Shown piece by piece: positions 1 to 64,000 of a DNA stretch of 64,000 nt. The notes below the pieces were generated by a model. It worked only from the letters and a program-made list of their open reading frames with translations, had not been told where the DNA came from and did no database searches. The position numbers and the translations under genes were made by a program. Origin of the DNA: Thalassospira australica (GTDB lineage: Bacteria; Pseudomonadota; Alphaproteobacteria; Rhodospirillales; Thalassospiraceae); contig NZ_JRJE01000005.1 of NCBI RefSeq assembly GCF_000763295.1, positions 62,001 to 126,000 of the forward strand, given 5' to 3'. Every line of letters starts with the position of its first letter. Within the stretch, counting starts at the first letter, position 1.

Positions 1-1000
1 ATACCCGACGGCGGGTTTCAAGAAGCTTCTCACCCCACCGGCCATCCTTGCGGATTTTGAATTCCCGGGTAATCCGGGTGAATTCGGATGCATACCAACG
101 CGCAAGTGACAGAATATGCGCTTCATCCTTGCCGGTCCCGACACCCTGTTCGATCTCGGTCACGGTTTCGGCCAGCAAATCGATAATCAGGTCGCCCGTT
201 TCTGCAAGGTTGGTTTTTTCAATCGTTCTGTCATCCGCCTTGTTTGACAGGACACGGATCAGTTTGAACAGCTCACTTGGGCGCAGCAGACGCGCCAGAA
301 CAGCCATCAGAAAGTTTGGCTCGAACCCCGGTTTTTCTTCTGAGATCGACATAACCCGGTCACGCAACCAGGTTACATCATTGGCATCAAGAGCCCTGAT
401 TGGTGCAGACGGGAAACGATCACGCACTTGTGCAATTTCTTCCCCCACCGTAAGAATTTTGCCGACCTGGGCAAAGGCCTTCATATGCACGCGCGACCCC
501 AGACGGGTCGCCAATGCACGCTCCTGCTTTACGCCATTGACGGAATTTTCAATCTGTTCTTCGATGACCTGCGCACCAAGTTTCCAGAGCTTGCGTTCAG
601 CCAAAGCAAGCTTTTCGCTGTTACGTGCCGCCGCTGCCTTTTCGATATCCTTCATCGCCGCTTGGAATTCGGGTCCACCGGATTCTGTCACCACGCGCCA
701 GATAGGTATTAATGACGTACGGCTGATGCGGATACTTTTCTCGCTGGGTTCACCCGACATCAACAGGTCTTCGAACGGGTCGCAAAACTGGCGCATCGGG
801 GTCGGGTAGCGTTCCGGCTTTAGCGATGCAAGACGGGGCCGCAAAATTTGCAGGATAGCTTCATGTGGTAATGGCAATTTGGGATCGGCACGATCACTTT
901 CGATCGCGCGCGTGAAACGGGCAATTTCGCTTCCGCTGAGCGACTCAAACAGCTGACCAAGTTGTGAGGCGCCAAGATTTCCGGCGTCTTCAATCTTCAT
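1..1000 (-). CDS. Uncharacterised protein, partial (C-terminus off window)
   Basis: An open reading frame begins with ATG at 1000-998 and stays open to the window edge, giving at least 333 residues (MKIEDAGNLGASQLG...). The start overlaps the stop of the gene upstream (997-2163) in an ATGA arrangement, so the two are very probably translationally coupled. The visible protein is soluble-looking and mainly helical by composition, with charged segments, no signal peptide and no transmembrane stretch. I do not recognise a family or catalytic motif. The long opposite-strand frames in this interval are shadows, because this frame has the coupled start and continuous coding character. Confidence 0.75.
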   Translation of the reverse strand, partial: MKIEDAGNLGASQLGQLFESLSGSEIARFTRAIESDRADPKLPLPHEAILQILRPRLASLKPERYPTPMRQFCDPFEDLLMSGEPSEKSIRISRTSLIPIWRVVTESGGPEFQAAMKDIEKAAAARNSEKLALAERKLWKLGAQVIEEQIENSVNGVKQERALATRLGSRVHMKAFAQVGKILTVGEEIAQVRDRFPSAPIRALDANDVTWLRDRVMSISEEKPGFEPNFLMAVLARLLRPSELFKLIRVLSNKADDRTIEKTNLAETGDLIIDLLAETVTEIEQGVGTGKDEAHILSLARWYASEFTRITREFKIRKDGRWGEKLLETRRRV

Positions 1001-2163
1001 GCAGACTGTCTCCTGAAGCGTTCGAGACGATCCATCATATCGGCGTCAATTTCCCCACTGCCAAGTTTACGCAATTCACCAGCCCAAAGCATCTGGTTCA
1101 CGCGCACATCCACCCAGAACTGCTGATCTGTCACTGCGATCTCTGATACCGGAAGAACTGGCGAAAAGCTTGCAATTTCTTCAATGGTTTCGCGCTGTTT
1201 GGCCCGATCCGATGGCGACCGCTTTTCCCAGACATCAATCAATTCCTGCCAGCCATCAAGCAGCCACCACATGTAATCGATCGTTTTACCGATATCTTTT
1301 TTGGCGCGTTCCCAGTCTGTCAGAACCTTGCCAAGCTCTTCGTTCCAGCTATCGACTTCTGCAACGCGTTTTTGCGCATGTTTGCAGGTCTCACGCGTTG
1401 CACTGGCCACACGGCCAGCCATAAAGCGGAAGTCTGATTGCTCGGAATTTGCCCATTCTTCGATATCACTGGCGAATTTGGTCAGCCCGTTGGTCAGCAC
1501 ACGCAATTGCCCCTGACATCCGTCAAGGTCAAGGCCGACCGGGGCAATCATTTTGCTCCATTCACCAAGGTTATCAATGATGGTGTCGTTGGCAACCTTG
1601 TGCTCGGAGGCAAACCTGTTCAACGCCTTTCGTGCGCGAATCTGGCCCTCGGTCGTCAAGAGTTCTTTGCGTTCCATGTCCTTGACCGCAGCACCGCCAA
1701 GCTGGCGCAATGCCTGATGGAGAACGGCCATCTGACCAAGTTCGCGCGAAGCTTTTTCGCTCCAGCTGCGTTTTGAGCAGGTCCGGGCCAGTTCAACACC
1801 ACCAACACCGGTACTTCCGACGGCACGGCTATGTTCAAGCACAGTTTGCGGACGGATATCTTCAAGTTCGAGCAAACGGTCATACAACATGCGGTCGTGC
1901 ACAGACAGATCGAACACATCGCGCAGGGTATCAAGCGGCAGCTCATAAGTTCCCAACCCACCGGAAAGGCCGGGCAATACGATCATTGAACGTCCGCTTT
2001 TCCCGGCAGAAACCCGGGCGTAACGCAGGGACTTGGTCGTAAAGGGCGCCCGGGCACCGCGCGAAAAAAATGTCGCAGGCAAACATGCCAAAGGATCTTC
2101 TGGCGCCTTTTGCGGATCAGGGGTCTTATGACTTACGGACTTTACAATCTTCTGTTTGGTCAT
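997..2163 (-). CDS. Uncharacterised 388-aa protein, coupled to the next gene
   Basis: The protein starts MTKQKIVKSVSHKT and has 388 residues. Residues 1-45 are basic and low in complexity; the rest is rich in Trp, Glu, Lys and Arg and probably helical. A Trp-rich stretch near residue 295 (YMWWLLDGWQELIDVW) is the most distinctive feature. No signal peptide, membrane span or known active-site motif is visible, and I do not recognise the family. It is first of a two-gene unit: its TGA overlaps the ATG of the following gene. The 259 bp separating it from the homogentisate-dioxygenase-like gene suggest it has its own promoter. Confidence 0.75.
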   Translation of the reverse strand: MTKQKIVKSVSHKTPDPQKAPEDPLACLPATFFSRGARAPFTTKSLRYARVSAGKSGRSMIVLPGLSGGLGTYELPLDTLRDVFDLSVHDRMLYDRLLELEDIRPQTVLEHSRAVGSTGVGGVELARTCSKRSWSEKASRELGQMAVLHQALRQLGGAAVKDMERKELLTTEGQIRARKALNRFASEHKVANDTIIDNLGEWSKMIAPVGLDLDGCQGQLRVLTNGLTKFASDIEEWANSEQSDFRFMAGRVASATRETCKHAQKRVAEVDSWNEELGKVLTDWERAKKDIGKTIDYMWWLLDGWQELIDVWEKRSPSDRAKQRETIEEIASFSPVLPVSEIAVTDQQFWVDVRVNQMLWAGELRKLGSGEIDADMMDRLERFRRQSA

Positions 2164-2422
2164 TCTCGGCTTTGGTCAACCTGTACCGGCGCTAATGTTT
2201 GGCACGCCGCCTTGACTGCCAACGCACTGCAAAATGGCATGCTTTGGCAAACGGCGCGAATCGATGGGCATCTCTGCGGCCTTAGTTGGCCGGAACCTTA
2301 TAAACTACTCCGACATGTTGACGATAACATTAACAAGCTTCTTTGAAATTACCACAGTCAACTCGCCGCGCCGAATGACCTTTTCTGACAAAAATGCACC
2401 TGATGCATGCTGCCTTTAAAGC
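2164..2422. other. Intergenic gap with a weak hairpin
   Basis: This gap lies between two minus-strand genes. On the minus strand, just after the upstream stop, ATGCA and TGCAT (2394-2408 on the plus strand) form a 5-bp hairpin followed by a short T run, possibly a weak terminator. The remainder should hold the promoter of the two unknown genes. I see no other structure. Confidence 0.35.
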
Positions 2423-3562
2423 TTAAAGCGTCTCCTTGGCTGTCTCCCAGGTTTTGATATAGGCCTTCCATTCCGCACCATCGGGAATGGAGTCATCAAC
2501 TCTCAGAAACACCCGACTGTCGATCATTACGGCGACCTCTTCGGTCTCGACGGGGGCTTTGACCATTTTCTTCTGATAGGAGCTTGGATGTGGACCGTGC
2601 GGGAAGCCACTTGGGTGGAATGTTGCCATTCCTGCCTTGATTTCGCCTCGGCTGAAGAACTCTCCACGGTGATAGAAGATGAACTCATCAGCATCTTCGT
2701 TCGAATGATAGAACGGCACACGCATGACGCCGGAAGAGCCTTCCCCGATCTTGGGGATAAAGGTACTGATCGAAAACGTGCTGGCAACGAAAGTGCCGTG
2801 AGCCGCTGGCGGTACTTTTGCACCTTGCGAACGCGCCCTGGCCAGATCACGCCAATTGAGTTTGACGACACATAGATCGCCTTCCCACCCAAGCGCATCA
2901 AGCGGATTAAACGGATAGGTCAGGGTCGAGACTTTCCCGTCACGTTTGATATGAATTTCCCAAAATGCATCATCCTGTTGCGCGACAAAAACCTCGTCAA
3001 TTTGCGGCAAGGTAAAAAGCATCGGATCAATTGCGGCATCCGCGCCGACCGATGCAGGGTCCGGAAGACCAAAGGCATCGGCAGTTGCCTCTATCATCAG
3101 AAACTCGCAGTCTTCGGATGGCTCAACCCGCCAAGCCGTACCGCGCGGCAACAGGATATAATCGCCATCGCAATAGGGAAGATGCCCATAATCGCAGAAC
3201 AATGCCCCTGCGCCGGCATGGACAAACAATAGCGTATCACCATCGGCATTGCGTGAAAGGGCATGCATCTTGTCTTTGGTTTTCCAGTACCGGATTTCCA
3301 TATTGTTGTTGTACAGAACCCGGCGCGCCTGAAGCGGGCATGCTGGCCCTGGCGATAGTTTTTCCAATGAAAAGGCACGCGGGCGCAACGGCCCCTCGAA
3401 AGTTGCCCAATTGGCGGGCGGATGACGGTGGTAAATCTGCGCCGCCGGCCCCTGAAATCCTGCACGTCCCACCTCACGCTGATGGGTTTTTACGCCGCCT
3501 TGCTTGTCGGGGGATGCAACGCATTGGCCTTCGCTGTTCGGAAGTCTGATCCAGTTTGTCAT
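2423..3562 (-). CDS. Homogentisate 1,2-dioxygenase-like bicupin
   Basis: A 379-residue cupin protein resembling the homogentisate 1,2-dioxygenase family, whose members open the ring of homogentisate to maleylacetoacetate with a mononuclear Fe(II). The C-terminal cupin holds the expected metal region: FYHSNEDADEF with a His and a Glu, then HPSGFPHGPHP supplying a further His. The start was set to the ATG at 3562, which has GGAGG six bases upstream; a longer in-frame extension has no such site. No maleylacetoacetate isomerase, fumarylacetoacetase or 4-hydroxyphenylpyruvate dioxygenase gene is nearby, so the substrate is assigned by family only. A related cupin dioxygenase with another aromatic substrate is possible. 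Confidence 0.78.
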   Translation of the reverse strand: MTNWIRLPNSEGQCVASPDKQGGVKTHQREVGRAGFQGPAAQIYHRHPPANWATFEGPLRPRAFSLEKLSPGPACPLQARRVLYNNNMEIRYWKTKDKMHALSRNADGDTLLFVHAGAGALFCDYGHLPYCDGDYILLPRGTAWRVEPSEDCEFLMIEATADAFGLPDPASVGADAAIDPMLFTLPQIDEVFVAQQDDAFWEIHIKRDGKVSTLTYPFNPLDALGWEGDLCVVKLNWRDLARARSQGAKVPPAAHGTFVASTFSISTFIPKIGEGSSGVMRVPFYHSNEDADEFIFYHRGEFFSRGEIKAGMATFHPSGFPHGPHPSSYQKKMVKAPVETEEVAVMIDSRVFLRVDDSIPDGAEWKAYIKTWETAKETL

Positions 3563-3792
3563 TTCCGCCTCCCATATTGGTTCTTTTGGCGCGTGCTGGT
3601 GCCGCATCTGCGCCAGATGCACCTTTTATGGATATGAGAAGAAAGACCTTGGCTTTCAAGCGAAACGGAACAATTACGCCAATACCGCATCCAGTGGAAA
3701 CCACAGGACTGATTGCGCTTTTGACAGTTCAACTAATATCCTGCCCGGTAATTGGGTGGGAAGATATGCGAAGTCGATGAGAGACGGAGGAA

Positions 3793-3869
3793 TGGTGCGC
3801 CCGACAGGATTCGAACCTGTGGCCCCCAGATTAGGAATCTGGTGCTCTATCCTGCTGAGCTACGGGCGC
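3793..3869 (-). tRNA. tRNA-Arg (CCU anticodon)
   Basis: On the minus strand the sequence begins GCGCCCGTAGCTC and ends CGGGCGC-A-CCA. The 7-bp acceptor stem pairs perfectly, the D stem is GCTC/GAGC, and the anticodon stem CCAGA/TCTGG encloses loop TTCCTAA, giving anticodon CCT (reads AGG, Arg). The T arm carries GGTTCGAATCC. The CCA end is encoded. Length is 77 nt. Confidence 0.97.
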
Positions 3870-3974
3870 ACTGCTTTGAAAGCAGCATTCCATTAGCAGC
3901 TAATCGAAGTGTGATCAATCCGCGAGCACACCGATATTGCCCTTAATGGCTGATCGGCCCTTTCCCCAAACGCA

Positions 3975-4029
3975 CATCGGCCACCTGTTTCCACTGCACA
4001 ATGATGCCCATGCAAACAGGTGGCCGATG
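3975..4029. repeat. 16-bp perfect inverted repeat, 23-nt loop
   Basis: CATCGGCCACCTGTTT (3975-3990) is the exact reverse complement of 4014-4029. It lies just past the stop of the minus-strand pagL-like gene and about 100 bp from tRNA-Arg. No U tract follows on either strand, so it is not a textbook intrinsic terminator. It could protect the 3' end of the mRNA or be an unrecognised element. Confidence 0.7.
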
Positions 4030-4051
4030 ATAAAGCGTTCTTGCGATCAGA

Positions 4052-4576
4052 TTATTCGAAAATTCGATCAATCGGGAAAGAATAGGTCAGAGACAGGATT
4101 TCCGTACCCGGGTTTTCGTCCCCGATGCTGGCATTGGAAATATGTGCAATCCCAAGGCTCAGGCGTTCGTGACTGTCAAAGCGAAAACCAAGCTCAAGGC
4201 CGGAACGGAATTCGATCCAGTGACCAAGATCTTCGCCATTTCCCTGATGGTATGCCCCGACAGAGGTATAGACGCTTGAGACAAAATGATCGCCCCACAA
4301 CACATCAACCGCAAGGCCACCATAACCGTGCGCCGCACCTTCGGACGTTACCATCACACCCCCAATCGGGCGGGCAACATCAAACATTGCGTGCTGGGCA
4401 CGGTAATTTACACGAAATTCAGCGGCTTCTTCATCCTGCGTGATATCAACCATACCGGTTGAGAATTCAAGCAATCCAGAATCGCTATTATTACCAAGAA
4501 TTTCCTGCGCAGAGGCCGTATTTAAAAGTCCGAAAAAGACACAAACTGCAAGCAGTTTCCCCAAAGCCAATTTCAT
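4052..4576 (-). CDS. Lipid A 3-O-deacylase (PagL family)
   Basis: A 174-residue outer-membrane beta-barrel candidate. Residues 1-23 form a signal peptide (MKLALGKLLAVCVFFGLLNTASA). The C-terminal motif AHISNASIGDENPGTE carries His145, Ser147 and Glu159, which reproduce the spacing of the PagL catalytic triad (His126, Ser128, Glu140 in Pseudomonas), and the protein ends in an alternating strand typical of a barrel terminus. PagL enzymes remove the 3-O acyl chain of lipid A at the outer membrane and so modify surface lipopolysaccharide. It appears monocistronic, downstream of but well separated from the aminopeptidase gene. Family assignment is firm; activity is inferred from the triad. Confidence 0.85.
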   Translation of the reverse strand: MKLALGKLLAVCVFFGLLNTASAQEILGNNSDSGLLEFSTGMVDITQDEEAAEFRVNYRAQHAMFDVARPIGGVMVTSEGAAHGYGGLAVDVLWGDHFVSSVYTSVGAYHQGNGEDLGHWIEFRSGLELGFRFDSHERLSLGIAHISNASIGDENPGTEILSLTYSFPIDRIFE

Positions 4577-4657
4577 TAATCAAGTCCCCACTAGATCAAT
4601 TGAAGGGCTATACTACCCACCCGCACTTCAAACTCAACAGTGTATTTCCTGTACTAA

Positions 4658-5620
4658 TCATTTTTGCACAAAGCCAGCACCGTCAAATCGCTCTGTGGCC
4701 CGAACCAATTCGCGAATAATGCCCGGCTCGCTGGCGGCATGTCCGGCGTCGTCAACAATCAGAAGCTCCGACCCCGCCCATGCATTATGTAACGTCATCG
4801 CTGAAACCGGCGGGCATACGACATCATATCGCCCCTGCACGATCACAAGCGGCAAGTGAGCAACGCGGTCAATATTATTTAGCAACTGACCGTCTTCAAA
4901 AAAGCAGCGGTGCACGAAGTAATGATGTTCAAGTTTCGCCAAGGCCAGCGCGATCTGGTCGCTTTCGAAATCTTCGACAAAACCATCATCTGGCAATAGC
5001 GTGCAACAGGTCGCCTCATAGGCTGACCACACACGTGCGGCGTCTATCGCGGCCTGTTCACCGTCGTTTCCTGCAAAAATTTCGGCGTAGCGTTTCAACA
5101 ACGCCTGCCAACCGGGGTGCTCCCCAAACCCGGCTGCATCAAGGAAACGACGTTCTGCTTCGGGAAAGAAGCGCCCCATCCCGTCCATGAACCAAGCAAT
5201 TTCAGATGTACTGCCTAGGAAAATGCCACGCAGAACAAATCCAGTAACCCGATCCGGATGCGCCTGCCCATAGGCCAATGCCAATGTCGAGCCCCATGAC
5301 CCACCAAACACCAGCCATTGCTCAATGCCACAAGCTTCGCGAAGGGCCTCAATATCACTGATCAAATGATCTGTTGTGTTGTCTTCAAGACTGCCAAACG
5401 GGCGCGATCTGCCAGCACCTCGCTGGTCGAACAGGACAACACGATATTTGTCCGGATCAAAAAATCTGCGGCTGTTTGGTGAAATACCGGCCCCGGGACC
5501 ACCATGCAGGAAGATCACCGGGATACCTTGCGGATTGCCGACCTCCTCCCAGTAGATTTCGTGACCATCTTCGCGAGATAGCCAACCCGACTGACGGGGC
5601 AAAATTTCGGGATACAACAC
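4658..5620 (-). CDS. pip: Proline iminopeptidase
   Basis: An alpha/beta hydrolase of 320 residues that releases N-terminal proline from peptides in the cytoplasm. It shows the family opening LYPEI, the oxyanion-hole motif HGGPGAG, the nucleophile elbow GGSWGS (Ser108 with this start) and a late His in DDAGHAASEPG. I chose GTG at 5620, preceded by AAAAGGA at good spacing, because the encoded protein then begins VLYPEI as family members do. A TTG 30 codons upstream would only add a tail unlike the family. The gene follows the secreted nuclease-like gene on the same strand. Confidence 0.88.
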   Translation of the reverse strand: MLYPEILPRQSGWLSREDGHEIYWEEVGNPQGIPVIFLHGGPGAGISPNSRRFFDPDKYRVVLFDQRGAGRSRPFGSLEDNTTDHLISDIEALREACGIEQWLVFGGSWGSTLALAYGQAHPDRVTGFVLRGIFLGSTSEIAWFMDGMGRFFPEAERRFLDAAGFGEHPGWQALLKRYAEIFAGNDGEQAAIDAARVWSAYEATCCTLLPDDGFVEDFESDQIALALAKLEHHYFVHRCFFEDGQLLNNIDRVAHLPLVIVQGRYDVVCPPVSAMTLHNAWAGSELLIVDDAGHAASEPGIIRELVRATERFDGAGFVQK

Positions 5621-5713
5621 GGGGATATCCTTTTGGTTTGGAGGCAATAACCTGCTGATCGCCAATGGTGATGCATCCCAAGAAATCTCAGAACGGGAAC
5701 CAAAGAACAACCC

Positions 5714-6598
5714 CTATTCGCGTTCGACACATAACCAGGCAGGATCTTGCAACGCGATGTAAGGCCCGCCACGATATTCGACCACACCGCGCACCCGAAC
5801 TTTCCTGCCGATCCAGCTTTTCATGCTGTGCTCATAGTCGCCGTTTTCCGCCATTGCGTCTCTGGTTTTGGCATCCAGTGCAACGGTGAAGTCTTCACGC
5901 CAATTTGTCCCGAAATTCAGATAACTGCGCCACTCTTGATGTTCGATCGCCATTACAGTGCCATCGACAACCACAAATCTGCCGACAGCATCCTGCACCG
6001 TTGGCAGGTCCGCTCCCCCCGCATCACCGTTTGCGATCGTATAATAAGCGGTTCGCCCGTCCCGATCTGCCCACATGCCGAGCCTGTTGGTAATTGCCTG
6101 ATCCTCCGCACGCACCAAAGGCATCAAACCCTGTTCGGTCTCGGGTAACAGCAATGCGAGCCCCTTGGACAGAAGCCCATAACGCCAGTCTTCGTCTGGA
6201 AGCCCAAACGCGCTTCCCTGATCCGTCGCGCCAATCAACGCTGGCGTTCGATCAAGGTAATCGGGTTGATCAGACAGGAGTTGCACATGAATTTTTTCCT
6301 GGCTGGCTTGTCGCAGCCATAAGACTGCGGCTTGTTCATATTCGGGAACAAATGCAACATCTGACAGTCGAAGAGTTTTGCCCGGCAGACCATCTGAAAC
6401 AAATGCATCGACAGCCGTGACTTCAAGTACCACATCAACCTGATGATGGCGTGGGTTGTCATATGAACCTGCCGTCGCCTGATTTATGTCCTGCCCACAA
6501 TGCCAAGCCGTTGCCATGACAGGCGCACTTGCCATACAAGTTGCAACAAAGGTTCCCACGACGAGAAGTTCGCGTTTATACCGCGTAAAGCTGGTCAA
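5714..6598 (-). CDS. Secreted, degenerate thermonuclease-like protein with OB-type C-terminus
   Basis: A 294-residue exported protein with a signal peptide over roughly residues 1-30. The middle part (LRLSDVAFVP..., YGLLSKGLALLL..., AEDQAITNRLGMWAD) follows the layout of staphylococcal-nuclease-like domains but the usual catalytic Arg/Glu pattern is not evident. The C-terminal part (RSYLNFGTNWREDFTV..., VRVRGVVEYRGGPYIALQDP) looks like the OB-fold tail found in alphaproteobacterial thermonuclease-family proteins. Translation starts at TTG (6598), supported by GGGGAG five bases upstream. Nuclease activity is doubtful; the role may be binding only. It is divergent from the M48 protease gene. 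Confidence 0.6.
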   Translation of the reverse strand: MTSFTRYKRELLVVGTFVATCMASAPVMATAWHCGQDINQATAGSYDNPRHHQVDVVLEVTAVDAFVSDGLPGKTLRLSDVAFVPEYEQAAVLWLRQASQEKIHVQLLSDQPDYLDRTPALIGATDQGSAFGLPDEDWRYGLLSKGLALLLPETEQGLMPLVRAEDQAITNRLGMWADRDGRTAYYTIANGDAGGADLPTVQDAVGRFVVVDGTVMAIEHQEWRSYLNFGTNWREDFTVALDAKTRDAMAENGDYEHSMKSWIGRKVRVRGVVEYRGGPYIALQDPAWLCVERE

Positions 6599-6752
6599 AA
6601 AATCTCCCCATTTCGATTGCCTGATGGGGGATGCAAATATGTTAAGTAATCACAACACACGCGCGACCAATTCCCGGTTGGTTTCGCAAAATGATGGCTA
6701 GGGCCATGACCCTAGCAGCTTACGCCGCAGAACGAGACGAGGAAAGAAATCA

Positions 6753-8231
6753 ATGGGCTGGCTGAAGATCGGGTCGCAAAAATCCTTTGCTGGTGTCCTT
6801 GCCGCAATTGCACTGAGCATGCTTGTTGCCGGGTGTTCGACCAATCGTGCCACAGGCGAAGATAGCTTCACGGCGTTTATGTCGCCTGAAGAAGAAAGAC
6901 AGATCGGGTCTCAGGAACACCCGAAGATGGTCAAGGAATTCGGCGGGGAATACACCGAAAAGGACCTTCAGGCCTATGTCACCGAAATTGGTGAAAAGCT
7001 GGTGGCGGTATCGGAAACACCCAATGAAAAATTCACCTTTACGGTCCTTGATTCACCGGTCGTCAATGCCTTTGCCCTGCCAGGTGGCTATGTTTACATC
7101 ACACGCGGCCTTGCGGCCCTGGCCACCAACGAAGCCGAATTGGCCGGTGTGGTCGCACATGAAATCGGTCATGTGGTCGCCCGACATTCCGCCCAACGCT
7201 ACAGCCGTGGTGTTCTGACCCAAATTCTGGCCGGTGGTCTTTCGGTTGCAATTGGAAATGGCGCAGGCGATCTGATTGGTGCTGGTGCCAGTGCTTATTT
7301 GAAGTCCTTCTCGCGCGAGCATGAGTTTGAAGCAGACATGCTTGGCATTCGTTACATTACCCGGGCCGGATACGACCCCGAGGCAATGGCAACATTCCTT
7401 GAAAAGTTGCGCGCGCACGCACGTCTGCAAGCGAAACTTGCCGGCCGTTCGCCAGAGGATGTCGATCAATATGATTTTATGGCGACCCATCCGCGAACAC
7501 TTGATCGTATCGAACAGGCTCATCAAAGCGCCAATGTCACAGCAGTCGCCAACCCGGAACGCGGGACGGTGCGCTACATGACTGCCATCGACGGCATCTT
7601 GTACGGAGATGGCCCGGATCAGGGTTATATCCGGGGGCAGGAGTTCGTTCATGTCCCGCTGGATTTCCGGTTCGAAGTTCCTGATGGCTTTAGCATGATC
7701 AATCAACCCACCGCCGTCGTTGCCAAAGACGACAAAGGGGCTCAGATCATTTTCGAAGGGGCACCCGGGGCAAAAGACGTCAGGCTCGACCAATATTTGC
7801 AGAACGGCTTTTCGCGTGAAATTGCCATTCGCAACATTGAAATGATTGAGATCGAAGGCCAGGAAGCCGCAACAGGAAGTGCGGACATCTCATTGCGCTC
7901 CGGGCCTGCTCGGTTGCGCATTGTCGTTATTCGCCATGGCAGTTCTGCCTATCAATTCCTGTTTGTTGTGCCCCTTGATATGGCGGATAGCTATAACCTG
8001 CCGCTGCGACGCACGACCTATAGCTTCCGACCCCTAAGCGCGCAGGAAAAGAAAATCTATACCCCTCTGCGCATAAAGGTTCGGGCGGTCAATCCGGAAT
8101 ACACGCTTGAAACCTTTATCGAGGACATGGATGTCGACAAAGCACCTGCCGATGTCTTTGCAACAATCAACGGCCTGCGCGACGGGCAATTGCCCCCGGC
8201 CGGATCCCTGGTGAAAGTCATCCGCCATTAG
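6753..8231 (+). CDS. M48 family Zn-metalloprotease lipoprotein (BepA-like)
   Basis: A 492-residue periplasmic lipoprotein protease. The N-terminus has a lipobox LVAGC with Cys28 as the lipidation site. The M48 zinc motif HEIGH lies at residues 136-140 and is followed by SREHEFEAD, which supplies the third zinc ligand in this family. After the peptidase domain comes a long beta-rich region and a short C-terminal segment (ETFIEDMDVDKAPADVFATING) reminiscent of a degenerate LysM-like module seen in alphaproteobacterial homologues. Relatives act in quality control of outer-membrane proteins. It is monocistronic with a strong hairpin terminator downstream. Confidence 0.92.
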   Translation: MGWLKIGSQKSFAGVLAAIALSMLVAGCSTNRATGEDSFTAFMSPEEERQIGSQEHPKMVKEFGGEYTEKDLQAYVTEIGEKLVAVSETPNEKFTFTVLDSPVVNAFALPGGYVYITRGLAALATNEAELAGVVAHEIGHVVARHSAQRYSRGVLTQILAGGLSVAIGNGAGDLIGAGASAYLKSFSREHEFEADMLGIRYITRAGYDPEAMATFLEKLRAHARLQAKLAGRSPEDVDQYDFMATHPRTLDRIEQAHQSANVTAVANPERGTVRYMTAIDGILYGDGPDQGYIRGQEFVHVPLDFRFEVPDGFSMINQPTAVVAKDDKGAQIIFEGAPGAKDVRLDQYLQNGFSREIAIRNIEMIEIEGQEAATGSADISLRSGPARLRIVVIRHGSSAYQFLFVVPLDMADSYNLPLRRTTYSFRPLSAQEKKIYTPLRIKVRAVNPEYTLETFIEDMDVDKAPADVFATINGLRDGQLPPAGSLVKVIRH

Positions 8232-8268
8232 GTTAGGCAAACGCCCGATATCCCAACCGTAACCACAG

Positions 8269-8294
8269 AAAGGCAGCATTTTCATGCTGCCTTT
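8269..8294. terminator. Hairpin terminator between convergent genes
   Basis: AAAGGCAGCAT and ATGCTGCCTTT form an 11-bp perfect stem with a TTTC loop. It lies between the plus-strand M48 gene and the minus-strand phosphatase-like gene and could serve both. Confidence 0.85.
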
Positions 8295-8323
8295 CATCAT
8301 AGAGCCCGGCGTTCTGGCAGCAA

Positions 8324-9127
8324 TTAGCTGCTTGTAAGCTGATCGGTAATTGCGCCTTGACCATCAAGGGCAACTGCAATCAGTTGACCTCCACGTCCCG
8401 CACCACCGTCCAATGACAGGGTAAATTCACGCTCCTGCAGGCCAACCTGCCCTTGGGACGCACCGCGTACAATCCGTGCGCAGTCATAGTATCGTTCGGT
8501 AATCGCCTCGAACATGGACCCGCCCCACCAAAACGTGTCGGTCTGCCCGGTTAGGGGGCGCGAACCGTCAAGACCGGCATGAACAAAGATCAAACGCCCG
8601 TCTGTTGAATAGGCCGCGTGCTTGAGATCCGACAACAACGCATTGTGGCCTGCATGGCGACGCAAAGCATCGGCAAACAATGAGGTCCATTGCGAAATTG
8701 CGTGTGCGCCCTGATGCATCGTTCTTTGAACATTTGCCGGATCAAACCCGTACGCACGGGCCGTTCCGGCGATGCCGCGCGTCAACATCCAGTCAAAGAC
8801 CTCGACCGGATTTGGCGCGAACTGGATCTGCTGCAACTTCGACAGCATTTCTTCGGCTGCACCACGCAGGAAAGCGATATCGCTGATATCCACTCCATCC
8901 TTGGCAAGGAAATAGCGACGAAACATCAACAGCTCGTTGATTGTCGCAATGACATTCTCTGCGGCACCGTCACCCCAGTAATTACCGAGATAGACAAGCC
9001 GGTCACCAGGCATCAAACGCTGCGCAAGCTTCTGATGAACACTGCGGAGTGCGCCATAATCACCATTGATCGCGCCGACGACCCAGATCTTCTTAGCCGG
9101 CTTGATCGGTGCCAGAACTGTACTCAT
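8324..9127 (-). CDS. PPP-type metallophosphatase homologue lacking metal ligands (pseudo-phosphatase)
   Basis: A 267-residue protein that follows the order of bacterial Ser/Thr phosphatase-1 (PPP) enzymes but with the metal-binding motifs changed: GDxHG is GAING, GDYxDRG is GNYWGDG, RGNHE is RGAAEE, and the late HGHT position reads RGASQG. VHAG and the C-terminal GAGRGGQL segment are retained. The scaffold seems preserved while the dimetal site is gone, so I infer a non-catalytic binding or regulatory protein. I chose ATG 9127, with AGG about eight bases upstream, over an upstream extension that runs into the carD terminator. It lies downstream of carD, separated by that terminator. Confidence 0.75.
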   Translation of the reverse strand: MSTVLAPIKPAKKIWVVGAINGDYGALRSVHQKLAQRLMPGDRLVYLGNYWGDGAAENVIATINELLMFRRYFLAKDGVDISDIAFLRGAAEEMLSKLQQIQFAPNPVEVFDWMLTRGIAGTARAYGFDPANVQRTMHQGAHAISQWTSLFADALRRHAGHNALLSDLKHAAYSTDGRLIFVHAGLDGSRPLTGQTDTFWWGGSMFEAITERYYDCARIVRGASQGQVGLQEREFTLSLDGGAGRGGQLIAVALDGQGAITDQLTSS

Positions 9128-9153
9128 CGCTGTAACCTGCCCAAAACAAAAAT

Positions 9154-9189
9154 AAAACCGGCCCAAGAGTAACTTGCGGGCCGGTTTTT
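9154..9189 (-). terminator. Intrinsic terminator after carD
   Basis: AAAACCGGCCC (9154-9164) pairs with GGGCCGGTTTT (9178-9188) around a 13-nt loop, with a T run on the minus strand. It sits between carD and the phosphatase-like gene on the same strand and would limit read-through. Confidence 0.85.
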
Positions 9190-9219
9190 ATAAATAGTTG
9201 TATGGTGGTGCCTGTGCAA

Positions 9220-9720
9220 TCAGGCTGCTTTATACAAAAGCTTCTCAAGCTTGCCTGATGCCTTGTCCTTGTCGATTTTCTCGATCGCGGCAAGTTCATC
9301 TACCAGGCGCTCAAAGGCAGCTTCGTAAATCTGACGTTCCGAGAAGGATTGCTCGGGCTGGGTTGCGCTGCGATGCAGATCGCGCACAACTTCGGCAATC
9401 GAAACAGGGTCGCCAGAATTGATTTTCGCTTCATATTCCTGCGCACGACGCGACCACATGGTGCGTTTGACACGTGCACGGCCCTTAAGGGTAATAAGTG
9501 CAGAGTCCATCTGCTTTTTCGAAGACAGCTTGCGCAGACCAGAGTTGCCAACCTTGTTCACCGGCACACGCAAAGTCATGCGGCTGGATTCAAAGGTAAT
9601 CACATAAAGGCGTAATTCCTGTCCCGCGATTTCCTGGGTTTCCAGTCCATCAACACAGCCAACGCCGTGCGCGGGGTAAACAACGTAATCGCCAACAGCA
9701 AAGGGCAACTTATCCGACAT
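9220..9720 (-). CDS. carD: CarD-family transcriptional regulator
   Basis: A 166-residue protein of the CarD/CdnL family, which binds the RNA polymerase beta subunit and stabilises open promoter complexes. The N-terminal interaction domain opens with FAVGDYVVYPAHGVG, the hallmark shared with the TRCF RID domain, followed by a basic helical C-terminal domain (KGRARVKRTMWSRRAQEYEAKI) for promoter DNA contact. ATG 9720 is preferred over the TTG one codon earlier because AAGGA is placed correctly for it. The neighbour upstream is fdxA on the same strand, but the roughly 310-bp gap with a hairpin implies separate transcription. Confidence 0.95.
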   Translation of the reverse strand: MSDKLPFAVGDYVVYPAHGVGCVDGLETQEIAGQELRLYVITFESSRMTLRVPVNKVGNSGLRKLSSKKQMDSALITLKGRARVKRTMWSRRAQEYEAKINSGDPVSIAEVVRDLHRSATQPEQSFSERQIYEAAFERLVDELAAIEKIDKDKASGKLEKLLYKAA

Positions 9721-10030
9721 CAAGCATCCTTCCGGCCATATCAGGCCTGGTCATTCAACTGCAACACTTCAGAACCAGTGACGCAAAGAGCTGCACACGA
9801 CCAAGCTTTTTTGGCAAAGTCGCGGTTCAGACAGGAATTTCAAAAATGGAAATCCGACACTTCGGAATGAGCCTGCCGAGCCCTTAACGCGAATTGTGAA
9901 CAATAACACAACACGCCACCAGTTTACAGAAATTTTCCCGACATGCTGTTCAATGCAGCCATGCGTCAAACCCACTGGCACGAGCCAGTGGGTCAAAAAA
10001 CGCATAAAATATCGGGAGTTAACCCAGAAA
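9721..10030. other. carD upstream region
   Basis: About 310 bp between two minus-strand genes. The part near 9885-9960 is A+T-rich and probably holds the carD promoter; the fdxA terminator hairpin is at 9970-9993. No ORF here has coding character or a ribosome-binding site. Confidence 0.5.
9970..9993 (-). terminator. Hairpin after fdxA
   Basis: ACCCACTGGC and GCCAGTGGGT form a 10-bp perfect stem with an ACGA loop. On the minus strand only three T residues follow, so it is a moderate terminator for fdxA. Confidence 0.7.
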
Positions 10031-10366
10031 TCAGTCGCCTTCACCTGGCGCTTCGGACAGCATTTCGGTCTTGCCCGTTTTACCGTTCCATTCGTCTGCA
10101 TCCGCTGGCGCATCACCCTTCCGGGTAATATTCGGCCATACTTCAGCAAATTTACGGTTGATTTCCAACCAGTTATCCAGATTCGGCTCGGTATCGGGAA
10201 TAATCGCCTCAGCGGGGCATTCCGGTTCGCAGACACCGCAATCGATGCATTCATCAGGGTGAATCACAAGAAAGTTCTCACCTTCATAGAAGCAATCGAC
10301 GGGGCAAACCTCGACGCAGTCCTGATACTTACACTTGATGCAGTTTTCCGTCACCACATAGGTCAT
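10031..10366 (-). CDS. fdxA: 7Fe ferredoxin FdxA
   Basis: A 111-residue cytoplasmic electron carrier of the 7-iron type ([3Fe-4S] plus [4Fe-4S]). Cysteines at 9, 12, 17, 21 and 25 and at 40, 43, 46 and 50 give the motifs [14 protein letters not shown] and [12 protein letters not shown]. The C-terminal extension after residue 55 is normal for the alphaproteobacterial FdxA subfamily. The ATG start (10366) and length match the family. It is divergent from the GGDEF-EAL gene. Confidence 0.96.
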
Positions 10367-10692
10367 GGTGTAACTCCGTACAGGTTGCGGGGCCAGATTG
10401 CGGCTGCACCCGCGTTCGGCCTTGTTCTCTCTCGGGGGATTGGGTTATCACGCACGACCGTTGTGTGCAACTCCAATAAAATCCCATTTTTTTACGTAGT
10501 ATAGCATTTTTGGTGCGTTGCAGCGTCACCGTGCCCGATACGGGCTTTACAAATGCCCTGCATAGCCGCGCACACCATACATATTTCCTGCCGCTAATCC
10601 AGTTTCTATATCCTTGAGATAATTGCTTTTGGCTCCGCAAAGCCATAGTCTGCTCAATCGGGGATTCAACATAAGAAACTGCGGGGTTCGGG
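10367..10692. other. Divergent promoter region fdxA / GGDEF-EAL
   Basis: This 326-bp gap separates divergent genes. It contains an A+T-rich patch around 10478-10510 and small inverted repeats such as GCCCG/CGGGC near 10530. I could not assign promoter hexamers with confidence and see no ORF worth calling. Confidence 0.4.
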
Positions 10693-13161
10693 GTGCCACA
10701 AGAAAGCCCTGATAAACAAAGGCTTAGATGGCGAAATCGTTTGTCTTTCAGACAAGCACGGATTGCCGTTGGCCTGACGTTGCTGATCGGCTTGCTGTTC
10801 AGTGGCATACAAATTCTGTGGGACCTGCGCGAAGAACAAAGCCTGATCGACCGAACCGTCAATCAGGTTTTGGCAACACTACGCGACTCTGCAACACAAG
10901 CGGCCTATGGACTCGACGAAACACTGGCATCACGCGTTGTTTCAGGGGTCTTCGAATATAAACCGGTCTATGAGGCCGTTCTGCGCGATAACTTCAATAA
11001 TATCCTTGCCCAGAAAACCGAGCCGCCGGTCAGTTCCAACAGCACCTTCCTGACCACGTTGATGTTTGGCGAGAATCAGGAATATGAAATCAAACTTGAT
11101 ACGGGTGGCTCGAACGGCCTGGTTGGACATCTGAGCGTCAAGATCGATACAGACCTTATCGCAGACGGTTTCCTGAACCGTGCAACCCGAATTCTGATGT
11201 CGGGCATTTTACGGAACCTGCTGCTTGGTCTGGTTCTGGTGACTTTTTTCTATGCGACGCTCACCAAACCGCTGTTAAACATCGCCGCGCAGCTCGGTAA
11301 AATAGATCCGGCAAAACCAGACAGTGCGGAAATCATCGTCCCACCACAGCATACGCACAACGAACTGGGCATGATCCTGCAAACCACACGCACCCTGATC
11401 GGACGCGTTTCTTCCACCCTGAACAAACTGCGTGAAACCGAAAAACAGGTGCGGGACCGTGAAAGCCAGTTAAATGCCATTGTCCAGAATGTCGCCGACG
11501 GGATCCTGACCATTACCCCGACTGGCCGCATCGTTGAATACAACGCGGCAACCAAACAGCTTCTGGGGCTGCTGCGCGATGAAACGCCAAAGGGACGAAC
11601 ACTTCAAGAATTCCTGATGCCGCGCGCGATACCAGTTCTTGAACACAGCCTTGAAGAACTCGCAGATCATGCCCCGCACGGCGATGTGGTCGAAAAGCGC
11701 CTGACAATACCCGTCGTGCGAGCTGACCAAAAAGAGATCGATGTATCGATTGCGCTGCGCCTGATACCTGATGCCAGTACACCACTGATGACGGCCGTGC
11801 TAACCGACATCACAGTGCGCAAACGCTATGAAGAGCAACTGCTCTATATGGCCAATCATGACACGTTGACCAACCTGCCCAACCGCAGCATGCTGGAACG
11901 CAGCCTGACCGAAGCCTTGCAGAGCCATAAGGAAAACTCCGGTAAACAGGTGGGGGCAACAGCAGTCCTGTTCATTGACCTTGACCGTTTCAAGCTCATC
12001 AATGACAGCCTTGGTCATAACGTCGGAGATATGCTGCTCAAGGCGGTTGGACTGCGATTGCAACGCGTCATCGGCCGTCAGGAAATTGTGGGGCGTCTGG
12101 GCGGGGATGAATTCCTGATCATTATTCCCAACCTCAAGGAAACGCAGGACGCAGCAAAGCTGTCGCAAGCTGTGCTTGATGTGCTTGCCCCCGCCTTTGA
12201 CATCAAGGGGCGGGTCCTGTTTGTCACGCCGTCGATTGGAATTGCACTGTATCCATCAGACGGTGAAGATTTCCCGGCACTGATGCGCAATGCCGATACG
12301 GCAATGTACAGTGCCAAGGCCAGCGGCGGTGGCACATATCATTTCTTCACCAAGACCATGAATGAAAGTGCCGTCGCACGTTTGGTGATCGAAAATGATC
12401 TGCGCGAAGCGCTGGTGAAGGATGAGTTCGAACTGCATTACCAGCCCAAGGTCGATCTGCGCACCAATCGGGTTTGTGGTCTTGAGGCCCTTATTCGCTG
12501 GAAGCAACCCGGTCGTGGTTATATCTCGCCAATGCAATTCATCCCGGTTGCCGAAGAAACCGGCCTTATCGGTAAAATTGGTGAATGGGTCTTCAAAGAA
12601 GTTTGTCGGCAAATTTCAGAATGGGACGCCCAATCAGTCCCCCCACTTGCCATTGCGATCAATCTGTCTCCACGGCAATTGATCGAAGGCCATATCACCG
12701 AAACTGTTTCACGCATCCTGAGCGAAACAGAAACGTCAGCGGCAAGAATTGTTCTTGAAGTCACCGAAACGGCAATGATGCAGGAAATCAAGAAGTCCGC
12801 TGTGATACTTGAAGAACTGCGCCATCTTGGCTTGCAGATTGCTGTTGATGATTTTGGCACTGGCTATTCATCACTGGCGTATCTTAAACGGTTGCCCATC
12901 AATACCATCAAGATTGATAGATCGTTTGTGCGCGATGTCACCATTGATGCCGACGACGCTGCCATCACACGAACCATCATCGCGATGGGGCACAACCTTG
13001 GCCTTAAAGTGGTCGCCGAAGGGGTCGAAACCAATGAGCAGATGGACTTCTTGCGAAATTGCGATTGCGACGAAGTTCAGGGCTTCCTGATCTCAACCCC
13101 ATTGCCACCCGACGAAATTGTTGACCATATTATGCGCCCATCTGCCGAAGTCCAAAACTAA
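10693..13161 (+). CDS. Membrane GGDEF-EAL protein with PAS domain
   Basis: An 822-residue cyclic-di-GMP enzyme candidate. Transmembrane helices at about 22-43 and 171-190 flank a periplasmic sensor region; a HAMP-like linker follows (about 190-245), then a PAS domain (about 257-375), a GGDEF domain with an intact GGDEF motif at 470-474, and an EAL domain with EAL at 598-600 plus the downstream DDFGTGYSS and EGVET motifs. Both synthase and phosphodiesterase active sites look complete, so the net direction cannot be predicted. The start is GTG at 10693, preceded by a G-rich stretch. It is first of an apparent four-gene signalling unit. Confidence 0.92.
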   Translation: MPQESPDKQRLRWRNRLSFRQARIAVGLTLLIGLLFSGIQILWDLREEQSLIDRTVNQVLATLRDSATQAAYGLDETLASRVVSGVFEYKPVYEAVLRDNFNNILAQKTEPPVSSNSTFLTTLMFGENQEYEIKLDTGGSNGLVGHLSVKIDTDLIADGFLNRATRILMSGILRNLLLGLVLVTFFYATLTKPLLNIAAQLGKIDPAKPDSAEIIVPPQHTHNELGMILQTTRTLIGRVSSTLNKLRETEKQVRDRESQLNAIVQNVADGILTITPTGRIVEYNAATKQLLGLLRDETPKGRTLQEFLMPRAIPVLEHSLEELADHAPHGDVVEKRLTIPVVRADQKEIDVSIALRLIPDASTPLMTAVLTDITVRKRYEEQLLYMANHDTLTNLPNRSMLERSLTEALQSHKENSGKQVGATAVLFIDLDRFKLINDSLGHNVGDMLLKAVGLRLQRVIGRQEIVGRLGGDEFLIIIPNLKETQDAAKLSQAVLDVLAPAFDIKGRVLFVTPSIGIALYPSDGEDFPALMRNADTAMYSAKASGGGTYHFFTKTMNESAVARLVIENDLREALVKDEFELHYQPKVDLRTNRVCGLEALIRWKQPGRGYISPMQFIPVAEETGLIGKIGEWVFKEVCRQISEWDAQSVPPLAIAINLSPRQLIEGHITETVSRILSETETSAARIVLEVTETAMMQEIKKSAVILEELRHLGLQIAVDDFGTGYSSLAYLKRLPINTIKIDRSFVRDVTIDADDAAITRTIIAMGHNLGLKVVAEGVETNEQMDFLRNCDCDEVQGFLISTPLPPDEIVDHIMRPSAEVQN

Positions 13162-13226
13162 CGCCAGGCCAGCACAACGCGCATTGCGCAATCTTTTTAA
13201 ATTTGGCCCGATTGATCGAGAAGAAA

Positions 13227-13601
13227 ATGTCACAGACCACATCCGTCCTGCTTGTTGATGACAGCAAATTTGCCCGCCTTTTGGTAAAGGCTTTTATTTC
13301 CAGTAACTTTACGGATTGGAAAATCGACGAGGCAGAAGACGCCGACAAGGCGCTTACGATGGTCGAAGACAAAAGCTATGACTACATGATCATTGATTTC
13401 AACATGCCAGGCATGAACGGGCTTGAACTTGGCAGGGAACTCCGCGCGCGCTTCCCTCAGACCGTAATTGCCCTTTTGACGGCCAATATCCAACAGGAAA
13501 TCCAGCAAAAAGCCGAAGGCCTTGGTCTTGATTTCATTCCGAAGCCCCCGACTGAAGAAAAAATTCGCGACTATTTCGCGTCACGGGAAGCGGACAGATG
13601 A
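13227..13601 (+). CDS. CheY-like single-domain response regulator
   Basis: A 124-residue stand-alone receiver domain. The acidic pair Asp11-Asp12, phospho-acceptor Asp57 (IIDFNMPGMNG), Thr85 and Lys106 (DFIPKPP) are all present, so it should accept phosphate from a histidine kinase. No output domain is attached. ATG 13227 has GAGAAGAAA just upstream and is preferred to the TTG eight codons earlier. Its stop overlaps the start of the CheC-like gene (ATGA), so receiver and phosphatase are made together. A histidine kinase is encoded right after, the obvious candidate phosphodonor. Confidence 0.92.
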   Translation: MSQTTSVLLVDDSKFARLLVKAFISSNFTDWKIDEAEDADKALTMVEDKSYDYMIIDFNMPGMNGLELGRELRARFPQTVIALLTANIQQEIQQKAEGLGLDFIPKPPTEEKIRDYFASREADR

Positions 13602-14221
13602 TTGACCTGAGCGAACTTGAACATGATACCATCAGCGAGTTGATCAACATTGGCGTAGGCCGTGCTGCCTCGTCGCTTTCCGAAATGGTTGGTCAGCCTG
13701 TTGAATTGACCGTGCCGACGATCTCATTTGTTGAGCGGTTCTCAGACAGCGAGCTTGCCAAAGCACCAACAGAAGTTGTTTCTGCTGTCAGTCAGCGCTT
13801 TGAGGGGCCATTTACCGGCGAGGCCATGCTGGTTTTCCCCGAAGTGCGCAGCCTGGAACTGGTGCGTAGCCTGCTGAAAGTTGACGTGCCACTCGATACG
13901 CTGACCGATCTGGAACAAGAAGCGTTGATGGAGGTTGGCAATATCATTCTGAATGCCTGCCTTGGCAGCATTTCAAATGTTTTGGGTGAACCGATCGATT
14001 GCGCGATGCCAACATTTCGAAAACGTGAAACGCAGGCATTGCTCGACGATGACACATCAGTGGCATCATCAGGATCCCATCCTGTTTTAATGATTTTGCA
14101 TGTTCAGTTCATGCTGCGTCAGAATGACATTGATGGATATGTCCTGTTTGTCATGGATCTTGAATCCATCCAGATGTTGCGCGATTTGGTGCGCCGTTTT
14201 CTGGACAATTCCCTAGGGTAA
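13598..14221 (+). CDS. CheC-like receiver phosphatase
   Basis: A 207-residue protein of the CheC/CheX/FliY class, which removes phosphate from CheY-type receivers. Both copies of the family active-site signature are visible: Glu14 and Asn17 in DTISELINIGVG, and Glu112 and Asn115 in EQEALMEVGNIILNA. No CheD gene accompanies it. The ATGA overlap with the receiver gene strongly suggests that the receiver is its substrate. It is not located in a chemotaxis cluster, so a non-motility circuit is possible. Confidence 0.88.
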   Translation: MIDLSELEHDTISELINIGVGRAASSLSEMVGQPVELTVPTISFVERFSDSELAKAPTEVVSAVSQRFEGPFTGEAMLVFPEVRSLELVRSLLKVDVPLDTLTDLEQEALMEVGNIILNACLGSISNVLGEPIDCAMPTFRKRETQALLDDDTSVASSGSHPVLMILHVQFMLRQNDIDGYVLFVMDLESIQMLRDLVRRFLDNSLG

Positions 14222-14233
14222 CCGGTGAGGTGA

Positions 14234-15856
14234 ATGACACAGTCGCGATCAAAACCTGAAAAGGAACAGGCTTCGGCCATTGATCTCAGTCGTGAAAGCG
14301 ATGCCGCAGACCTGTTTGCCGCATTGCTTGATACGGCGGATACCGGTTTGATTGCGCTTGCACCTGATGGAACGATTTGCCATTGGAACCAGTGGATACA
14401 AAGCCGGTCGGGCAAAGAAGCCAACGATGTGCTGGGCAAGGCATTACATGAAGTTTTCCCCGATACAAAGCTTGGCCGTGTCGCACTTGCGATTAACGAC
14501 TGCCTGAAGTTTGGCATGCCTGCGGTTATATCACCTTCACTTAATCAGGGGGCGCTTCCACTGCGGCCCCTGCCACAATTTTCCGCCAGTTTTGACCGAA
14601 TGGAACAATCCATTCGCATTCATCCGATCAAGACCAAGCGCAATGGCATTTTGTGTTCGCTGATTATTCGCGATGTCACGCTTGCCGTGCAGCGTGACCG
14701 ATTACTGCGCCAGCAGGCCTCCGAACTGGCCGATCTGGTAACACAGACAAAACGCAGTGAAGACCGAACACGCGCCATCTTGCAAAATACGGTTGATGCT
14801 ATTCTTGTGGCATCGGACGATGGCAATATCGAACCCCTGAATGCCCGGGCCCAGGAACTTTGCGGCCCAACAGGCGATCCGGAACTACGTGACCTTATTC
14901 GTTTTCTGCTTCCAGATAACGAACACACCGAGATCATCACACCATCCCCCAGCAAGATCATCACCGATCTGGGAACAGGGGTTATCGAAGTTCAGGCATC
15001 CACACTAAATGGCCGCAATGTGCCGCTTGAAGTTGCCATCAGTCATTTTTCAGCCGACGAGCGCTATCACTACATCATCACGCTACGTGATATTTCCCAA
15101 CGCAAACGCCACGAAAAAGAAATCCAGCGTACGATGCAGGAACTTGAACGGTCCAATGCAGAGCTTGAGCAATTCGCCTATGCCGCTTCGCATGACCTGC
15201 AGGAACCTTTGCGTATGGTATCAAGCTATACCCAGTTGCTTGCCCGGCGCTATCAAGGTCAGTTGGATGAGGCTGCCGACGAGTTCATCCATTATGCTGT
15301 GGATGGAACGCAACGCATGCAACGGATGATCGACGATCTTCTGACGCTGTCACGGGTCGGGCGACATGGCAAACCGTTCAGTCCGGTGCCGCTCGATAGC
15401 TTATTTGACGCCATCGTAACCAACTTCAAACGCGCCGGGTCTGCCCCCAAAGACAACATCATCCGCGAAGGTAAACTTCCCATGGTGGTCGGCGATGCCA
15501 GCCAATTGCTTTTGCTGTTTCAAAATCTGATCTCGAACGGTTTGAAATACAGTGACCCCCAATCCGGTCTGGTAAAGGTTTTTGCATCCGAAACACCAGG
15601 CAGCTATCAAATTAGTGTTGTCGACAACGGCATCGGCATCGATCCGCAATATCATGATACGATCTTTGAAGTTTTCAAACGCCTGCATGGCTATGGGGAA
15701 TATGCCGGTACGGGCATTGGCCTTGCGATCTGCAAAAAGATCGTTGAACGCCACGGTGGCAGCATCGAAGTCACCAGTGTCCCCGGCGAAGGCAGCACCT
15801 TTAGCGTCGAACTTCCAAAAGAATTGTCGATTGTCGCCGCCTCGCAAAGCATGTAG
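14234..15856 (+). CDS. PAS sensor histidine kinase (soluble)
   Basis: A 540-residue hybrid-free kinase without transmembrane segments. Two PAS-like regions cover about residues 25-155 and 175-285, followed by a short coiled coil. The H box ASHDLQEPLR has the phosphorylatable His320; the N box NLISNGLKYSD, G1 DNGIGI, F box FEVFKRLHG and G2 GTGIGLA mark a full HATPase domain. The H-box type is the one often found in phytochrome-like and bacteriophytochrome-related kinases, but no GAF/PHY domain is present here. It lies 12 bp after the CheC-like gene with GAGG before ATG 14234, so it is co-transcribed. Confidence 0.92.
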   Translation: MTQSRSKPEKEQASAIDLSRESDAADLFAALLDTADTGLIALAPDGTICHWNQWIQSRSGKEANDVLGKALHEVFPDTKLGRVALAINDCLKFGMPAVISPSLNQGALPLRPLPQFSASFDRMEQSIRIHPIKTKRNGILCSLIIRDVTLAVQRDRLLRQQASELADLVTQTKRSEDRTRAILQNTVDAILVASDDGNIEPLNARAQELCGPTGDPELRDLIRFLLPDNEHTEIITPSPSKIITDLGTGVIEVQASTLNGRNVPLEVAISHFSADERYHYIITLRDISQRKRHEKEIQRTMQELERSNAELEQFAYAASHDLQEPLRMVSSYTQLLARRYQGQLDEAADEFIHYAVDGTQRMQRMIDDLLTLSRVGRHGKPFSPVPLDSLFDAIVTNFKRAGSAPKDNIIREGKLPMVVGDASQLLLLFQNLISNGLKYSDPQSGLVKVFASETPGSYQISVVDNGIGIDPQYHDTIFEVFKRLHGYGEYAGTGIGLAICKKIVERHGGSIEVTSVPGEGSTFSVELPKELSIVAASQSM

Positions 15857-15863
15857 CTTTCAG

Positions 15864-15879
15864 TTTACGTAAGCGTAAA
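15864..15879. promoter_or_regulatory. Probable MerR operator
   Basis: TTTACG-TAAG-CGTAAA is a perfect inverted repeat 15 bp before the MerR-type gene. LiuR-type MerR regulators bind closely similar TTTACG/CGTAAA sites. It probably mediates autoregulation; this is an inference. Confidence 0.6.
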
Positions 15880-15894
15880 GATGATTGAGCCAGC

Positions 15895-16278
15895 ATGAAC
15901 GACAGCTACACCATTACCGACCTTGCCCGCGAGTTCGAAGTTACCACCCGAACAATCCGGTTTTACGAGGATCAAGGACTGATTTCTCCGGACCGCCAAG
16001 GTCAGACACGCATCTACAGTCAACGGGATCGTGTCCGCCTGCGGCTGATTATGCGCGGTAAACGGCTTGGCTTTTCGCTTAAGGAAATTCGCGACCTTCT
16101 TAACCTGTATGACGGGGATCGCAGCGAGATCACCCAGCTCAGAACACTGGTCGACAAGGTCAATGAAAGACGTGAAACGCTGCGCAAACAGCGAGAAGAC
16201 ATTGATGCAACACTCGACGAGCTCGACAAGCTCGAAGAGACTTGTCAGGAAGAACTATCGCGCAAGAAAGCAGGGTGA
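15895..16278 (+). CDS. MerR-family regulator (LiuR-like)
   Basis: A 127-residue MerR protein. The winged helix-turn-helix covers about residues 4-72 (YTITDLAREFEVTTRTIRFY, then RIYSQRDRVRLRLIMRGKRLGFSL), followed by a dimerisation coiled coil (about 80-122). The sequence pattern resembles LiuR, which controls leucine/isovalerate and branched-chain or fatty-acid catabolism in proteobacteria. None of those target genes is adjacent, so the regulon must lie elsewhere. There are no metal-binding cysteines of the MerR/CueR type; the single Cys near 119 is not in such a motif. A perfect inverted repeat lies immediately upstream. Confidence 0.85.
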   Translation: MNDSYTITDLAREFEVTTRTIRFYEDQGLISPDRQGQTRIYSQRDRVRLRLIMRGKRLGFSLKEIRDLLNLYDGDRSEITQLRTLVDKVNERRETLRKQREDIDATLDELDKLEETCQEELSRKKAG

Positions 16279-16313
16279 TGCGGTTTAAATGCCTTCGCCG
16301 ACCTCAAAGGCCT

Positions 16314-16718
16314 CTATTGCGTAGAACCGCCGGAATTTTCCACCTTGGCCAAGCTGGTCTCGGATGGACGTGACAGAATGAAACAGCTGACCGGTATTGC
16401 GACAAGAAGCTGAACCAGCACAATCCAGCGATTTTCGATCAGAACCAACGATGCGGTTATCACAACAAGAAATGCCACCATCGCCAGCGTCTTTGCCCGG
16501 CGGTTGATCACACCATGGTCGTTCCATTGGCGGATCGACAGGCCAAAGCGCGGATGATTACAAATCCAGTCATGCAACCTTGGCGATCCTTTGGCAAACA
16601 GCCAGGCGGCCAACAACATGAACGGGGTGGTTGGCAGAAGTGGCAAGAAAATGCCGATCACACCAAGCCCAACAGAGAGCCATCCCAAGGCCAGATAAAT
16701 ATGCGAAAGACGCAGCAT
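16314..16718 (-). CDS. YbaN/DUF454 small membrane protein
   Basis: A 134-residue inner-membrane protein of the DUF454 (YbaN) family. It shows the family core [31 protein letters not shown] followed by two further hydrophobic helices near residues 80-115. Function is unknown in general. I selected ATG 16718, which has AGGA with five-base spacing, instead of the ATG 26 codons earlier. It converges with the MerR gene and is divergent from arfB. Confidence 0.85.
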
Positions 16719-16865
16719 TGATTTCCTGTTTACAGTCAGCCACACCCCTGACAGGTTAGACGCGTGTAATGTAGGCATAAAAATTTGCAAATTCAATCAA
16801 TAGCCGACTATTTTACTCAGTTAAGTTATCACCTTGAAACACCACGCTAATCTGCACGGTTTCCA

Positions 16866-17282
16866 ATGCTTGAAATTGAAAATGGCCTCTATCTGGATGA
16901 ACGCCATCTGAATTTTCAGTTTGTCCGTGCCTCTGGGCCGGGCGGGCAGAACGTCAACAAGGTATCAAGTGCCGTTCAGATGCGTGTGCGTATTGATGAC
17001 CTGACAGAGCTTCCCTTGCGCGTGCGAAACCGGCTGCGTGAACTGGCAGGCAGCAAGCTGACCAATGATGGTGAAATTATCTTTGATGCGCAGCGCCACC
17101 GCACGCAGGAACGGAACAAGCAGGACGCAGTTGAACGACTTCTGGCTTTGCTGCGCAAAGCTGCGGAGCGCAAAAAATACCGGGTTAAAACCCGCCCAAG
17201 CCTGTCGGCGAAACGCAAACGGATTGACTCGAAAAAGAAGCGCGGCGACACCAAAAAGATGCGCCAGAAACCTTCATATTAA
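16866..17282 (+). CDS. arfB: Alternative ribosome-rescue factor ArfB
   Basis: A 138-residue codon-independent peptidyl-tRNA hydrolase that rescues stalled ribosomes. The catalytic GGQ motif is at residues 26-28 within RASGPGGQNVNKVSSAV, and the C-terminus is a long Lys/Arg-rich tail (KKYRVKTRPSLSAKRKRIDS) which in this family inserts into the mRNA channel. The length and tail distinguish it from RF1/RF2. It appears to be a single-gene unit. Confidence 0.95.
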   Translation: MLEIENGLYLDERHLNFQFVRASGPGGQNVNKVSSAVQMRVRIDDLTELPLRVRNRLRELAGSKLTNDGEIIFDAQRHRTQERNKQDAVERLLALLRKAAERKKYRVKTRPSLSAKRKRIDSKKKRGDTKKMRQKPSY

Positions 17283-17317
17283 CAAACATTTCTGTTCATT
17301 TAATTTAACAGCAAACT

Positions 17318-17914
17318 TCACCCAAGCGGACACTTTTGTATCCACTCTTCCATCAATGCGGCGATCTCAACCGTATCAAGCCCTTTGTCTGACAGTGTCC
17401 GCCAAGTCGAAAACTGAACAGCGTGATGCGTGACTGATTGACAAAGTGAACTGGTTCGACGGTCATGAGGCAAGTGCCGCAGGATGTCTTCCTGCATGTC
17501 GCGTAACTGTCTGTCATATACCTCAAGGGTTGCGTTCAGCTCGGGCAGCTTATCACGATCTGCAAGCACGGCTGGCCAAAACATCCGTGTGTCGCCGTAG
17601 TAACTGTAAAGCATACTCAGGATCGCAATCGGCCAGTTTTCCGCCGCAACGTCCTTGCGCCAATCATTTCGGTGTGGAAGCGGATTGTGATCAAACCAGT
17701 GCGTCACGGCCTGGACTGGAATATCCGTTTCCCCGGGGAAATGCCGATAAACCGTCAACCGTTGAACCGACGCCTTAGTTGCGACAGCACTGATAGTGGT
17801 TGCTGCAGGACCAACCGAACAAGAGAGCGAGATCGCGGCATCAAGGATTCTTTGATGGGTTTCCTGTTCCTTGCGTGCGCGTCTGGTCTTGTTATACGCT
17901 CTTGTCATGTTCAT
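17318..17914 (-). CDS. TetR-family transcriptional regulator
   Basis: A 198-residue regulator. The N-terminal helix-turn-helix (about residues 12-58) includes HQRILDAAISL and ASVQRLTVYRHFPGETDI, the normal TetR signature; the C-terminal part is a ligand-binding and dimerisation region with no recognised subfamily. The start is the ATG at 17914, which has AGG four bases upstream; a second ATG lies two codons later. It is divergently transcribed from the acyl-ACP thioesterase gene, and the shared 149-bp region holds a 26-bp palindrome, so it probably represses that gene and itself in response to an unknown ligand. Confidence 0.88.
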   Translation of the reverse strand: MNMTRAYNKTRRARKEQETHQRILDAAISLSCSVGPAATTISAVATKASVQRLTVYRHFPGETDIPVQAVTHWFDHNPLPHRNDWRKDVAAENWPIAILSMLYSYYGDTRMFWPAVLADRDKLPELNATLEVYDRQLRDMQEDILRHLPHDRRTSSLCQSVTHHAVQFSTWRTLSDKGLDTVEIAALMEEWIQKCPLG

Positions 17915-17985
17915 GCTACCTTTTGCATTCACCAACCGTGCCGGCAATCGAACGCCACCTTATCAACCGTAACACAACCTCGATT

Positions 17986-18011
17986 TTAAGTGAACATAAA
18001 TGATCACTTAA
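17986..18011. promoter_or_regulatory. Probable TetR operator
   Basis: TTAAGTGA (17986-17993) and TCACTTAA (18004-18011) are exact reverse complements. The 10-base spacer continues the dyad with CAT/ATG, so 11 of 13 half-site positions pair. It lies in the divergent region between the TetR and thioesterase genes and is the best operator candidate in the window. Confidence 0.75.
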
Positions 18012-18063
18012 CTTCCACTCCCACTCAAGCATCCTCCACCACGTGTTGTAAGATGACTGCCAT

Positions 18064-18840
18064 ATGACCATCGACTGGAATTCAATTGCCAACGCACCTC
18101 GCCCGGACAATTGCGGCTGGAAGGGAACTTATCGCGTGCGCTATTCCGAGATCGGTGACAACGGCAAGGTAATGATGCCCGCGCTGACCGATTATATGCA
18201 GGATGCCGCCGGTTGGGGCGCACGCATCTTGAAACTAGCCTATGACGATACTGTTGATCACGGGATCGCCTGGGTTCTTGCCCGCATGGTCATTCACATC
18301 CGTGACTATCCCGGCAACGGCGAAGACATTCTGGTCGAAACCTGGCCGTCGGGGGTGTCACGCCGGGTGGCGACCCGTGACTTCCGCCTCAGCAACAACA
18401 AGGGCGAGGTATTTGGTGTCGCACAAAGCTTTTGGTTGATGTTTGATTTGAACACCCGGCGTGCTGCGCAATGGCCGGACTGGATTGAAGAACGCCTGCC
18501 AAATCCGCCCGGTCCCAAGCTAATAGAAGCCCCCCTGAGACCGGCCTTCACCAAGAAGGCTTTACCCACCTGTGACAACATCAAGGCCCGCCCGTCAGAC
18601 GTCGATCTTTACGGGCATGTCAACAATGTACGTCTGATGCATTGGGTTCTGGGCGTGTCAGGCCCCGACAATTGCCCGGACTTTCACCCCGAAAGTCTCG
18701 ATATCCAGTTCCGGACAGAATGCCGTGTCCACGAACGCGTGGAAATTCGGCATGCCGATGGCTTTGCCACTGTAACACGTGAAGAGGACGGGACAGATCT
18801 TGTACGCGCCCATATCCCGCCCAAAAACGGTTTTATCTAA
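18064..18840 (+). CDS. Acyl-ACP thioesterase (double hot-dog)
   Basis: A 258-residue FatA/FatB-like thioesterase expected to release fatty acids from acyl carrier protein. Two hot-dog halves are visible: the first begins YRVRYSEIGDNGKVMMPALTDYMQDAA, the second carries RPSDVDLYGHVNNVRLMHW with Asp179, His185 and Asn187 in the catalytic loop pattern DxxGHVNN. No signal peptide is present. Expression is probably controlled by the divergent TetR regulator through the palindrome in the shared promoter region. The physiological acyl chain cannot be told from sequence. Confidence 0.87.
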   Translation: MTIDWNSIANAPRPDNCGWKGTYRVRYSEIGDNGKVMMPALTDYMQDAAGWGARILKLAYDDTVDHGIAWVLARMVIHIRDYPGNGEDILVETWPSGVSRRVATRDFRLSNNKGEVFGVAQSFWLMFDLNTRRAAQWPDWIEERLPNPPGPKLIEAPLRPAFTKKALPTCDNIKARPSDVDLYGHVNNVRLMHWVLGVSGPDNCPDFHPESLDIQFRTECRVHERVEIRHADGFATVTREEDGTDLVRAHIPPKNGFI

Positions 18841-18865
18841 ACCGCACAGGTACTAAGGCACGGTC

Positions 18866-19489
18866 TCATTGCCCGTCTATCATGGCGTCAAACAAGTCAG
18901 CAATCGGCTTGAAGCTTTTGCGATGATGCGCGGTTGGGCCAACCTCGGCCAGACCAGCCATGTGCTTTTTTACGCCGTATCCCGCATTACCTTCCCAGCC
19001 AAAGAAGGGATAACGCACGGCCAAACGCGCCATGGCGCGATCACGAACGACCTTGGCAACGATGGATGCCGCAGCAATCGAAAGCGACTTGCTGTCACCC
19101 TTAACGACTGTTTCCACCGCGCACGGCAAGCCGGGATCGCGATTGCCATCGACCAATGCCTGATCGGGGACAGCATCAAGACGGTCCACCGCCCGACGCA
19201 TGGCAACATATGTCGCCTGCAGAATATTGATCTGATCAATTTCGCGGACAGATGCCGCCCCAATGCCAACTTCGGCGCAGCTCATGATGATTTCATAAAG
19301 CCGATCACGTTTTTTCGCCGAAAGCTTTTTGGAATCATTGAGTTCGGCTACCAACGTTACGGGCAAACGGTCATTGCGCGGCAGGATGACGGCAGCAGCC
19401 ACCACAGGCCCTGCCAACGGCCCGCGACCAACTTCATCAATCCCGGCAATGCGCCCGCGGTACTGATCTTCTATGGCGAAATCCGGCAT
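18866..19489 (-). CDS. rnhB: Ribonuclease HII
   Basis: A 207-residue nuclease that cleaves RNA in RNA-DNA hybrids and at single ribonucleotides in DNA. The conserved GIDEVGRGPLAGPV places acidic residues Asp18 and Glu19; further acidic positions lie in ELNDSKKLSAKKR and the VDGN segment, and KGDSKSLSIAAASIVAKVVRD is the typical RnhB central motif. Length and motif order match the family. It converges with the thioesterase gene across 25 bp. Confidence 0.96.
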   Translation of the reverse strand: MPDFAIEDQYRGRIAGIDEVGRGPLAGPVVAAAVILPRNDRLPVTLVAELNDSKKLSAKKRDRLYEIIMSCAEVGIGAASVREIDQINILQATYVAMRRAVDRLDAVPDQALVDGNRDPGLPCAVETVVKGDSKSLSIAAASIVAKVVRDRAMARLAVRYPFFGWEGNAGYGVKKHMAGLAEVGPTAHHRKSFKPIADLFDAMIDGQ

Positions 19490-19610
19490 GTTTATCTGAT
19501 CCCTCTCTGCCCGATGTCATAGCAATCCAGACTGCACCGGACAACAATCGACCCGTTTTCCCGTCCCATCTTTCCGACAGCACCGGCACCGTCATAAGGT
19601 GTTTTTGACC

Positions 19611-20495
19611 CTATGCGTTTTCCAAAGAAGCCCAGAGCTTTTCAGCAAGGGGGCTAAGCCGACGACGGGGACGAAGGATTTCAATATCGACGGGAATGGC
19701 TCTGTCCTGCATGCCCAACACTTCAAGTTGCCCATTGGCAATGTCACGCTGTGCCAGACTTTCGGGTAACCAAGCAACACCTGCACCGCCCTTTGCCATT
19801 GAATGAAGGGTTGCCGCGAGATGCGATGTAAACCCGGGATTTGAAGGGTCCAGTCCAGACAATGTTACGTTGGCGGCAGCAATAATCCGCCCTAGGCCGG
19901 ACTCCACACTATAGGCAAGATAGGGTGCCGGGCTTCCCGTTTTGACCAGATTGCGTGCAAGAGACGGGCTGATTACCGGAATCAGGCGATCTGATCCAAT
20001 GATATGACGCATGAAAAGGGGATGTTGCAAATCTGCAGGCGCATCAGGATGTGCATGAGCAATCAGAAAATCAATTTCCCCACGCTGCATCAGGCTTTCA
20101 CACGCCTGCATGCTGTCAGAAATCAGGTTCAATGGTCCCAGCGACACCTGTTCATTTCGCGATCTCAGCCATTCCGGCATAAAGGTAAATGACAGCGCAT
20201 GGGTGGCGGCAATATTGAGCGTTCCGTTGGAAAGTCGCGCCAGTTCCATGGCCTCGCGCCGGGCCTGTGTCAGCGAAAAACACACTGCACGCGCATGCGA
20301 CAAGAACTGCTGTCCGGACGGCGTGAGTTGCACCGAATGGGTCGTACGCGCAACCAAAGATACCCCGACCCAGTTTTCAAGCGCACGAATCCTGCGGCTG
20401 AAGGCCGGTTGGGTAATATTGCGCATTTCCGATGCACGCGAAAAATTAAGCGTTTCGCTTAGCGCGATAAAATCTTCAAGCCAGCGAAGTTCCAT
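19611..20495 (-). CDS. LysR-family regulator of the tartrate dehydratase gene
   Basis: A 294-residue LysR-type regulator. The winged helix (MELRWLEDFIALSETLNFSRASEMRNITQPAFSRRIRALENWVG) occupies residues 1-60 and the remainder is the periplasmic-binding-like effector domain. I use ATG 20495; the in-frame extension upstream runs through the promoter region. It is divergent from the D-tartrate dehydratase gene, the arrangement in which LysR proteins usually activate the neighbour in response to its substrate. Tartrate as effector is an inference from position. Confidence 0.88.
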   Translation of the reverse strand: MELRWLEDFIALSETLNFSRASEMRNITQPAFSRRIRALENWVGVSLVARTTHSVQLTPSGQQFLSHARAVCFSLTQARREAMELARLSNGTLNIAATHALSFTFMPEWLRSRNEQVSLGPLNLISDSMQACESLMQRGEIDFLIAHAHPDAPADLQHPLFMRHIIGSDRLIPVISPSLARNLVKTGSPAPYLAYSVESGLGRIIAAANVTLSGLDPSNPGFTSHLAATLHSMAKGGAGVAWLPESLAQRDIANGQLEVLGMQDRAIPVDIEILRPRRRLSPLAEKLWASLENA

Positions 20496-20527
20496 ATTGG
20501 TTATGCCATATCCGTATAAACATATTG

Positions 20528-20562
20528 CCAATTCACATTGGTTAATGGCTGCTTGCAAGCAG
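20528..20562. promoter_or_regulatory. Inverted repeats in LysR/tarD intergenic region
   Basis: Two dyads lie between the divergent genes: CCAAT-TCAC-ATTGG (20528-20541) and the perfect palindrome CTGCTTGCAAGCAG (20549-20562). The dyads are candidate LysR binding sites, not proven ones. Confidence 0.5.
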
Positions 20563-20611
20563 TATTTTGCATAAGGAGATCCATAACGACCATCGCGAAA
20601 GGCGATCACAT

Positions 20612-21775
20612 ATGCAAATTCTTGATATTGTCGAAGTTACCAAACCCATCTCATCGCCGATCCGAAATGCCTATATCGACTTTTCAAAAATGACGGCAAG
20701 TCTGGTGGCGGTTGTGACTGATGTGGTCCGCGACGGCCGCCGGGTGGTGGGATATGGGTTCAATTCCAATGGCCGTTACGGTCAGGGGGGCCTCATTCGC
20801 GAACGGTTCCGCGACCGTGTGCTGACCGCCAAGCCAGATAGCCTGATGAATGACGCAGGAGATAACCTTGACCCCCATCGCATCTGGGCGGGCATGATGC
20901 AAAATGAAAAACCCGGTGGTCATGGCGAACGTTCCGTCGCAGTGGGAACATTGGATATGGCCATCTGGGATGCTGTCGCAAAAATTGCCGAGAAGCCGTT
21001 ATTCCGTCTGTTGGCCGAACAATATGGCAGCACCGCCGACCCACGGGTATTTGTCTATGCTGCAGGCGGCTATTACTATCCCGGCAAGGATTTGACCGCA
21101 TTGCGCAATGAAATGCGCGGTTATCTTGATCGTGGCTATAACGTTGTGAAAATGAAAATCGGCGGTGCGTCGATTGAAGACGACAAACGCCGCATTGACG
21201 CGGTTCTCGATGAAATCGGTGATCAGGCACAGCTTGCTGTCGACGCCAATGGGCGATTTGATCTGGAAACCGCGATCGCCTATGCCAAGATGCTGCGTGA
21301 CTATCCGCTGTTCTGGTATGAAGAGGCCGGTGACCCACTTGATTATCAGCTTCAGGCCGCACTGGCGGAACTTTATCCCGGTGCCATGGCAACGGGCGAG
21401 AATCTGTTTTCCCATCAGGATGCCAGAAACCTTTTACGCCACGGCGGTATGCGCCCGGATCGGGACTGGTTGCAGTTTGACTGTGCCCTGTCCTATGGGC
21501 TTGTCGAATATCTTCGTACGCTTGAGGTGCTCAAAACACATGGATGGTCCCCCAAACGGTGTATTCCCCATGGCGGACATCAGATGTCATTGAATATTGC
21601 CGCTGGCCTCGGACTTGGTGGCAATGAAAGCTATCCCGACCTGTTTCAACCCTATGGCGGGTTCCCCGACAGCGTGAAAGTCGAAGACGGTCATATCACC
21701 ATGCCAGAACTGCCCGGAATTGGTTTTGAAGGCAAATCCGATCTGATATCGGTCATGCGTGATCTTGCGGTCTGA
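20612..21775 (+). CDS. tarD: D(-)-tartrate dehydratase (enolase superfamily)
   Basis: A 387-residue mandelate-racemase-subgroup enolase. It is strikingly similar, as I recall it, to the characterised Bradyrhizobium D-tartrate dehydratase, including the opening VEVTKPISSPIRNAYIDFSKMT and the internal GGHGERSVAVGT. Catalytic elements seen are the KxK pair Lys180/Lys182, Asp211 and Asn213 in VDANGRF, the metal Glu in WYEEAGDP, and His320 in CIPHGGHQM. The enzyme converts D-tartrate to oxaloacetate in the cytoplasm with Mg2+. ATG 20612 has AAGG upstream and gives the family N-terminus. No tartrate transporter is adjacent. Confidence 0.9.
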   Translation: MQILDIVEVTKPISSPIRNAYIDFSKMTASLVAVVTDVVRDGRRVVGYGFNSNGRYGQGGLIRERFRDRVLTAKPDSLMNDAGDNLDPHRIWAGMMQNEKPGGHGERSVAVGTLDMAIWDAVAKIAEKPLFRLLAEQYGSTADPRVFVYAAGGYYYPGKDLTALRNEMRGYLDRGYNVVKMKIGGASIEDDKRRIDAVLDEIGDQAQLAVDANGRFDLETAIAYAKMLRDYPLFWYEEAGDPLDYQLQAALAELYPGAMATGENLFSHQDARNLLRHGGMRPDRDWLQFDCALSYGLVEYLRTLEVLKTHGWSPKRCIPHGGHQMSLNIAAGLGLGGNESYPDLFQPYGGFPDSVKVEDGHITMPELPGIGFEGKSDLISVMRDLAV

Positions 21776-21814
21776 CACAGCAGATTAACCAGACTGGGCG
21801 AACCATTCCCCATC

Positions 21815-21850
21815 AAAAAAAACGGCACCGATTTCACGGTGCCGTTTTTT
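21815..21850. terminator. Bidirectional intrinsic terminator
   Basis: AAAAAACGGCACCG (21817-21830) pairs with CGGTGCCGTTTTTT (21837-21850) around ATTTCA, with T runs on both strands. It serves the convergent tarD and phaG ends. Confidence 0.93.
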
Positions 21851-21876
21851 GTTTTTACTCTGGAATGCCTGCGAAA

Positions 21877-22281
21877 TCAGGTTTCCTTATCCTGATATTC
21901 CTCGCTGGGGTCGTACCCTTCGGGGCCAACCGGATCGAAAGTTGCCCAACCCTCATTCTGCTTGCTGGGTGGCAGTTCCGTATTCGGATCGACGTTCAGC
22001 AACATATAGGCCTTGGCAATCAGGTTGGCCGTGATCGGTGCGGTCAGGAAGATGAACAGCGTGATCAGCAATTCATGGATCGTAAAGTGCCCTCGTTCGA
22101 TCCAGAAGAACAGCATCGATGCGATCAGAATGCCTCCAAGACCAACGGTACTGGCCTTGGTCGGCGCATGCAGGCGCGGCAGAAGATCACGCAACTTGAT
22201 CATCCCGAATGATCCGACCAGCAGGAACAGCCCGCCAATCACGATCAGAAGCGAAATGATGAGTTCGACAATAAACGGCAT
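21877..22281 (-). CDS. phaG: Mrp/Pha antiporter subunit G
   Basis: A 134-residue membrane protein with three hydrophobic helices and the MnhG/PhaG signature GSFGMIKLRDLLPRLHAPTKASTVG. The hydrophilic C-terminus from about residue 100 is longer than the minimal family member. It is the last gene of the antiporter operon, 12 bp after phaF. The Mrp complex is a multi-subunit cation(Na+ or K+)/proton antiporter in the inner membrane and needs all subunits. Confidence 0.92.
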   Translation of the reverse strand: MPFIVELIISLLIVIGGLFLLVGSFGMIKLRDLLPRLHAPTKASTVGLGGILIASMLFFWIERGHFTIHELLITLFIFLTAPITANLIAKAYMLLNVDPNTELPPSKQNEGWATFDPVGPEGYDPSEEYQDKET

Positions 22282-22293
22282 CAGTCCGCTCCC

Positions 22294-22563
22294 CTATTCA
22301 ATGATGTCGCCACGCAAGACGAACTTGCAATAGGCCACAGTGGAAACAAAGCCGAACATGGCAAACAAAAGCGCGCCTTCGAAATACATCGCGGTTGCCT
22401 GTCCAATGCCATACAGAACCAAAAGCGCGATGGCATTGATCGCCATGGTATCAACCGCCAAAACACGATCCGCAGTCGACGGGCCCATGGTCAAACGGTA
22501 CAGGTTCATCAAAAGTGCCAGCGCCACACAAACAAAGCCGAAATTCAGTGCATATTCGATCAT
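22294..22563 (-). CDS. phaF: Mrp/Pha antiporter subunit F
   Basis: An 89-residue protein with three transmembrane segments and the conserved MnhF/PhaF core RLTMGPSTADRVLAVDTMAINAIAL. Its start overlaps the phaE stop (ATGA), showing tight coupling. Length is normal for the subunit. Confidence 0.93.
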   Translation of the reverse strand: MIEYALNFGFVCVALALLMNLYRLTMGPSTADRVLAVDTMAINAIALLVLYGIGQATAMYFEGALLFAMFGFVSTVAYCKFVLRGDIIE

Positions 22564-23051
22564 TCGAAAATCTCCTTCAGACGGCGTTCGTAGCGATGCT
22601 TGATATCATCGACCACTTCTTGCGGGTCTGGCGCATGCAGGCAATGCACCAGCAAGCTTTTGGCATCCGCACTAAGATCAATCGTCACCGTACCGGGCGT
22701 CATGGTAATCGTTCCCGCAAGGGTCGTGATTGCCTCGGGCGAGGTCAGGTCAAGCGGCACAACAACCGACTTTGATTCCAGACTTTCGGTTTTGCGAAAC
22801 AGGATCAAACCGGCCACAATCACGTTTGCAACCAGAATATCCCACAGCACAATCAACCCGTATTCACAAATCGCATAGGCATTGCGGACTTTGGGGCGCG
22901 CGGGCCAGAAATTGGCCGTGATCAATGGAATAATGATCGCCAGTACAAGACCGAAGATCACGACACCGGCCGAGATTTCATTGACCAGAAAGACCCATAC
23001 GATCAGCAGTGCCAGGGTCAAAAGCGGATGAGGCAGATAACGTTTCATCAT
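22560..23051 (-). CDS. phaE: Mrp/Pha antiporter subunit E
   Basis: A 163-residue subunit with two N-terminal hydrophobic helices and the family motif TTLAGTITMTPGTVTIDLS in the cytoplasmic part. Two ATG codons stand in a row at 23051 and 23048; the first has AAAGGA at acceptable spacing. Like other MnhE/PhaE proteins it is a small structural partner of the ion-conducting A and D subunits. Confidence 0.92.
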   Translation of the reverse strand: MMKRYLPHPLLTLALLIVWVFLVNEISAGVVIFGLVLAIIIPLITANFWPARPKVRNAYAICEYGLIVLWDILVANVIVAGLILFRKTESLESKSVVVPLDLTSPEAITTLAGTITMTPGTVTIDLSADAKSLLVHCLHAPDPQEVVDDIKHRYERRLKEIFE

Positions 23052-23069
23052 CTTTTTTATCCTTTCCCC

Positions 23070-24602
23070 TTATTGACCGACCAGTGACAGGGCGTTTTCA
23101 CCCAGCACCGCTTCGATGTATTGCGACGGTTCAAACAACTGCATGGCGGCACCTTGCAGATACTCGGAAATCGGTCCGGCAAAGACGGTCAGCGCAACCA
23201 GGGCGCCCACCATGCCGCAACTTGCAATGATCGGCAAAACCGGCCATTTCGCACCCTGGACGGTGATTTCGCCATCGACAGAGGAACTCTTCCAGAAAAG
23301 CACACTGCCTGCCCGGCCAAAACCGATGATGCACATCAGCGACGTTACCAGAATGATCGACCAGATCCAGACCATGGCATCGCTGTCACGTGCCGCATCC
23401 ATGATTTGCAACTTACCGACAAAGCCACTAAGTGGCGGCATCCCGGCCATGCCGATTGCCCCGACAAAGAACAGGACGGCAAGGAAGCCCGACTGATGGA
23501 AACGCGGTGCGGTATGCAGGCTGTCGCCAAACTCGCCCCGGCGTGACACCACAAGATCGGCAATCAAAAACAGGGCCGCTGCCGAGAAGGTCGAATGCAA
23601 CAGATAATAAAGCCCTGCTGAAATGGCTTCTGGCGTGAACAATCCGATGGCAATCAACAAGGTCCCCATCGACCCGATCACCGAAAAGGCAATCAGACTG
23701 TTAAGGCGTTTTGCCGCCAGAACCCCGGTCATGCCCAGCACCAGCGTAATCAGTGCTGCCGGCAGGATATAAGGTTCAGCCAGCCACGCCATATCACCGG
23801 CCAGATCACCAAAGGCCAGCGAATAGACACGCAGAACCGAATAGGCCCCGACCTTGGTCATGATGGCAAACAGGGCCGCCACCGGCGCCGGTGCGTTGGC
23901 ATAGGTGCCCGGCAACCAGAAATGAACCGGAACCAACGCAGCCTTAACACAGAACACCAGAAGCAGGATCAACGCCCCTGCACGCAACAGGGCAGCATCA
24001 CCAGACGCCACATTGGGCACCTGAATGGCAAGATCGGCCATGTTCAATGTGCCGGTCACGGAATAGATCATGCCGACACCAATCAGGAACAAAGTTGAAC
24101 CGGTCAGATTGATGACGACATATTGCATGCCGGCTTTCAAACGATCTGCGCCCGCACCATGCAGCATCAAACCATATGACGCGATCAGCAAAACTTCAAA
24201 GAACACAAACAGGTTAAAGACGTCGCCGGTCAGGAAGGCACCGTTGACCCCCATCAGCTGGAACTGCAACAGGGCATGGAAATGCTTGCCGCGCTGATCC
24301 CATTCGCTTGAAGCAAACAAGACAACACCAAGTCCCAGAAGCGATGTGAGCAACACCATCATCGCTGACAAACGGTCCAGCACCAGCACAATACCAAACG
24401 GTGCAGGCCAATCGCCCAAGGCATACATTTCCGGTGCATGACCGTTGGCAAAAATCACCAGCCACAGCGAAACGGCGACAAGTGCAACAGTTGCCGTAAT
24501 TGAGAAAACCCGCTGCAAGATAATGTCGTGACGAACGGCCAATACGATCAGCGCTGCCATCACCGCAGGCAGCAGTATGGGAACAACAATCCAGTCACCC
24601 AT
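23070..24602 (-). CDS. phaD: Mrp/Pha antiporter subunit D
   Basis: A 510-residue polytopic protein homologous to complex I NuoN/NuoM-type subunits. The proton-channel region is visible, including an intramembrane Glu (NLFVFFEVLLIASYGL) and the conserved Lys in FCVKAALVPVHFWLPGTYANAPAPVAALFAIMTKVG. It translocates protons together with PhaA. Start and phaC stop overlap as TGATG. The family-wide LHSTFSAAALFL segment is also present. Confidence 0.94.
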   Translation of the reverse strand: MGDWIVVPILLPAVMAALIVLAVRHDIILQRVFSITATVALVAVSLWLVIFANGHAPEMYALGDWPAPFGIVLVLDRLSAMMVLLTSLLGLGVVLFASSEWDQRGKHFHALLQFQLMGVNGAFLTGDVFNLFVFFEVLLIASYGLMLHGAGADRLKAGMQYVVINLTGSTLFLIGVGMIYSVTGTLNMADLAIQVPNVASGDAALLRAGALILLLVFCVKAALVPVHFWLPGTYANAPAPVAALFAIMTKVGAYSVLRVYSLAFGDLAGDMAWLAEPYILPAALITLVLGMTGVLAAKRLNSLIAFSVIGSMGTLLIAIGLFTPEAISAGLYYLLHSTFSAAALFLIADLVVSRRGEFGDSLHTAPRFHQSGFLAVLFFVGAIGMAGMPPLSGFVGKLQIMDAARDSDAMVWIWSIILVTSLMCIIGFGRAGSVLFWKSSSVDGEITVQGAKWPVLPIIASCGMVGALVALTVFAGPISEYLQGAAMQLFEPSQYIEAVLGENALSLVGQ

Positions 24603-24958
24603 CAGTTTTTATCTCCTGCTTCGGATGGCGCGCCAACCGGGCGACCGTCAACATGATCATTGCCAATCTCAAGATAAGCCCGGATCGACAAAACAACGAT
24701 AAGTGCCGTCATACCGAACGAAATCACAATTGCCGTCAGAACAAGTGCCTGTGGCAAAGGATCGGTATATTCGGTGACGCCCTCACGCAGGATCGGCGGC
24801 ATATTGATGGTCAGGCGCCCCATGGCGAACAGAAAGACATTCACCGCATAGGACAACATCGCCAAGCCGACAACCACCGGAAAGGTGCGCCCGCGCAGCA
24901 ACAAATATGTCCCGCAGGTCGTCAGAAGCCCAATACTGCTTGCTACCAGAAATTCCAT
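24602..24958 (-). CDS. phaC: Mrp/Pha antiporter subunit C
   Basis: A 118-residue NuoK-like subunit with three helices and the motif VVGLAMLSYAVNVFLFAMGR. The start is ATG 24958, one base beyond the phaAB stop, and the protein then begins MEFLVASSIGLLTTCGTYLLL as expected; the longer frame reading back into phaAB is rejected. The symbol follows antiporter nomenclature and has no link to polyhydroxyalkanoate synthase. Confidence 0.93.
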   Translation of the reverse strand: MEFLVASSIGLLTTCGTYLLLRGRTFPVVVGLAMLSYAVNVFLFAMGRLTINMPPILREGVTEYTDPLPQALVLTAIVISFGMTALIVVLSIRAYLEIGNDHVDGRPVGAPSEAGDKN

Positions 24959-24959
24959 A

Positions 24960-27824
24960 TCAGGCCTCCTTTTCCGGCGTTGCCACCGGTGCCGATGGGT
25001 CGTGATCCATCGGTTCGGCATTAATGTCGACATGTTCGGCCATACGTTCGACCTGTGACAGCTTGGCAAGGGCCAGCATCACCGCCCCGACGACCGTCAG
25101 GAACACGCCAAGGTCAAAGCCCATGGCAGATGCCAGTTCGAACTCGCCAACAATCGGCAGATGAACATGAACGAAACCGCTGCTCAGGAACGGCAGGCCT
25201 GCAACCCAGGCCGATACCCCGGTAATTGCCGCGGCAATCACACCAAGGCCAATCATGCCATGATAGTTGACCTTCATGCGGTTCTGGGTCCAGCCAAAGC
25301 CAGACGCCATATACTGCATAACCAGCGCAACCGAAACGACCAGACCGGCAATAAAGCCACCGCCCGGCTCGTTATGACCGCGCAGGAAGATGTAAACACC
25401 CACCATCAAGGACAGCGGCAGCATCACACGCGTGGCAACAACCATCATCATCGGGTGACGGTTTGGCGACCGGCGACGATCCACCACCCAGTTGGCCAGA
25501 CGTTTTGCCGCCTCACCCTGGGTCACGGTTTCAATCAGCGCAAAGATCGAAAGCGCAGCAATACCAAGGACAATGATCTCGCCAAAGGTATCAAAGCCAC
25601 GGAAGTCAACGAGGATGACGTTGACAACATTGGTGCCGCCGCCTTCGATCTTGGAGTTCGCCAGATGATAGGACGAAATCGAATTTGGCAGATCGCGTGT
25701 CATGATCGCCCAGATCGCCCCGCCAACGCCAAGGCCCGCTGCGATGGAAACAATGCCATCACGCATTTTGCGTCCGGGCATGCTTTCCTTTGGCGTTTCC
25801 TTTGGCAGGATATTAAGCGCCAGCAACATCAGAATGACGGTTACCACCTCGACCGAGATTTGCGTCAACGCAAGGTCGGGTGCCGACAGATAGATAAAGC
25901 CAAGCGATACAATCAGGCCCACCACACCAAGCAGAAGCAAGGTCAGCAAACGGTTGTGATGCATAAAGACCGCAGCCACAGAAGTCACGACCAGCAACAA
26001 CCAGCCAATCGCCGCAGGTGGCGAAACTTCAAGAAGTTCCCGCGATCCCGACTGGAAGTCCGGCTGCGCATAAAAGCCAGAAAGGCCGATGCCAATCGCA
26101 CCGATTACCATGATCGCAAGATAGCGCTGCAAAGATCCGTTATGCAGATTGTCCGAAACCAGTCGGCTCAGGGCGACAGACTTGGCAATCGCGCAGTCAA
26201 ACATCGACTTGGCATCCGGACGCGACAGGTTCGCGGTTGCCGACATCAATCCACCATGGCGCATCAGCAACAGCGCGCCACCGATCAATGCAATCACGCT
26301 CATGCCCAGCGCCGGTGTCAGACCATGCCAAAGGGACAGATAATAATCGGGTAACTCGCCCCCAATCACAGCCCCCGATGTTGCCGCTACAAGCGGCCCG
26401 GCAATAGTGGCCGGGAACAGGCCGATCAGAACCACCAGAACCGTCAGAAACGCGGGCGGTGCCCACATGCCAAACGGCGGGTCATGCGGATGATGTGGCA
26501 GGTTTTCATCGCGTGGCTTGCCCAACCAGACATGGAAGATAAAGCGGAACGAATACGCCACCGAGAACAGCGCACCAACCGTTGCCAGAAGCGGAACGAT
26601 CCAGTTCTGATCCAGCCACATGGTGTGCCATGCTTCTTCGAGCATCATTTCCTTGGAAATGAAACCGTTGAACGGGATGACCCCGGCCATTGACGCCGCC
26701 GAAATAATCCCGATGGTTCCGGCGATCGGCATCAGGTTCAGCAAACCACCAAAACGTCGAATATCACGGGTGCCGGTTTCATGATCAATGATACCGGCTG
26801 TCATAAACAGCGCCGCCTTGAAGGTTGCATGGTTGATGATGTGGAAAACCCCGGCCACAGCGGCCATCGGTGTGCCAAACCCAAGCAACATGGTCACCAG
26901 ACCAAGGTGACTGACCGTTGAATAGGCCAGCAACCCTTTAAGGTCGTGCTTGAAGATCGCGATCCACGCGCCAACCACCATGGTCACAAGACCCGCTGTT
27001 GCCACGATATAGAACCACTCCGGCGTACCTGACAGCACCGGCCACATGCGGGCCATCAAAAAGATGCCCGCCTTCACCATTGTGGCCGAGTGCAGATAAG
27101 CCGAAACCGGCGTTGGTGCCGCCATCGCGTGCGGCAGCCAGAAATGGAACGGGAACTGTGCCGATTTGGTAAAGCAGCCTAACAGAATCAGGATCAGTGC
27201 CGGCAGATACATCGGCGATGCCTGGATCAGATCGGCGTTTTGCAGGATGACGCTCAGATCATAGGACCCGACAATATCGCCAAGGATCAGCATCCCGGCA
27301 ATCATCGCCAATCCACCGGCCCCGGTCACGGCAAGCGCCATACGCGCGCCCTGACGGCCTTCGGGCAGATGCTTCCAATACCCGATTAGCAGGAACGATG
27401 ACAGCGACGTCAGCTCCCAGAAAATCAACAGCAGCAGAATGTTATCTGAAAGAACGATGCCGACCATGGCGCCCTGGAACAACAGCAGGAACACATAAAA
27501 CCTGCCCATGGGATCGTTCTTTGAAAGATAGAACCGCGCATAAATGATGATCAGAAGGCCTATGCCAAGAATGAGCGTTGCGAACAACAAGCCCAGCCCA
27601 TCTAGGAAAAAGGTCACATTCAGACCGAGTTCCGGCAACCAACTATAACTGACCTGAAAGACCTCGCCAGCAATGACCGCAGGGGCCTTTGCCATCAAAA
27701 GGATCAAGGCAAGCAGCGTGACAGAACCGGTAGCAGTGGCACATGCATTGCGCCCGGCCCGGATCATTATGGCGGGTAACACCGCCCCAATGAAGGGAAG
27801 CAAAACAATGAGGGTGAGACTCAT
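24960..27824 (-). CDS. phaAB: Mrp/Pha antiporter fused subunit A-B
   Basis: A 954-residue protein in which the large NuoL-like MrpA subunit (about residues 1-790) is fused to an MrpB domain (about 795-930). The A part shows the channel segment FTKSAQFPFHFWLPHAMAAPTPVSAYLHSATMVKAG and the extended C-terminal region (LTQISVEVVTVILMLLALN) typical of MrpA. The B part carries RVMLPLSLMVGVYIFLRGHNEPGGGFIAGL. Fusion of A and B is characteristic of group-2 Mrp/Pha operons such as the rhizobial pha system, giving six genes instead of seven. It is first in the operon; ATG 27824 has AGGG upstream. Confidence 0.94.
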   Translation of the reverse strand: MSLTLIVLLPFIGAVLPAIMIRAGRNACATATGSVTLLALILLMAKAPAVIAGEVFQVSYSWLPELGLNVTFFLDGLGLLFATLILGIGLLIIIYARFYLSKNDPMGRFYVFLLLFQGAMVGIVLSDNILLLLIFWELTSLSSFLLIGYWKHLPEGRQGARMALAVTGAGGLAMIAGMLILGDIVGSYDLSVILQNADLIQASPMYLPALILILLGCFTKSAQFPFHFWLPHAMAAPTPVSAYLHSATMVKAGIFLMARMWPVLSGTPEWFYIVATAGLVTMVVGAWIAIFKHDLKGLLAYSTVSHLGLVTMLLGFGTPMAAVAGVFHIINHATFKAALFMTAGIIDHETGTRDIRRFGGLLNLMPIAGTIGIISAASMAGVIPFNGFISKEMMLEEAWHTMWLDQNWIVPLLATVGALFSVAYSFRFIFHVWLGKPRDENLPHHPHDPPFGMWAPPAFLTVLVVLIGLFPATIAGPLVAATSGAVIGGELPDYYLSLWHGLTPALGMSVIALIGGALLLMRHGGLMSATANLSRPDAKSMFDCAIAKSVALSRLVSDNLHNGSLQRYLAIMVIGAIGIGLSGFYAQPDFQSGSRELLEVSPPAAIGWLLLVVTSVAAVFMHHNRLLTLLLLGVVGLIVSLGFIYLSAPDLALTQISVEVVTVILMLLALNILPKETPKESMPGRKMRDGIVSIAAGLGVGGAIWAIMTRDLPNSISSYHLANSKIEGGGTNVVNVILVDFRGFDTFGEIIVLGIAALSIFALIETVTQGEAAKRLANWVVDRRRSPNRHPMMMVVATRVMLPLSLMVGVYIFLRGHNEPGGGFIAGLVVSVALVMQYMASGFGWTQNRMKVNYHGMIGLGVIAAAITGVSAWVAGLPFLSSGFVHVHLPIVGEFELASAMGFDLGVFLTVVGAVMLALAKLSQVERMAEHVDINAEPMDHDPSAPVATPEKEA

Positions 27825-27909
27825 GAAGGACCCTTATTTTTGGATATTCGCCGCATCGCCCCCAACGCGAGACAGCAAGAAAATTCCGCCAGAAGTTAAT
27901 ATTAGTACC

Positions 27910-28175
27910 TAGGGTCAGAACCTACTAATTTGGTTCGACTGGTCGATCCGATTTGTGCGGATACGCGAAGCAAAGACACAGGAAGATATGTATCTTTCAA
28001 GTCTTTGCGACAAAGTTGCCCGTGCAAATCTGATCGATCCGAAAGACAGTGTTTGTATTGGAAAACTCCGGCGTCAAAGCTCTTTGCCGGGACACCAACC
28101 CGCCTAACGGGATTTTCCTTGTATTTTGCCAATACAAACACTGCCACTCCAATCAAATTAATAGGTCCTGACCCA
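27910..28175. repeat. Structured repeat element A, copy 1 (266 bp, TA-bounded, branched palindrome)
   Basis: The left end starts TAGGGTCAGAACCT and the right end finishes AGGTCCTGACCCA, forming imperfect terminal inverted repeats of about 30 bp. Inside, two arms can fold: 27941-27960 with 28020-28040 (enclosing GCAAAGAC/GTCTTTGC and a small AGATA/TATCT hairpin), and GACAGTGTTTGTATTGG (28045-28061) with 28129-28144 (enclosing two short hairpins). Copy 2 at 48194 has the same architecture with compensating changes. It resembles a non-autonomous MITE, or carries a structured RNA or DNA; no transposase is present. It lies between phaAB and an MFS gene. Confidence 0.85.
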
Positions 28176-28271
28176 GGAATGGTCAAGAAAACCCAAACAG
28201 CGCAGCTTTTTACCACACCGCTGTCAAGTGAAGACGATCACCCCCGGTTACAACCGTTGGCCTGCAAAAAC

Positions 28272-29480
28272 TCATTTTCGCCCACCTGCAAGTTGCTTGG
28301 CTTCAGGCATCATGCGCAATCTTGCCATGGCAATCGTCCCGGCAACCGGCCCGGCAGCAAGCATCGCAAAAGCCCCCCACCAGCCCGCATGATCTGCAAT
28401 CACCGGCACAAGATGGATCGATATCAGTGCGATCAGAAAGCCAATGGCATTTTGCAATGTCAGGGCTGTGCCGACCTGATGCGGATCGGCAAGCTCAATA
28501 ACGCAGGATGAAAATTGTGCTGAGTCCGCAACCACCGAAATGCCCCAGACAATGCAAACGATCAAAAGAACTGCGAAGGGCGCATCGCCAAGTGCACCGG
28601 CAATCATGGCACAGGCACCGCTGACCACCATGGCCGCGATGGTAACAGTCGTGCGCCCGATCCGGTCAGCATAATACCCCCCCGCCAACGATCCAAACGC
28701 GCCGATACCGACAATCGCAAAGGTAGACAATGCCGACCAGACACCGGGATTATCCACCAACCGACCGGAATACGCGCCATACAGGAACAGACCAATCCAC
28801 CCCCACATGGCATACAGTTCCCACATATGCCCGAAATAGCCATAGCAGGCATGGCGCAAAGGTTTGTTTGCCCAAATCCTGCCAACCATTTTTGGATCAA
28901 AGCGCGGTGATTTTCCCGGCGTTCCGCCAAGATGCACAAACAGTACCGCAAAGGCCGCGACATAGGCACATATGCTCGCCGTGACGATGACGTAACGCCA
29001 ATCAAGGGGAACTGCGACTGAAAACAGGTGCGGCATCGCTGACCCCATGGTCAACGCACCGACCAGCAACCCGACAAGAAATCCCGTATCACCGCGCGAC
29101 CAAGTCGCGACCATCTTCATGCCAATCGGGTAAATGCCCGCCATGCAGACACCCGTAATCAGGCGCAGCAAGATCACGACAACACCATCGACCGGCACAA
29201 CAAGGATCAGGATATTGGCGGTTGCGGCAATGATCGCCGATGCCGCCCAGAACCGCCGGGGTTCAATCCGGTCCGCCAAACCAAGAATGGCACTGGCAAC
29301 CGTACCCAAAACAAATCCCAGCAAAACGGCACTGGTAAAAAGCGATGATTGAAGCGCATCAATACCGAACTCGCTGCGCAATTGCGGCAGCACGGCCGTT
29401 GCGGAAAACCACAAGGCTAGCGCCATCAATTGGCAAATCGTGATCATGGAAACGGCAAATATTTTACCGGTAGGTGCCAT
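28272..29480 (-). CDS. MFS transporter
   Basis: A 402-residue major facilitator protein with about twelve hydrophobic helices. The first half has ALALWFSATAVLPQLRSEFGI, a pattern common in the nitrate/sugar-like MFS group, and loop 2-3 reads LADRIEPRR; the second half has YYADRIGRTTV. Substrate cannot be inferred. ATG 29480 is separated by 129 bp from the divergent permease gene. No partner gene is apparent. Confidence 0.85.
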   Translation of the reverse strand: MAPTGKIFAVSMITICQLMALALWFSATAVLPQLRSEFGIDALQSSLFTSAVLLGFVLGTVASAILGLADRIEPRRFWAASAIIAATANILILVVPVDGVVVILLRLITGVCMAGIYPIGMKMVATWSRGDTGFLVGLLVGALTMGSAMPHLFSVAVPLDWRYVIVTASICAYVAAFAVLFVHLGGTPGKSPRFDPKMVGRIWANKPLRHACYGYFGHMWELYAMWGWIGLFLYGAYSGRLVDNPGVWSALSTFAIVGIGAFGSLAGGYYADRIGRTTVTIAAMVVSGACAMIAGALGDAPFAVLLIVCIVWGISVVADSAQFSSCVIELADPHQVGTALTLQNAIGFLIALISIHLVPVIADHAGWWGAFAMLAAGPVAGTIAMARLRMMPEAKQLAGGRK

Positions 29481-29609
29481 TTTTCCCCACAGCGTTTTCT
29501 AAAGTTTGGCCCATCATACACAGATGCTGACGAAAGCCTATCTTGGAACTCTTTGCCCTTTCAGTCGTTTAGGGATTACCCGGCATCTGAGTTTGCAGGA
29601 GGGCACAGA

Positions 29610-30878
29610 ATGGAATTTCTTGAACAATATTCGAACGGCGTCATCACAGCGCTCGGGTTCTTCTGGAACGCACTGTGGGCATTTGTACTTGGTTACGCGA
29701 TCAGTGCAGCCATTCAGGTGTTCGTGCCCAAAACCCGCCTGACAGCACATATGGGGCATGGGGATGTTGGCAGTATTTCTCTTGCCGGGCTGTTTGGCGC
29801 AATATCAAGCTCATGCTCCTTTGCGGCCCTGTCTGCGGCAAGGTCCCTGTTTCAAAAAGGGGCACACTTCATTGCCACCGTTGCGTTCATGTTTGCCTCA
29901 ACCAACCTGGTCATTGAACTGGGTGTTTTGATTTTCCTGTTTCTTGGCTGGCAGTTTCTCGTCGCTGAAATCATCGGTGGCATCCTGATGATTGCCATAT
30001 CCGCTTTCCTGATCCGACTGACCTATCCCAAAGACATGATCAAGGCGGCCAAACAGCACGCCGATGATGAAACCGGCAGCGAAGAGGACGATTTTGACTG
30101 GAAGCGGCGCATTCAATCCAAATCAGGCTGGCAACAGGTCGGGAACCGCTTTGTCATGGAATGGCAAATGGTCTGGCGCGAGATCCTTATCGGTTTCACG
30201 ATTGCCGGGTTTATTGCAGTCTTTGTACCTGCAGAATTCTGGCAGACCCTGTTCCTTGCCGGGGACGGCACAGGCAGCGCATCTGATCTGCCATTCCTGA
30301 CCGTTCTGGAAAACGCTCTTATTGCGCCATTTGTCGCTGCTGCGACCTTTATCGGGTCGATGGGCAACATCCCGCTAGCAACAGTTCTAAGTGCCGGGGG
30401 TGTTAGTTTTGCCGGGATTATGGGCTTTATCTATTCCGACTTGATGGTCCCGCCACTGGTGAAAGTGAATGCGCGTTATTATGGCTGGAAAACTGCGCTT
30501 TATATCGCAGGAATAATGTATGCCAGCATCGTGGCAACAGCCCTGATCCTGCACTACGTCTTTGTCGCGTTCGGCGCGATCCCCGAAAGCAGCCGTGACA
30601 TTGCCGAGGTCAGTGCATTTGCCGTCAACTACACACTGTTTCTCAATATCGCTGCCTTTGTAATGACGGGCGGGTTGCTTTGGCTGCGCCGTGAAGGCCA
30701 AAAATCCACGCACCATGACCACAATGGCAACAGCAATGATACCCACGGCAACCATGATCATGGCCATCACCATCATCAGGACGGCGGGTCTTTTCTATCA
30801 GCCAAAAACATCATTGTTGCTACTGCCCTAATGCTGCTGGCTGGTGGACTTGCCCTTCAGATCGCAAGCTTGATGTAA
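29610..30878 (+). CDS. PF03773-type permease with His-rich loop
   Basis: A 422-residue permease of the DUF318/UPF0718 (ArsP-like) family with two blocks of four or more helices. The first block contains the family segment GAISSSCSFAALSAARSLF, with one Cys, and the second ATFIGSMGNIPLATVLSAGG. Between the last helices lies a His/Asp/Asn-rich hydrophilic stretch (about residues 371-402) that could bind metal ions. ATG 29610 has AGGAGG with seven-base spacing. ArsP members export trivalent organoarsenicals and other members are linked to metal export; the substrate here is unknown and no ars gene is adjacent. Confidence 0.82.
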   Translation: MEFLEQYSNGVITALGFFWNALWAFVLGYAISAAIQVFVPKTRLTAHMGHGDVGSISLAGLFGAISSSCSFAALSAARSLFQKGAHFIATVAFMFASTNLVIELGVLIFLFLGWQFLVAEIIGGILMIAISAFLIRLTYPKDMIKAAKQHADDETGSEEDDFDWKRRIQSKSGWQQVGNRFVMEWQMVWREILIGFTIAGFIAVFVPAEFWQTLFLAGDGTGSASDLPFLTVLENALIAPFVAAATFIGSMGNIPLATVLSAGGVSFAGIMGFIYSDLMVPPLVKVNARYYGWKTALYIAGIMYASIVATALILHYVFVAFGAIPESSRDIAEVSAFAVNYTLFLNIAAFVMTGGLLWLRREGQKSTHHDHNGNSNDTHGNHDHGHHHHQDGGSFLSAKNIIVATALMLLAGGLALQIASLM

Positions 30879-30910
30879 AAAAAGTGCCGCCGGTTAAAAC
30901 CAGGCGGCAC
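30877..30910 (-). terminator. Intrinsic terminator of the LIV/acyl-CoA-ligase operon
   Basis: On the minus strand GTGCCGCC and GGCGGCAC (30884-30891 with 30903-30910) form the stem and seven T residues follow. Its orientation fits the end of the minus-strand operon whose last gene stops at 30953. Confidence 0.9.
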
Positions 30911-30952
30911 AAGTTTCCCGAGCGGGAATGAAACTTAAGTAAGCTAACTCAA

Positions 30953-32188
30953 TTACCCATGGTCACGTTGATCATCGATAACCTTGCCATCATTTGGCAA
31001 TCCGCCATTCGTGTCCCATGACACGGCACCACTAAGCTTGCAGACGCTTTTCAGGGAGTCCACAATCGCATCGTTATCAGCTGCATCCCGATTGCCTTCG
31101 CATAACAACGTCATGACATCATTGTCATTTTCACGGGTCACAACCAGACGCGCCTTGGTAATTTCGTCATGGCGTTTGACGATTTCGGCAACCTGTCGGG
31201 GATGAACAAACATGCCTTTGACTTTGGTGGTCTGATCGGCGCGCCCCATCCATCCCTTGATCCGGTCGTTGGTGCGCCCGCACGGGCTTTGCCCGACCGC
31301 CACTGCTGACATGTCACCGGTGGCAAATCGGATCAGCGGATAATCCATATTGAGCGTGGTGACCACCACTTCGCCGACTTCACCGGCCTCAACAGGTTCC
31401 CCCGTACCCGAACGGACGATTTCAAGGATAATATCCTCGGCAACGATCATGCCGTCCTTGGCATCGCTTTCATAGGCAATCAGGCCAAGGTCCGCACTGG
31501 CATAGCATTGCAGCATGGCGATACCGCGCTCAGCAAACCAACTGCGCAGGGTTTCCGGTAACGGCTCGCCCGACACCAATGCGCGTTTGATCGATGAAAT
31601 ATCCGCGCCCAGCTCATCGGCTTTTTCGACAAGGATCTTCAGGAACGACGGCGTACCACTGTAGCCTGACGGCTTCAGGTCGCTGATTGCCTTAACCTGC
31701 GCTTCGCTCTGGCCGACACCGGCCGGAACAACAACACAGCCACACGCACGCGCCCCACTGTCAAAGATAAAGCCACCCGGCGTCAGGTGATAGGACAGGC
31801 AATTGTGAACGATATCGCCCGGACGGAACCCGGCGGCAAAAAATGCGCGCCCCATCCGCCACCAGTCATCGCCCTTGCCCTGCGGATCATAGATCGGGCC
31901 GGGGCTTTGGAACAGGCGCGCCATTGCGGGAACCGGTGTCGCATTCAGCCCCGCAAGCGGCGGTTCTTTGGCTTGCGCGTCAATCAGGTCGGATTTGCGC
32001 GTGACCGGCAGTTTGGCCAAGTCATCAAGGCTCGTGACCATTTGCGGGTCAACATCGGCAAGCAAACGGCCATAAGCCGGAGATCTGGATTTCGCATGAT
32101 GGATAATGCGCGGCAAGGCCGCCATCAGGCCTGCTGCGCGGTCTGCGGGTTTGCGCGTTTCGCGTTCGTCGTAATAAGTCGTGAGCAT
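30953..32188 (-). CDS. Phenylacetate-CoA ligase-like AMP-dependent enzyme
   Basis: A 411-residue member of the adenylate-forming family close to PaaK. It has YSGTPSFLKILVEKA, LVSGEPLPETLR and a C-terminal hinge region (RIKGWMGRADQTTKVKGMFVHPRQV) typical of phenylacetate-CoA ligases. The canonical Ser/Thr/Gly-rich phosphate loop is replaced by FQSPGPIYDP, as in a subgroup found with LIV transporters. It is the last gene of the operon, 35 bp after livF. A likely role is CoA activation of the imported carboxylic acid; the substrate is unknown. Confidence 0.85.
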   Translation of the reverse strand: MLTTYYDERETRKPADRAAGLMAALPRIIHHAKSRSPAYGRLLADVDPQMVTSLDDLAKLPVTRKSDLIDAQAKEPPLAGLNATPVPAMARLFQSPGPIYDPQGKGDDWWRMGRAFFAAGFRPGDIVHNCLSYHLTPGGFIFDSGARACGCVVVPAGVGQSEAQVKAISDLKPSGYSGTPSFLKILVEKADELGADISSIKRALVSGEPLPETLRSWFAERGIAMLQCYASADLGLIAYESDAKDGMIVAEDIILEIVRSGTGEPVEAGEVGEVVVTTLNMDYPLIRFATGDMSAVAVGQSPCGRTNDRIKGWMGRADQTTKVKGMFVHPRQVAEIVKRHDEITKARLVVTRENDNDVMTLLCEGNRDAADNDAIVDSLKSVCKLSGAVSWDTNGGLPNDGKVIDDQRDHG

Positions 32189-32223
32189 CCTACCCGCCCT
32201 TCATTCAAAATCGGCACTCGGTA

Positions 32224-33045
32224 TTACAACCAGCGTTTACGCCGTTTGTAAGATTTAATGTTCTTAAAGCTTTTGCGTTCTTCCGATCCACCGCCAAGAT
32301 AGAATTCCTTGACGTCCTCGTTATTCAAAAGCTCGTCAGCCGTACCATCCAGCACAACCTTGCCGCTTTCCATGATGTAACCATAATCGGCAACCTTAAG
32401 CGCAAAGTTTGCGTTCTGCTCGACGATGAGCATGGTGATGCCCTGTTCGCGGTTGATCTTTTCAATGATCCCGAACACTTCCTTGACCAAAAGCGGCGAC
32501 AGCCCCATGGACGGCTCATCCAGCAGGATCATTTTCGGACGCGCCATCAGCGAACGCCCAATCGCCAGCATTTGCTGCTCGCCACCCGAAAGATACCCGG
32601 CAAGACCGGTACGTTCTCTCAGGCGCGGGAAATAGTCAAAGACCATATCGATATCTTCTTTGACCTTGTTGTCCTTGCGGGTATAGGCACCAAGGCGCAG
32701 ATTTTCGATGCAGGTCATGTCTTCGATAATACGACGGCCTTCCATCACCTGGAACAGGCCGGACCGCACGATATCTTCGGGATTTCCATTGGCAATCTGG
32801 TTGCCCATGAAATTGATGTCGCCCCGGGTCACTTCGCCATCTTCGGTCTTCAACAGTCCCGAAATTGCCTTAAGCGTTGTCGACTTTCCGGCCCCGTTCG
32901 GACCCAGAAGGGTGACGATTTTGCCTTGCGGGACCTCAAGCGATACACCGCGCAGAACAAGGATCACCTCGTCGTAAACAACTTCAATATTATTAACCGA
33001 CAGCATCGGTTCAGCAGTATCAGTTTTGCGGGCGGGCTCTGCCAT
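32224..33045 (-). CDS. livF: Branched-chain-type ABC transporter ATPase (LivF)
   Basis: A 273-residue ATPase with Walker A GPNGAGKST, Q-loop region, signature LSGGEQQML, Walker B MILLDEPSMGLSP and the switch segment LIVEQNA. The C-terminal extension (SFKNIKSYKRRKRWL) is basic and longer than in E. coli LivF. It pairs with livG elsewhere in the operon to power the HAAT-family importer. Confidence 0.93.
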   Translation of the reverse strand: MAEPARKTDTAEPMLSVNNIEVVYDEVILVLRGVSLEVPQGKIVTLLGPNGAGKSTTLKAISGLLKTEDGEVTRGDINFMGNQIANGNPEDIVRSGLFQVMEGRRIIEDMTCIENLRLGAYTRKDNKVKEDIDMVFDYFPRLRERTGLAGYLSGGEQQMLAIGRSLMARPKMILLDEPSMGLSPLLVKEVFGIIEKINREQGITMLIVEQNANFALKVADYGYIMESGKVVLDGTADELLNNEDVKEFYLGGGSEERKSFKNIKSYKRRKRWL

Positions 33046-33088
33046 GGTGTCCCTTTCGAATTAGTTCTTTTTGATCTCCCGCTGTCGA

Positions 33089-33120
33089 AGACAGGGCATC
33101 TTGCGTTTCATGTCCTGTCT
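33089..33120 (-). promoter_or_regulatory. Intercistronic stem-loop between the binding-protein gene and livF
   Basis: AGACAGG (33089-33095) pairs with CCTGTCT (33114-33120), with additional CAT/ATG pairing inside. No strong T run follows, so it is more likely an mRNA 3' stabiliser or partial terminator that raises binding-protein yield over the ATPase. Confidence 0.55.
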
Positions 33121-33158
33121 CCGAACAGTCAGGGAGACATTCGTCTTACCAGACCGAC

Positions 33159-34403
33159 TTAGTAGCCGAGCCAGTCGTCACGGCGCGGCAGGGTAACGGT
33201 TGTTACTTTTTCAACCATTGCCTCGCCACCTTTGGCACTGCCTTTGTAGATATTGACGGTGTTGATGCCGCGATGGTCTTCAGCCGTCCAGGTTGCTTCC
33301 ATGCACACCCCGTCCAGACCTTCTGGCACCCAATCCTGACGGGCATACATGCCAGCCTTGATGTTTTCACCAGTGATCCCGCCATTTGCCTTTGCCCATT
33401 CCATGGCTTCTTTCATGTAATAGGCCGAGCAAATGCCACGGATGTAGTGATGCGTACGGAACGCTTCACCCGAGCTGTCAGACACTTTGGAAATTTCGCG
33501 CACCAAATCCATGCCCGGAACGCCTTCGTCCGACCAGAAGCTGGTCATGGCCGGGAAGATGTAGTTTTCCACATCGCCAATGGTTTTCAGCGTTTCGTAA
33601 TCACCCGCCCAGATATTGGCGAGCCATTTCGGGGTTGCGCCAACCGTGTCACAGGATTTCACCAACGACACAACCGACGGGCCCAGATTGCCAAGGTAAC
33701 CATAGTTGGTACCGGCTTCTTTCATCGTCAGGCACTGTGCCTTGAAGTCACCCGGCTTCATCGAAACAACAACCGGTGCGGTTACTTCAAAGCCAAGCTC
33801 TGTTGCGTATTCCGCGCAAGCCTCTTTCGGGGCATTCGGATACGGGTGGTTATCCCCGATATGCGAGAAGATCGGCTTGCCAGAACCACCGGACTGTTTC
33901 CAGTCTTCTGCGGCCCATTGAACCATTGCCCGGCAGGCATCGGAATAGGATGCGCCATAGAAGAAGTTATAGGGTGCCGGCTTTGCCGTTTTCGGGTTCT
34001 TCGCCGTCGGGTCGGTCAGGTGACCGGAATAGGATGCGGAATAGACCGGAACCTTGTCACGGGCAACGAAGCTGATCAGGGCTTCGGTATCACCTGTTCC
34101 CCAGCCCTGCATCGCGACCATTTCATTGCGCGAACGCCATTTCTTGTAGTTCGCAATCGCTTGGGGAACTTTATAGGCATAATCGACGGATTCTGAATCC
34201 ATCACTGTGCCGTCGATCCCGCCATTGATGTTGATATACGACAGCGCGTCACGCACACCATCGGCATAGAACTTCCCGATAAAGCCCGTCGGGCCGGTGA
34301 TATCCATCAGATGGCCGACAAAGACCATATCGTCATCTGCCTGCGCTGCCGAGAACGACAGCCCCGTCGCAACCATCGCGGTTGCTGCAATCAATTTCTT
34401 CAT
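33159..34403 (-). CDS. ABC transporter substrate-binding protein (HAAT family)
   Basis: A 414-residue periplasmic protein with signal peptide MKKLIAATAMVATGLSFSAAQA. The mature part starts DDDMVFVGHLMDITGPTGFIG, the usual type-I binding fold opening of Leu/Ile/Val-like receptors. ATG 34403 has GGGAGA upstream; the 60-codon upstream extension has no signal-peptide logic. The ligand is not predictable, but the two acyl-CoA ligases in the operon favour an aromatic or aliphatic acid over an amino acid. Stem-loops flank the gene on both sides, consistent with higher expression than its neighbours. Confidence 0.92.
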   Translation of the reverse strand: MKKLIAATAMVATGLSFSAAQADDDMVFVGHLMDITGPTGFIGKFYADGVRDALSYININGGIDGTVMDSESVDYAYKVPQAIANYKKWRSRNEMVAMQGWGTGDTEALISFVARDKVPVYSASYSGHLTDPTAKNPKTAKPAPYNFFYGASYSDACRAMVQWAAEDWKQSGGSGKPIFSHIGDNHPYPNAPKEACAEYATELGFEVTAPVVVSMKPGDFKAQCLTMKEAGTNYGYLGNLGPSVVSLVKSCDTVGATPKWLANIWAGDYETLKTIGDVENYIFPAMTSFWSDEGVPGMDLVREISKVSDSSGEAFRTHHYIRGICSAYYMKEAMEWAKANGGITGENIKAGMYARQDWVPEGLDGVCMEATWTAEDHRGINTVNIYKGSAKGGEAMVEKVTTVTLPRRDDWLGY

Positions 34404-34464
34404 AACGACGTCTCCCTTGGACGTTTTCATCAAAGATAGCCTCCCGGTCGCCCCGTTTTTGATC

Positions 34465-34496
34465 CCGGCCCTTTTGTTTTTATAAGCGGGCCGGGT
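34465..34496 (-). promoter_or_regulatory. Intercistronic stem-loop between livM and the binding-protein gene
   Basis: CCCGGCCC (34465-34472) and GGGCCGGG (34489-34496) are perfect complements around an A-rich loop. On the minus strand the hairpin is not followed by T residues. It may shield the downstream transcript from decay or act as a partial terminator. Confidence 0.55.
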
Positions 34497-34509
34497 TCGG
34501 GGGTATTTA

Positions 34510-35583
34510 TCAGTACGAGAAGGGATAAAGCTTCCAGTACGCCCTGATCTGTTGCCAGCGATGGGCAAGCCCATCCGGTTCAAAGATCAGGAACAGGATG
34601 ATGGCCAGACCAATTGCCATCTCCTTGATATAAGCCAGCCCGTCGGTCACAGCCGTCGAATTGGCCCATTCAAAAATGCTCAGTGCGCTGACACCGCTTT
34701 CCATGACTTCCGGCAAAAGCACCATAAAGACCGTACCCATCAGGGTGCCTTTAACCGAACCAAGCCCCCCGATAATGATCATGCCAAGGAACTGGATGGA
34801 CAGAAGAATGGTGAAACCTTCTGCCGAGACGAAGCCAAGATAATGACCATAAAGTGCCCCGCCGATACCCGCATAGAACGATGAAATCGCAAAGCTCATC
34901 AGACGATATTTTGTCAGGTTGATGCCCATGATTTCTGCGGACAGATAATGGTCACGCACAGCAACGAACGCGCGCCCGTCACGGGTCCGCATCAGGTTGG
35001 TGCCCAGCAAATACATCACCACCAAGAAGAACAGGCAGACATAAAAGAAGCTGAAATCATCATAGACTTCATAGCCAAACACATTGACCGGATTGGCTGC
35101 AGCACCGTTTGACCCGCCCGTAAACCAGTTTGCACGGGCAAAGAAATCTTCAAGGATGAACTGGGCCGCCAACGTGGCAATCGCAAGATACAATCCCTTG
35201 ATGCGTGCGGCAGGCAATCCAAACAGCATGCCAACAGCAGCTGTCATAAGTCCGGCCAGCGGGATCGACAGCAATACCGGAATGCCGGTGGTATTGTTGA
35301 TCCAGGCTGATGCAAAGGCCCCAAAACCAAAGAACGCCGCATGACCCAGCGAAATCTGCCCGGTAAAGCCAACAAGTATGTTCAGGCCAAGTGCCGCGAT
35401 GGCAAAGTACGAAATCTGAATGAACAGATTGACGTAATAACCATCAAGGACAAACGGGATCATAGCCACCGCAAAGATGCCAAGCATCGCAGCATTGCGG
35501 ATATAGGTCGTATCAAAAATGCGGGTATCCTGCCGATAGGTCGTTCGGAAATCACCGCAAGGACGTAGCGAAAATCCAGCCAT
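34510..35583 (-). CDS. livM: Branched-chain-type ABC permease LivM
   Basis: A 357-residue permease with about eight to ten helices and the family motif LVGFTGQISLGHAAFFGFGAF, followed by the cytoplasmic coupling segment RDGRAFVAVRDHYLSAEIMGINLTKYRL. ATG 35583 has GAGGAAAAG upstream. Its ribosome-binding site lies in the only 20 bp separating it from palindromic element B, which interrupts the livH-livM junction, so expression depends on read-through of that element or on a promoter within it. Confidence 0.93.
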   Translation of the reverse strand: MAGFSLRPCGDFRTTYRQDTRIFDTTYIRNAAMLGIFAVAMIPFVLDGYYVNLFIQISYFAIAALGLNILVGFTGQISLGHAAFFGFGAFASAWINNTTGIPVLLSIPLAGLMTAAVGMLFGLPAARIKGLYLAIATLAAQFILEDFFARANWFTGGSNGAAANPVNVFGYEVYDDFSFFYVCLFFLVVMYLLGTNLMRTRDGRAFVAVRDHYLSAEIMGINLTKYRLMSFAISSFYAGIGGALYGHYLGFVSAEGFTILLSIQFLGMIIIGGLGSVKGTLMGTVFMVLLPEVMESGVSALSIFEWANSTAVTDGLAYIKEMAIGLAIILFLIFEPDGLAHRWQQIRAYWKLYPFSY

Positions 35584-35601
35584 AGTTCTTTTCCTCGTCC
35601 C

Positions 35602-35872
35602 TTAGGGCCTGTTGACAATCAGAATGCCGTCGTGGCGGGATCGTATTTTTCCGCCAGCAAGAAGTGGATGGCGCAACCTGGCGGGTCCCACGAAAGCCAG
35701 CCGCGACGCCGCAGATGGGAAAACACGCCCCGTCCCAGAGGGATTGCTGCCTAAGGGCGCGAACCCGCGTCCCTCGTCCTTGAATATGCCAAGCATGTCC
35801 TGCGTCCTCACTCCTAATTTCGCGCCCTTAGGCGGCAACCACGGCGATATCCTGATCATCAACAGGCCCTAA
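35602..35872. repeat. Palindromic repeat element B (about 270 bp) between livH and livM
   Basis: The ends are TTAGGGCCTGTTGA (from 35602) and TCAACAGGCCCTAA (to 35872); with gaps the terminal inverted repeat extends about 32 bp. A second inner pair, 35744-35762 with 35820-35838, is a 19-bp inverted repeat with one mismatch. TA dinucleotides bound both ends. Open frames of 86 codons on both strands are by-products of the palindrome. No transposase is encoded, so this looks like a MITE of a different family from element A. The livH stop codon is formed by its right end. Confidence 0.8.
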
Positions 35873-36762
35873 ATACGTTCAATGTCTTTGGTGCCAAACA
35901 GGCCATAAGGCTTGATGCACAGGATGATGATCAGCACATAGAAGGGTGCTATCGAAAACAGATTGCCCCAGTGCAGATACTGACCATCGACAAACTCGGC
36001 AGTGTTTTCCAAAAGCCCGATGATCACCCCGCCAACGATGGCGCCGACAATCGAATCAAGCCCACCCAGAATGACCGCCGGGAACACCTTGATCCCGATG
36101 ACGGAAAGTGCCGAGGACACACCGTTGACCATGCCGATCACGATGCCAGCAACCCCCGACACCAGTGCCGAGATCGCCCAGGACATGGCAAATACGGTTT
36201 TGACGGAAATACCAAGACTTTGCGCAACCTGTTGATCAAAGGCGGTGGCGCGCATGGCAAGGCCAAGTTTGGAGTATTTAAAGAACCAGTAGAACCCGGC
36301 CATGATGAACAGCGAAATCACGAAGCTCATGATATAGGCCGTCTCGATCTGCATCCCCAACACGTTCAAAGATCGGGTTTCAAACACCTGCGGATAGGTC
36401 GCGGTTGTCGCCCCGAAAATCCACTTGGTTGCGGCCTGGAAGAAAATCGAAAGCCCGATGGTCACCATGATCACGGAAATGATCGGTTCGCCAATCATCG
36501 GGCGCAAAACCACCATCTGCAGGACAATGCCAAACGCCATCATGAACAATAGCGTAAACAGGAAGCCCAGCCAGAATGGCATACTCATTTCGACCAGAAA
36601 CGCATAGCAAACCCATGCGCCAATCAGCAGAAACTCACCCTGGGCAAAGTTAACAATCTGGGTCGATTTGTAGATCAGGACAAAACACATGGCGACAACG
36701 CCATAAAGTGTCCCGACAATCAAACCGTTCAGCAGAAGCTGGAACAGAAGTTCGAAATTCAT
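35869..36762 (-). CDS. livH: Branched-chain-type ABC permease LivH
   Basis: A 297-residue inner-membrane permease beginning MNFELLFQLLLNGLIVGTLYG, with the family segments STQIVNFAQGEFLLIGAW and GLAMRATAFDQQVAQSLGI. ATG 36762 has GGGA upstream; the 39-codon extension used by the longest frame has none. The protein ends GLFGTKDIERI at a normal family length even though the TAG stop uses bases of repeat element B, so the insertion did not shorten it noticeably. Confidence 0.93.
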   Translation of the reverse strand: MNFELLFQLLLNGLIVGTLYGVVAMCFVLIYKSTQIVNFAQGEFLLIGAWVCYAFLVEMSMPFWLGFLFTLLFMMAFGIVLQMVVLRPMIGEPIISVIMVTIGLSIFFQAATKWIFGATTATYPQVFETRSLNVLGMQIETAYIMSFVISLFIMAGFYWFFKYSKLGLAMRATAFDQQVAQSLGISVKTVFAMSWAISALVSGVAGIVIGMVNGVSSALSVIGIKVFPAVILGGLDSIVGAIVGGVIIGLLENTAEFVDGQYLHWGNLFSIAPFYVLIIILCIKPYGLFGTKDIERI

Positions 36763-36832
36763 GTTGCCATCCCTGTAATGGCGGCCCGCAATCCGGATCA
36801 CTCCTGATCGGGGCCACAGTTTTGCTGCTGCC

Positions 36833-38782
36833 TTATTCGGCGGCTTTCGGGGCCGTCTGTGCGGCCTTGTCATCGTCAAGATCGACGACCTTCACACTCG
36901 TCTGGATGCGGGTTTTTGACCCGTCCTGGAAAGTGATCATGGTATCGATATCAACCTTCTCATTGCCGGCATAAACCGCCTCAATGATGTCACCATACTT
37001 TTCGGCAACCACACCGCGGCGCACTTTGCGCGTGCGGGTCAGTTCACCGTCATCGGCATCAAGTTCCTTATAGAGCAGCAAGAACCGCTTGATGCGCTGG
37101 GCTTCCGGAAGTGTTTTGTTCACTTCACGGATTTCCTCGGTGATCATGTCGTAGACCTGCGGCTGGGCAGAAAGGTTGGTATAGTTGGTAAAGGCAATCC
37201 CGCGCTGTTCGGCCCATTTGGCCATGATCGAATAGCGAATACAGATCATGGTCGACAGGAACGGCAGGTCCTTGCCCAAAATCACTGCCTCGGCAATAAA
37301 CGGCGAGAATTTCAGCTTGTTTTCGATGAACTGCGGCGAATAACGCACCCCGGTCGAGGTTTCCGCCAGATCCTTCATGCGGTCGATCACGACAAGATGT
37401 TTGTTTTCATCCTTGAAATACCCGGCATCCCCGGTATGCATCCAGCCATCGCGGACGTCCTCGTCATAGGCCGCCTGATTTTTGAAGTAACTGGTGAACA
37501 TGCCCGATGTCCGGGCAACAATTTCGCCCACACCATTTTCATCGGTGTTGATCACCTTGATTTCGGAATTATCAAAGGCAACGCCCACGGTATCAAAATC
37601 AATGTCGTCTGGCTGATGAATGGTATAGGCCCCGCAAAGCTCAGTCTGACCATAAAGCTGACGCAACGGCACGCCCATGGCATGGAAGAACTTGAAGGTT
37701 TCTGGGCCAATAGCCGCCCCACCGGTTGCCGCAGAGCGCAGATTGGAAAAACCAAGCCGGTCTTTAAGCGCATTCATCAAAATGACATCCGCCATCTTTG
37801 AATGACCACCGTTATCAAGTGCGGTGCGCGCCAATGCCATGCCGAAATCAAACATCTTCTGTTTGAATGGTGTTGAATCCATCATCCGTGCGCGGACATC
37901 GGCCGCGATGGTTTCCCAAACACGCGGTGCCAACAGTACAAAGTTCGGACCAATTTCGCGCAGGTCGGCCATCATGGTTTCCTGCTCTTCGACGAAATTG
38001 ACGATCTGGCGGCTGATCAGCGACTGCCCGACCACATAGACCTGCTCCATAATCCAGGGCAGAGGCAGGACCGAGACATAGTTATCACCGGGATATTTCG
38101 GATCGGCACGAAGGTACGCTGCACAGTGATCCAGAAAATCACCGGAATTAAGCATCGCCATTTTCGGCTTGGATGTTGTACCCGACGTTGTGCACAGGAT
38201 CGCGCATTCATCGCCACGGGTATCGGCAACCATCTGATCGTAGGTGCCCGGATTCTTTTCTTCGAGCTCGCGCCCCAACTCATAAAGCTTTTCGACATCC
38301 AGCAAACGCGGATCGTCATATTTGCGCATGCCGCGCGGGTCACAAAAGACAATGTGTTCAACCGTCGGAATGTCATCGCCAAGTTCGATCAGCTTGTCGC
38401 ACTGTTCTTCATCCTCGGCGATCAGAATGCGCGCACCTGAATAGGTGATCAGATAGGCGACTTCTTCATGCAGGCTGTCCTGATACAGACCAACCGACAT
38501 CCCACGAAGGGCATGTGCCGCAATTTCGGCCCAGACCCATTCCGGGCGGTTTTCGCCGATGATGCCGACAACGTCACCCGCGCCAAGGCCAAGCGAGCGC
38601 ATGCCAAGCGTCATCCATTTGACGCGGTCGTTATAGTCCTGCCAGGTAAATTCCTGCCAGATGCCGAATTCCTTTTCGCGCATGGCAACTTCTTTGGGCC
38701 AGTTGCGCGCATTGTAGGCCAGCACTTTCGGGAAGCTATCAAGCGACTTGATGTCGGCATATTCCGGGATATTGCTACTCAT
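36833..38782 (-). CDS. Long-chain-type acyl-CoA synthetase
   Basis: A 649-residue AMP-binding enzyme. It carries the phosphate loop TTSGTTSKPKMAML, the adenine motif YGQTELCGAYT, and the hinge region GWMHTGDAGYFKDENKHLVVIDRMKDL. It lies two bases after livG and upstream of livH, a common arrangement in alphaproteobacteria in which an acyl-CoA synthetase is built into a LIV operon. It should activate a fatty or aromatic acid with ATP and CoA; chain length is not evident. The C-terminal 35 residues are acidic and alanine-rich. Confidence 0.9.
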   Translation of the reverse strand: MSSNIPEYADIKSLDSFPKVLAYNARNWPKEVAMREKEFGIWQEFTWQDYNDRVKWMTLGMRSLGLGAGDVVGIIGENRPEWVWAEIAAHALRGMSVGLYQDSLHEEVAYLITYSGARILIAEDEEQCDKLIELGDDIPTVEHIVFCDPRGMRKYDDPRLLDVEKLYELGRELEEKNPGTYDQMVADTRGDECAILCTTSGTTSKPKMAMLNSGDFLDHCAAYLRADPKYPGDNYVSVLPLPWIMEQVYVVGQSLISRQIVNFVEEQETMMADLREIGPNFVLLAPRVWETIAADVRARMMDSTPFKQKMFDFGMALARTALDNGGHSKMADVILMNALKDRLGFSNLRSAATGGAAIGPETFKFFHAMGVPLRQLYGQTELCGAYTIHQPDDIDFDTVGVAFDNSEIKVINTDENGVGEIVARTSGMFTSYFKNQAAYDEDVRDGWMHTGDAGYFKDENKHLVVIDRMKDLAETSTGVRYSPQFIENKLKFSPFIAEAVILGKDLPFLSTMICIRYSIMAKWAEQRGIAFTNYTNLSAQPQVYDMITEEIREVNKTLPEAQRIKRFLLLYKELDADDGELTRTRKVRRGVVAEKYGDIIEAVYAGNEKVDIDTMITFQDGSKTRIQTSVKVVDLDDDKAAQTAPKAAE

Positions 38783-38784
38783 GC

Positions 38785-39594
38785 TCAGGCTACCTGCTCG
38801 TCATCATCGTTGTCGTCATCTTCTTCGCCGAGATAGGCTTTCTTCACATGCTTGTTGGCCATCACCTCGTCGGGCAAGCCTTCGGCAATCTTGCGACCGA
38901 AATCCAGAACCATCACCCGGTTGGAAATATCCATGACCACGCCCATGTCATGTTCGATCATGACAACGGTCATGCCCCATTCCTCGTTCAGATCGATGAT
39001 GAAGCGTGCCATGTCCTCTTTTTCTTCAAGGTTCATGCCCGCCATCGGCTCATCCAGCAGAATAAGATCCGGACGCAGTGCCACGGCACGGGCAAGCTCG
39101 ACCCGCTTACGCAGGCCATAGGAAAGCGTACCGGCGGTGGCCTTGCGGATATGGGAAATTTCAAGAAAATCGATGACGTCTTCGCAGAAGCGACGATGCT
39201 CCAGCTCTTCCTTCTGCGCCCCGCCCAACCAATAAAGCGGTCCGTTCAGGAAGTTGTTCTTAAGCAAGTGGTGACGACCAACCATGATGTTATCAAGCAC
39301 CGTCATATGCCCGAACAACGCAAGGTTCTGGAACGTGCGACCAATACCAAGTTCCGCACGGTCATTGGGTTTAAGCCCGGTAACATCCTGCCCGTTGAAG
39401 GATACCGACCCCGTTGTCGGCGTATAACGCCCCGACACACAGTTCAGCATGGATGTCTTACCGGCACCGTTCGGACCGATGATCGAAAAAAGCTCGCCGG
39501 GCTGAACGGAAAAACTGACATCACTCAGCGCCCGCACACCGCCAAAAACAAGCGACACGTCGTTAATCTGTAGAATAGGACTCTGTGACGACAT
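38785..39594 (-). CDS. livG: Branched-chain-type ABC transporter ATPase (LivG)
   Basis: A 269-residue ATPase with Walker A GPNGAGKTS, signature-region TLSYGLRKRVELARA, Walker B LILLDEPMAGMN and switch His in MIEHDM. The signature is degenerate (LSYGLRKR in place of LSGGQ), which is normal for LivG. The start at 39594 is chosen because GGAGG lies 10 bases upstream; another ATG three codons earlier is too close to it. An acidic tail (EEDDDNDDDEQ) ends the protein. First gene of the operon. Confidence 0.93.
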   Translation of the reverse strand: MSSQSPILQINDVSLVFGGVRALSDVSFSVQPGELFSIIGPNGAGKTSMLNCVSGRYTPTTGSVSFNGQDVTGLKPNDRAELGIGRTFQNLALFGHMTVLDNIMVGRHHLLKNNFLNGPLYWLGGAQKEELEHRRFCEDVIDFLEISHIRKATAGTLSYGLRKRVELARAVALRPDLILLDEPMAGMNLEEKEDMARFIIDLNEEWGMTVVMIEHDMGVVMDISNRVMVLDFGRKIAEGLPDEVMANKHVKKAYLGEEDDDNDDDEQVA

Positions 39595-40421
39595 GCGTCG
39601 CATTCCTCCCTGACTTGGACCGCAAATGCCGCAGAACCGCATTTTCGGTTCATCGAGCAATATTTTTGCAAGCCGCTGTTCAGTTTCCCTGATGATGTAC
39701 CTGATTTTTATCGCACCCTGACCTTACGGAAACCGGGCTTGGTACATTTAATAGGCATTTAAGTACCAATTTCAGCATATCCCGTCAATGCAATGATCCA
39801 CAAGGGATTGGCTGTTTTATACAAATTCGCACTGCACAATTAATACCCGGCAAACAGCACCTGTCTTTCTACCCTTGATTACGTAGCGTTATCTGGCAGC
39901 GCGGCTGTTTCCACGGCCCGAACATCACCGCATCGCAAAAAATTCATGCAATTACGCACTGCACAATATTTCTGGCTCTACACCGGGGTCTGAAACCTGA
40001 ACAAACGATCCGGGCACTCGAATCCGCCTTGGAGTCGGGTTCGTCTATCAACAAACGACATCGCAAGAACGACGCCGCAAGACAGGCAACCTAAGTGCTG
40101 AAAGATCTCAGCCACGTATGTTGCGGGAAAAACAGACTCGGATCCGCCGCCCCCCATTGAAAGGTCAAAAGTGCCCCCACATATCGATTAGGGTCAGGGC
40201 GCATAAATTTGTTCGGGCTGGCAATATGCTGTGATCAGCGGATTTTCGGGAATACCCCTTTTCCGGGTCTGGACTTTCCAAGGGATTTGTGGTGTAACCC
40301 CGTTGCACATAGATATGAGCCGTGACCCGCGTCACGCAACACAGATAGCCCACCGCTCGGCGCTCCGACGGTCGGGGTGTCTTGTCACGACAAGCCCTTT
40401 AACCACCTTGAGGAGGGTCTG
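39595..40421. other. 827-bp intergenic region upstream of livG and acnA
   Basis: This gap separates divergent livG and acnA and must contain both promoters. It includes a possible solo end of repeat element A at 40189. A short frame around 40010-40093 (TIRALESALESGSSINKRHRKNDAARQAT) reads like the tail of a basic protein but lacks a start and ribosome-binding site; it may be a gene remnant. No RNA gene is recognisable. Confidence 0.45.
40189..40221 (+). repeat. Solo end resembling repeat element A
   Basis: The sequence TAGGGTCAGGGCGCATAAAT and the following 13 bases match the left terminus of element A copy 2 over most of 33 positions, with one gap. No right-hand terminus or inner arms follow. 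It is probably a decayed or truncated third copy upstream of acnA. Confidence 0.5.
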
Positions 40422-43109
40422 ATGTCCATTTGTGGCAAAGACAACCTGAAAACGCGCCGCACGCTGAAAGTCGGGGACAAGTCCGTCGACTATTACAGCC
40501 TCAAAGTTGCTTCCGAGAAATTCGGCGACGTTTCTAAACTTCCCTTCACGCTGAAAGTCGTTCTTGAGAACCTTCTGCGTTACGAAGACGATTTCACCGT
40601 AAAAACCGACGATGTCAAAGCTGTTGTTGATTGGCTCAAAGAGCGCAAGAGCAGCCACGAGATCAACTATCGTCCGGCCCGCGTTCTGATGCAGGACTTC
40701 ACCGGCGTTCCCGCCGTCGTTGACCTTGCAGCCATGCGCGATGCCGTCGTCAACATGGGTGGCGACGCCCAGAAGGTGAACCCGCTTTCACCGGTTGATC
40801 TGGTCATTGACCACTCGGTCATGATTGACTTCTTTGGTACCGACGACGCACTCGACAAAAACATGGAAGTCGAGTTCGAACGTAACGGCGAACGTTATGG
40901 CTTCCTGCGTTGGGGCCAGAATGCGTTCAACAACTTCCGCATCGTTCCGCCAGGGGCAGGTATCTGCCACCAGGTGAACGTCGAGCATCTTGCAAAGGTC
41001 GTTTGGACCGGCGAAGACGAAGACGGCAAAACCGTTGCCTATCCGGATACGCTGGTTGGTACCGACTCTCACACCACCATGGTCAACGGCCTTGCCGTTC
41101 TTGGTTGGGGTGTTGGCGGTCTCGAAGCCGAAGCAGCAATGCTCGGTCAGCCGATCTCGATGCTGATCCCGGAAGTCGTTGGCTTCAAGCTGACCGGCTC
41201 CATGAAAGAAGGCATCACCGCAACTGACCTTGTTCTGCGTGTCGTTCAGATGCTGCGTGAAAAAGGCGTTGTTGGCAAATTCGTCGAATTCTATGGCGAT
41301 GCGCTGGCACACATGAGCCTGCCGGACCGTGCGACCATCGGTAACATGGCCCCGGAATATGGCGCGACCTGTGGTTTCTTCCCGATTGATGACGAAACGC
41401 TCAACTACATGCGTTCGACCGGTCGTGACGAAGAACAGATCGCCCTTGTCGAGGCATATGCCAAAGAACAGGGCATGTGGGGTGATCCGGCACACGAAGC
41501 CGAATACACCGCAACGCTTGAGCTGGACATCTCGACCGTCGAGCCGGCCCTTTCGGGTCCGAAGCGTCCGCAGGACCGCGTTCTGCTGAAAGATGCCGTA
41601 TCAAGCTTCAACAACACCTTTGCTGAAATGGCTCCGGGTGTTGATGCCGATCGTTCTGTTCCGGTTTCGAATGAAAACTTCGAAATGAAAGACGGTAACG
41701 TCGTTATCGCGGCGATCACCTCATGCACCAACACCTCGAACCCGAGCGTGCTGATCGCAGCAGGTCTTCTGGCGAAAAAAGCTGTCGAACTTGGCCTGAC
41801 CAGCAAGCCGTGGGTGAAAACCTCGCTCGCACCGGGTTCGCTGGTTGTTGCCGACTATCTCGAAAAAGCAGGCCTTCAGGATTATCTGGATCAGCTTGGC
41901 TTTAACATCGCTGGTTTCGGTTGCACCACGTGTATTGGCAACTCCGGTCCGCTTGCAGCCCCGATTGCCGGTGCCATTGAAGACAAGGACATGCTGGTAA
42001 CGGCTGTTCTGTCTGGTAACCGTAACTTCGAAGGTCGTATCAGCCCGCACGTGAAGGCAAACTATCTTGCTTCCCCGCCGCTGGTTGTTGCCTATGCCCT
42101 TGCCGGTAACCTCAAGGTCGATCTGGACAAGGATCCGCTTGGTACCGACAAAGACGGCAACGATGTCTATATGAAAGACATCTGGCCGACCAACAAAGAG
42201 ATCGCAGACACCATTGCGTCTTCAATCTCGGCTGCGATGTACAAAGATCGTTATGACAACATCTTTGCAGGTCCGAAGCCCTGGCAGGCAATTGAAGTCA
42301 CCGAAGGCGAAACCTTCGCGTGGGATGGCAAGTCCACCTACGTTCAGAACCCGCCGTACTTCGTCAACATGGCGAAAGAACCGGGTGACTTCTCTGAAGT
42401 TCATGGCGCACGTCCGCTCCTGATCCTGGGTGACTCTGTCACCACCGACCACATTTCTCCGGCCGGCGCGATTAAGGAAGAAAGCCCGGCAGGTGAATAC
42501 CTCAAGGCAAACGGCGTTGCTGTTCGTGACTTCAACTCCTATGGCGCACGTCGTGGTAACCACGAAATCATGATGCGCGGTACCTTTGCCAACATTCGTA
42601 TCCGCAACCAGATGGCACCGGGCACCGAAGGCGGTATTTCGGTCCATTATCCGTCGGGCGAACAGGGCTGGGTCTATGACGTTGCAATGCGTTATCAGGC
42701 CGAAGGCACTCCGCTTGTGGTTATTGCCGGCAAGGAATACGGCACCGGTTCTTCGCGTGACTGGGCAGCAAAAGGCACCAACCTTCTTGGCGTCAAAGCT
42801 GTGATCGCGGAAAGCTTCGAGCGTATCCACCGTACCAACCTGGTCTGCATGGGCGTTCTGCCGCTGCAGTTCAAAAACGGCGAAGGTCGCGAGACCTATA
42901 AGCTGGATGGTTCGGAGACCTTTGACGTTCTGGGCATCGGTGATGGCATCACTCCGCAGCAGGACGTTACGGTTCGCATCACGCGCAAAGATGGCAGCAC
43001 CGAAGTGTGCACCGCCACCTGCCGTATCGATACCGAGAACGAAGTTCTCTACTACCAGAACGGCGGCATCCTGCAGTTCGTTCTGCGTAACATGATGAAA
43101 GCTGCCTGA
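40422..43109 (+). CDS. acnA: Aconitate hydratase A
   Basis: An 895-residue aconitase of the TCA cycle (citrate to isocitrate through cis-aconitate). Iron-sulfur cysteines are seen in SCTNTSNP and [12 protein letters not shown]; the C-terminal swivel domain carries [13 protein letters not shown] 40422 has AGGAGG five bases upstream; an upstream in-frame ATG/TTG region lacks one. A strong terminator follows. A decayed partial copy of its 3' end is found about 0.75 kb downstream. Confidence 0.97.
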
Positions 43110-43139
43110 TTTCGATCTGAATTCACTGGCTAAATGCTG

Positions 43140-43172
43140 ACACCCCGCCGGATTTCTGGCGGGGTGTTTCTT
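43140..43172 (+). terminator. Intrinsic terminator of acnA
   Basis: ACACCCCGCC and GGCGGGGTGT form a 10-bp stem with an eight-base loop, followed by TTCTT. Confidence 0.88.
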
Positions 43173-43270
43173 ATGTGGACAACTGTTTTGAGAAAACTGT
43201 CAAGCTCGACCAGAAATGTCGGAAATGTAGAGCATTGCCTATCAATGTGGTGAAATGCCCACACCTAAAC

Positions 43271-43798
43271 TTATTGCCGAGGTAGACGATAAACCTCGAC
43301 CTCGCGTTCACAGGTTGGGTCAATCGTTCTTCGATCAAAGATCATGCCGAGCTTTCGCATGATGCGCGCCGATGGACTGTTCTCGATTTGGTATATGCTC
43401 ACAATATCGGTGATGCCAAGCTCATTGACGCCGAATGAAAGAGCGGCGACCGCTGCTTCGCTTGCGTAACCTTTCCCCCAGCTGAGCTTCGAAAATCTCC
43501 AACCGATTTCGACGGATGGAAACACTTCGGGCAAGAAGTCCGGCCAAGACAATCCTGTAAAGCCAATGAGCTCACCGGTTTTTCTGGATTCGACAGCGAA
43601 CAATCCGAAGCCCCGTTCGCGCCACTCTTTCTCAAATGATGCGATGTATCGTGCCGCGTCGTCCGCAGTTCGCGTCTTGCCATTACCAATGTAGCGCATG
43701 ACGTCGGGATCACCGCACATTGCCGCAAATGGTGCGTGATCACTAGGCTTCCAGCCTCGTAGCAATAGTCGCTCGGTGTTTATCGTGTGCTGAGTCAT
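43271..43798 (-). CDS. GNAT-family N-acetyltransferase (RimJ-like)
   Basis: A 175-residue acetyltransferase. The RimJ/RimL-type opening TINTERLLLRGWKPSDHAPF and the acetyl-CoA-binding stretch SWGKGYASEAAVAALSFGVNELG are present. ATG 43798 gives the family N-terminus; the 40-codon upstream extension runs into the decayed acnA copy. The gene sits between acnA and a degenerate copy of the acnA 3' end, so it probably arrived by insertion or recombination with local duplication. The substrate is unknown. Confidence 0.87.
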   Translation of the reverse strand: MTQHTINTERLLLRGWKPSDHAPFAAMCGDPDVMRYIGNGKTRTADDAARYIASFEKEWRERGFGLFAVESRKTGELIGFTGLSWPDFLPEVFPSVEIGWRFSKLSWGKGYASEAAVAALSFGVNELGITDIVSIYQIENSPSARIMRKLGMIFDRRTIDPTCEREVEVYRLPRQ

Positions 43799-43841
43799 GG
43801 TGCACTTTAAGCACGTTGCCCAATTACAGCAAAGTCCCGCA

Positions 43842-44000
43842 TGTAAATACCTCAAGGCGAGTGGCGTTGCGGTTCGTGACTTCAACCCGTAAGGCGCACG
43901 TCGTGTTAAGCACGACATTTTGATGAAAGCTGCCTGATTTCTTCCTGAAATTTCAGGTTAACATTTCGACATCCCACCGCGTTCCGTTGAGATGTTATTT
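43842..44000 (+). pseudogene. Decayed duplicate of the acnA 3' end (with terminator remnant)
   Basis: Positions 43842-43921 align without gaps to acnA 42494-42573 (TACCTCAAGG...GTTCGTGACTTCAAC) with scattered changes and an in-frame TAA. It then jumps at a shared ATGATG-like sequence to the acnA terminus ATGAAAGCTGCCTGATTTC, so about 0.5 kb of acnA is missing. After the stop, GACATCCCACCG...GAGATGTTATTTTCT resembles a mutated acnA terminator. This fragment is non-functional. Confidence 0.85.
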
Positions 44001-44153
44001 TCTTTCAATTTGCATCTCTCGGAGATGTTCAATCACCGCGTGCACACTTGATCCAGAACAATTCTTAAGAGCGCGTAATCTGTTAGGAGTGCTCCCACGA
44101 GTCAGCCCTTAAGAATAGACGCGAACAAGAACAATCCAGCAGAGCAAACCCTT

Positions 44154-46700
44154 ATGATGCGCCCCACATCCACGGACGGACGCCCGTCTGGTCTGACGGT
44201 CGGTACACTCTCACCCGGAACAGTTTTGAACTGCTCCCCACAGGCGTCCCTTGGCGAAGCCATCACCAAGATGCGTCGCGCCAACAGCAGTTCCATCATC
44301 GTTGTGGTCGCCAACAAGCCTGTGGGTATTGTTACCGAACATGATTTGCTCTCTTTGCCTGCCACGACTGCCGCAGCACTTTCCGAACCGGTTTCGACAC
44401 GTATGTCCGAACCGGTTCACACCATTTCAGTCCACGCTACCCCGCAATCTGCGATCGTGCGTATGCGTGATCGCGGCGTGCGCCACCTTGTGACCATTGA
44501 CGCCGAAGGTTGCCTTGTCGGGATCGTCAGCCAGACTGACCTGATCCGGCACGTTGGTGATAAAAAGCCGTTCATCGCCAATGATGTTGCCGATGCTGTG
44601 CGCCAATCGACGGTATTTGCACATAAGGACATTCGCGTCTGGGAACTGCGCCAGCGCATGCATTCTGAAAAATGTGACAGTGCGATCATTTCCGGTTTCC
44701 CCGAAGATCTACCGGCAGAGCTGCAAACCGGCATCATTACCGAACGCGATATCCTGCGTCATTTGGCAGATGAGCATGAAAACCTGACGGCGGGCGATAT
44801 TGCCACGCGCCCTGTCACTTTCATCCAGCAGGACATGAACCTTGATGATGCGCGCAACCTGATGATGCGTGACAATTTCCGTCACCTCGTTGTGCATAAC
44901 CATCATGGCGAAACCATTGGGGTTTTGTCATTTGCCGACCTTCTGGAATTCATCGAACAGGACTATCTGGTTCATCTCAGCAATCTGGCCAATGACAGCA
45001 GCAACGAACTGACCAAAGCGCTCCAATCGCTTGCTCTTGCCAACAAGCTGATCGAAAATTCACCAGATTGCGTGATGATCTGCAACGCCACCGGCGAGAT
45101 CGAGGCCGTCAACCCCGCCTTTACGCGTGTGACCGGCTACCAGGCCGAGGAAGTCATTGGCAAAACGCCATCCATCCTGAAATCGGGGCGCCAGAACAAG
45201 GCATTCTATGACAAGCTCTGGACGGATCTGAGCCGTACCGGAAAATGGGAAGGTGAAATCTGGAACCGCCGCAAGTCGGGCGAGATTTATGCCGAATGGC
45301 TGTCGATCATGGCCGTGCGTGACGGAGAAGGTGCCGTCACACACTACGCATCAATTTTCACCGACATCAGCGGCCGTGAAAAGAACCGCGAGGATGTCCT
45401 GCGGATTGCCTTTACCGACGAACTGACCGGCATGCCCAACCGCCGTCGGTTCTCGGAACTATTGTCCCTTCATATCGGGCGCGCGCGCAGGGTCGGACGC
45501 CCTTTGACCATTGCCATGCTTGATATCGATAACTTCCAGCGCGTGAACAATGCTCTTGGGCATAACACGGGCGATGATGTTCTTGTTGAAGTCGCCCGCA
45601 GGATCAGTCGCGAACTTGGTCAGGACGCCGTTGTTGCGCGTGTTGGTGCCGATGAATTTGCCGCGATCCTGCCGCATGTGAATACCGAGCAGGAAGCCTT
45701 CGATATCGCCGAAAAATTGCTGACCCGACTGGGCGAAGCACATCTGACCCGCAGGAGCGAGGATGTCTATCTTTCGGCCAGCATCGGCATTGCATCCTTC
45801 CCCGAGGATGCCAACGACACCAGCAACATCATGCGTTGTGCAGAACTTGCGATGATCCAGGCCAAGGAACAGGGACGCAACCGGGTCGGGCTCTATAGTG
45901 TCAATCTGCACAGCCAGAAGGGTGCCGACCTTGCACTTGAAACGGCTCTGCGCCGCGCAATTGACAATGAAGATCTGCATCTGGTCTATCAGCCGCAATT
46001 TGATGCCAAAACAGGTGAGATTGCCGGTGTTGAAGCATTGCTGCGCTGGACCACAGCCGAGGGAAAAACGATCCCACCTTCAACCTTCATCCCGATTGCC
46101 GAGGAAATGGGTGTGATTGGCGAGCTTGGCCGCTGGGTGATCCGTACGGCTTGCAAGCAGTTGGTCGCATGGCGTCAGGAAGGTTTGCACAATCTGCGCC
46201 TGGCGGTGAATGTGTCCGTCCAGCAGTTCTATGGCTCCATGGATTTTGCCGAACAGCTGCGCACCATCATCGTCGACAAGGGCGTTGCCGCCGACCGGCT
46301 GGAAATCGAAATCACCGAAAGCCTGTTCATGCGCAACATTGACGATATGCGGGCCAAGTTGCAGCGTTTGCGTAATCTTGGTGTGCGGATCGCCCTTGAT
46401 GACTTTGGAACCGGTTTTTCGAGTCTGAGCTATCTGCGTACATTGCCATTTGATGTCATCAAACTTGATCGCAGTTTCGTATCCGACATTGAAGATGGCG
46501 CCGAGGGCAAAACACTTGCGATCACCATCCTCAATATGGCGCACAACCTTGGCAAGACCTGTATTGCCGAAGGGGTCGAAACCAACCATCAGTTTGATGT
46601 TCTGCGCGATGCGGGCTGTGAGTTGATACAGGGCTATCTCCTGGGACGCCCAATGGCACCAGAAGACATCAGCAAAATCGCAAAATCGGCTTTGGTCTAA
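44154..46700 (+). CDS. CBS-PAS-GGDEF-EAL protein, degenerate GGDEF
   Basis: An 848-residue soluble signalling protein. Four CBS repeats (two Bateman modules) cover about residues 12-270, followed by a PAS domain (about 300-415), a GGDEF domain and an EAL domain. The GGDEF signature reads GADEF at 498-502, so diguanylate cyclase activity is doubtful, while EAL at 627-629 and DDFGTGFSS, KLDRSF and EGVET appear intact; net phosphodiesterase activity is likely. The CBS modules suggest control by an adenine nucleotide or similar ligand. It is probably monocistronic with a terminator behind it. ATG 44154 is followed at once by a second ATG. Confidence 0.9.
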   Translation: MMRPTSTDGRPSGLTVGTLSPGTVLNCSPQASLGEAITKMRRANSSSIIVVVANKPVGIVTEHDLLSLPATTAAALSEPVSTRMSEPVHTISVHATPQSAIVRMRDRGVRHLVTIDAEGCLVGIVSQTDLIRHVGDKKPFIANDVADAVRQSTVFAHKDIRVWELRQRMHSEKCDSAIISGFPEDLPAELQTGIITERDILRHLADEHENLTAGDIATRPVTFIQQDMNLDDARNLMMRDNFRHLVVHNHHGETIGVLSFADLLEFIEQDYLVHLSNLANDSSNELTKALQSLALANKLIENSPDCVMICNATGEIEAVNPAFTRVTGYQAEEVIGKTPSILKSGRQNKAFYDKLWTDLSRTGKWEGEIWNRRKSGEIYAEWLSIMAVRDGEGAVTHYASIFTDISGREKNREDVLRIAFTDELTGMPNRRRFSELLSLHIGRARRVGRPLTIAMLDIDNFQRVNNALGHNTGDDVLVEVARRISRELGQDAVVARVGADEFAAILPHVNTEQEAFDIAEKLLTRLGEAHLTRRSEDVYLSASIGIASFPEDANDTSNIMRCAELAMIQAKEQGRNRVGLYSVNLHSQKGADLALETALRRAIDNEDLHLVYQPQFDAKTGEIAGVEALLRWTTAEGKTIPPSTFIPIAEEMGVIGELGRWVIRTACKQLVAWRQEGLHNLRLAVNVSVQQFYGSMDFAEQLRTIIVDKGVAADRLEIEITESLFMRNIDDMRAKLQRLRNLGVRIALDDFGTGFSSLSYLRTLPFDVIKLDRSFVSDIEDGAEGKTLAITILNMAHNLGKTCIAEGVETNHQFDVLRDAGCELIQGYLLGRPMAPEDISKIAKSALV

Positions 46701-46703
46701 AGC

Positions 46704-46735
46704 AAAAAGGGCGGGGAAAATCCCCGCCCTTCGTG
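46704..46735. terminator. Bidirectional intrinsic terminator
   Basis: AAGGGCGGGGA (46707-46717) and TCCCCGCCCTT (46721-46731) form a stem with an AAA loop. A residues precede and T-rich sequence follows, so it can serve the convergent EAL-protein and transporter genes. Confidence 0.88.
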
Positions 46736-46760
46736 TTTGATCTGTCTGTTTGGATTTGGC

Positions 46761-48101
46761 TTAGAAAACGCCAAGACCTTTAAGCAGGATAAAGGCGATC
46801 GCAAGCGGCGCGATGAACTTGACGATCAATCCCCAGACACCAAGCCACACCGGTGCAACACCGTTGTGAGCTGCGATTTCTTCTTTGGCCTGGCCCCAGA
46901 CAACCCAGCCAACAAACAGCGAGATGAAAAGACCGCCAATCGGCAAAAGCAGGCTTGAGCTGATAAAGTCCATCAGGTCGAAGAAGTTCTTGCCCCACAG
47001 GATCTCAACATCGGCCATCACACCCATCGAAAGTGACGAGGGAATGCCAAGAACGAAGATCACAAAACCGATAATCATGGCCGCCGTTTTACGGCTGAGC
47101 CCACGATCATCAACGAAGTAGGCCACCACAACTTCAAGAATGGAAACCGCCGACGTCAGGGCCGCAATTGCCAGCAACAGGAAGAACAGGAACCCAAAGA
47201 ACGAGCCAAGCGGCATCTGCGCGAATACGGCCGGAAGCGTGATAAAGGTCAGGCCGGGACCGGCACTCGGATCAAAACCGAAGGCAAACACAGCGGGCAA
47301 AATCAAAAGACCTGCCATCACGGCAACGGACGAATCAAGCAGGGTCACCCAGCCAGCCGACCCCGGAAGATTTTCCTTCTTCGACAGATAGGAACCATAG
47401 GTAATCATCGCCCCCATACCAAGCGAGAGCGAGAAGAACGCCTGTGACAACGCATCGGAAACCGTCGTCCAGGTAACTTTCGAGAAGTCCGGCGACAGCA
47501 GGAAGTTAACACCTTCCATACCGCCCGGAAGCGTTACCGAACGCACGATCAGAATGATCAGAAGCGCAAACAACGCAGGCATCAGGATTTTGGAAGCCCG
47601 TTCAATGCCCGCACCAACACCGGAAAGAACCACAAAGACGGTTATTGCCATAAAGACGGCATGGAAGATCAGCGGTGTTGTCGTATCGGAAATGAACCCG
47701 CCAAAAATGTCGCCTAGTGCGGCCGGGTCCTCAATCGCCAGCGCACCGGTAATCGCCTTGATCATGTAGGACAAGGTCCAACCGGCAACAACACTGTAAA
47801 ACGACAGAATGATGAAGGCAGCCGCCACACCAAACATACCAACGACAGGCCAAAGACCACCCTTGAGTTTGACAAAAGCGCCAATCGCATTTTTTTCGGA
47901 CATGCGCCCGATCACGAATTCCGCCAGCATGACTGAAAGACCGATGGTAAAGACCAACGCAAGATAGATGACCAGGAAGGCACCACCGCCATTGTCACCT
48001 GCCATATATGGGAACTTCCAAATGTTCCCAAGACCGACAGCCGACCCCGCAGCCGCCAGAATAAAGCCAAGGCGTGAGCCCCAGTGTTCACGTTTTATCA
48101 T
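46761..48101 (-). CDS. Sodium-dependent transporter (SNF/NSS family)
   Basis: A 446-residue symporter of the neurotransmitter:sodium family. The helix-1 motif LAAAGSAVGLGNIWKFPYMAGDNGGGAFL is the family hallmark, and about eleven to twelve hydrophobic helices follow. It should import an amino acid or related compound with Na+; LeuT-type relatives use leucine or tryptophan, but the substrate here is open. ATG 48101 gives the normal start; a 36-codon extension in the longest frame crosses into repeat element A copy 2 and is rejected. Confidence 0.93.
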   Translation of the reverse strand: MIKREHWGSRLGFILAAAGSAVGLGNIWKFPYMAGDNGGGAFLVIYLALVFTIGLSVMLAEFVIGRMSEKNAIGAFVKLKGGLWPVVGMFGVAAAFIILSFYSVVAGWTLSYMIKAITGALAIEDPAALGDIFGGFISDTTTPLIFHAVFMAITVFVVLSGVGAGIERASKILMPALFALLIILIVRSVTLPGGMEGVNFLLSPDFSKVTWTTVSDALSQAFFSLSLGMGAMITYGSYLSKKENLPGSAGWVTLLDSSVAVMAGLLILPAVFAFGFDPSAGPGLTFITLPAVFAQMPLGSFFGFLFFLLLAIAALTSAVSILEVVVAYFVDDRGLSRKTAAMIIGFVIFVLGIPSSLSMGVMADVEILWGKNFFDLMDFISSSLLLPIGGLFISLFVGWVVWGQAKEEIAAHNGVAPVWLGVWGLIVKFIAPLAIAFILLKGLGVF

Positions 48102-48193
48102 TAACCTGTAAACCTCATTTCGGACCGACCTTGCCGGAAAATGCTCCCGCCGACAGGCCAGCTCCTGTTTTTTCATTAAACGCAAAGGTGAAT

Positions 48194-48461
48194 TAGGGTC
48201 AGGACCCATTAATTTAGTTCGAATGGTTCACCGGATTTGTGCGGATACACGAAGCAAAACCGCAGGAAGATATACATCTTTCAAGGATTTGCGACAAAGT
48301 AGCCCGTGCAAATCCGGTGAATCCGAAGGACAGACGTTATATTTGCAAACTCCCGCGTCAAACCCCTTGGCCGGGGATATCAGCCCGACCGGCGGGCTTT
48401 TCCTTGGACTTCACAAATATAACGTCTGCCATTCAAACCAAATTAATGGGGCCTGACCCTA
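48194..48461. repeat. Structured repeat element A, copy 2 (268 bp, TA-bounded)
   Basis: The ends TAGGGTCAGGACCCATTAAT and ATTAATGGGGCCTGACCCTA form a terminal inverted repeat of about 33 bp. Arm 1 pairs 48225-48244 with 48304-48324 and encloses GCAAAACC/GGATTTGC. Arm 2 pairs GACAGACGTTATATTTG (48329-48345) with 48414-48430 and encloses GCCCG/CGGGC. The layout matches copy 1 to within two bases in total length. Stem sequences differ from copy 1 on both sides so that pairing is kept. It lies between the SNF transporter and the DUF1223 gene. Confidence 0.87.
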
Positions 48462-48646
48462 GACCTTTGCCCCTGGACCGTTCCCTCAGATAGGTTCCGA
48501 TTGGTGCGCTGCTAATAGCATCAATTTTTGGCAATCTCATATCGAAGATTCCGCCTTAAACGCAAAAATCCACCCTTTTGCGCCTCCCGACGGTTTCAAG
48601 GCCTTGTGATTAGGGGTTGATGACACCGATAAGGCATCATGGAAGC

Positions 48647-49390
48647 ATGAAAACCACGGCTTCCCTTTTTGGCGTCATTGCCCTTGCAACAATCGCAGTT
48701 TCAGGCCCCCTCAATGCGGGCCAAAGCATCGTCCCGCACGCAGTGGTCGAACTTTATACGTCACAGGGCTGCAACTCCTGCCCGCCTGCCGATCGTGTTC
48801 TTCATGAGTTAAATCAGGAACATAACGATCTGTTGCTGCTATCCTACCATGTCGATTACTGGAATTATCTTGGCTGGACAGACCCGTTTTCTGATGCCTT
48901 TTACAGCGCACGGCAGCGCGAATATGCCAACCATATGCGCGAAAGATATGTCTATACGCCACAAGTCATCATCAATGGTGATCACGTCGTACGCGCAACC
49001 GCAAAACAAAGAATCGAGGCCACCAGCAGGTCGCTTGCGCCCCTGCCTGATGTCGTGGACATAGACCTGTCCAACAGCGACACCACCAAACCTGCGCAAG
49101 GAACCGTCACACTTGTGCGGTCGGAAAAATCATCAGCTGCCAGCACATCTCTTGTCTGGATGGTTGGCTTTGACAACGAACACCAACGCGATGTTTTATC
49201 CGGTGAAAATGCCGGAAAACGTCTGGTGCATGCCAATGTTGTGCGCGAAATGATTGGTCTTGGTCATTGGGATGGGGCCCGCCGCGAAATTCCCTTTGCC
49301 ATGACGACGCCCACCGATGGCGGCATTGCCGTTCTGGTTCAGGACGGGCGCGGTGGCCCGATCGTTGCTGCATCCTTGATCCGGTTTTAA
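48647..49390 (+). CDS. DUF1223 exported thioredoxin-fold protein
   Basis: A 247-residue protein with signal peptide (MKTTASLFGVIALATIAVSGPLNAG). The conserved block VVELYTSQGCNSCPPADRVLHEL is the DUF1223 hallmark, with Cys42 and Cys45 in a CNSC arrangement like a thioredoxin active site, followed by SYHVDYWNYLGWTDPFSD and YTPQVIING. Function is unknown; a periplasmic redox role is possible. ATG 48647 has GGAAG upstream and gives a clean signal peptide. It precedes the ccm operon on the same strand but is 223 bp away. Confidence 0.87.
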   Translation: MKTTASLFGVIALATIAVSGPLNAGQSIVPHAVVELYTSQGCNSCPPADRVLHELNQEHNDLLLLSYHVDYWNYLGWTDPFSDAFYSARQREYANHMRERYVYTPQVIINGDHVVRATAKQRIEATSRSLAPLPDVVDIDLSNSDTTKPAQGTVTLVRSEKSSAASTSLVWMVGFDNEHQRDVLSGENAGKRLVHANVVREMIGLGHWDGARREIPFAMTTPTDGGIAVLVQDGRGGPIVAASLIRF

Positions 49391-49613
49391 GGTCGCTTAG
49401 GCGGCCCCCCCCCATCCATTCTGCCAAAACCGCATTCAATAACGCCAAATATCTGATGGTCGATGCGCGCCTTCGACACCACAGGAAACGTTATTTGGAT
49501 TGATTTGAAACAATGCCATCTGCGCAAATGTCGGTTATTGCGTGGATAATGCGTTGTGACGCGTTATATGTTGGCGTGTTACGGAATGGATTTCAGACAA
49601 TCTAACGGGTTAC

Positions 49614-50330
49614 ATGGCTGATTTTAGCGGTTCTGATCTGACCTGCCTGCGCGGCGAAAGACTGGTATTTGGTGGTCTGTCCTTTACGGCCAAATCCGGT
49701 GACGCCGTTATGCTGCGTGGTCGCAACGGTGCCGGGAAATCCAGCCTCTTGCGGCTTATGGCCGGACTGTTAAGCCCGCGTTCAGGTAACCTTTGCTGGA
49801 ACGGCGAAAACATCGCTGATGACCGCAACGCCCATCAGACACGCACCCAATATCTGGGACATCAGGATGCCATCAAGCCGGTTCTTTCGGTACGCGACAA
49901 TTTACGTCTTTGGGGGCAACTGCGCGGTGTGCGCGATCTTGACGCGGCAATTGATCACGCCCTTGATGCCCTTGATATCCATCATCTTTCGCGCGTGAAC
50001 GGACGATATCTTTCAAGCGGACAGAAACGGCGCACCGCCCTTGCCCGTGTCCTGATCGGGCCAAGCGATCTATGGTTGCTTGATGAACCAACCGTCGGTC
50101 TGGACCGCGAAAGCTGCGCTGAATTGACCCAATTGATTGCTGCGTTCCGGGCGCGCGGCGGCATCGTGATCTATTCGACCCATACTGATCTTGATATCGA
50201 AAGCCCAAGCATTCTTGATCTTGATGAATTTGCCATTCCGATGATCGAATGGTTGGCCGAACATTCCGAACTCGAAGACGAACAAGCCGACACACAAGCC
50301 AGCTTGACGTCAAAGGAGGCCGCGCAATGA
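49614..50330 (+). CDS. ccmA: Haem exporter ATPase CcmA
   Basis: A 238-residue ABC ATPase with Walker A GRNGAGKSS, signature YLSSGQKRRTALARV and Walker B LWLLDEPTVGLD. CcmA with CcmB drives release of haem-loaded CcmE from CcmCD in cytochrome c maturation System I. It is first in the nine-gene ccm run. The C-terminal acidic tail is longer than usual. Its stop overlaps the ccmB start (ATGA). Confidence 0.94.
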   Translation: MADFSGSDLTCLRGERLVFGGLSFTAKSGDAVMLRGRNGAGKSSLLRLMAGLLSPRSGNLCWNGENIADDRNAHQTRTQYLGHQDAIKPVLSVRDNLRLWGQLRGVRDLDAAIDHALDALDIHHLSRVNGRYLSSGQKRRTALARVLIGPSDLWLLDEPTVGLDRESCAELTQLIAAFRARGGIVIYSTHTDLDIESPSILDLDEFAIPMIEWLAEHSELEDEQADTQASLTSKEAAQ

Positions 50331-50992
50331 ATGGTTTCCTTGCCATTTTGCAACGGGATTTGCGTCTGGCCCTGCGTCAGGGCGCTGATTCGGTCATGGT
50401 GGTTGCCTTCTTTATCGTCACCACAACCCTGTTTCCCTTCGGGGTCGGGCCAGAAGCCAATATTCTGGCGCGCATTGCATCCGGTGTCATCTGGGTGTCG
50501 GCATTGCTGGCAGCAATGCTGTCTCTCGAACGGGTGTTTCAAACCGACTACGAAGACGGAACGCTGGAACTTTTAACACTCTCGCCGGTATCGCTTGAAC
50601 TTCTTGTCCTGGGCAAGGTTCTTGCCCATTGGCTGACAACCGGCCTGCCCCTGATTATTGCCGCACCGCTGATGGCCGTCATGCTCAATATGGATCAGGA
50701 TGGTTTCATAACCCTGATCACTGCCATGTTGTTGGGCACCCCGGCCCTTAGCCTGATCGGGGCAATTGGCGCGGCCCTTATTCTGGGTGCGCGGCGCGGA
50801 GGTGTTCTGGTATCGCTTCTGGTCTTGCCGCTTTATATTCCGGTTCTGATCTTTGGTGCCGGTGCGGTTGAGGCAGCACTTTTGGGCATATCGGCAACCG
50901 CGCAACTGCAAATCATGGCTGCGATATTGCTGTTGGCCCTGACGGCCACACCGTTTGCCACCGCCCATGCCGTCAGACAGGCCATGGAATAA
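50327..50992 (+). CDS. ccmB: Haem exporter permease CcmB
   Basis: A 221-residue permease with six hydrophobic helices, carrying the characteristic FQTDYEDGTLELLTLSP sequence between helices and opening FLAILQRDLRLALRQGAD. The start ATG overlaps the ccmA stop. It forms the membrane part of the CcmAB complex. The longest frame starts 26 codons earlier inside ccmA and is not used. Confidence 0.94.
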   Translation: MNGFLAILQRDLRLALRQGADSVMVVAFFIVTTTLFPFGVGPEANILARIASGVIWVSALLAAMLSLERVFQTDYEDGTLELLTLSPVSLELLVLGKVLAHWLTTGLPLIIAAPLMAVMLNMDQDGFITLITAMLLGTPALSLIGAIGAALILGARRGGVLVSLLVLPLYIPVLIFGAGAVEAALLGISATAQLQIMAAILLLALTATPFATAHAVRQAME

Positions 50993-51053
50993 GACAACGC
51001 AACGACAATATGGAATGAACTAGTGCGGGTTCCCGCACCGAGGATAAGAAAAG

Positions 51054-51842
51054 ATGCATCGTTTCGCCAAACCAAGCGTGTTCCTGAACCTGACTGCCCC
51101 GATCCTGCCGTGGCTGTCGGTTCTGACCGCAATTCTTATTGCCGCGGGACTTTACTTTGCCCTGATCGGATCACCGGTTGACTATCAACAGGGCGATACC
51201 GTGCGGATCATGTATATCCACGTGCCCGCCGCATGGATGGGGTTGTTCTGTTATGTCGGAATGGCGGTTTGCGGTGCGATGAGCCTGATCTGGAAACATC
51301 CGCTGGCGGATATCTGTGCACGCGCAACGGCCCCGATTGGCGCAACTTTTACCGCCCTTTGCCTGATTACCGGATCGCTTTGGGGTGAACCGATGTGGGG
51401 CACATGGTGGGTGTGGGATGCACGCCTGACATCCATGTTGATCCTGTTGTTCCTTTATCTTGGCTATATTGCGCTTGTGAATGCGTTCGACGATCCCGAA
51501 CGCGGATCAAAAGCCGGATCAGCATTGGCATTAGTTGGTGCGGTCAATGTGCCGATCGTGAAATTCTCTGTCGATTGGTGGAATACGCTCCATCAACCAG
51601 CTTCCATCATGCGCATGGACGGTCCGGCCGTTGATCCAAGCATGCAATTGCCACTTGCCCTGATGATCCTTGGTTTCACCGCCTATTACTTTGTGGTTTT
51701 GATCCTGCGCGTTCGCCTTGAGCTGAATGAACGGCGCATTCGTGCCCTGCATCTGTCAGGCATGTTTGATGACCGAAGCCCGCAAACCAACACCGGCAAG
51801 CAAAGCTATGATGCGGGTCACAATGCGGAGGCCAAGGAATGA
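51054..51842 (+). CDS. ccmC: Haem delivery protein CcmC
   Basis: A 262-residue six-helix haem handling protein of the CcmC/CcmF family. The tryptophan-rich WWD motif reads MWGTWWVWDARLTS (about 114-127), and both flanking periplasmic haem ligands are present, His56 in YIHVPAAWM and His180 in WWNTLHQPAS. With CcmD it loads haem onto CcmE. Its stop overlaps the ccmD start. Confidence 0.96.
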   Translation: MHRFAKPSVFLNLTAPILPWLSVLTAILIAAGLYFALIGSPVDYQQGDTVRIMYIHVPAAWMGLFCYVGMAVCGAMSLIWKHPLADICARATAPIGATFTALCLITGSLWGEPMWGTWWVWDARLTSMLILLFLYLGYIALVNAFDDPERGSKAGSALALVGAVNVPIVKFSVDWWNTLHQPASIMRMDGPAVDPSMQLPLALMILGFTAYYFVVLILRVRLELNERRIRALHLSGMFDDRSPQTNTGKQSYDAGHNAEAKE

Positions 51843-52036
51843 GTGAATTCTTCTCAATGGGGGGGTATGGCAGCTATATCTGGGCAAGCTACGGTATTAC
51901 TGCACTTGCGATGATTGTTTTGCTGATCGCCACTTTGCGCGGCTTGCACAGCAGCCGTATTGAACGTGATCAGCTTGAAGCAGTGTTGCAATCACGTCGC
52001 CCACGCCGCAGCCAAAAGACCCACAAGGCATCCTGA
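51839..52036 (+). CDS. ccmD: CcmD
   Basis: A 65-residue single-span membrane protein (hydrophobic stretch about residues 14-34) with a basic cytoplasmic tail, opening FFSMGGYGSYIWASYGIT as CcmD proteins do. It links CcmC to CcmE and helps release holo-CcmE. Coupled to ccmC by ATGA. Confidence 0.92.
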   Translation: MSEFFSMGGYGSYIWASYGITALAMIVLLIATLRGLHSSRIERDQLEAVLQSRRPRRSQKTHKAS

Positions 52037-52049
52037 CCGGAGAACTGCA

Positions 52050-52538
52050 GTGTCCCTTTCCCGCGCAAAAATCCGCAAACGTCAACGCATGTATGCCATT
52101 GGTGCCATTTTACTGGCGGTTGGTGGTGCGGCGGCACTGATGCTGACGGCCTTTGAAGATTCAGTGGTCTTCTTCTTCAGCCCAACCGAAATCGCCGAAA
52201 AATCCCCCATCGACCCCGATCAGCGTTTGCGCGTAGGCGGACTTGTCGTCGAAGGATCGGTTGCCAAACTTGAAGACGGTCAGACAGTCGCCTTTGTTGT
52301 GACCGATATGGCGCAATCGGTTCCGGTGTCCTATCGCGGCATTTTGCCCGATCTGTTTCGCGAAGGTCAGGGCGTTGTCGCCGAAGGCCATATGAGCAGC
52401 GAGGGCACATTCATCGCATCCGAAGTTCTTGCCAAACATGACGAGAACTACATGCCCCCCGAAGTTGCAGCATCCCTTAAGGCAAGTGGTTATTGGGAAG
52501 AAATCGAAGCCAAAAACGCAGAACAAATGCGTAATTAA
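52050..52538 (+). CDS. ccmE: Haem chaperone CcmE
   Basis: A 162-residue periplasmic haem chaperone anchored by one N-terminal helix (about 13-34). The covalent haem-binding His130 lies in the motif LAKHDENY with Tyr134 as axial partner. The start is GTG at 52050 with GGAGAA upstream; the longer frame overlaps ccmD and is rejected. 13 bp after ccmD. Confidence 0.95.
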   Translation: MSLSRAKIRKRQRMYAIGAILLAVGGAAALMLTAFEDSVVFFFSPTEIAEKSPIDPDQRLRVGGLVVEGSVAKLEDGQTVAFVVTDMAQSVPVSYRGILPDLFREGQGVVAEGHMSSEGTFIASEVLAKHDENYMPPEVAASLKASGYWEEIEAKNAEQMRN

Positions 52539-52604
52539 GCCACATTCTGCCGCCATAAAGCCCAACCATACGCACAAGAAGAACTTAACTTCGACCATTG
52601 TCCC

Positions 52605-52627
52605 TTGATCTGTCCCCCTCAGATCAG
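52605..52627. promoter_or_regulatory. Hairpin in the ccmE-ccmF gap
   Basis: TGATCTG (52606-52612) and CAGATCA (52620-52626) pair around TCCCCCT. It lies in the 133-bp gap between ccmE and ccmF, the longest inside the operon. It has no T run; possible processing or regulatory structure. Confidence 0.4.
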
Positions 52628-52671
52628 GCAATAGGTTGCAGGTAAACTTATCGGGGAAGCCTTAGACGCAT

Positions 52672-54747
52672 ATGCTTGCAGAGTTAGGACATTTTGCCCT
52701 GCTTCTGATGGTAGTCACAGGGATTGGACAGGCTGTCTTGTTCAGCCCGCTTTGGCTGCGGTCGTCCATGCGCATGATCGCCCCCAAACACGCAACCGCC
52801 TCGGCAACCGGCCCCGCCCTTTCAGACAGTGTTGAGGACAGCGGTTTTCCCTCTGTCCCACAACCGGCCAATCTGTTTTTGCTGCCCGCTGTCATTATGC
52901 TGTTGGCGTTGTTTGTTGAAGCCGCACTGCTAAACGCATTTATCGTAAGCGACTTCACCCTGCCGATCGTTTCAGGCGTCAGCCATTCTTCCACACCGTT
53001 GCTTTATCGGATCGGGGCGGCCTTTACGCCAGATGGCGGCGCGATGCTGCTGTGGCTTGTGGCCCTTTCGCTGGTGAATGTTCTGCTTGCCGTTCAATTG
53101 CGCTACTTGGCCTCATCTGGTCCGACAGATGCCAATGACAATCGATTTTGCCAAAACACTCTTTCCATTGTCGGTTTCCTGATTGCCATCCTTGGTGTTG
53201 TCACACTGATTGACGCCGATCCGTTCCTGCGCACAACTGTCGCCCCGCTTGATGGCCGGGGCATGAACCCGCAAAGTCAGGACATCCTGAAAGTTTTGCG
53301 CGAACCTTTCCTTTATCTCGGGCTGGCCGGGCTTGGGGGCATTTTTGCCCTGACCCTTTCTGGACTGCTTGATCGCGCGATTGACCGCCGCCTTGGGGAA
53401 ACCTTGCGCTTCTGGACAATGGCATCCTGGGTCTGCCTGAGTGCCGCAATTGCGCTTAATGCCTATCGATCCTATAGCGAACAGGCATGGGGCGGCTGGT
53501 GGTATTGGGATACGGCTGAAAACAGCCTGCTTCTGCCCTGGCTTCTGGCAACCGCGCTAATGCACTGTCGGGCCGTTCTGGAAAAGACCGAAACTCTTAA
53601 AAGCTGGACAGCGTTTTTGGGGATTACCGCCCTTGCCGCTGGGTGGTTCGGGGCATATCTGACCCGGTCTGATCTGTTTGCCCCGCTACCGGAAACCCAA
53701 CTTATCCCCAGTGACAGTGTCGGGCTTCTGGTCGCGTTCTGTCTGGTTTTTGGCTGTGCCTATTACCTTTTCTGGCGCGCTGGCGATGAAATGCGCGACC
53801 GGCGGACCTTTGATCTGGTTTCGCGCGAAAGTGCGATGTTCCTGAACAGCGTGATGCTGTCGCTGATCGCTGCCGTTGTCCTGATTGGCACGATCTATCC
53901 GCTGGTCCTGCAATGGATGACCGGTGACCCGATCACGGTCGGCGCCCCCTTTTACGTCGAGGTGCTGGTTCCCATTGTTCTGCCGTTGCTGTTTTTGATG
54001 GCCTTTGCCCCGGCATTGCGATGGCGACAGGATGAAGCCTGGATGGTCGGACGGCGCATGAAACTTGCCGCGATCCTGTCACTGATAACGGTTCTGTTTG
54101 TGTCGATCCGGTTCATTGATTTGTCACCAGCGCCTCTGATCGGCATTGGTCTTGCCGGATGGGTATTGACCGCCTCAATAAGTGATTTGTGGGCGCGCCT
54201 GTGGCGTCATCCGGAACATGGCGAAAGCAAATACCGTAATCTGCAATTGCTTGGTCCGCGCTATATCAGCATGACACTGGCCCATATTGGCCTTGCAGTC
54301 TTGATTGCCGGTGGATCGGCCAGCAGCATCTGGGAAGAACAGGTTGTTGTCTCTGCGCGTGCGGGGCAAAGCATTCAGGTCGGCCCCTATAATCTGCAAT
54401 ATGAGGGTGTCTCACTTTTGGCTGGTGAGAACTATGCAACCCGTCAGGCGACCTTTATCCTGTATCGTCATTCACTGCCTGTAACCGAACTGTTTCCCGA
54501 AATTCGTTATTACCCGATCCGCGGTGTCGAAACCCGCGAAGCCGACATCTGGCATGGCCGCGACGGGGATTTGCATGTTTCCATAGGCGACCGCGATGAC
54601 GATGGTGGTCGCGTGGTAACCGCACATTACTTGCCGATGATGCCCTGGGTTTGGGCCGGCATGATATTGATGTTGATCGGCGGATGTTTCAGCATCCTCA
54701 CGCGCATAATCCTGCGCCTTAAGAAGAATGGAGTTTCAACTTCATGA
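52672..54747 (+). CDS. ccmF: CcmF-type haem lyase subunit lacking periplasmic His ligands
   Basis: A 691-residue polytopic protein of the CcmF family, which with CcmH/CcmI attaches haem to apocytochrome c. The WWD domain (WGGWWYWDTAENS) and both transmembrane haem-b ligands are present (His298 in TALMHCRAV, His538 in TLAHIGLAV). Aligned by motif to E. coli CcmF, the two periplasmic haem-ligand positions are replaced: Arg210 where HPPLLY has His (VLREPFLY), and Pro340 where SVHAFA has His (RSDLFAPLPE). The segment usually reading WGAHEGS is TPDGGA. It therefore looks like a divergent CcmF with an altered haem site. It overlaps ccmG by ATGA. Confidence 0.9.
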   Translation: MLAELGHFALLLMVVTGIGQAVLFSPLWLRSSMRMIAPKHATASATGPALSDSVEDSGFPSVPQPANLFLLPAVIMLLALFVEAALLNAFIVSDFTLPIVSGVSHSSTPLLYRIGAAFTPDGGAMLLWLVALSLVNVLLAVQLRYLASSGPTDANDNRFCQNTLSIVGFLIAILGVVTLIDADPFLRTTVAPLDGRGMNPQSQDILKVLREPFLYLGLAGLGGIFALTLSGLLDRAIDRRLGETLRFWTMASWVCLSAAIALNAYRSYSEQAWGGWWYWDTAENSLLLPWLLATALMHCRAVLEKTETLKSWTAFLGITALAAGWFGAYLTRSDLFAPLPETQLIPSDSVGLLVAFCLVFGCAYYLFWRAGDEMRDRRTFDLVSRESAMFLNSVMLSLIAAVVLIGTIYPLVLQWMTGDPITVGAPFYVEVLVPIVLPLLFLMAFAPALRWRQDEAWMVGRRMKLAAILSLITVLFVSIRFIDLSPAPLIGIGLAGWVLTASISDLWARLWRHPEHGESKYRNLQLLGPRYISMTLAHIGLAVLIAGGSASSIWEEQVVVSARAGQSIQVGPYNLQYEGVSLLAGENYATRQATFILYRHSLPVTELFPEIRYYPIRGVETREADIWHGRDGDLHVSIGDRDDDGGRVVTAHYLPMMPWVWAGMILMLIGGCFSILTRIILRLKKNGVSTS

Positions 54748-55280
54748 GATTTTCGCTTGCTGTCATCCCCTTGATCTTGTTCGTGGCTTTGGCCGGGGTT
54801 TTCTTGTTGAACATCGACAAGGATTCCTCTGTCGTCCCGTCTGTCCTGATCGACAAACCGGCCCCGGAATTCTCGCTGCCGCCGCTGCCCGGTCGTGATG
54901 CCGGACTTTCACGCGCGGATCTTACCACGGGCAACGTATCGGTTCTCAATGTGTTTGCAAGCTGGTGCATCCCGTGCCGTGCTGAACACCCCCTGATCAA
55001 ACGTCTCTCGCGCGAAGGCGGAGTTCCGGTCTTTGGCCTGAACTACAAGGAAAAGAACCCGGAAGATGGTGTAAAATGGCTTGCCGAACTTGGGGACCCC
55101 TATAAGGCGGTCGGTATGGATTTATCTGGCCGTACAGGTATTGATTTTGGTGTCTATGGTGTCCCGGAAACCTTCATCATCGATGGCACCGGACAAATAA
55201 AATACAAGCATGTCGGCCCGGTCACAGTCGAAGTCCTTGAACAGATATTACTGCCGAAAATTGCGGAGTTAAAGGGATGA
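54744..55280 (+). CDS. ccmG: Thiol:disulfide oxidoreductase CcmG/DsbE
   Basis: A 178-residue membrane-anchored thioredoxin (helix about 5-23). The active site is ASWCIPCRAEHP with Cys75 and Cys78, and the cis-Pro loop is VYGVPETFIID. It keeps apocytochrome c or CcmH cysteines reduced before haem attachment. Coupled on both sides by ATGA overlaps. Confidence 0.95.
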   Translation: MRFSLAVIPLILFVALAGVFLLNIDKDSSVVPSVLIDKPAPEFSLPPLPGRDAGLSRADLTTGNVSVLNVFASWCIPCRAEHPLIKRLSREGGVPVFGLNYKEKNPEDGVKWLAELGDPYKAVGMDLSGRTGIDFGVYGVPETFIIDGTGQIKYKHVGPVTVEVLEQILLPKIAELKG

Positions 55281-55777
55281 CAAGACGCTTTACGGTTCTT
55301 TTCAGTACCCTTGCCATTTTGATCCCGGTTCTGGTTTCCAATCCGGCATTGGCAGTGAACCCTGATGAAATGCTGTCCAACCCGGTTCTCGAAGAACGCG
55401 CACGTGAGATCAGCAAGGAACTGCGCTGTCTGGTGTGCCAGAACCAGTCGATTGATGATTCCGATGCCGAACTGGCCCGTGACCTGCGGGTATTGGTGCG
55501 TGAACGTCTTGTCGCCGGGGATGACAATGAAGAGGTCATCGACTACATCGTTGCGCGCTATGGCGACTATGTATTGTTAAACCCGCCGCTCAAACCTGAA
55601 ACCTATATTCTGTGGGCAAGCCCGGTCGTTCTTGTCGTTCTGGCCCTGCTTGCTGTTTTTGCCTTTTACCGCCGCAAAAGCCGCGACGGGTCGCCCGCAT
55701 CCGAATCCCTTTCGGCCGATGAGCAGGCCCGCCTTGATGAGCTTCTTGGCACGTCAGAAAATGATGGCAAAAACTGA
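55277..55777 (+). CDS. ccmH: CcmH (apocytochrome thiol reductant)
   Basis: A 166-residue protein with signal peptide or anchor (about 1-26), the redox motif LRCLVCQNQSIDDSDA with Cys51 and Cys54, and a second helix near 112-130 before a short cytoplasmic tail. It belongs to the short CcmH/CycL type, with the CcmI function supplied by the next gene. Confidence 0.95.
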   Translation: MTRRFTVLFSTLAILIPVLVSNPALAVNPDEMLSNPVLEERAREISKELRCLVCQNQSIDDSDAELARDLRVLVRERLVAGDDNEEVIDYIVARYGDYVLLNPPLKPETYILWASPVVLVVLALLAVFAFYRRKSRDGSPASESLSADEQARLDELLGTSENDGKN

Positions 55778-55823
55778 TGCCATGTAACCGCCTGACATAT
55801 CTTCAACCTGGCGGAGGTTTCGC

Positions 55824-56546
55824 ATGATCTGGGTTGGTTTGTCTGTTCTGGCTGTATTGGTTGGCGCGGCGATCTATGCCAGCCTACCCAAAACTCTGGG
55901 TAACGGCAAAGGATCACGGGCGCGGCGCGTGACGTTTGCCGCCCTGCCGGTGATCTCGGCATTGGGTCTTTATGCGGTCCTTGGCAATCCGATGTTGCCG
56001 TCCAGACCATATGCGGATCGTGCGGGGGAACGCAATCTGGCCGCAGCAGCAGCCGTTGCCGGCAATGTCACAGACCCGGACTTCAAGTCTGACCGTCAAA
56101 TCAAACGCCTATTGAACCAGATTGTCCTGTCACTGGAGGTTAATCCACGCAACCTGCAGGGGTGGGTGGCACTGGCACGTGGATCACTTCGACTGGGCAA
56201 TATTGAACGTGCGGTTGCTGCCTTTGCCCAGGCCTATGCCCTGTCGGGGCAAAACCCGCTTTTGGCAATTGAATATGCCGACACCCGGATCACAGCCCAG
56301 GACGGCCAGATCGACAGCACGTCACGCGATCTCGTTTTGCATGCCTTGGGACAAATGCCCAATCACCTGTTGGCCCGCTACTATTATGGCATGATGCTTA
56401 AACAAACCGGGAATACGGATCAGGCGCTTCGGGTGTTGCGTGACCTTTATGGCGACCTTCCAAGTGACGATCCGCTTGGCAATGCCACCGCAGGCGAAAT
56501 CAAAGATCTACAATCCACAATGCAGGATGATGACACCGCAGGATAA
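55824..56546 (+). CDS. ccmI: CcmI-like TPR assembly factor
   Basis: A 240-residue protein with two N-terminal helices (about 2-20 and 36-54) and a TPR-bearing C-terminal domain (LEVNPRNLQGWVALARGSLRLGNIERAV..., NHLLARYYYGMMLKQTGNTDQAL). CcmI binds apocytochrome c and presents it to CcmF-CcmH. The loop between the helices is only about 15 residues, whereas the rhodobacterial protein has a longer leucine-zipper loop. Last gene of the ccm run. Confidence 0.9.
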   Translation: MIWVGLSVLAVLVGAAIYASLPKTLGNGKGSRARRVTFAALPVISALGLYAVLGNPMLPSRPYADRAGERNLAAAAAVAGNVTDPDFKSDRQIKRLLNQIVLSLEVNPRNLQGWVALARGSLRLGNIERAVAAFAQAYALSGQNPLLAIEYADTRITAQDGQIDSTSRDLVLHALGQMPNHLLARYYYGMMLKQTGNTDQALRVLRDLYGDLPSDDPLGNATAGEIKDLQSTMQDDDTAG

Positions 56547-56572
56547 AACCTGCTGCGTGACTGGCCTAACGA

Positions 56573-56872
56573 TTAACCTGCAAACAAATAAAGCGTTCCC
56601 AGCAACACCGTGACAATCAGCAACAATGTGCCCCCCAGCGCAACCAGCTTCATAACCGGATGCAGCCCGGCCAGATCACTTTGCCTTTCTGCGCGGTCCG
56701 TCCCCGTGGCCGATACCCTGTCTTCGTCAAACCGGCGCAGGGCTTCCTCACCGCTCATCGGCGGCATCTTGATGCGATCAAGGACCGTTCCCTGATCAGG
56801 GTTGCGGTCCTTATGGCTTTGAGGCCCGGTTTCGGGAGTGCTATACGCACTGTCGGCGTTTTTGCCCGTCAT
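56573..56872 (-). CDS. Small membrane protein of unknown function
   Basis: A 99-residue protein with a hydrophilic N-terminal 70 residues and a C-terminal transmembrane helix (about 73-96: LVALGGTLLLIVTVLLGTLYLF). No family is recognised. It lies 11 bp downstream of the lytic transglycosylase gene on the same strand and probably belongs to the same transcript. It converges with ccmI. Confidence 0.65.
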   Translation of the reverse strand: MTGKNADSAYSTPETGPQSHKDRNPDQGTVLDRIKMPPMSGEEALRRFDEDRVSATGTDRAERQSDLAGLHPVMKLVALGGTLLLIVTVLLGTLYLFAG

Positions 56873-56883
56873 GCTCAGCAGTT

Positions 56884-58737
56884 CTAACGCTGAACGGTCA
56901 GGGCACGATCAGTATCCTGATCCTGTGGCTGATAGGTTGGCCATTCACCTGCCGCCAACAAATCAAGCGACGGTGTTTCCTGCCCAAACCGCGAACGATA
57001 CATCCACAGATTGGCCATTACGCGTTCAATGAACAAACGGGTTTCGCGCGACGGTATGCTTTCAATGAAATACAGCGGATCGACATTATCCTTCAGCGCC
57101 TTCTGCCAACGCCCAAGGTTACCAATCCCGCCGTTGTAGGCCGCCATCAACTGCAGGAAGCCATTATCAACCCCGTTCTGCGCCAAAAGATGATCAACAT
57201 ATTTCTGCCCAAGCGACAGGTTGATTTCCGGCTGATAAAGCTCTGCGCGCTTGGCACCGCGATAGCGCGTATTGCCCATATAGCTTGCGGTTGCGGGCAT
57301 CAATTGCATCAGACCACGGGCACCGGCATGACTGCGCGCATCGGTATTAAACCCGGATTCCTGACGCATGAACGCATAAATCAAAGCCCGGTCAACTTCA
57401 TAACCACCTTCCGGGGCCCAAGGCGGCACCGGGTAGAGCGCATTAACAAATACATCGCCGGTCTTTTGCGCGATATAGCTGCCCAGCCGCATGGTCAAGG
57501 ACGCAAAATTCGCCGTATCGGTCAGTGCAAGAATGGCACGACGAAGCGAATCGTCATCCTTTGCCGCAGCTTTGCGCAATTCACGTTCGGCTTCATCACG
57601 CTGACCGACCTGCAACAACGCAAGGGACCGGCGACCATGCGGATCAAGCTTCAATTTATTGGCCCGATTTTCATCAAGCTCAAGACTGTCCCAGTCAAAC
57701 ACATCGTCGCGCCCAAGAGCACGCATTGCCAACTGCCCATAGAACGAGCGCGGATATTCCGCCGCCCGGTTGAGCATTTTATCAGCATCGTCAAAACGCC
57801 CGGCGGCAAGATCAATACGTGCGGCCCAAAACGCCCCGGCAGTACGAGTCCAGCTTGATGCGTACTCATTGATGCTTAGTGCTGCGAAATGGGCGTGTGA
57901 CTCATCCATTTTGTCCAGACGCCACGCGGTCAGGCCCGCAGTCCAATGTGCCTGCGGCAAATATTTTCCCGAACGCTTTGCTGCGCTCGCCGCATGTTTC
58001 AATGCAAGATCCGGTTTGCCAAAGAAATAATACCCCGATGCAATCGCGGCCTTGGCGTGGTCCTGTTCATAGGCGTCAAACAGGCGCTGTGCTTCATCAC
58101 TGTTAAGGACCTCCAGCGCACCGGTCGGCCAACCACTGCCGATCCGGTGACGGATACGGCGCTTTAAGATCGATACACGCGACCGCTGGCTGGCAGAAAG
58201 CTTCTTGGAAGACTTGTGATAATAGGGCCTGATATCTTCATAGTCGTACCCGGCCCCGGAAACATAACTTCCAACCGGTTTCTTTGGATAACTGGCAGAA
58301 CCGCGACGTTTCAGCGCAAGTTTGTATATGCGCGGCGCCTGCGGATGATCGGCATAGCTTGCCAGCCAGGCTTTCAGTTCCTTGTAACGTGACCGATAGG
58401 CCGTCGGGTGCAGATAACGCTGCGCCATGACATGGCCCATCAGCACCTCGTCGGACAGACGCGAAATCAGCCGATCGGCATCTTTCCAGCGACCTTGTTC
58501 CTGAACGGCAAAAATTTGTTCGTAAAGTTCGGCATCACGATCTGAAAGGGGCTTGGGGATCAAGGTCGAAAGCGCATCGTCCAGCACAGGATTGCTCAGC
58601 GCGGCCTGTTCCTGCGTGCCAGCGGCAGCAGGTACAACAGCTCCCACGAGTGCCATGGTGCCAATTAACGCGAAAAAGAGTCCCTGCCTTATGGTGCTTT
58701 TCACACCCGGCAGGCGTGTTCTTATTGCTTCGATCAA
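56884..58737 (-). CDS. Soluble lytic murein transglycosylase (Slt70-like)
   Basis: A protein of about 617 residues that cleaves peptidoglycan between MurNAc and GlcNAc in the periplasm. A signal peptide (TIRQGLFFALIGTMALVGAVVPAAAG) is followed by a long alpha-helical superhelix with TPR-like repeats and a C-terminal SLT domain with the catalytic Glu in FMRQESGFN, then GARGLMQLMPATA and LMAAYNGGIGNLGRW. The start is uncertain: TTG 58737 (GGGG nine bases upstream), TTG 58743, or GTG 58704. An upstream extension to the start of the frame has no signal-peptide logic. Confidence 0.88.
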   Translation of the reverse strand: MIEAIRTRLPGVKSTIRQGLFFALIGTMALVGAVVPAAAGTQEQAALSNPVLDDALSTLIPKPLSDRDAELYEQIFAVQEQGRWKDADRLISRLSDEVLMGHVMAQRYLHPTAYRSRYKELKAWLASYADHPQAPRIYKLALKRRGSASYPKKPVGSYVSGAGYDYEDIRPYYHKSSKKLSASQRSRVSILKRRIRHRIGSGWPTGALEVLNSDEAQRLFDAYEQDHAKAAIASGYYFFGKPDLALKHAASAAKRSGKYLPQAHWTAGLTAWRLDKMDESHAHFAALSINEYASSWTRTAGAFWAARIDLAAGRFDDADKMLNRAAEYPRSFYGQLAMRALGRDDVFDWDSLELDENRANKLKLDPHGRRSLALLQVGQRDEAERELRKAAAKDDDSLRRAILALTDTANFASLTMRLGSYIAQKTGDVFVNALYPVPPWAPEGGYEVDRALIYAFMRQESGFNTDARSHAGARGLMQLMPATASYMGNTRYRGAKRAELYQPEINLSLGQKYVDHLLAQNGVDNGFLQLMAAYNGGIGNLGRWQKALKDNVDPLYFIESIPSRETRLFIERVMANLWMYRSRFGQETPSLDLLAAGEWPTYQPQDQDTDRALTVQR

Positions 58738-58970
58738 AATCAATATCCCCAACGAGGCTTTTTGTGTAAGCCGCGTATCTATCCCGAAGCAGTTTGGTCT
58801 CGCAACCCGTTGCCTGCGGTGTTCCCCCCGGTGCAACGGGCTTTTATATAGCAGAAAACACCCAAACCGCGAAATCATTTATCTGGAATCAATCACTTGG
58901 CGCGAAGGCATGCACCTACTCCGGGCGCATGCATATCACCCATGCATACAGCCCGTTTATCGCCAATTCC

Positions 58971-59843
58971 TTAAAGCTTTGCGGAGATTGCCCGAAGATC
59001 ACGCCAGGCAAGGCGTTTTTGTTCCGGCGTTCTGAGAAGATAGGCCGGGTGGAACATTGCCGTAATATCCGCTTTCGAACCGTCTGCGAACGCAAGTTCC
59101 TTCCACGTGCCACGCAGGCGCGTCACCCCCCGGTCCTCTTCCATCAGTGTTTTGGCTGAACTGCCGCCAAGACACACAACAACCTTTGGTCCGATCAATT
59201 CAAGATGACGTCGAATGAACGGCTCACACACCGCAACTTCGGCGGTTGTCGGTTGACGGTTCCCCGGCGGACGCCAGGGCAGAATATTGGTGATATAGAC
59301 TTCTTCACGCGCCAATCCGATAGAGCGCAGCATCGCATCAAGCAGCTTGCCACTTGGCCCGACGAAAGGGGCGCCCTGCCGGTCCTCTTCCGCGCCGGGT
59401 GCTTCCCCGACCAGAACCAGATTCGCCTCAACATTGCCCGCACCAAAAACCGTATTGCTGGCTGATTTTTTAAGCGCACAACCATCAAACTTTTCGATTG
59501 CTGCTTTCAGCTCATCAAGACTGCTTGCCGCTGCCGCCGCATCGCGTGCGGATTGCCGTGCTTCATGTGGTGTATCGGAAAGCAGAAACCCGCCGTCCCT
59601 GCCCGGTGCCGCTGCCGGTAGCGCGCCACCGGCAACAGATGGCCGTGCTTGCGCTGCATTCGGGCGCGGCGACGGCGCAAATCCCGGACGGCTTGCCGCG
59701 TTCCGACTCAGGCTTTCCGAGGCCTTGAAACGGTCAAGCGGCTCGTCGGCAATGGCCTCGTCCACACCCATTTCATATTGCCAGACAAGGGCCTCGAACG
59801 GGTCAAGCGTATGTGCGTCAAAATCTGTAATTGGTTTGCTCAT
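58971..59843 (-). CDS. Family-4-like uracil-DNA glycosylase with incomplete Fe-S cysteines
   Basis: A 290-residue DNA repair protein. The core has VLVGEAPGAEEDRQGAPFVGPSGKLLD, TNILPWRPPGNRQPTTAE and FHPAYLLR, all typical of UDG family 4. The Fe-S cluster cysteines appear incomplete: only DGCALKK and EVAVCEPFI have Cys, while the KCRPP position reads PWRPP. An Ala/Pro-rich linker covers about residues 45-110. Related alphaproteobacterial proteins without the cluster are known, so this is probably an active lineage variant. Confidence 0.82.
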   Translation of the reverse strand: MSKPITDFDAHTLDPFEALVWQYEMGVDEAIADEPLDRFKASESLSRNAASRPGFAPSPRPNAAQARPSVAGGALPAAAPGRDGGFLLSDTPHEARQSARDAAAAASSLDELKAAIEKFDGCALKKSASNTVFGAGNVEANLVLVGEAPGAEEDRQGAPFVGPSGKLLDAMLRSIGLAREEVYITNILPWRPPGNRQPTTAEVAVCEPFIRRHLELIGPKVVVCLGGSSAKTLMEEDRGVTRLRGTWKELAFADGSKADITAMFHPAYLLRTPEQKRLAWRDLRAISAKL

Positions 59844-60117
59844 CTCGACAAAGACGATGTATGTTGCACCGCAATCAGGGTCGCGGACACTGCGTTGGAA
59901 GAACTTATACGATTATGGGTCCTTTGTGCCAGAGTACAAACGCGACGCTGGTTATGACAATGGATTGTCAATCGATCTCATGACCGGTATAGCTTTATCC
60001 ATTGAGACAAATTTGAGAAATCAGGGCTTGGGCGAGACTCTGATCGGTGAATAAAAGGCCTTTGACCAACGAACGGAAACAGTTCGGCACGGTGATCGGC
60101 CCAAGGAGAGAGGCCAA

Positions 60118-61755
60118 ATGGAACGGGAATCCATGGAATTTGACGTGGTCGTTGTTGGCGCCGGTGTATCCGGATTGTCCGCGGCCATCAAGCTGATGCA
60201 ACTCGCCCAGGAACAGGAAAAAGAGATCACCGTCTGTGTGGTCGAAAAAGGCTCTGAAGTCGGCGCACATACCCTGTCGGGTGCGGTGATGGAGCCACGC
60301 TCCATGAACGAGCTTTTCCCGGACTGGAAAGAACGCGGCGCCCCCTTGAACGTGCCCGCAGGCGAAGACCAGTTCATGATGCTAAGCGAAACCGGTGCGA
60401 AAAAGCTCCCGACCCCGCCGCAGATGCACAACAAGGGCAACTATATTGTCAGTCTTGGCAATGTCTGCCGCTGGCTTGGTGAGCAGGCCGAGGCGCTAGG
60501 GGTTGAGGTATATCCCGGCTTTGCCGCCGCCGAGGTCCTGTTTAACGACGACGGATCGGTCAAGGGCATTGCCACCGGTGACATGGGCTTGACCCGTGAT
60601 GGCACGCCGGGCCCGAACCACGAACCGGGCATGGAACTGCATGCCAAATACACCTTCTTTGCCGAAGGGTGCCGTGGCTCGCTGTCCGAACAGCTCATCA
60701 AGAAATTTGATCTGCGCAAGAATTCCGATCCGCAGACCTATGGCATCGGCATCAAGGAACTTTGGGAAGTCGATCCCGAAGTCCATAAAGAAGGCCTAAT
60801 CCAGCACACCATTGGCTGGCCGCTGACCAAGGACACCTATGGCGGGTCGTTCCTGTATCATCTTGATAACAATCAGGTGGTTGTCGGTTTTGTCATCGGG
60901 CTTGATTACGAAAACCCGCACCTTAGCCCGTTTGATGAATTCCAGCGCTTCAAAACCCATCCGAAAGTCCGCAAGATTTTCGAAAACGGTCGTCGTATTT
61001 CCTATGGTGCACGTGCGCTGAACGAAGGTGGTTTTCAGTCGATCCCCGACCTTGTGTTCCCGGGCGGCTGCCTGATCGGATGTTCGGCCGGCTTTATGAA
61101 CGTGCCCAAGATCAAGGGATCGCACACCGCGATGAAGACCGGCATGCTGGCAGCTGAGGCAGCATTCGAAGCCCTGACCAAGGATGAAGTCCCGGCACAG
61201 ATGGACAGCTATCCGCAGCGCCTGAAAGACAGTTGGGTCTATCCGGAACTGCACAAGGTGCGCAACATCCGCCCAAGCTTTGCCAAATGGGGCTTCTGGG
61301 GTGGCATGGCCTATAGTGCGGTTGATACATATCTGTTTGGTGGCAAGGCACCGTGGACATTTAAAAACCACGAAGACCATTCCTGCCTTAAACCGGCGTC
61401 CGAAATGCCCAAGATCGACTATCCGAAACCGGATGGCGTGATCAGCTTCGACAAATTGTCTTCGGTCTTCCTGTCAAACACCAACCATGGCGAGGATCAG
61501 CCGATCCACCTGACGCTCAAGGATGACAGTGTCCCGGTTAACACAAACCTTGCGGTCTATGACGGACCCGAAGCACGGTTCTGCCCGGCCGGGGTATATG
61601 AATTTGTTGAGGACGAGGAAACCGGCAACAGCCGACTGCAGATCAATGCCCAGAACTGCGTGCATTGCAAAACCTGCGACATCAAGGACCCGACACAAAA
61701 CATCGTCTGGGTCGTGCCCGAAGGCGGCGGTGGGCCAAACTACCCGAACATGTAA
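60118..61755 (+). CDS. Electron-transfer flavoprotein:ubiquinone oxidoreductase
   Basis: A 545-residue FAD and [4Fe-4S] membrane-associated enzyme that passes electrons from ETF (fatty-acid and amino-acid oxidation) to ubiquinone. The N-terminal dinucleotide motif is [16 protein letters not shown], the central region has [23 protein letters not shown], and the C-terminal Fe-S cysteines are in [18 protein letters not shown] together with [11 protein letters not shown] 60118 has AGGAGAGAGG upstream. A hairpin terminator follows. ETF genes are not adjacent. Confidence 0.96.
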
Positions 61756-61777
61756 GATTTTCAGCTTTCCTCAGACA

Positions 61778-61805
61778 AAAGGTCCGCAGTTTTCGGGCCT
61801 TTTTC
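61778..61805 (+). terminator. Intrinsic terminator after ETF-QO
   Basis: AAAGGTCCG (61778-61786) pairs with CGGGCCTTT (61794-61802), including one G-U pair, followed by T-rich sequence. Confidence 0.8.
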
Positions 61806-61915
61806 TTTTGGTCTGATGATTGGCAAAGCCCAACGATCTATGCAAGATTTCTCTTGTTTAAATCTCAGTCTGCGCGTTCAATACCTGCCCTTTTTCAAGC
61901 GCTGGCCGGGTTGAA

Positions 61916-62539
61916 ATGAAAATTGCAATCGTGACACTTGATGGCTTTAACGAAATTGACAGTTTCGTCGCCCTGTCCATCCTCAATCGTGCGAAGGCAG
62001 ACGGTATTCGTGCTGAAATCACGGCACCGGGTGAAACCGTCACATCGATGAATGGCGTTTGCGTTTCAGCGCAAAAACCACTGTCCTTTGCCCAGGATGC
62101 CGATGCGGTTCTGCTTGGAAGTGGTATTTATACCCGGGATCATATCGACAATGGCGATATCATGCAGAACTTGTCGCTTGATCCATCCCGCCAACTAATC
62201 GGTGCGCAATGCTCGGGCGTTTTGTTCCTGTATCGTCTGGGGCTTCTGCCTGCAACAATCACGACGGATAGCAAAACACGGCCCATGCTGGCACGTACCA
62301 ACACCGTCATTGAAGACCGGCCATTGGTTGCCCAGGGCAATATCGTCACCAGTGGTGGCTGCCTGTCATCTAGCTATTTGGCGGGCTGGTTCCTTGCCAA
62401 AACCGTCGGGATGGAAAAGGCAATGGCCGTTCTTGAAACGGTTGCGCCGGTCGGTCAACGATCACAATTTGGCCGGCAAGCGCGCGAGATCATTGGTAAA
62501 CAGCTTGATGTTCCGGCCAAACGCCCACTTTATTGCTAG
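61916..62539 (+). CDS. DJ-1/PfpI family protein
   Basis: A 207-residue protein of the DJ-1/PfpI fold. It has an early Glu-containing segment (LDGFNEIDSFVAL) and a nucleophile-elbow Cys in LIGAQCSGVLFLYRLGLL. The third block SGGCLSSSYLAGWFLAKTVG is typical of the ThiJ/PfpI group. A specific activity (glyoxalase, chaperone or other) cannot be assigned. It begins at ATG 61916 with GGCCGGGTTGAA upstream. Confidence 0.88.
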   Translation: MKIAIVTLDGFNEIDSFVALSILNRAKADGIRAEITAPGETVTSMNGVCVSAQKPLSFAQDADAVLLGSGIYTRDHIDNGDIMQNLSLDPSRQLIGAQCSGVLFLYRLGLLPATITTDSKTRPMLARTNTVIEDRPLVAQGNIVTSGGCLSSSYLAGWFLAKTVGMEKAMAVLETVAPVGQRSQFGRQAREIIGKQLDVPAKRPLYC

Positions 62540-62546
62540 CGCCAAC

Positions 62547-62567
62547 ACCCGCTTTCCGCGGGTTTCC
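62547..62567 (+). terminator. Weak hairpin after the DJ-1 gene
   Basis: ACCCGC and GCGGGT (62547-62563) form a six-bp stem with a five-base loop and two T residues following. It may be a weak terminator before the TPR lipoprotein gene. Confidence 0.45.
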
Positions 62568-62733
62568 GCACTTTGCGGGACATACATGACGATCAACCGC
62601 CCCTCTGCGCGACACAGTGTTGCAAATGCTTTGCCTTATAATTGCCGACTGAGTAGGCTAAAGCCGAAATTCACTATGGTGTTGCCGGGTCGTTGGCACC
62701 ACCGAACCCGAATTGCGGACGTAGGACAAGCCT

Positions 62734-64000
62734 TTGAAACGTAAACTGTTACAACTCCTCATCCCGATGACGGCCATTGCACTTTCCGCCTGTGGCACGA
62801 TGCCGCAAGGCACAAAGGATGCAGTCTTCGAATATCCGCAATCCAACGGGTTTTCCGGTAATTTCCTTGCAGGCAAGGCAGCACAGCTCGAAAGCCAGTC
62901 GGACTATGCCGCACAGTATCTTTTGCGCGCCCATCAGCTTGATCCCGACAATGCCGAATTGCGACGGCGCGCGTTTCTTGCGCTGATCAGTGCCGGACGC
63001 ATCAGTGATGCCGTCGATATCGCCAAGGAACTTCAATCCGAAAATGAAGAAGACCTGTTTGCTGCCCTGACGGTCATGGATGATGCCATTCGCCACGGCC
63101 GCTATCAGGATGCACTTGATGTCGTCGCAAAACTGCCCGAACGGGGTATTAACGCCCTGATTTCGCCGCTGGCAAAGGCCTGGCTTTATGCCGGTCTGGA
63201 TTTGCGTTCACAGGCCATGACCGCCCTTGATGGTATGCAGGGAAATGGGGCGCTTAACCCGCTTTCGGAATATCACCGTGGCTTGATCCTGGCCTATTTT
63301 GAAGACTTCGAAGGTGCGGAACGTGCCTTGGCCAGCGCCTATGGCGACCCGGCCGATGCCCCCTTGCGCGCAGCAGAGGCACTTGGCGCCGTCTATGAAC
63401 GCAAAGGGCAGGTTCAAAAAGCAGCCCTTCTTTATGCAAGCTATATGGACCGGCATCCACAGTCGCTTGCCATGCCCTTCCATCTTGATCGACTGGAACG
63501 CGGTGAACCGCCATTGGCAACCATGTTGACCCCGGCAGAGGGGCTGGCAGAAGCGTATCTGGATATCGCCACCCTGCTTAGTCAGGAAAATGCAGTTGAT
63601 CCGGCCTTGTTGATGGCGCGTTATTCCATGTCTCTGCGCCCGGAAGATGACATTACCCGCCTTCTGGTCGGTGAAGTCATGGAAATCCAGAATCGCTTTG
63701 AAACTGCGATCGAGGTTTATGGTTCGATCCCGGCGTCCTCACCTCACAGTTGGAATGCGCGTCTGCGCAGTGCCACAAGCCTTGAACAGATTGGCCGTGC
63801 AGACGATGCGATTGATATCCTCAAAGGCATGGTGAATGAGCGCACAGACCGCCCGGATGCCCTGATCCAGCTTGGTGATGTTCTGCGCATTCAGCAGGAT
63901 TATACCCCTGCGGCCGATGCCTATGACAAGGCGATTGAACGCCTTGGCGGCAAAACACAGGTCGGGTGGCGGCTGCTCTATCGTCGTGGCATCGCACACG
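62734..64000 (+). CDS. TPR-repeat lipoprotein, partial (3' end off window)
   Basis: An open frame with TTG start at 62734 (AGGA seven bases upstream) encodes MKRKLLQLLIPMTAIALSACGTMP, a lipoprotein signal with lipobox LSAC. The following 400 residues contain repeated helical pairs, for example SQSDYAAQYLLRAHQLDPDN, SPHSWNARLRSATSLEQIGR and PDALIQLGDVLRIQQDYTPA, consistent with TPR units. The gene runs past the window end. Such proteins often act as periplasmic or outer-membrane scaffolds; the exact role is not predictable. Confidence 0.85.
   Translation, partial: MKRKLLQLLIPMTAIALSACGTMPQGTKDAVFEYPQSNGFSGNFLAGKAAQLESQSDYAAQYLLRAHQLDPDNAELRRRAFLALISAGRISDAVDIAKELQSENEEDLFAALTVMDDAIRHGRYQDALDVVAKLPERGINALISPLAKAWLYAGLDLRSQAMTALDGMQGNGALNPLSEYHRGLILAYFEDFEGAERALASAYGDPADAPLRAAEALGAVYERKGQVQKAALLYASYMDRHPQSLAMPFHLDRLERGEPPLATMLTPAEGLAEAYLDIATLLSQENAVDPALLMARYSMSLRPEDDITRLLVGEVMEIQNRFETAIEVYGSIPASSPHSWNARLRSATSLEQIGRADDAIDILKGMVNERTDRPDALIQLGDVLRIQQDYTPAADAYDKAIERLGGKTQVGWRLLYRRGIAH

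Follow-up and report, generated by a model that had tools for sequence, protein, structure and literature searches.

A mobile cloverleaf repeat of Thalassospira with IS5-type ends, and the probable part of DNA template switching in its covarying stems

The stretch of Thalassospira australica DNA analysed in this study (64,000 nt; the window) has as its longest direct repeat two copies of an element of about 267 nt that consists of an outer stem and two arms. Copy 2 is a full-length element of 268 nt on the + strand (48194-48461), delimited by its fold and by family matches, and it is arranged as a three-way junction. It is flanked by a sodium-dependent transporter gene on one side and by a weak Omp28-like gene on the other, and a search around it found no promoter-like site. 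The left arm of its outer stem (48194-48226, +) bears an IS5/IS427-type end, TAGGGTCAGGACC, and pairs with the right arm (48429-48461, +), which fold, covariation and comparison with IS ends identified as an inverted copy of the left end. Arm 1 (48227-48321, +) scored 109.9 bits with the arm-1 covariance model R1 and combines a variable stem with the conserved internal loops GGAAGAT..ATCTTTCAAG and GCGACAAAGTAG; this architecture recurs in other families. A conserved unpaired inter-arm junction, CCGAAGGA (48322-48330, +), leads to arm 2 (48331-48428, +), in which a stem of 48331-48345 with 48414-48428, supported by covariation, encloses a structured loop. Within that loop, a terminator-like hairpin with a T run (48382-48398, +) was recognised by a consensus match only. 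Across copies, the arm-2 stem showed two-sided changes in 12 of its 15 pairs, with 98.2% of cells paired. Copy 1 (27910-28176, +, 267 nt) is also full-length, has different stems, and is 82% identical to copy 2 across the first 182 nt. Its arm 1 (27943-28037, +) matched the R1 model with 104.5 bits, and its arm 2 (28047-28143, +), with the stem GACAGTGTTTGTATTGG/CCAATACAAACACTG, was defined by its fold and by pair-by-pair comparison. Elsewhere in the window, a 95-nt stretch of the aconitase gene (42481-42575) is repeated with 83% identity 1350 bases downstream (43831-43925), possibly as the remnant of a duplication.

A sequence-only reading of this DNA had claimed that copy 2 keeps the fold of copy 1 through compensatory base changes. 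The fold itself was confirmed, with a minimum free energy of -130.1 kcal/mol for copy 2 (z -12.5; reached by 0 of 200 shuffles) and of -111.5 kcal/mol for copy 1 (z -10.0; 0 of 200), and all the stem strings cited in that reading were found. The compensatory character of the differences held for ten pairs, which were altered on both sides and still Watson-Crick (one in the outer stem, four in arm 1 and five in arm 2), but the pairing was imperfect, since the outer stem also carried about eight one-sided changes and one arm-1 pair was broken in copy 2. Covariation statistics over more copies, proposed in that reading as a check, were run on 52 copies with 84 pairs, and none of 500 shuffles reached the observed value of any measure: 95.4% of cells were paired (shuffle mean 85.5%), two-sided changes occurred in 55 of the 84 pairs (27.9 in shuffles), two-sided cells numbered 404 (99.9), and the covariation score was 0.299 (0.117). 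Sliding the partners by one base lowered pairing in the same alignment to 42%. The cloverleaf pairing is real and not a product of chance, and the evidence for it extends far beyond two copies. The stems of the subfamilies are largely unrelated, and the unpaired segments GGAAGAT..ATCTTTCAAG, GCGACAAAGTAG and CCGAAGGAC are held in common. Tracts that cover one arm only and break the pairing, named beforehand as the pattern that would speak against the claim, were not the pattern observed in the additional copies. In arm 1, the G-U pairs 47/115, 48/114 and 73/88 were nearly fixed.

From the fetched loci of Thalassospira and Nitratireductor, 188 full-length copies of 263-272 nt (most of 266-269 nt) were extracted; the copies were collected by searches and aligned automatically, and the count is not an exhaustive census. 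The T. australica genome gave 37 matches, partial copies included, and matches were present in 22 of the 24 other Thalassospira genomes searched, whereas 16 genomes representing other families of the order had none. Chromosomes and plasmids of Nitratireductor, a genus of another order, also carry the element, as does a MAG with the label Rhodospirillales; the two plasmid copies, both from Nitratireductor, were the only plasmid matches. With the arm-1 covariance model, the architecture was additionally recovered from four other alphaproteobacterial families with unrelated stems. A phage search with the repeat gave no match, and one IMG/VR contig (L290) carries a copy. In Rfam, the window yielded only a tRNA and five loci gave only weak sub-threshold matches (E up to 5); a known RNA family was rejected, as the gathering score was not reached. 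Among the papers searched, none reported such a repeat in Thalassospira. In T. australica, three full or partial copies lie within 3.4 kb (G000:C1:147932-151338), and one of the three (L015) has an inverted arm-2 loop.

Several related repeats were also observed. A third cloverleaf-like repeat in the window (35602-35872, 271 nt, with different ends, TTAGGGCCTGTTGAC...) shares with the main family the layout of outer stem, arm 1, small hairpin and arm 2; the T. australica genome contains one further full-length copy, at 94%, as well as partial ones, and its match to the main-family arm 1 is weak (10.7 bits on the + strand). Another cloverleaf-like family, GAGCCTCA...TGAGGCTC, was seen on the minus strand of L290 (about 10738-11005) and in the flanks of L148 and L005; it has the same layout, shares loop words such as CCTTTCCTTG, and partly adjoins main-family copies. 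In addition, a genome of 1.5 Mb (G263) contains distant relatives (L316, L322, L326 and L330) that apparently consist of arm 1 only, with ends such as TAGAGCAT, and one of them ends beside what by appearance is a tRNA-like sequence.

Comparison of filled and empty sites revealed the mobility of the repeat. In the clearest case, four species have the empty site gccatTAAcaatc where the filled site reads gccatTA[GGG..CCC]TAAcaatc; TA was also present at the empty L082 and L148 sites, and several further sites were too diverged to be read. In the flanks of 150 distinct-site copies, a Y preceded the left TA and an R followed the right TA, giving the target YTAR. The empty sites show TA; duplication of TA and insertion of an AGGG..CCCT element between T and A would yield the identical sequence. 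Several properties of a MITE were observed in the repeat: it is short, it contains no transposase gene, it is present in multiple dispersed copies, and its terminal inverted repeats match those of an IS (L341, L344 and L347/L350/L360, compared with family I and with the L314 repeat). Short derivatives were also found, namely forms lacking arm 1 at three loci with one common breakpoint, 57-bp forms with little beyond the outer stem, a form with the outer stem and arm 2 (L340), and ends spaced 162 bp apart in Nitratireductor. The recurrence of such short forms supports, but does not prove, movement by the ends alone. Three Nitratireductor genomes were scanned for a longer, autonomous version bearing these ends; the end pairs observed lay about 268 or 162 bp apart, and for some ends no partner was present at the mismatch limit used. 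A simple ORF scan placed none of 140 copies inside a spanning ORF, indicating an intergenic location. Relative to their neighbouring genes, 49 copies were antisense to both, 27 were sense to both, 44 lay between divergent genes and 19 between convergent genes. The terminator-like hairpin on the + strand of the arm-2 loop could explain the scarcity of sense insertions.

An end scan of two genomes identified an IS of 850 bp in Thalassospira sp. HJ (L341; L333:773-1622) with the same ends as the repeat, TAGGCTCAGGGCCTATTAATT / TAGGCTCAGGACTCATTAATT, and with IS4/5 and DDE domains. Its DUF4096 and DDE domains exceeded the Pfam cut-offs. Both of its ORFs matched NCBIfam transpos_IS5_3; as the gene is split in two frames, neither reached the cut-off set for the whole protein. 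With an IS5-type transposase, a length within about 830-865 bp and a TA target, this IS has the features of the IS5/IS427 group. Published members of the IS427 group are 832-865 bp long, mostly with 2-bp direct repeats, and several of them have two overlapping ORFs (PMC3281130). Further IS5-type ISs with related ends were found in Thalassospira, and the ISs with IS5-type transposases in the genus measured 837-857 bp. The ends of family I agreed with those of L341 at 20/22 positions on the left and 18/22 on the right, and with those of L344 at 18/22 and 14/22, respectively; the L314 repeat and the L350 left end shared 19/22 positions and then 11 nt more inward, approximately on both arms. Because the arms match the left end of the IS better than the right end, each repeat looks like two inverted IS left ends placed around a cloverleaf module. 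Matching ISs were located in other Thalassospira genomes; the T. australica genome yielded no intact IS whose ends match exactly, and for subfamily II no matching IS was found. These similarities suggest that the repeat may be mobilised in trans by an IS427-group-like transposase of the IS5 family. Two other candidate drivers were rejected: a Y1/RAYT transposase, as the T. australica genome had no PF01797 match, and an IS630/DDE_3 transposase, as PF13358 was sporadic (9 of 29 genus genomes) and none had matching inverted ends. IHF-like sites have been reported for the left ends of IS427-group elements (PMC3281130), and the right outer arm of family I holds AATCAAATTAATA, which is near the IHF consensus WATCAANNNNTTR, with a G-U variant at pair 24/244 in the left arm.

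To follow changes at fixed sites, copies from different species were matched by their shared flanks (k-mers) as occupying one and the same site, which gave 26 comparisons with 2153 pairs. Double Watson-Crick changes numbered 22, against about 0.5 expected by chance as estimated from a one-sided rate of about 2.3% per side, and comprised 13 transitions and 9 transversions. One-sided stem changes produced G-U pairs in 33 cases, A-C in 25 and other mismatches in 26, with no clear preference for G-U, and the ratio of transitions to transversions in stem singles (60:38) was similar to that in loops (90:65). Unpaired positions had diverged by 6.0% and the flanks by 7.5%. Moreover, the arm-2 loop was inverted between its stem arms in two copies. 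Both features by which template-switched inverted repeats are recognised, namely inversion of the spacer and two-sided changes at a single site, were observed. In yeast genes and RNA genes, homogenisation of arms and inversion of the spacer or loop have been published as marks of template switching (PMC8604942, PMC8794818). Divergence differed strongly between same-site and different-site comparisons, being 5.3% and 10.3% in the core loops, 4.0% and 28.4% in the outer stem, and 2.7% and 34.7% in the arm-2 stem, respectively. An RNA under selection is expected to tolerate G-U over A-C and to avoid transversion intermediates. The lack of a clear G-U preference, the many transversion doubles, the drift of the loops and the inverted loops therefore favour template switching over RNA selection. 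Furthermore, the conservation of loops between copies at different sites indicates that structure and loops are kept in the lineages that spread. It had been suggested from the sequence that paired changes of this kind argue either for selection on structure or for a copying mechanism that preserves palindromes; copying fits the resident copies better, and selection is needed for the spreading lineages.

Taken together, the repeat is probably a MITE-like non-autonomous element of Thalassospira that is mobilised in the manner of IS427 and whose resident arms are kept complementary mainly by DNA template switching. The element would insert at the TA within YTAR through the action of an IS427-group-like transposase of the IS5 family, and it would not be merely a shrunken IS, as inverted IS left ends appear to enclose a cloverleaf module. 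In spreading lineages, structure and loops would be maintained by selection during spread, perhaps for mobility. In resident copies, one arm would serve as template for the other during replication, so that a mutation in an arm may be either erased or copied across, and the latter outcome would resemble a compensatory change. Stems at fixed sites diverged less than loops (2.7-4.0% against about 5.3% in most unpaired regions). Simple correction should give stems a loop-like divergence, and their lower divergence therefore counts against pure correction; it is possible that purifying selection, or a bias restoring the original base, also acts on the stems.

This last observation would also be expected if each copy encoded a structured RNA with a function and if the compensatory changes of resident copies came from selection for pairing in that RNA. 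The strong covariation and the conservation of loops between copies are also in accord with such an RNA, and among 150 distinct-site copies the one-sided changes of arm 1 gave G-U mildly more often than A-C (120:85, p 0.017; not significant in the outer stem and arm 2), which, together with the nearly fixed G-U pairs of arm 1, may reflect a role that is strand-specific or exerted as RNA. We nevertheless consider a functional RNA unlikely as the source of the changes in resident copies, because at fixed sites A-C and other mismatches were similarly common to G-U, transversions made up 9 of the 22 doubles, the unpaired positions drifted at 6.0% against 7.5% in the flanks, co-directional copies were antisense to their neighbours more often than sense (49:27), and neither a promoter-like site around copy 2 nor an Rfam match was found. 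Conservation of loops between different sites and their drift at fixed sites would also follow if structure were selected solely at transposition, where the transposase or a host protein would recognise a cruciform or a folded single strand, and if resident copies decayed without correction at the DNA level. This leaves the 22 fixed-site doubles unexplained, and the arm-1-less derivatives (one breakpoint, three sites) and the 57-bp copies imply that the full cloverleaf may be dispensable for movement, so that we regard selection solely at transposition as very unlikely. An ordinary unconstrained MITE with ancestral pairing, in which non-allelic gene conversion produced the differences between copies, would be in keeping with mobile ends and with many copies per genome, but it does not account for same-site doubles that were unique in the sample (in the outer stem, pair 3 of L145 and pair 22 of L094; also one of the L143/L144 states of pair 67) or for core loops kept across families with unrelated stems, and it appears highly improbable. 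A bolder extension, which we put forward only tentatively and hold to be doubtful, is that the arm-1 core represents a structured module not described before, either an RNA or a folded single-stranded DNA, that travels between alphaproteobacterial lineages by taking on inverted copies of various IS5-type left ends, while its resident arms copy each other and thereby mimic a covarying RNA gene although the module is not maintained as such a gene.

Covariation in paired stems is a standard proof of a functional RNA. In the present family, covariation is very strong, yet much of it seems to arise from copying of DNA between the arms, as the same-site comparisons suggest. Thus, where repeats are mobile and palindromic, covariation taken alone can lead the search for new RNAs astray. 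The family provides many replicate sites, or natural experiments, in which template switching can be separated from RNA selection, and it presents a conserved non-coding module associated with IS5-type ends. The mobile nature of the repeat, its IS5 ends and the wider family go beyond the sequence-only reading.

Among known systems, REP/RAYT repeats are likewise palindromic and intergenic; REPs are 20-40 bp long (PMC3733652), and T. australica differs in having no Y1 transposase match. In the Bacillus cereus group, a MITE-like nature has been described for bcr1-bcr3, and secondary structures that are conserved for bcr10 and bcr18 (PMC3446304); by description, the repeats bcr1-bcr18 resemble the present element as short intergenic repeats, although the organisms are unrelated. 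The IS427-group ISs and IS-derived MITEs share with the repeat a TA-type target, TAGGGTC-like ends and the occurrence in the same genus of ISs with IS5-type transposases. In contrast to these elements, the interior of the repeat was not seen in the IS, the cloverleaf module occurs with several different ends, and the left end of the IS is the one that both arms resemble. Template-switched inverted repeats show the same homogenisation of arms and inversion of the loop or spacer, whereas the repeat described here is a multi-copy bacterial mobile element that occupies the same sites in many species.
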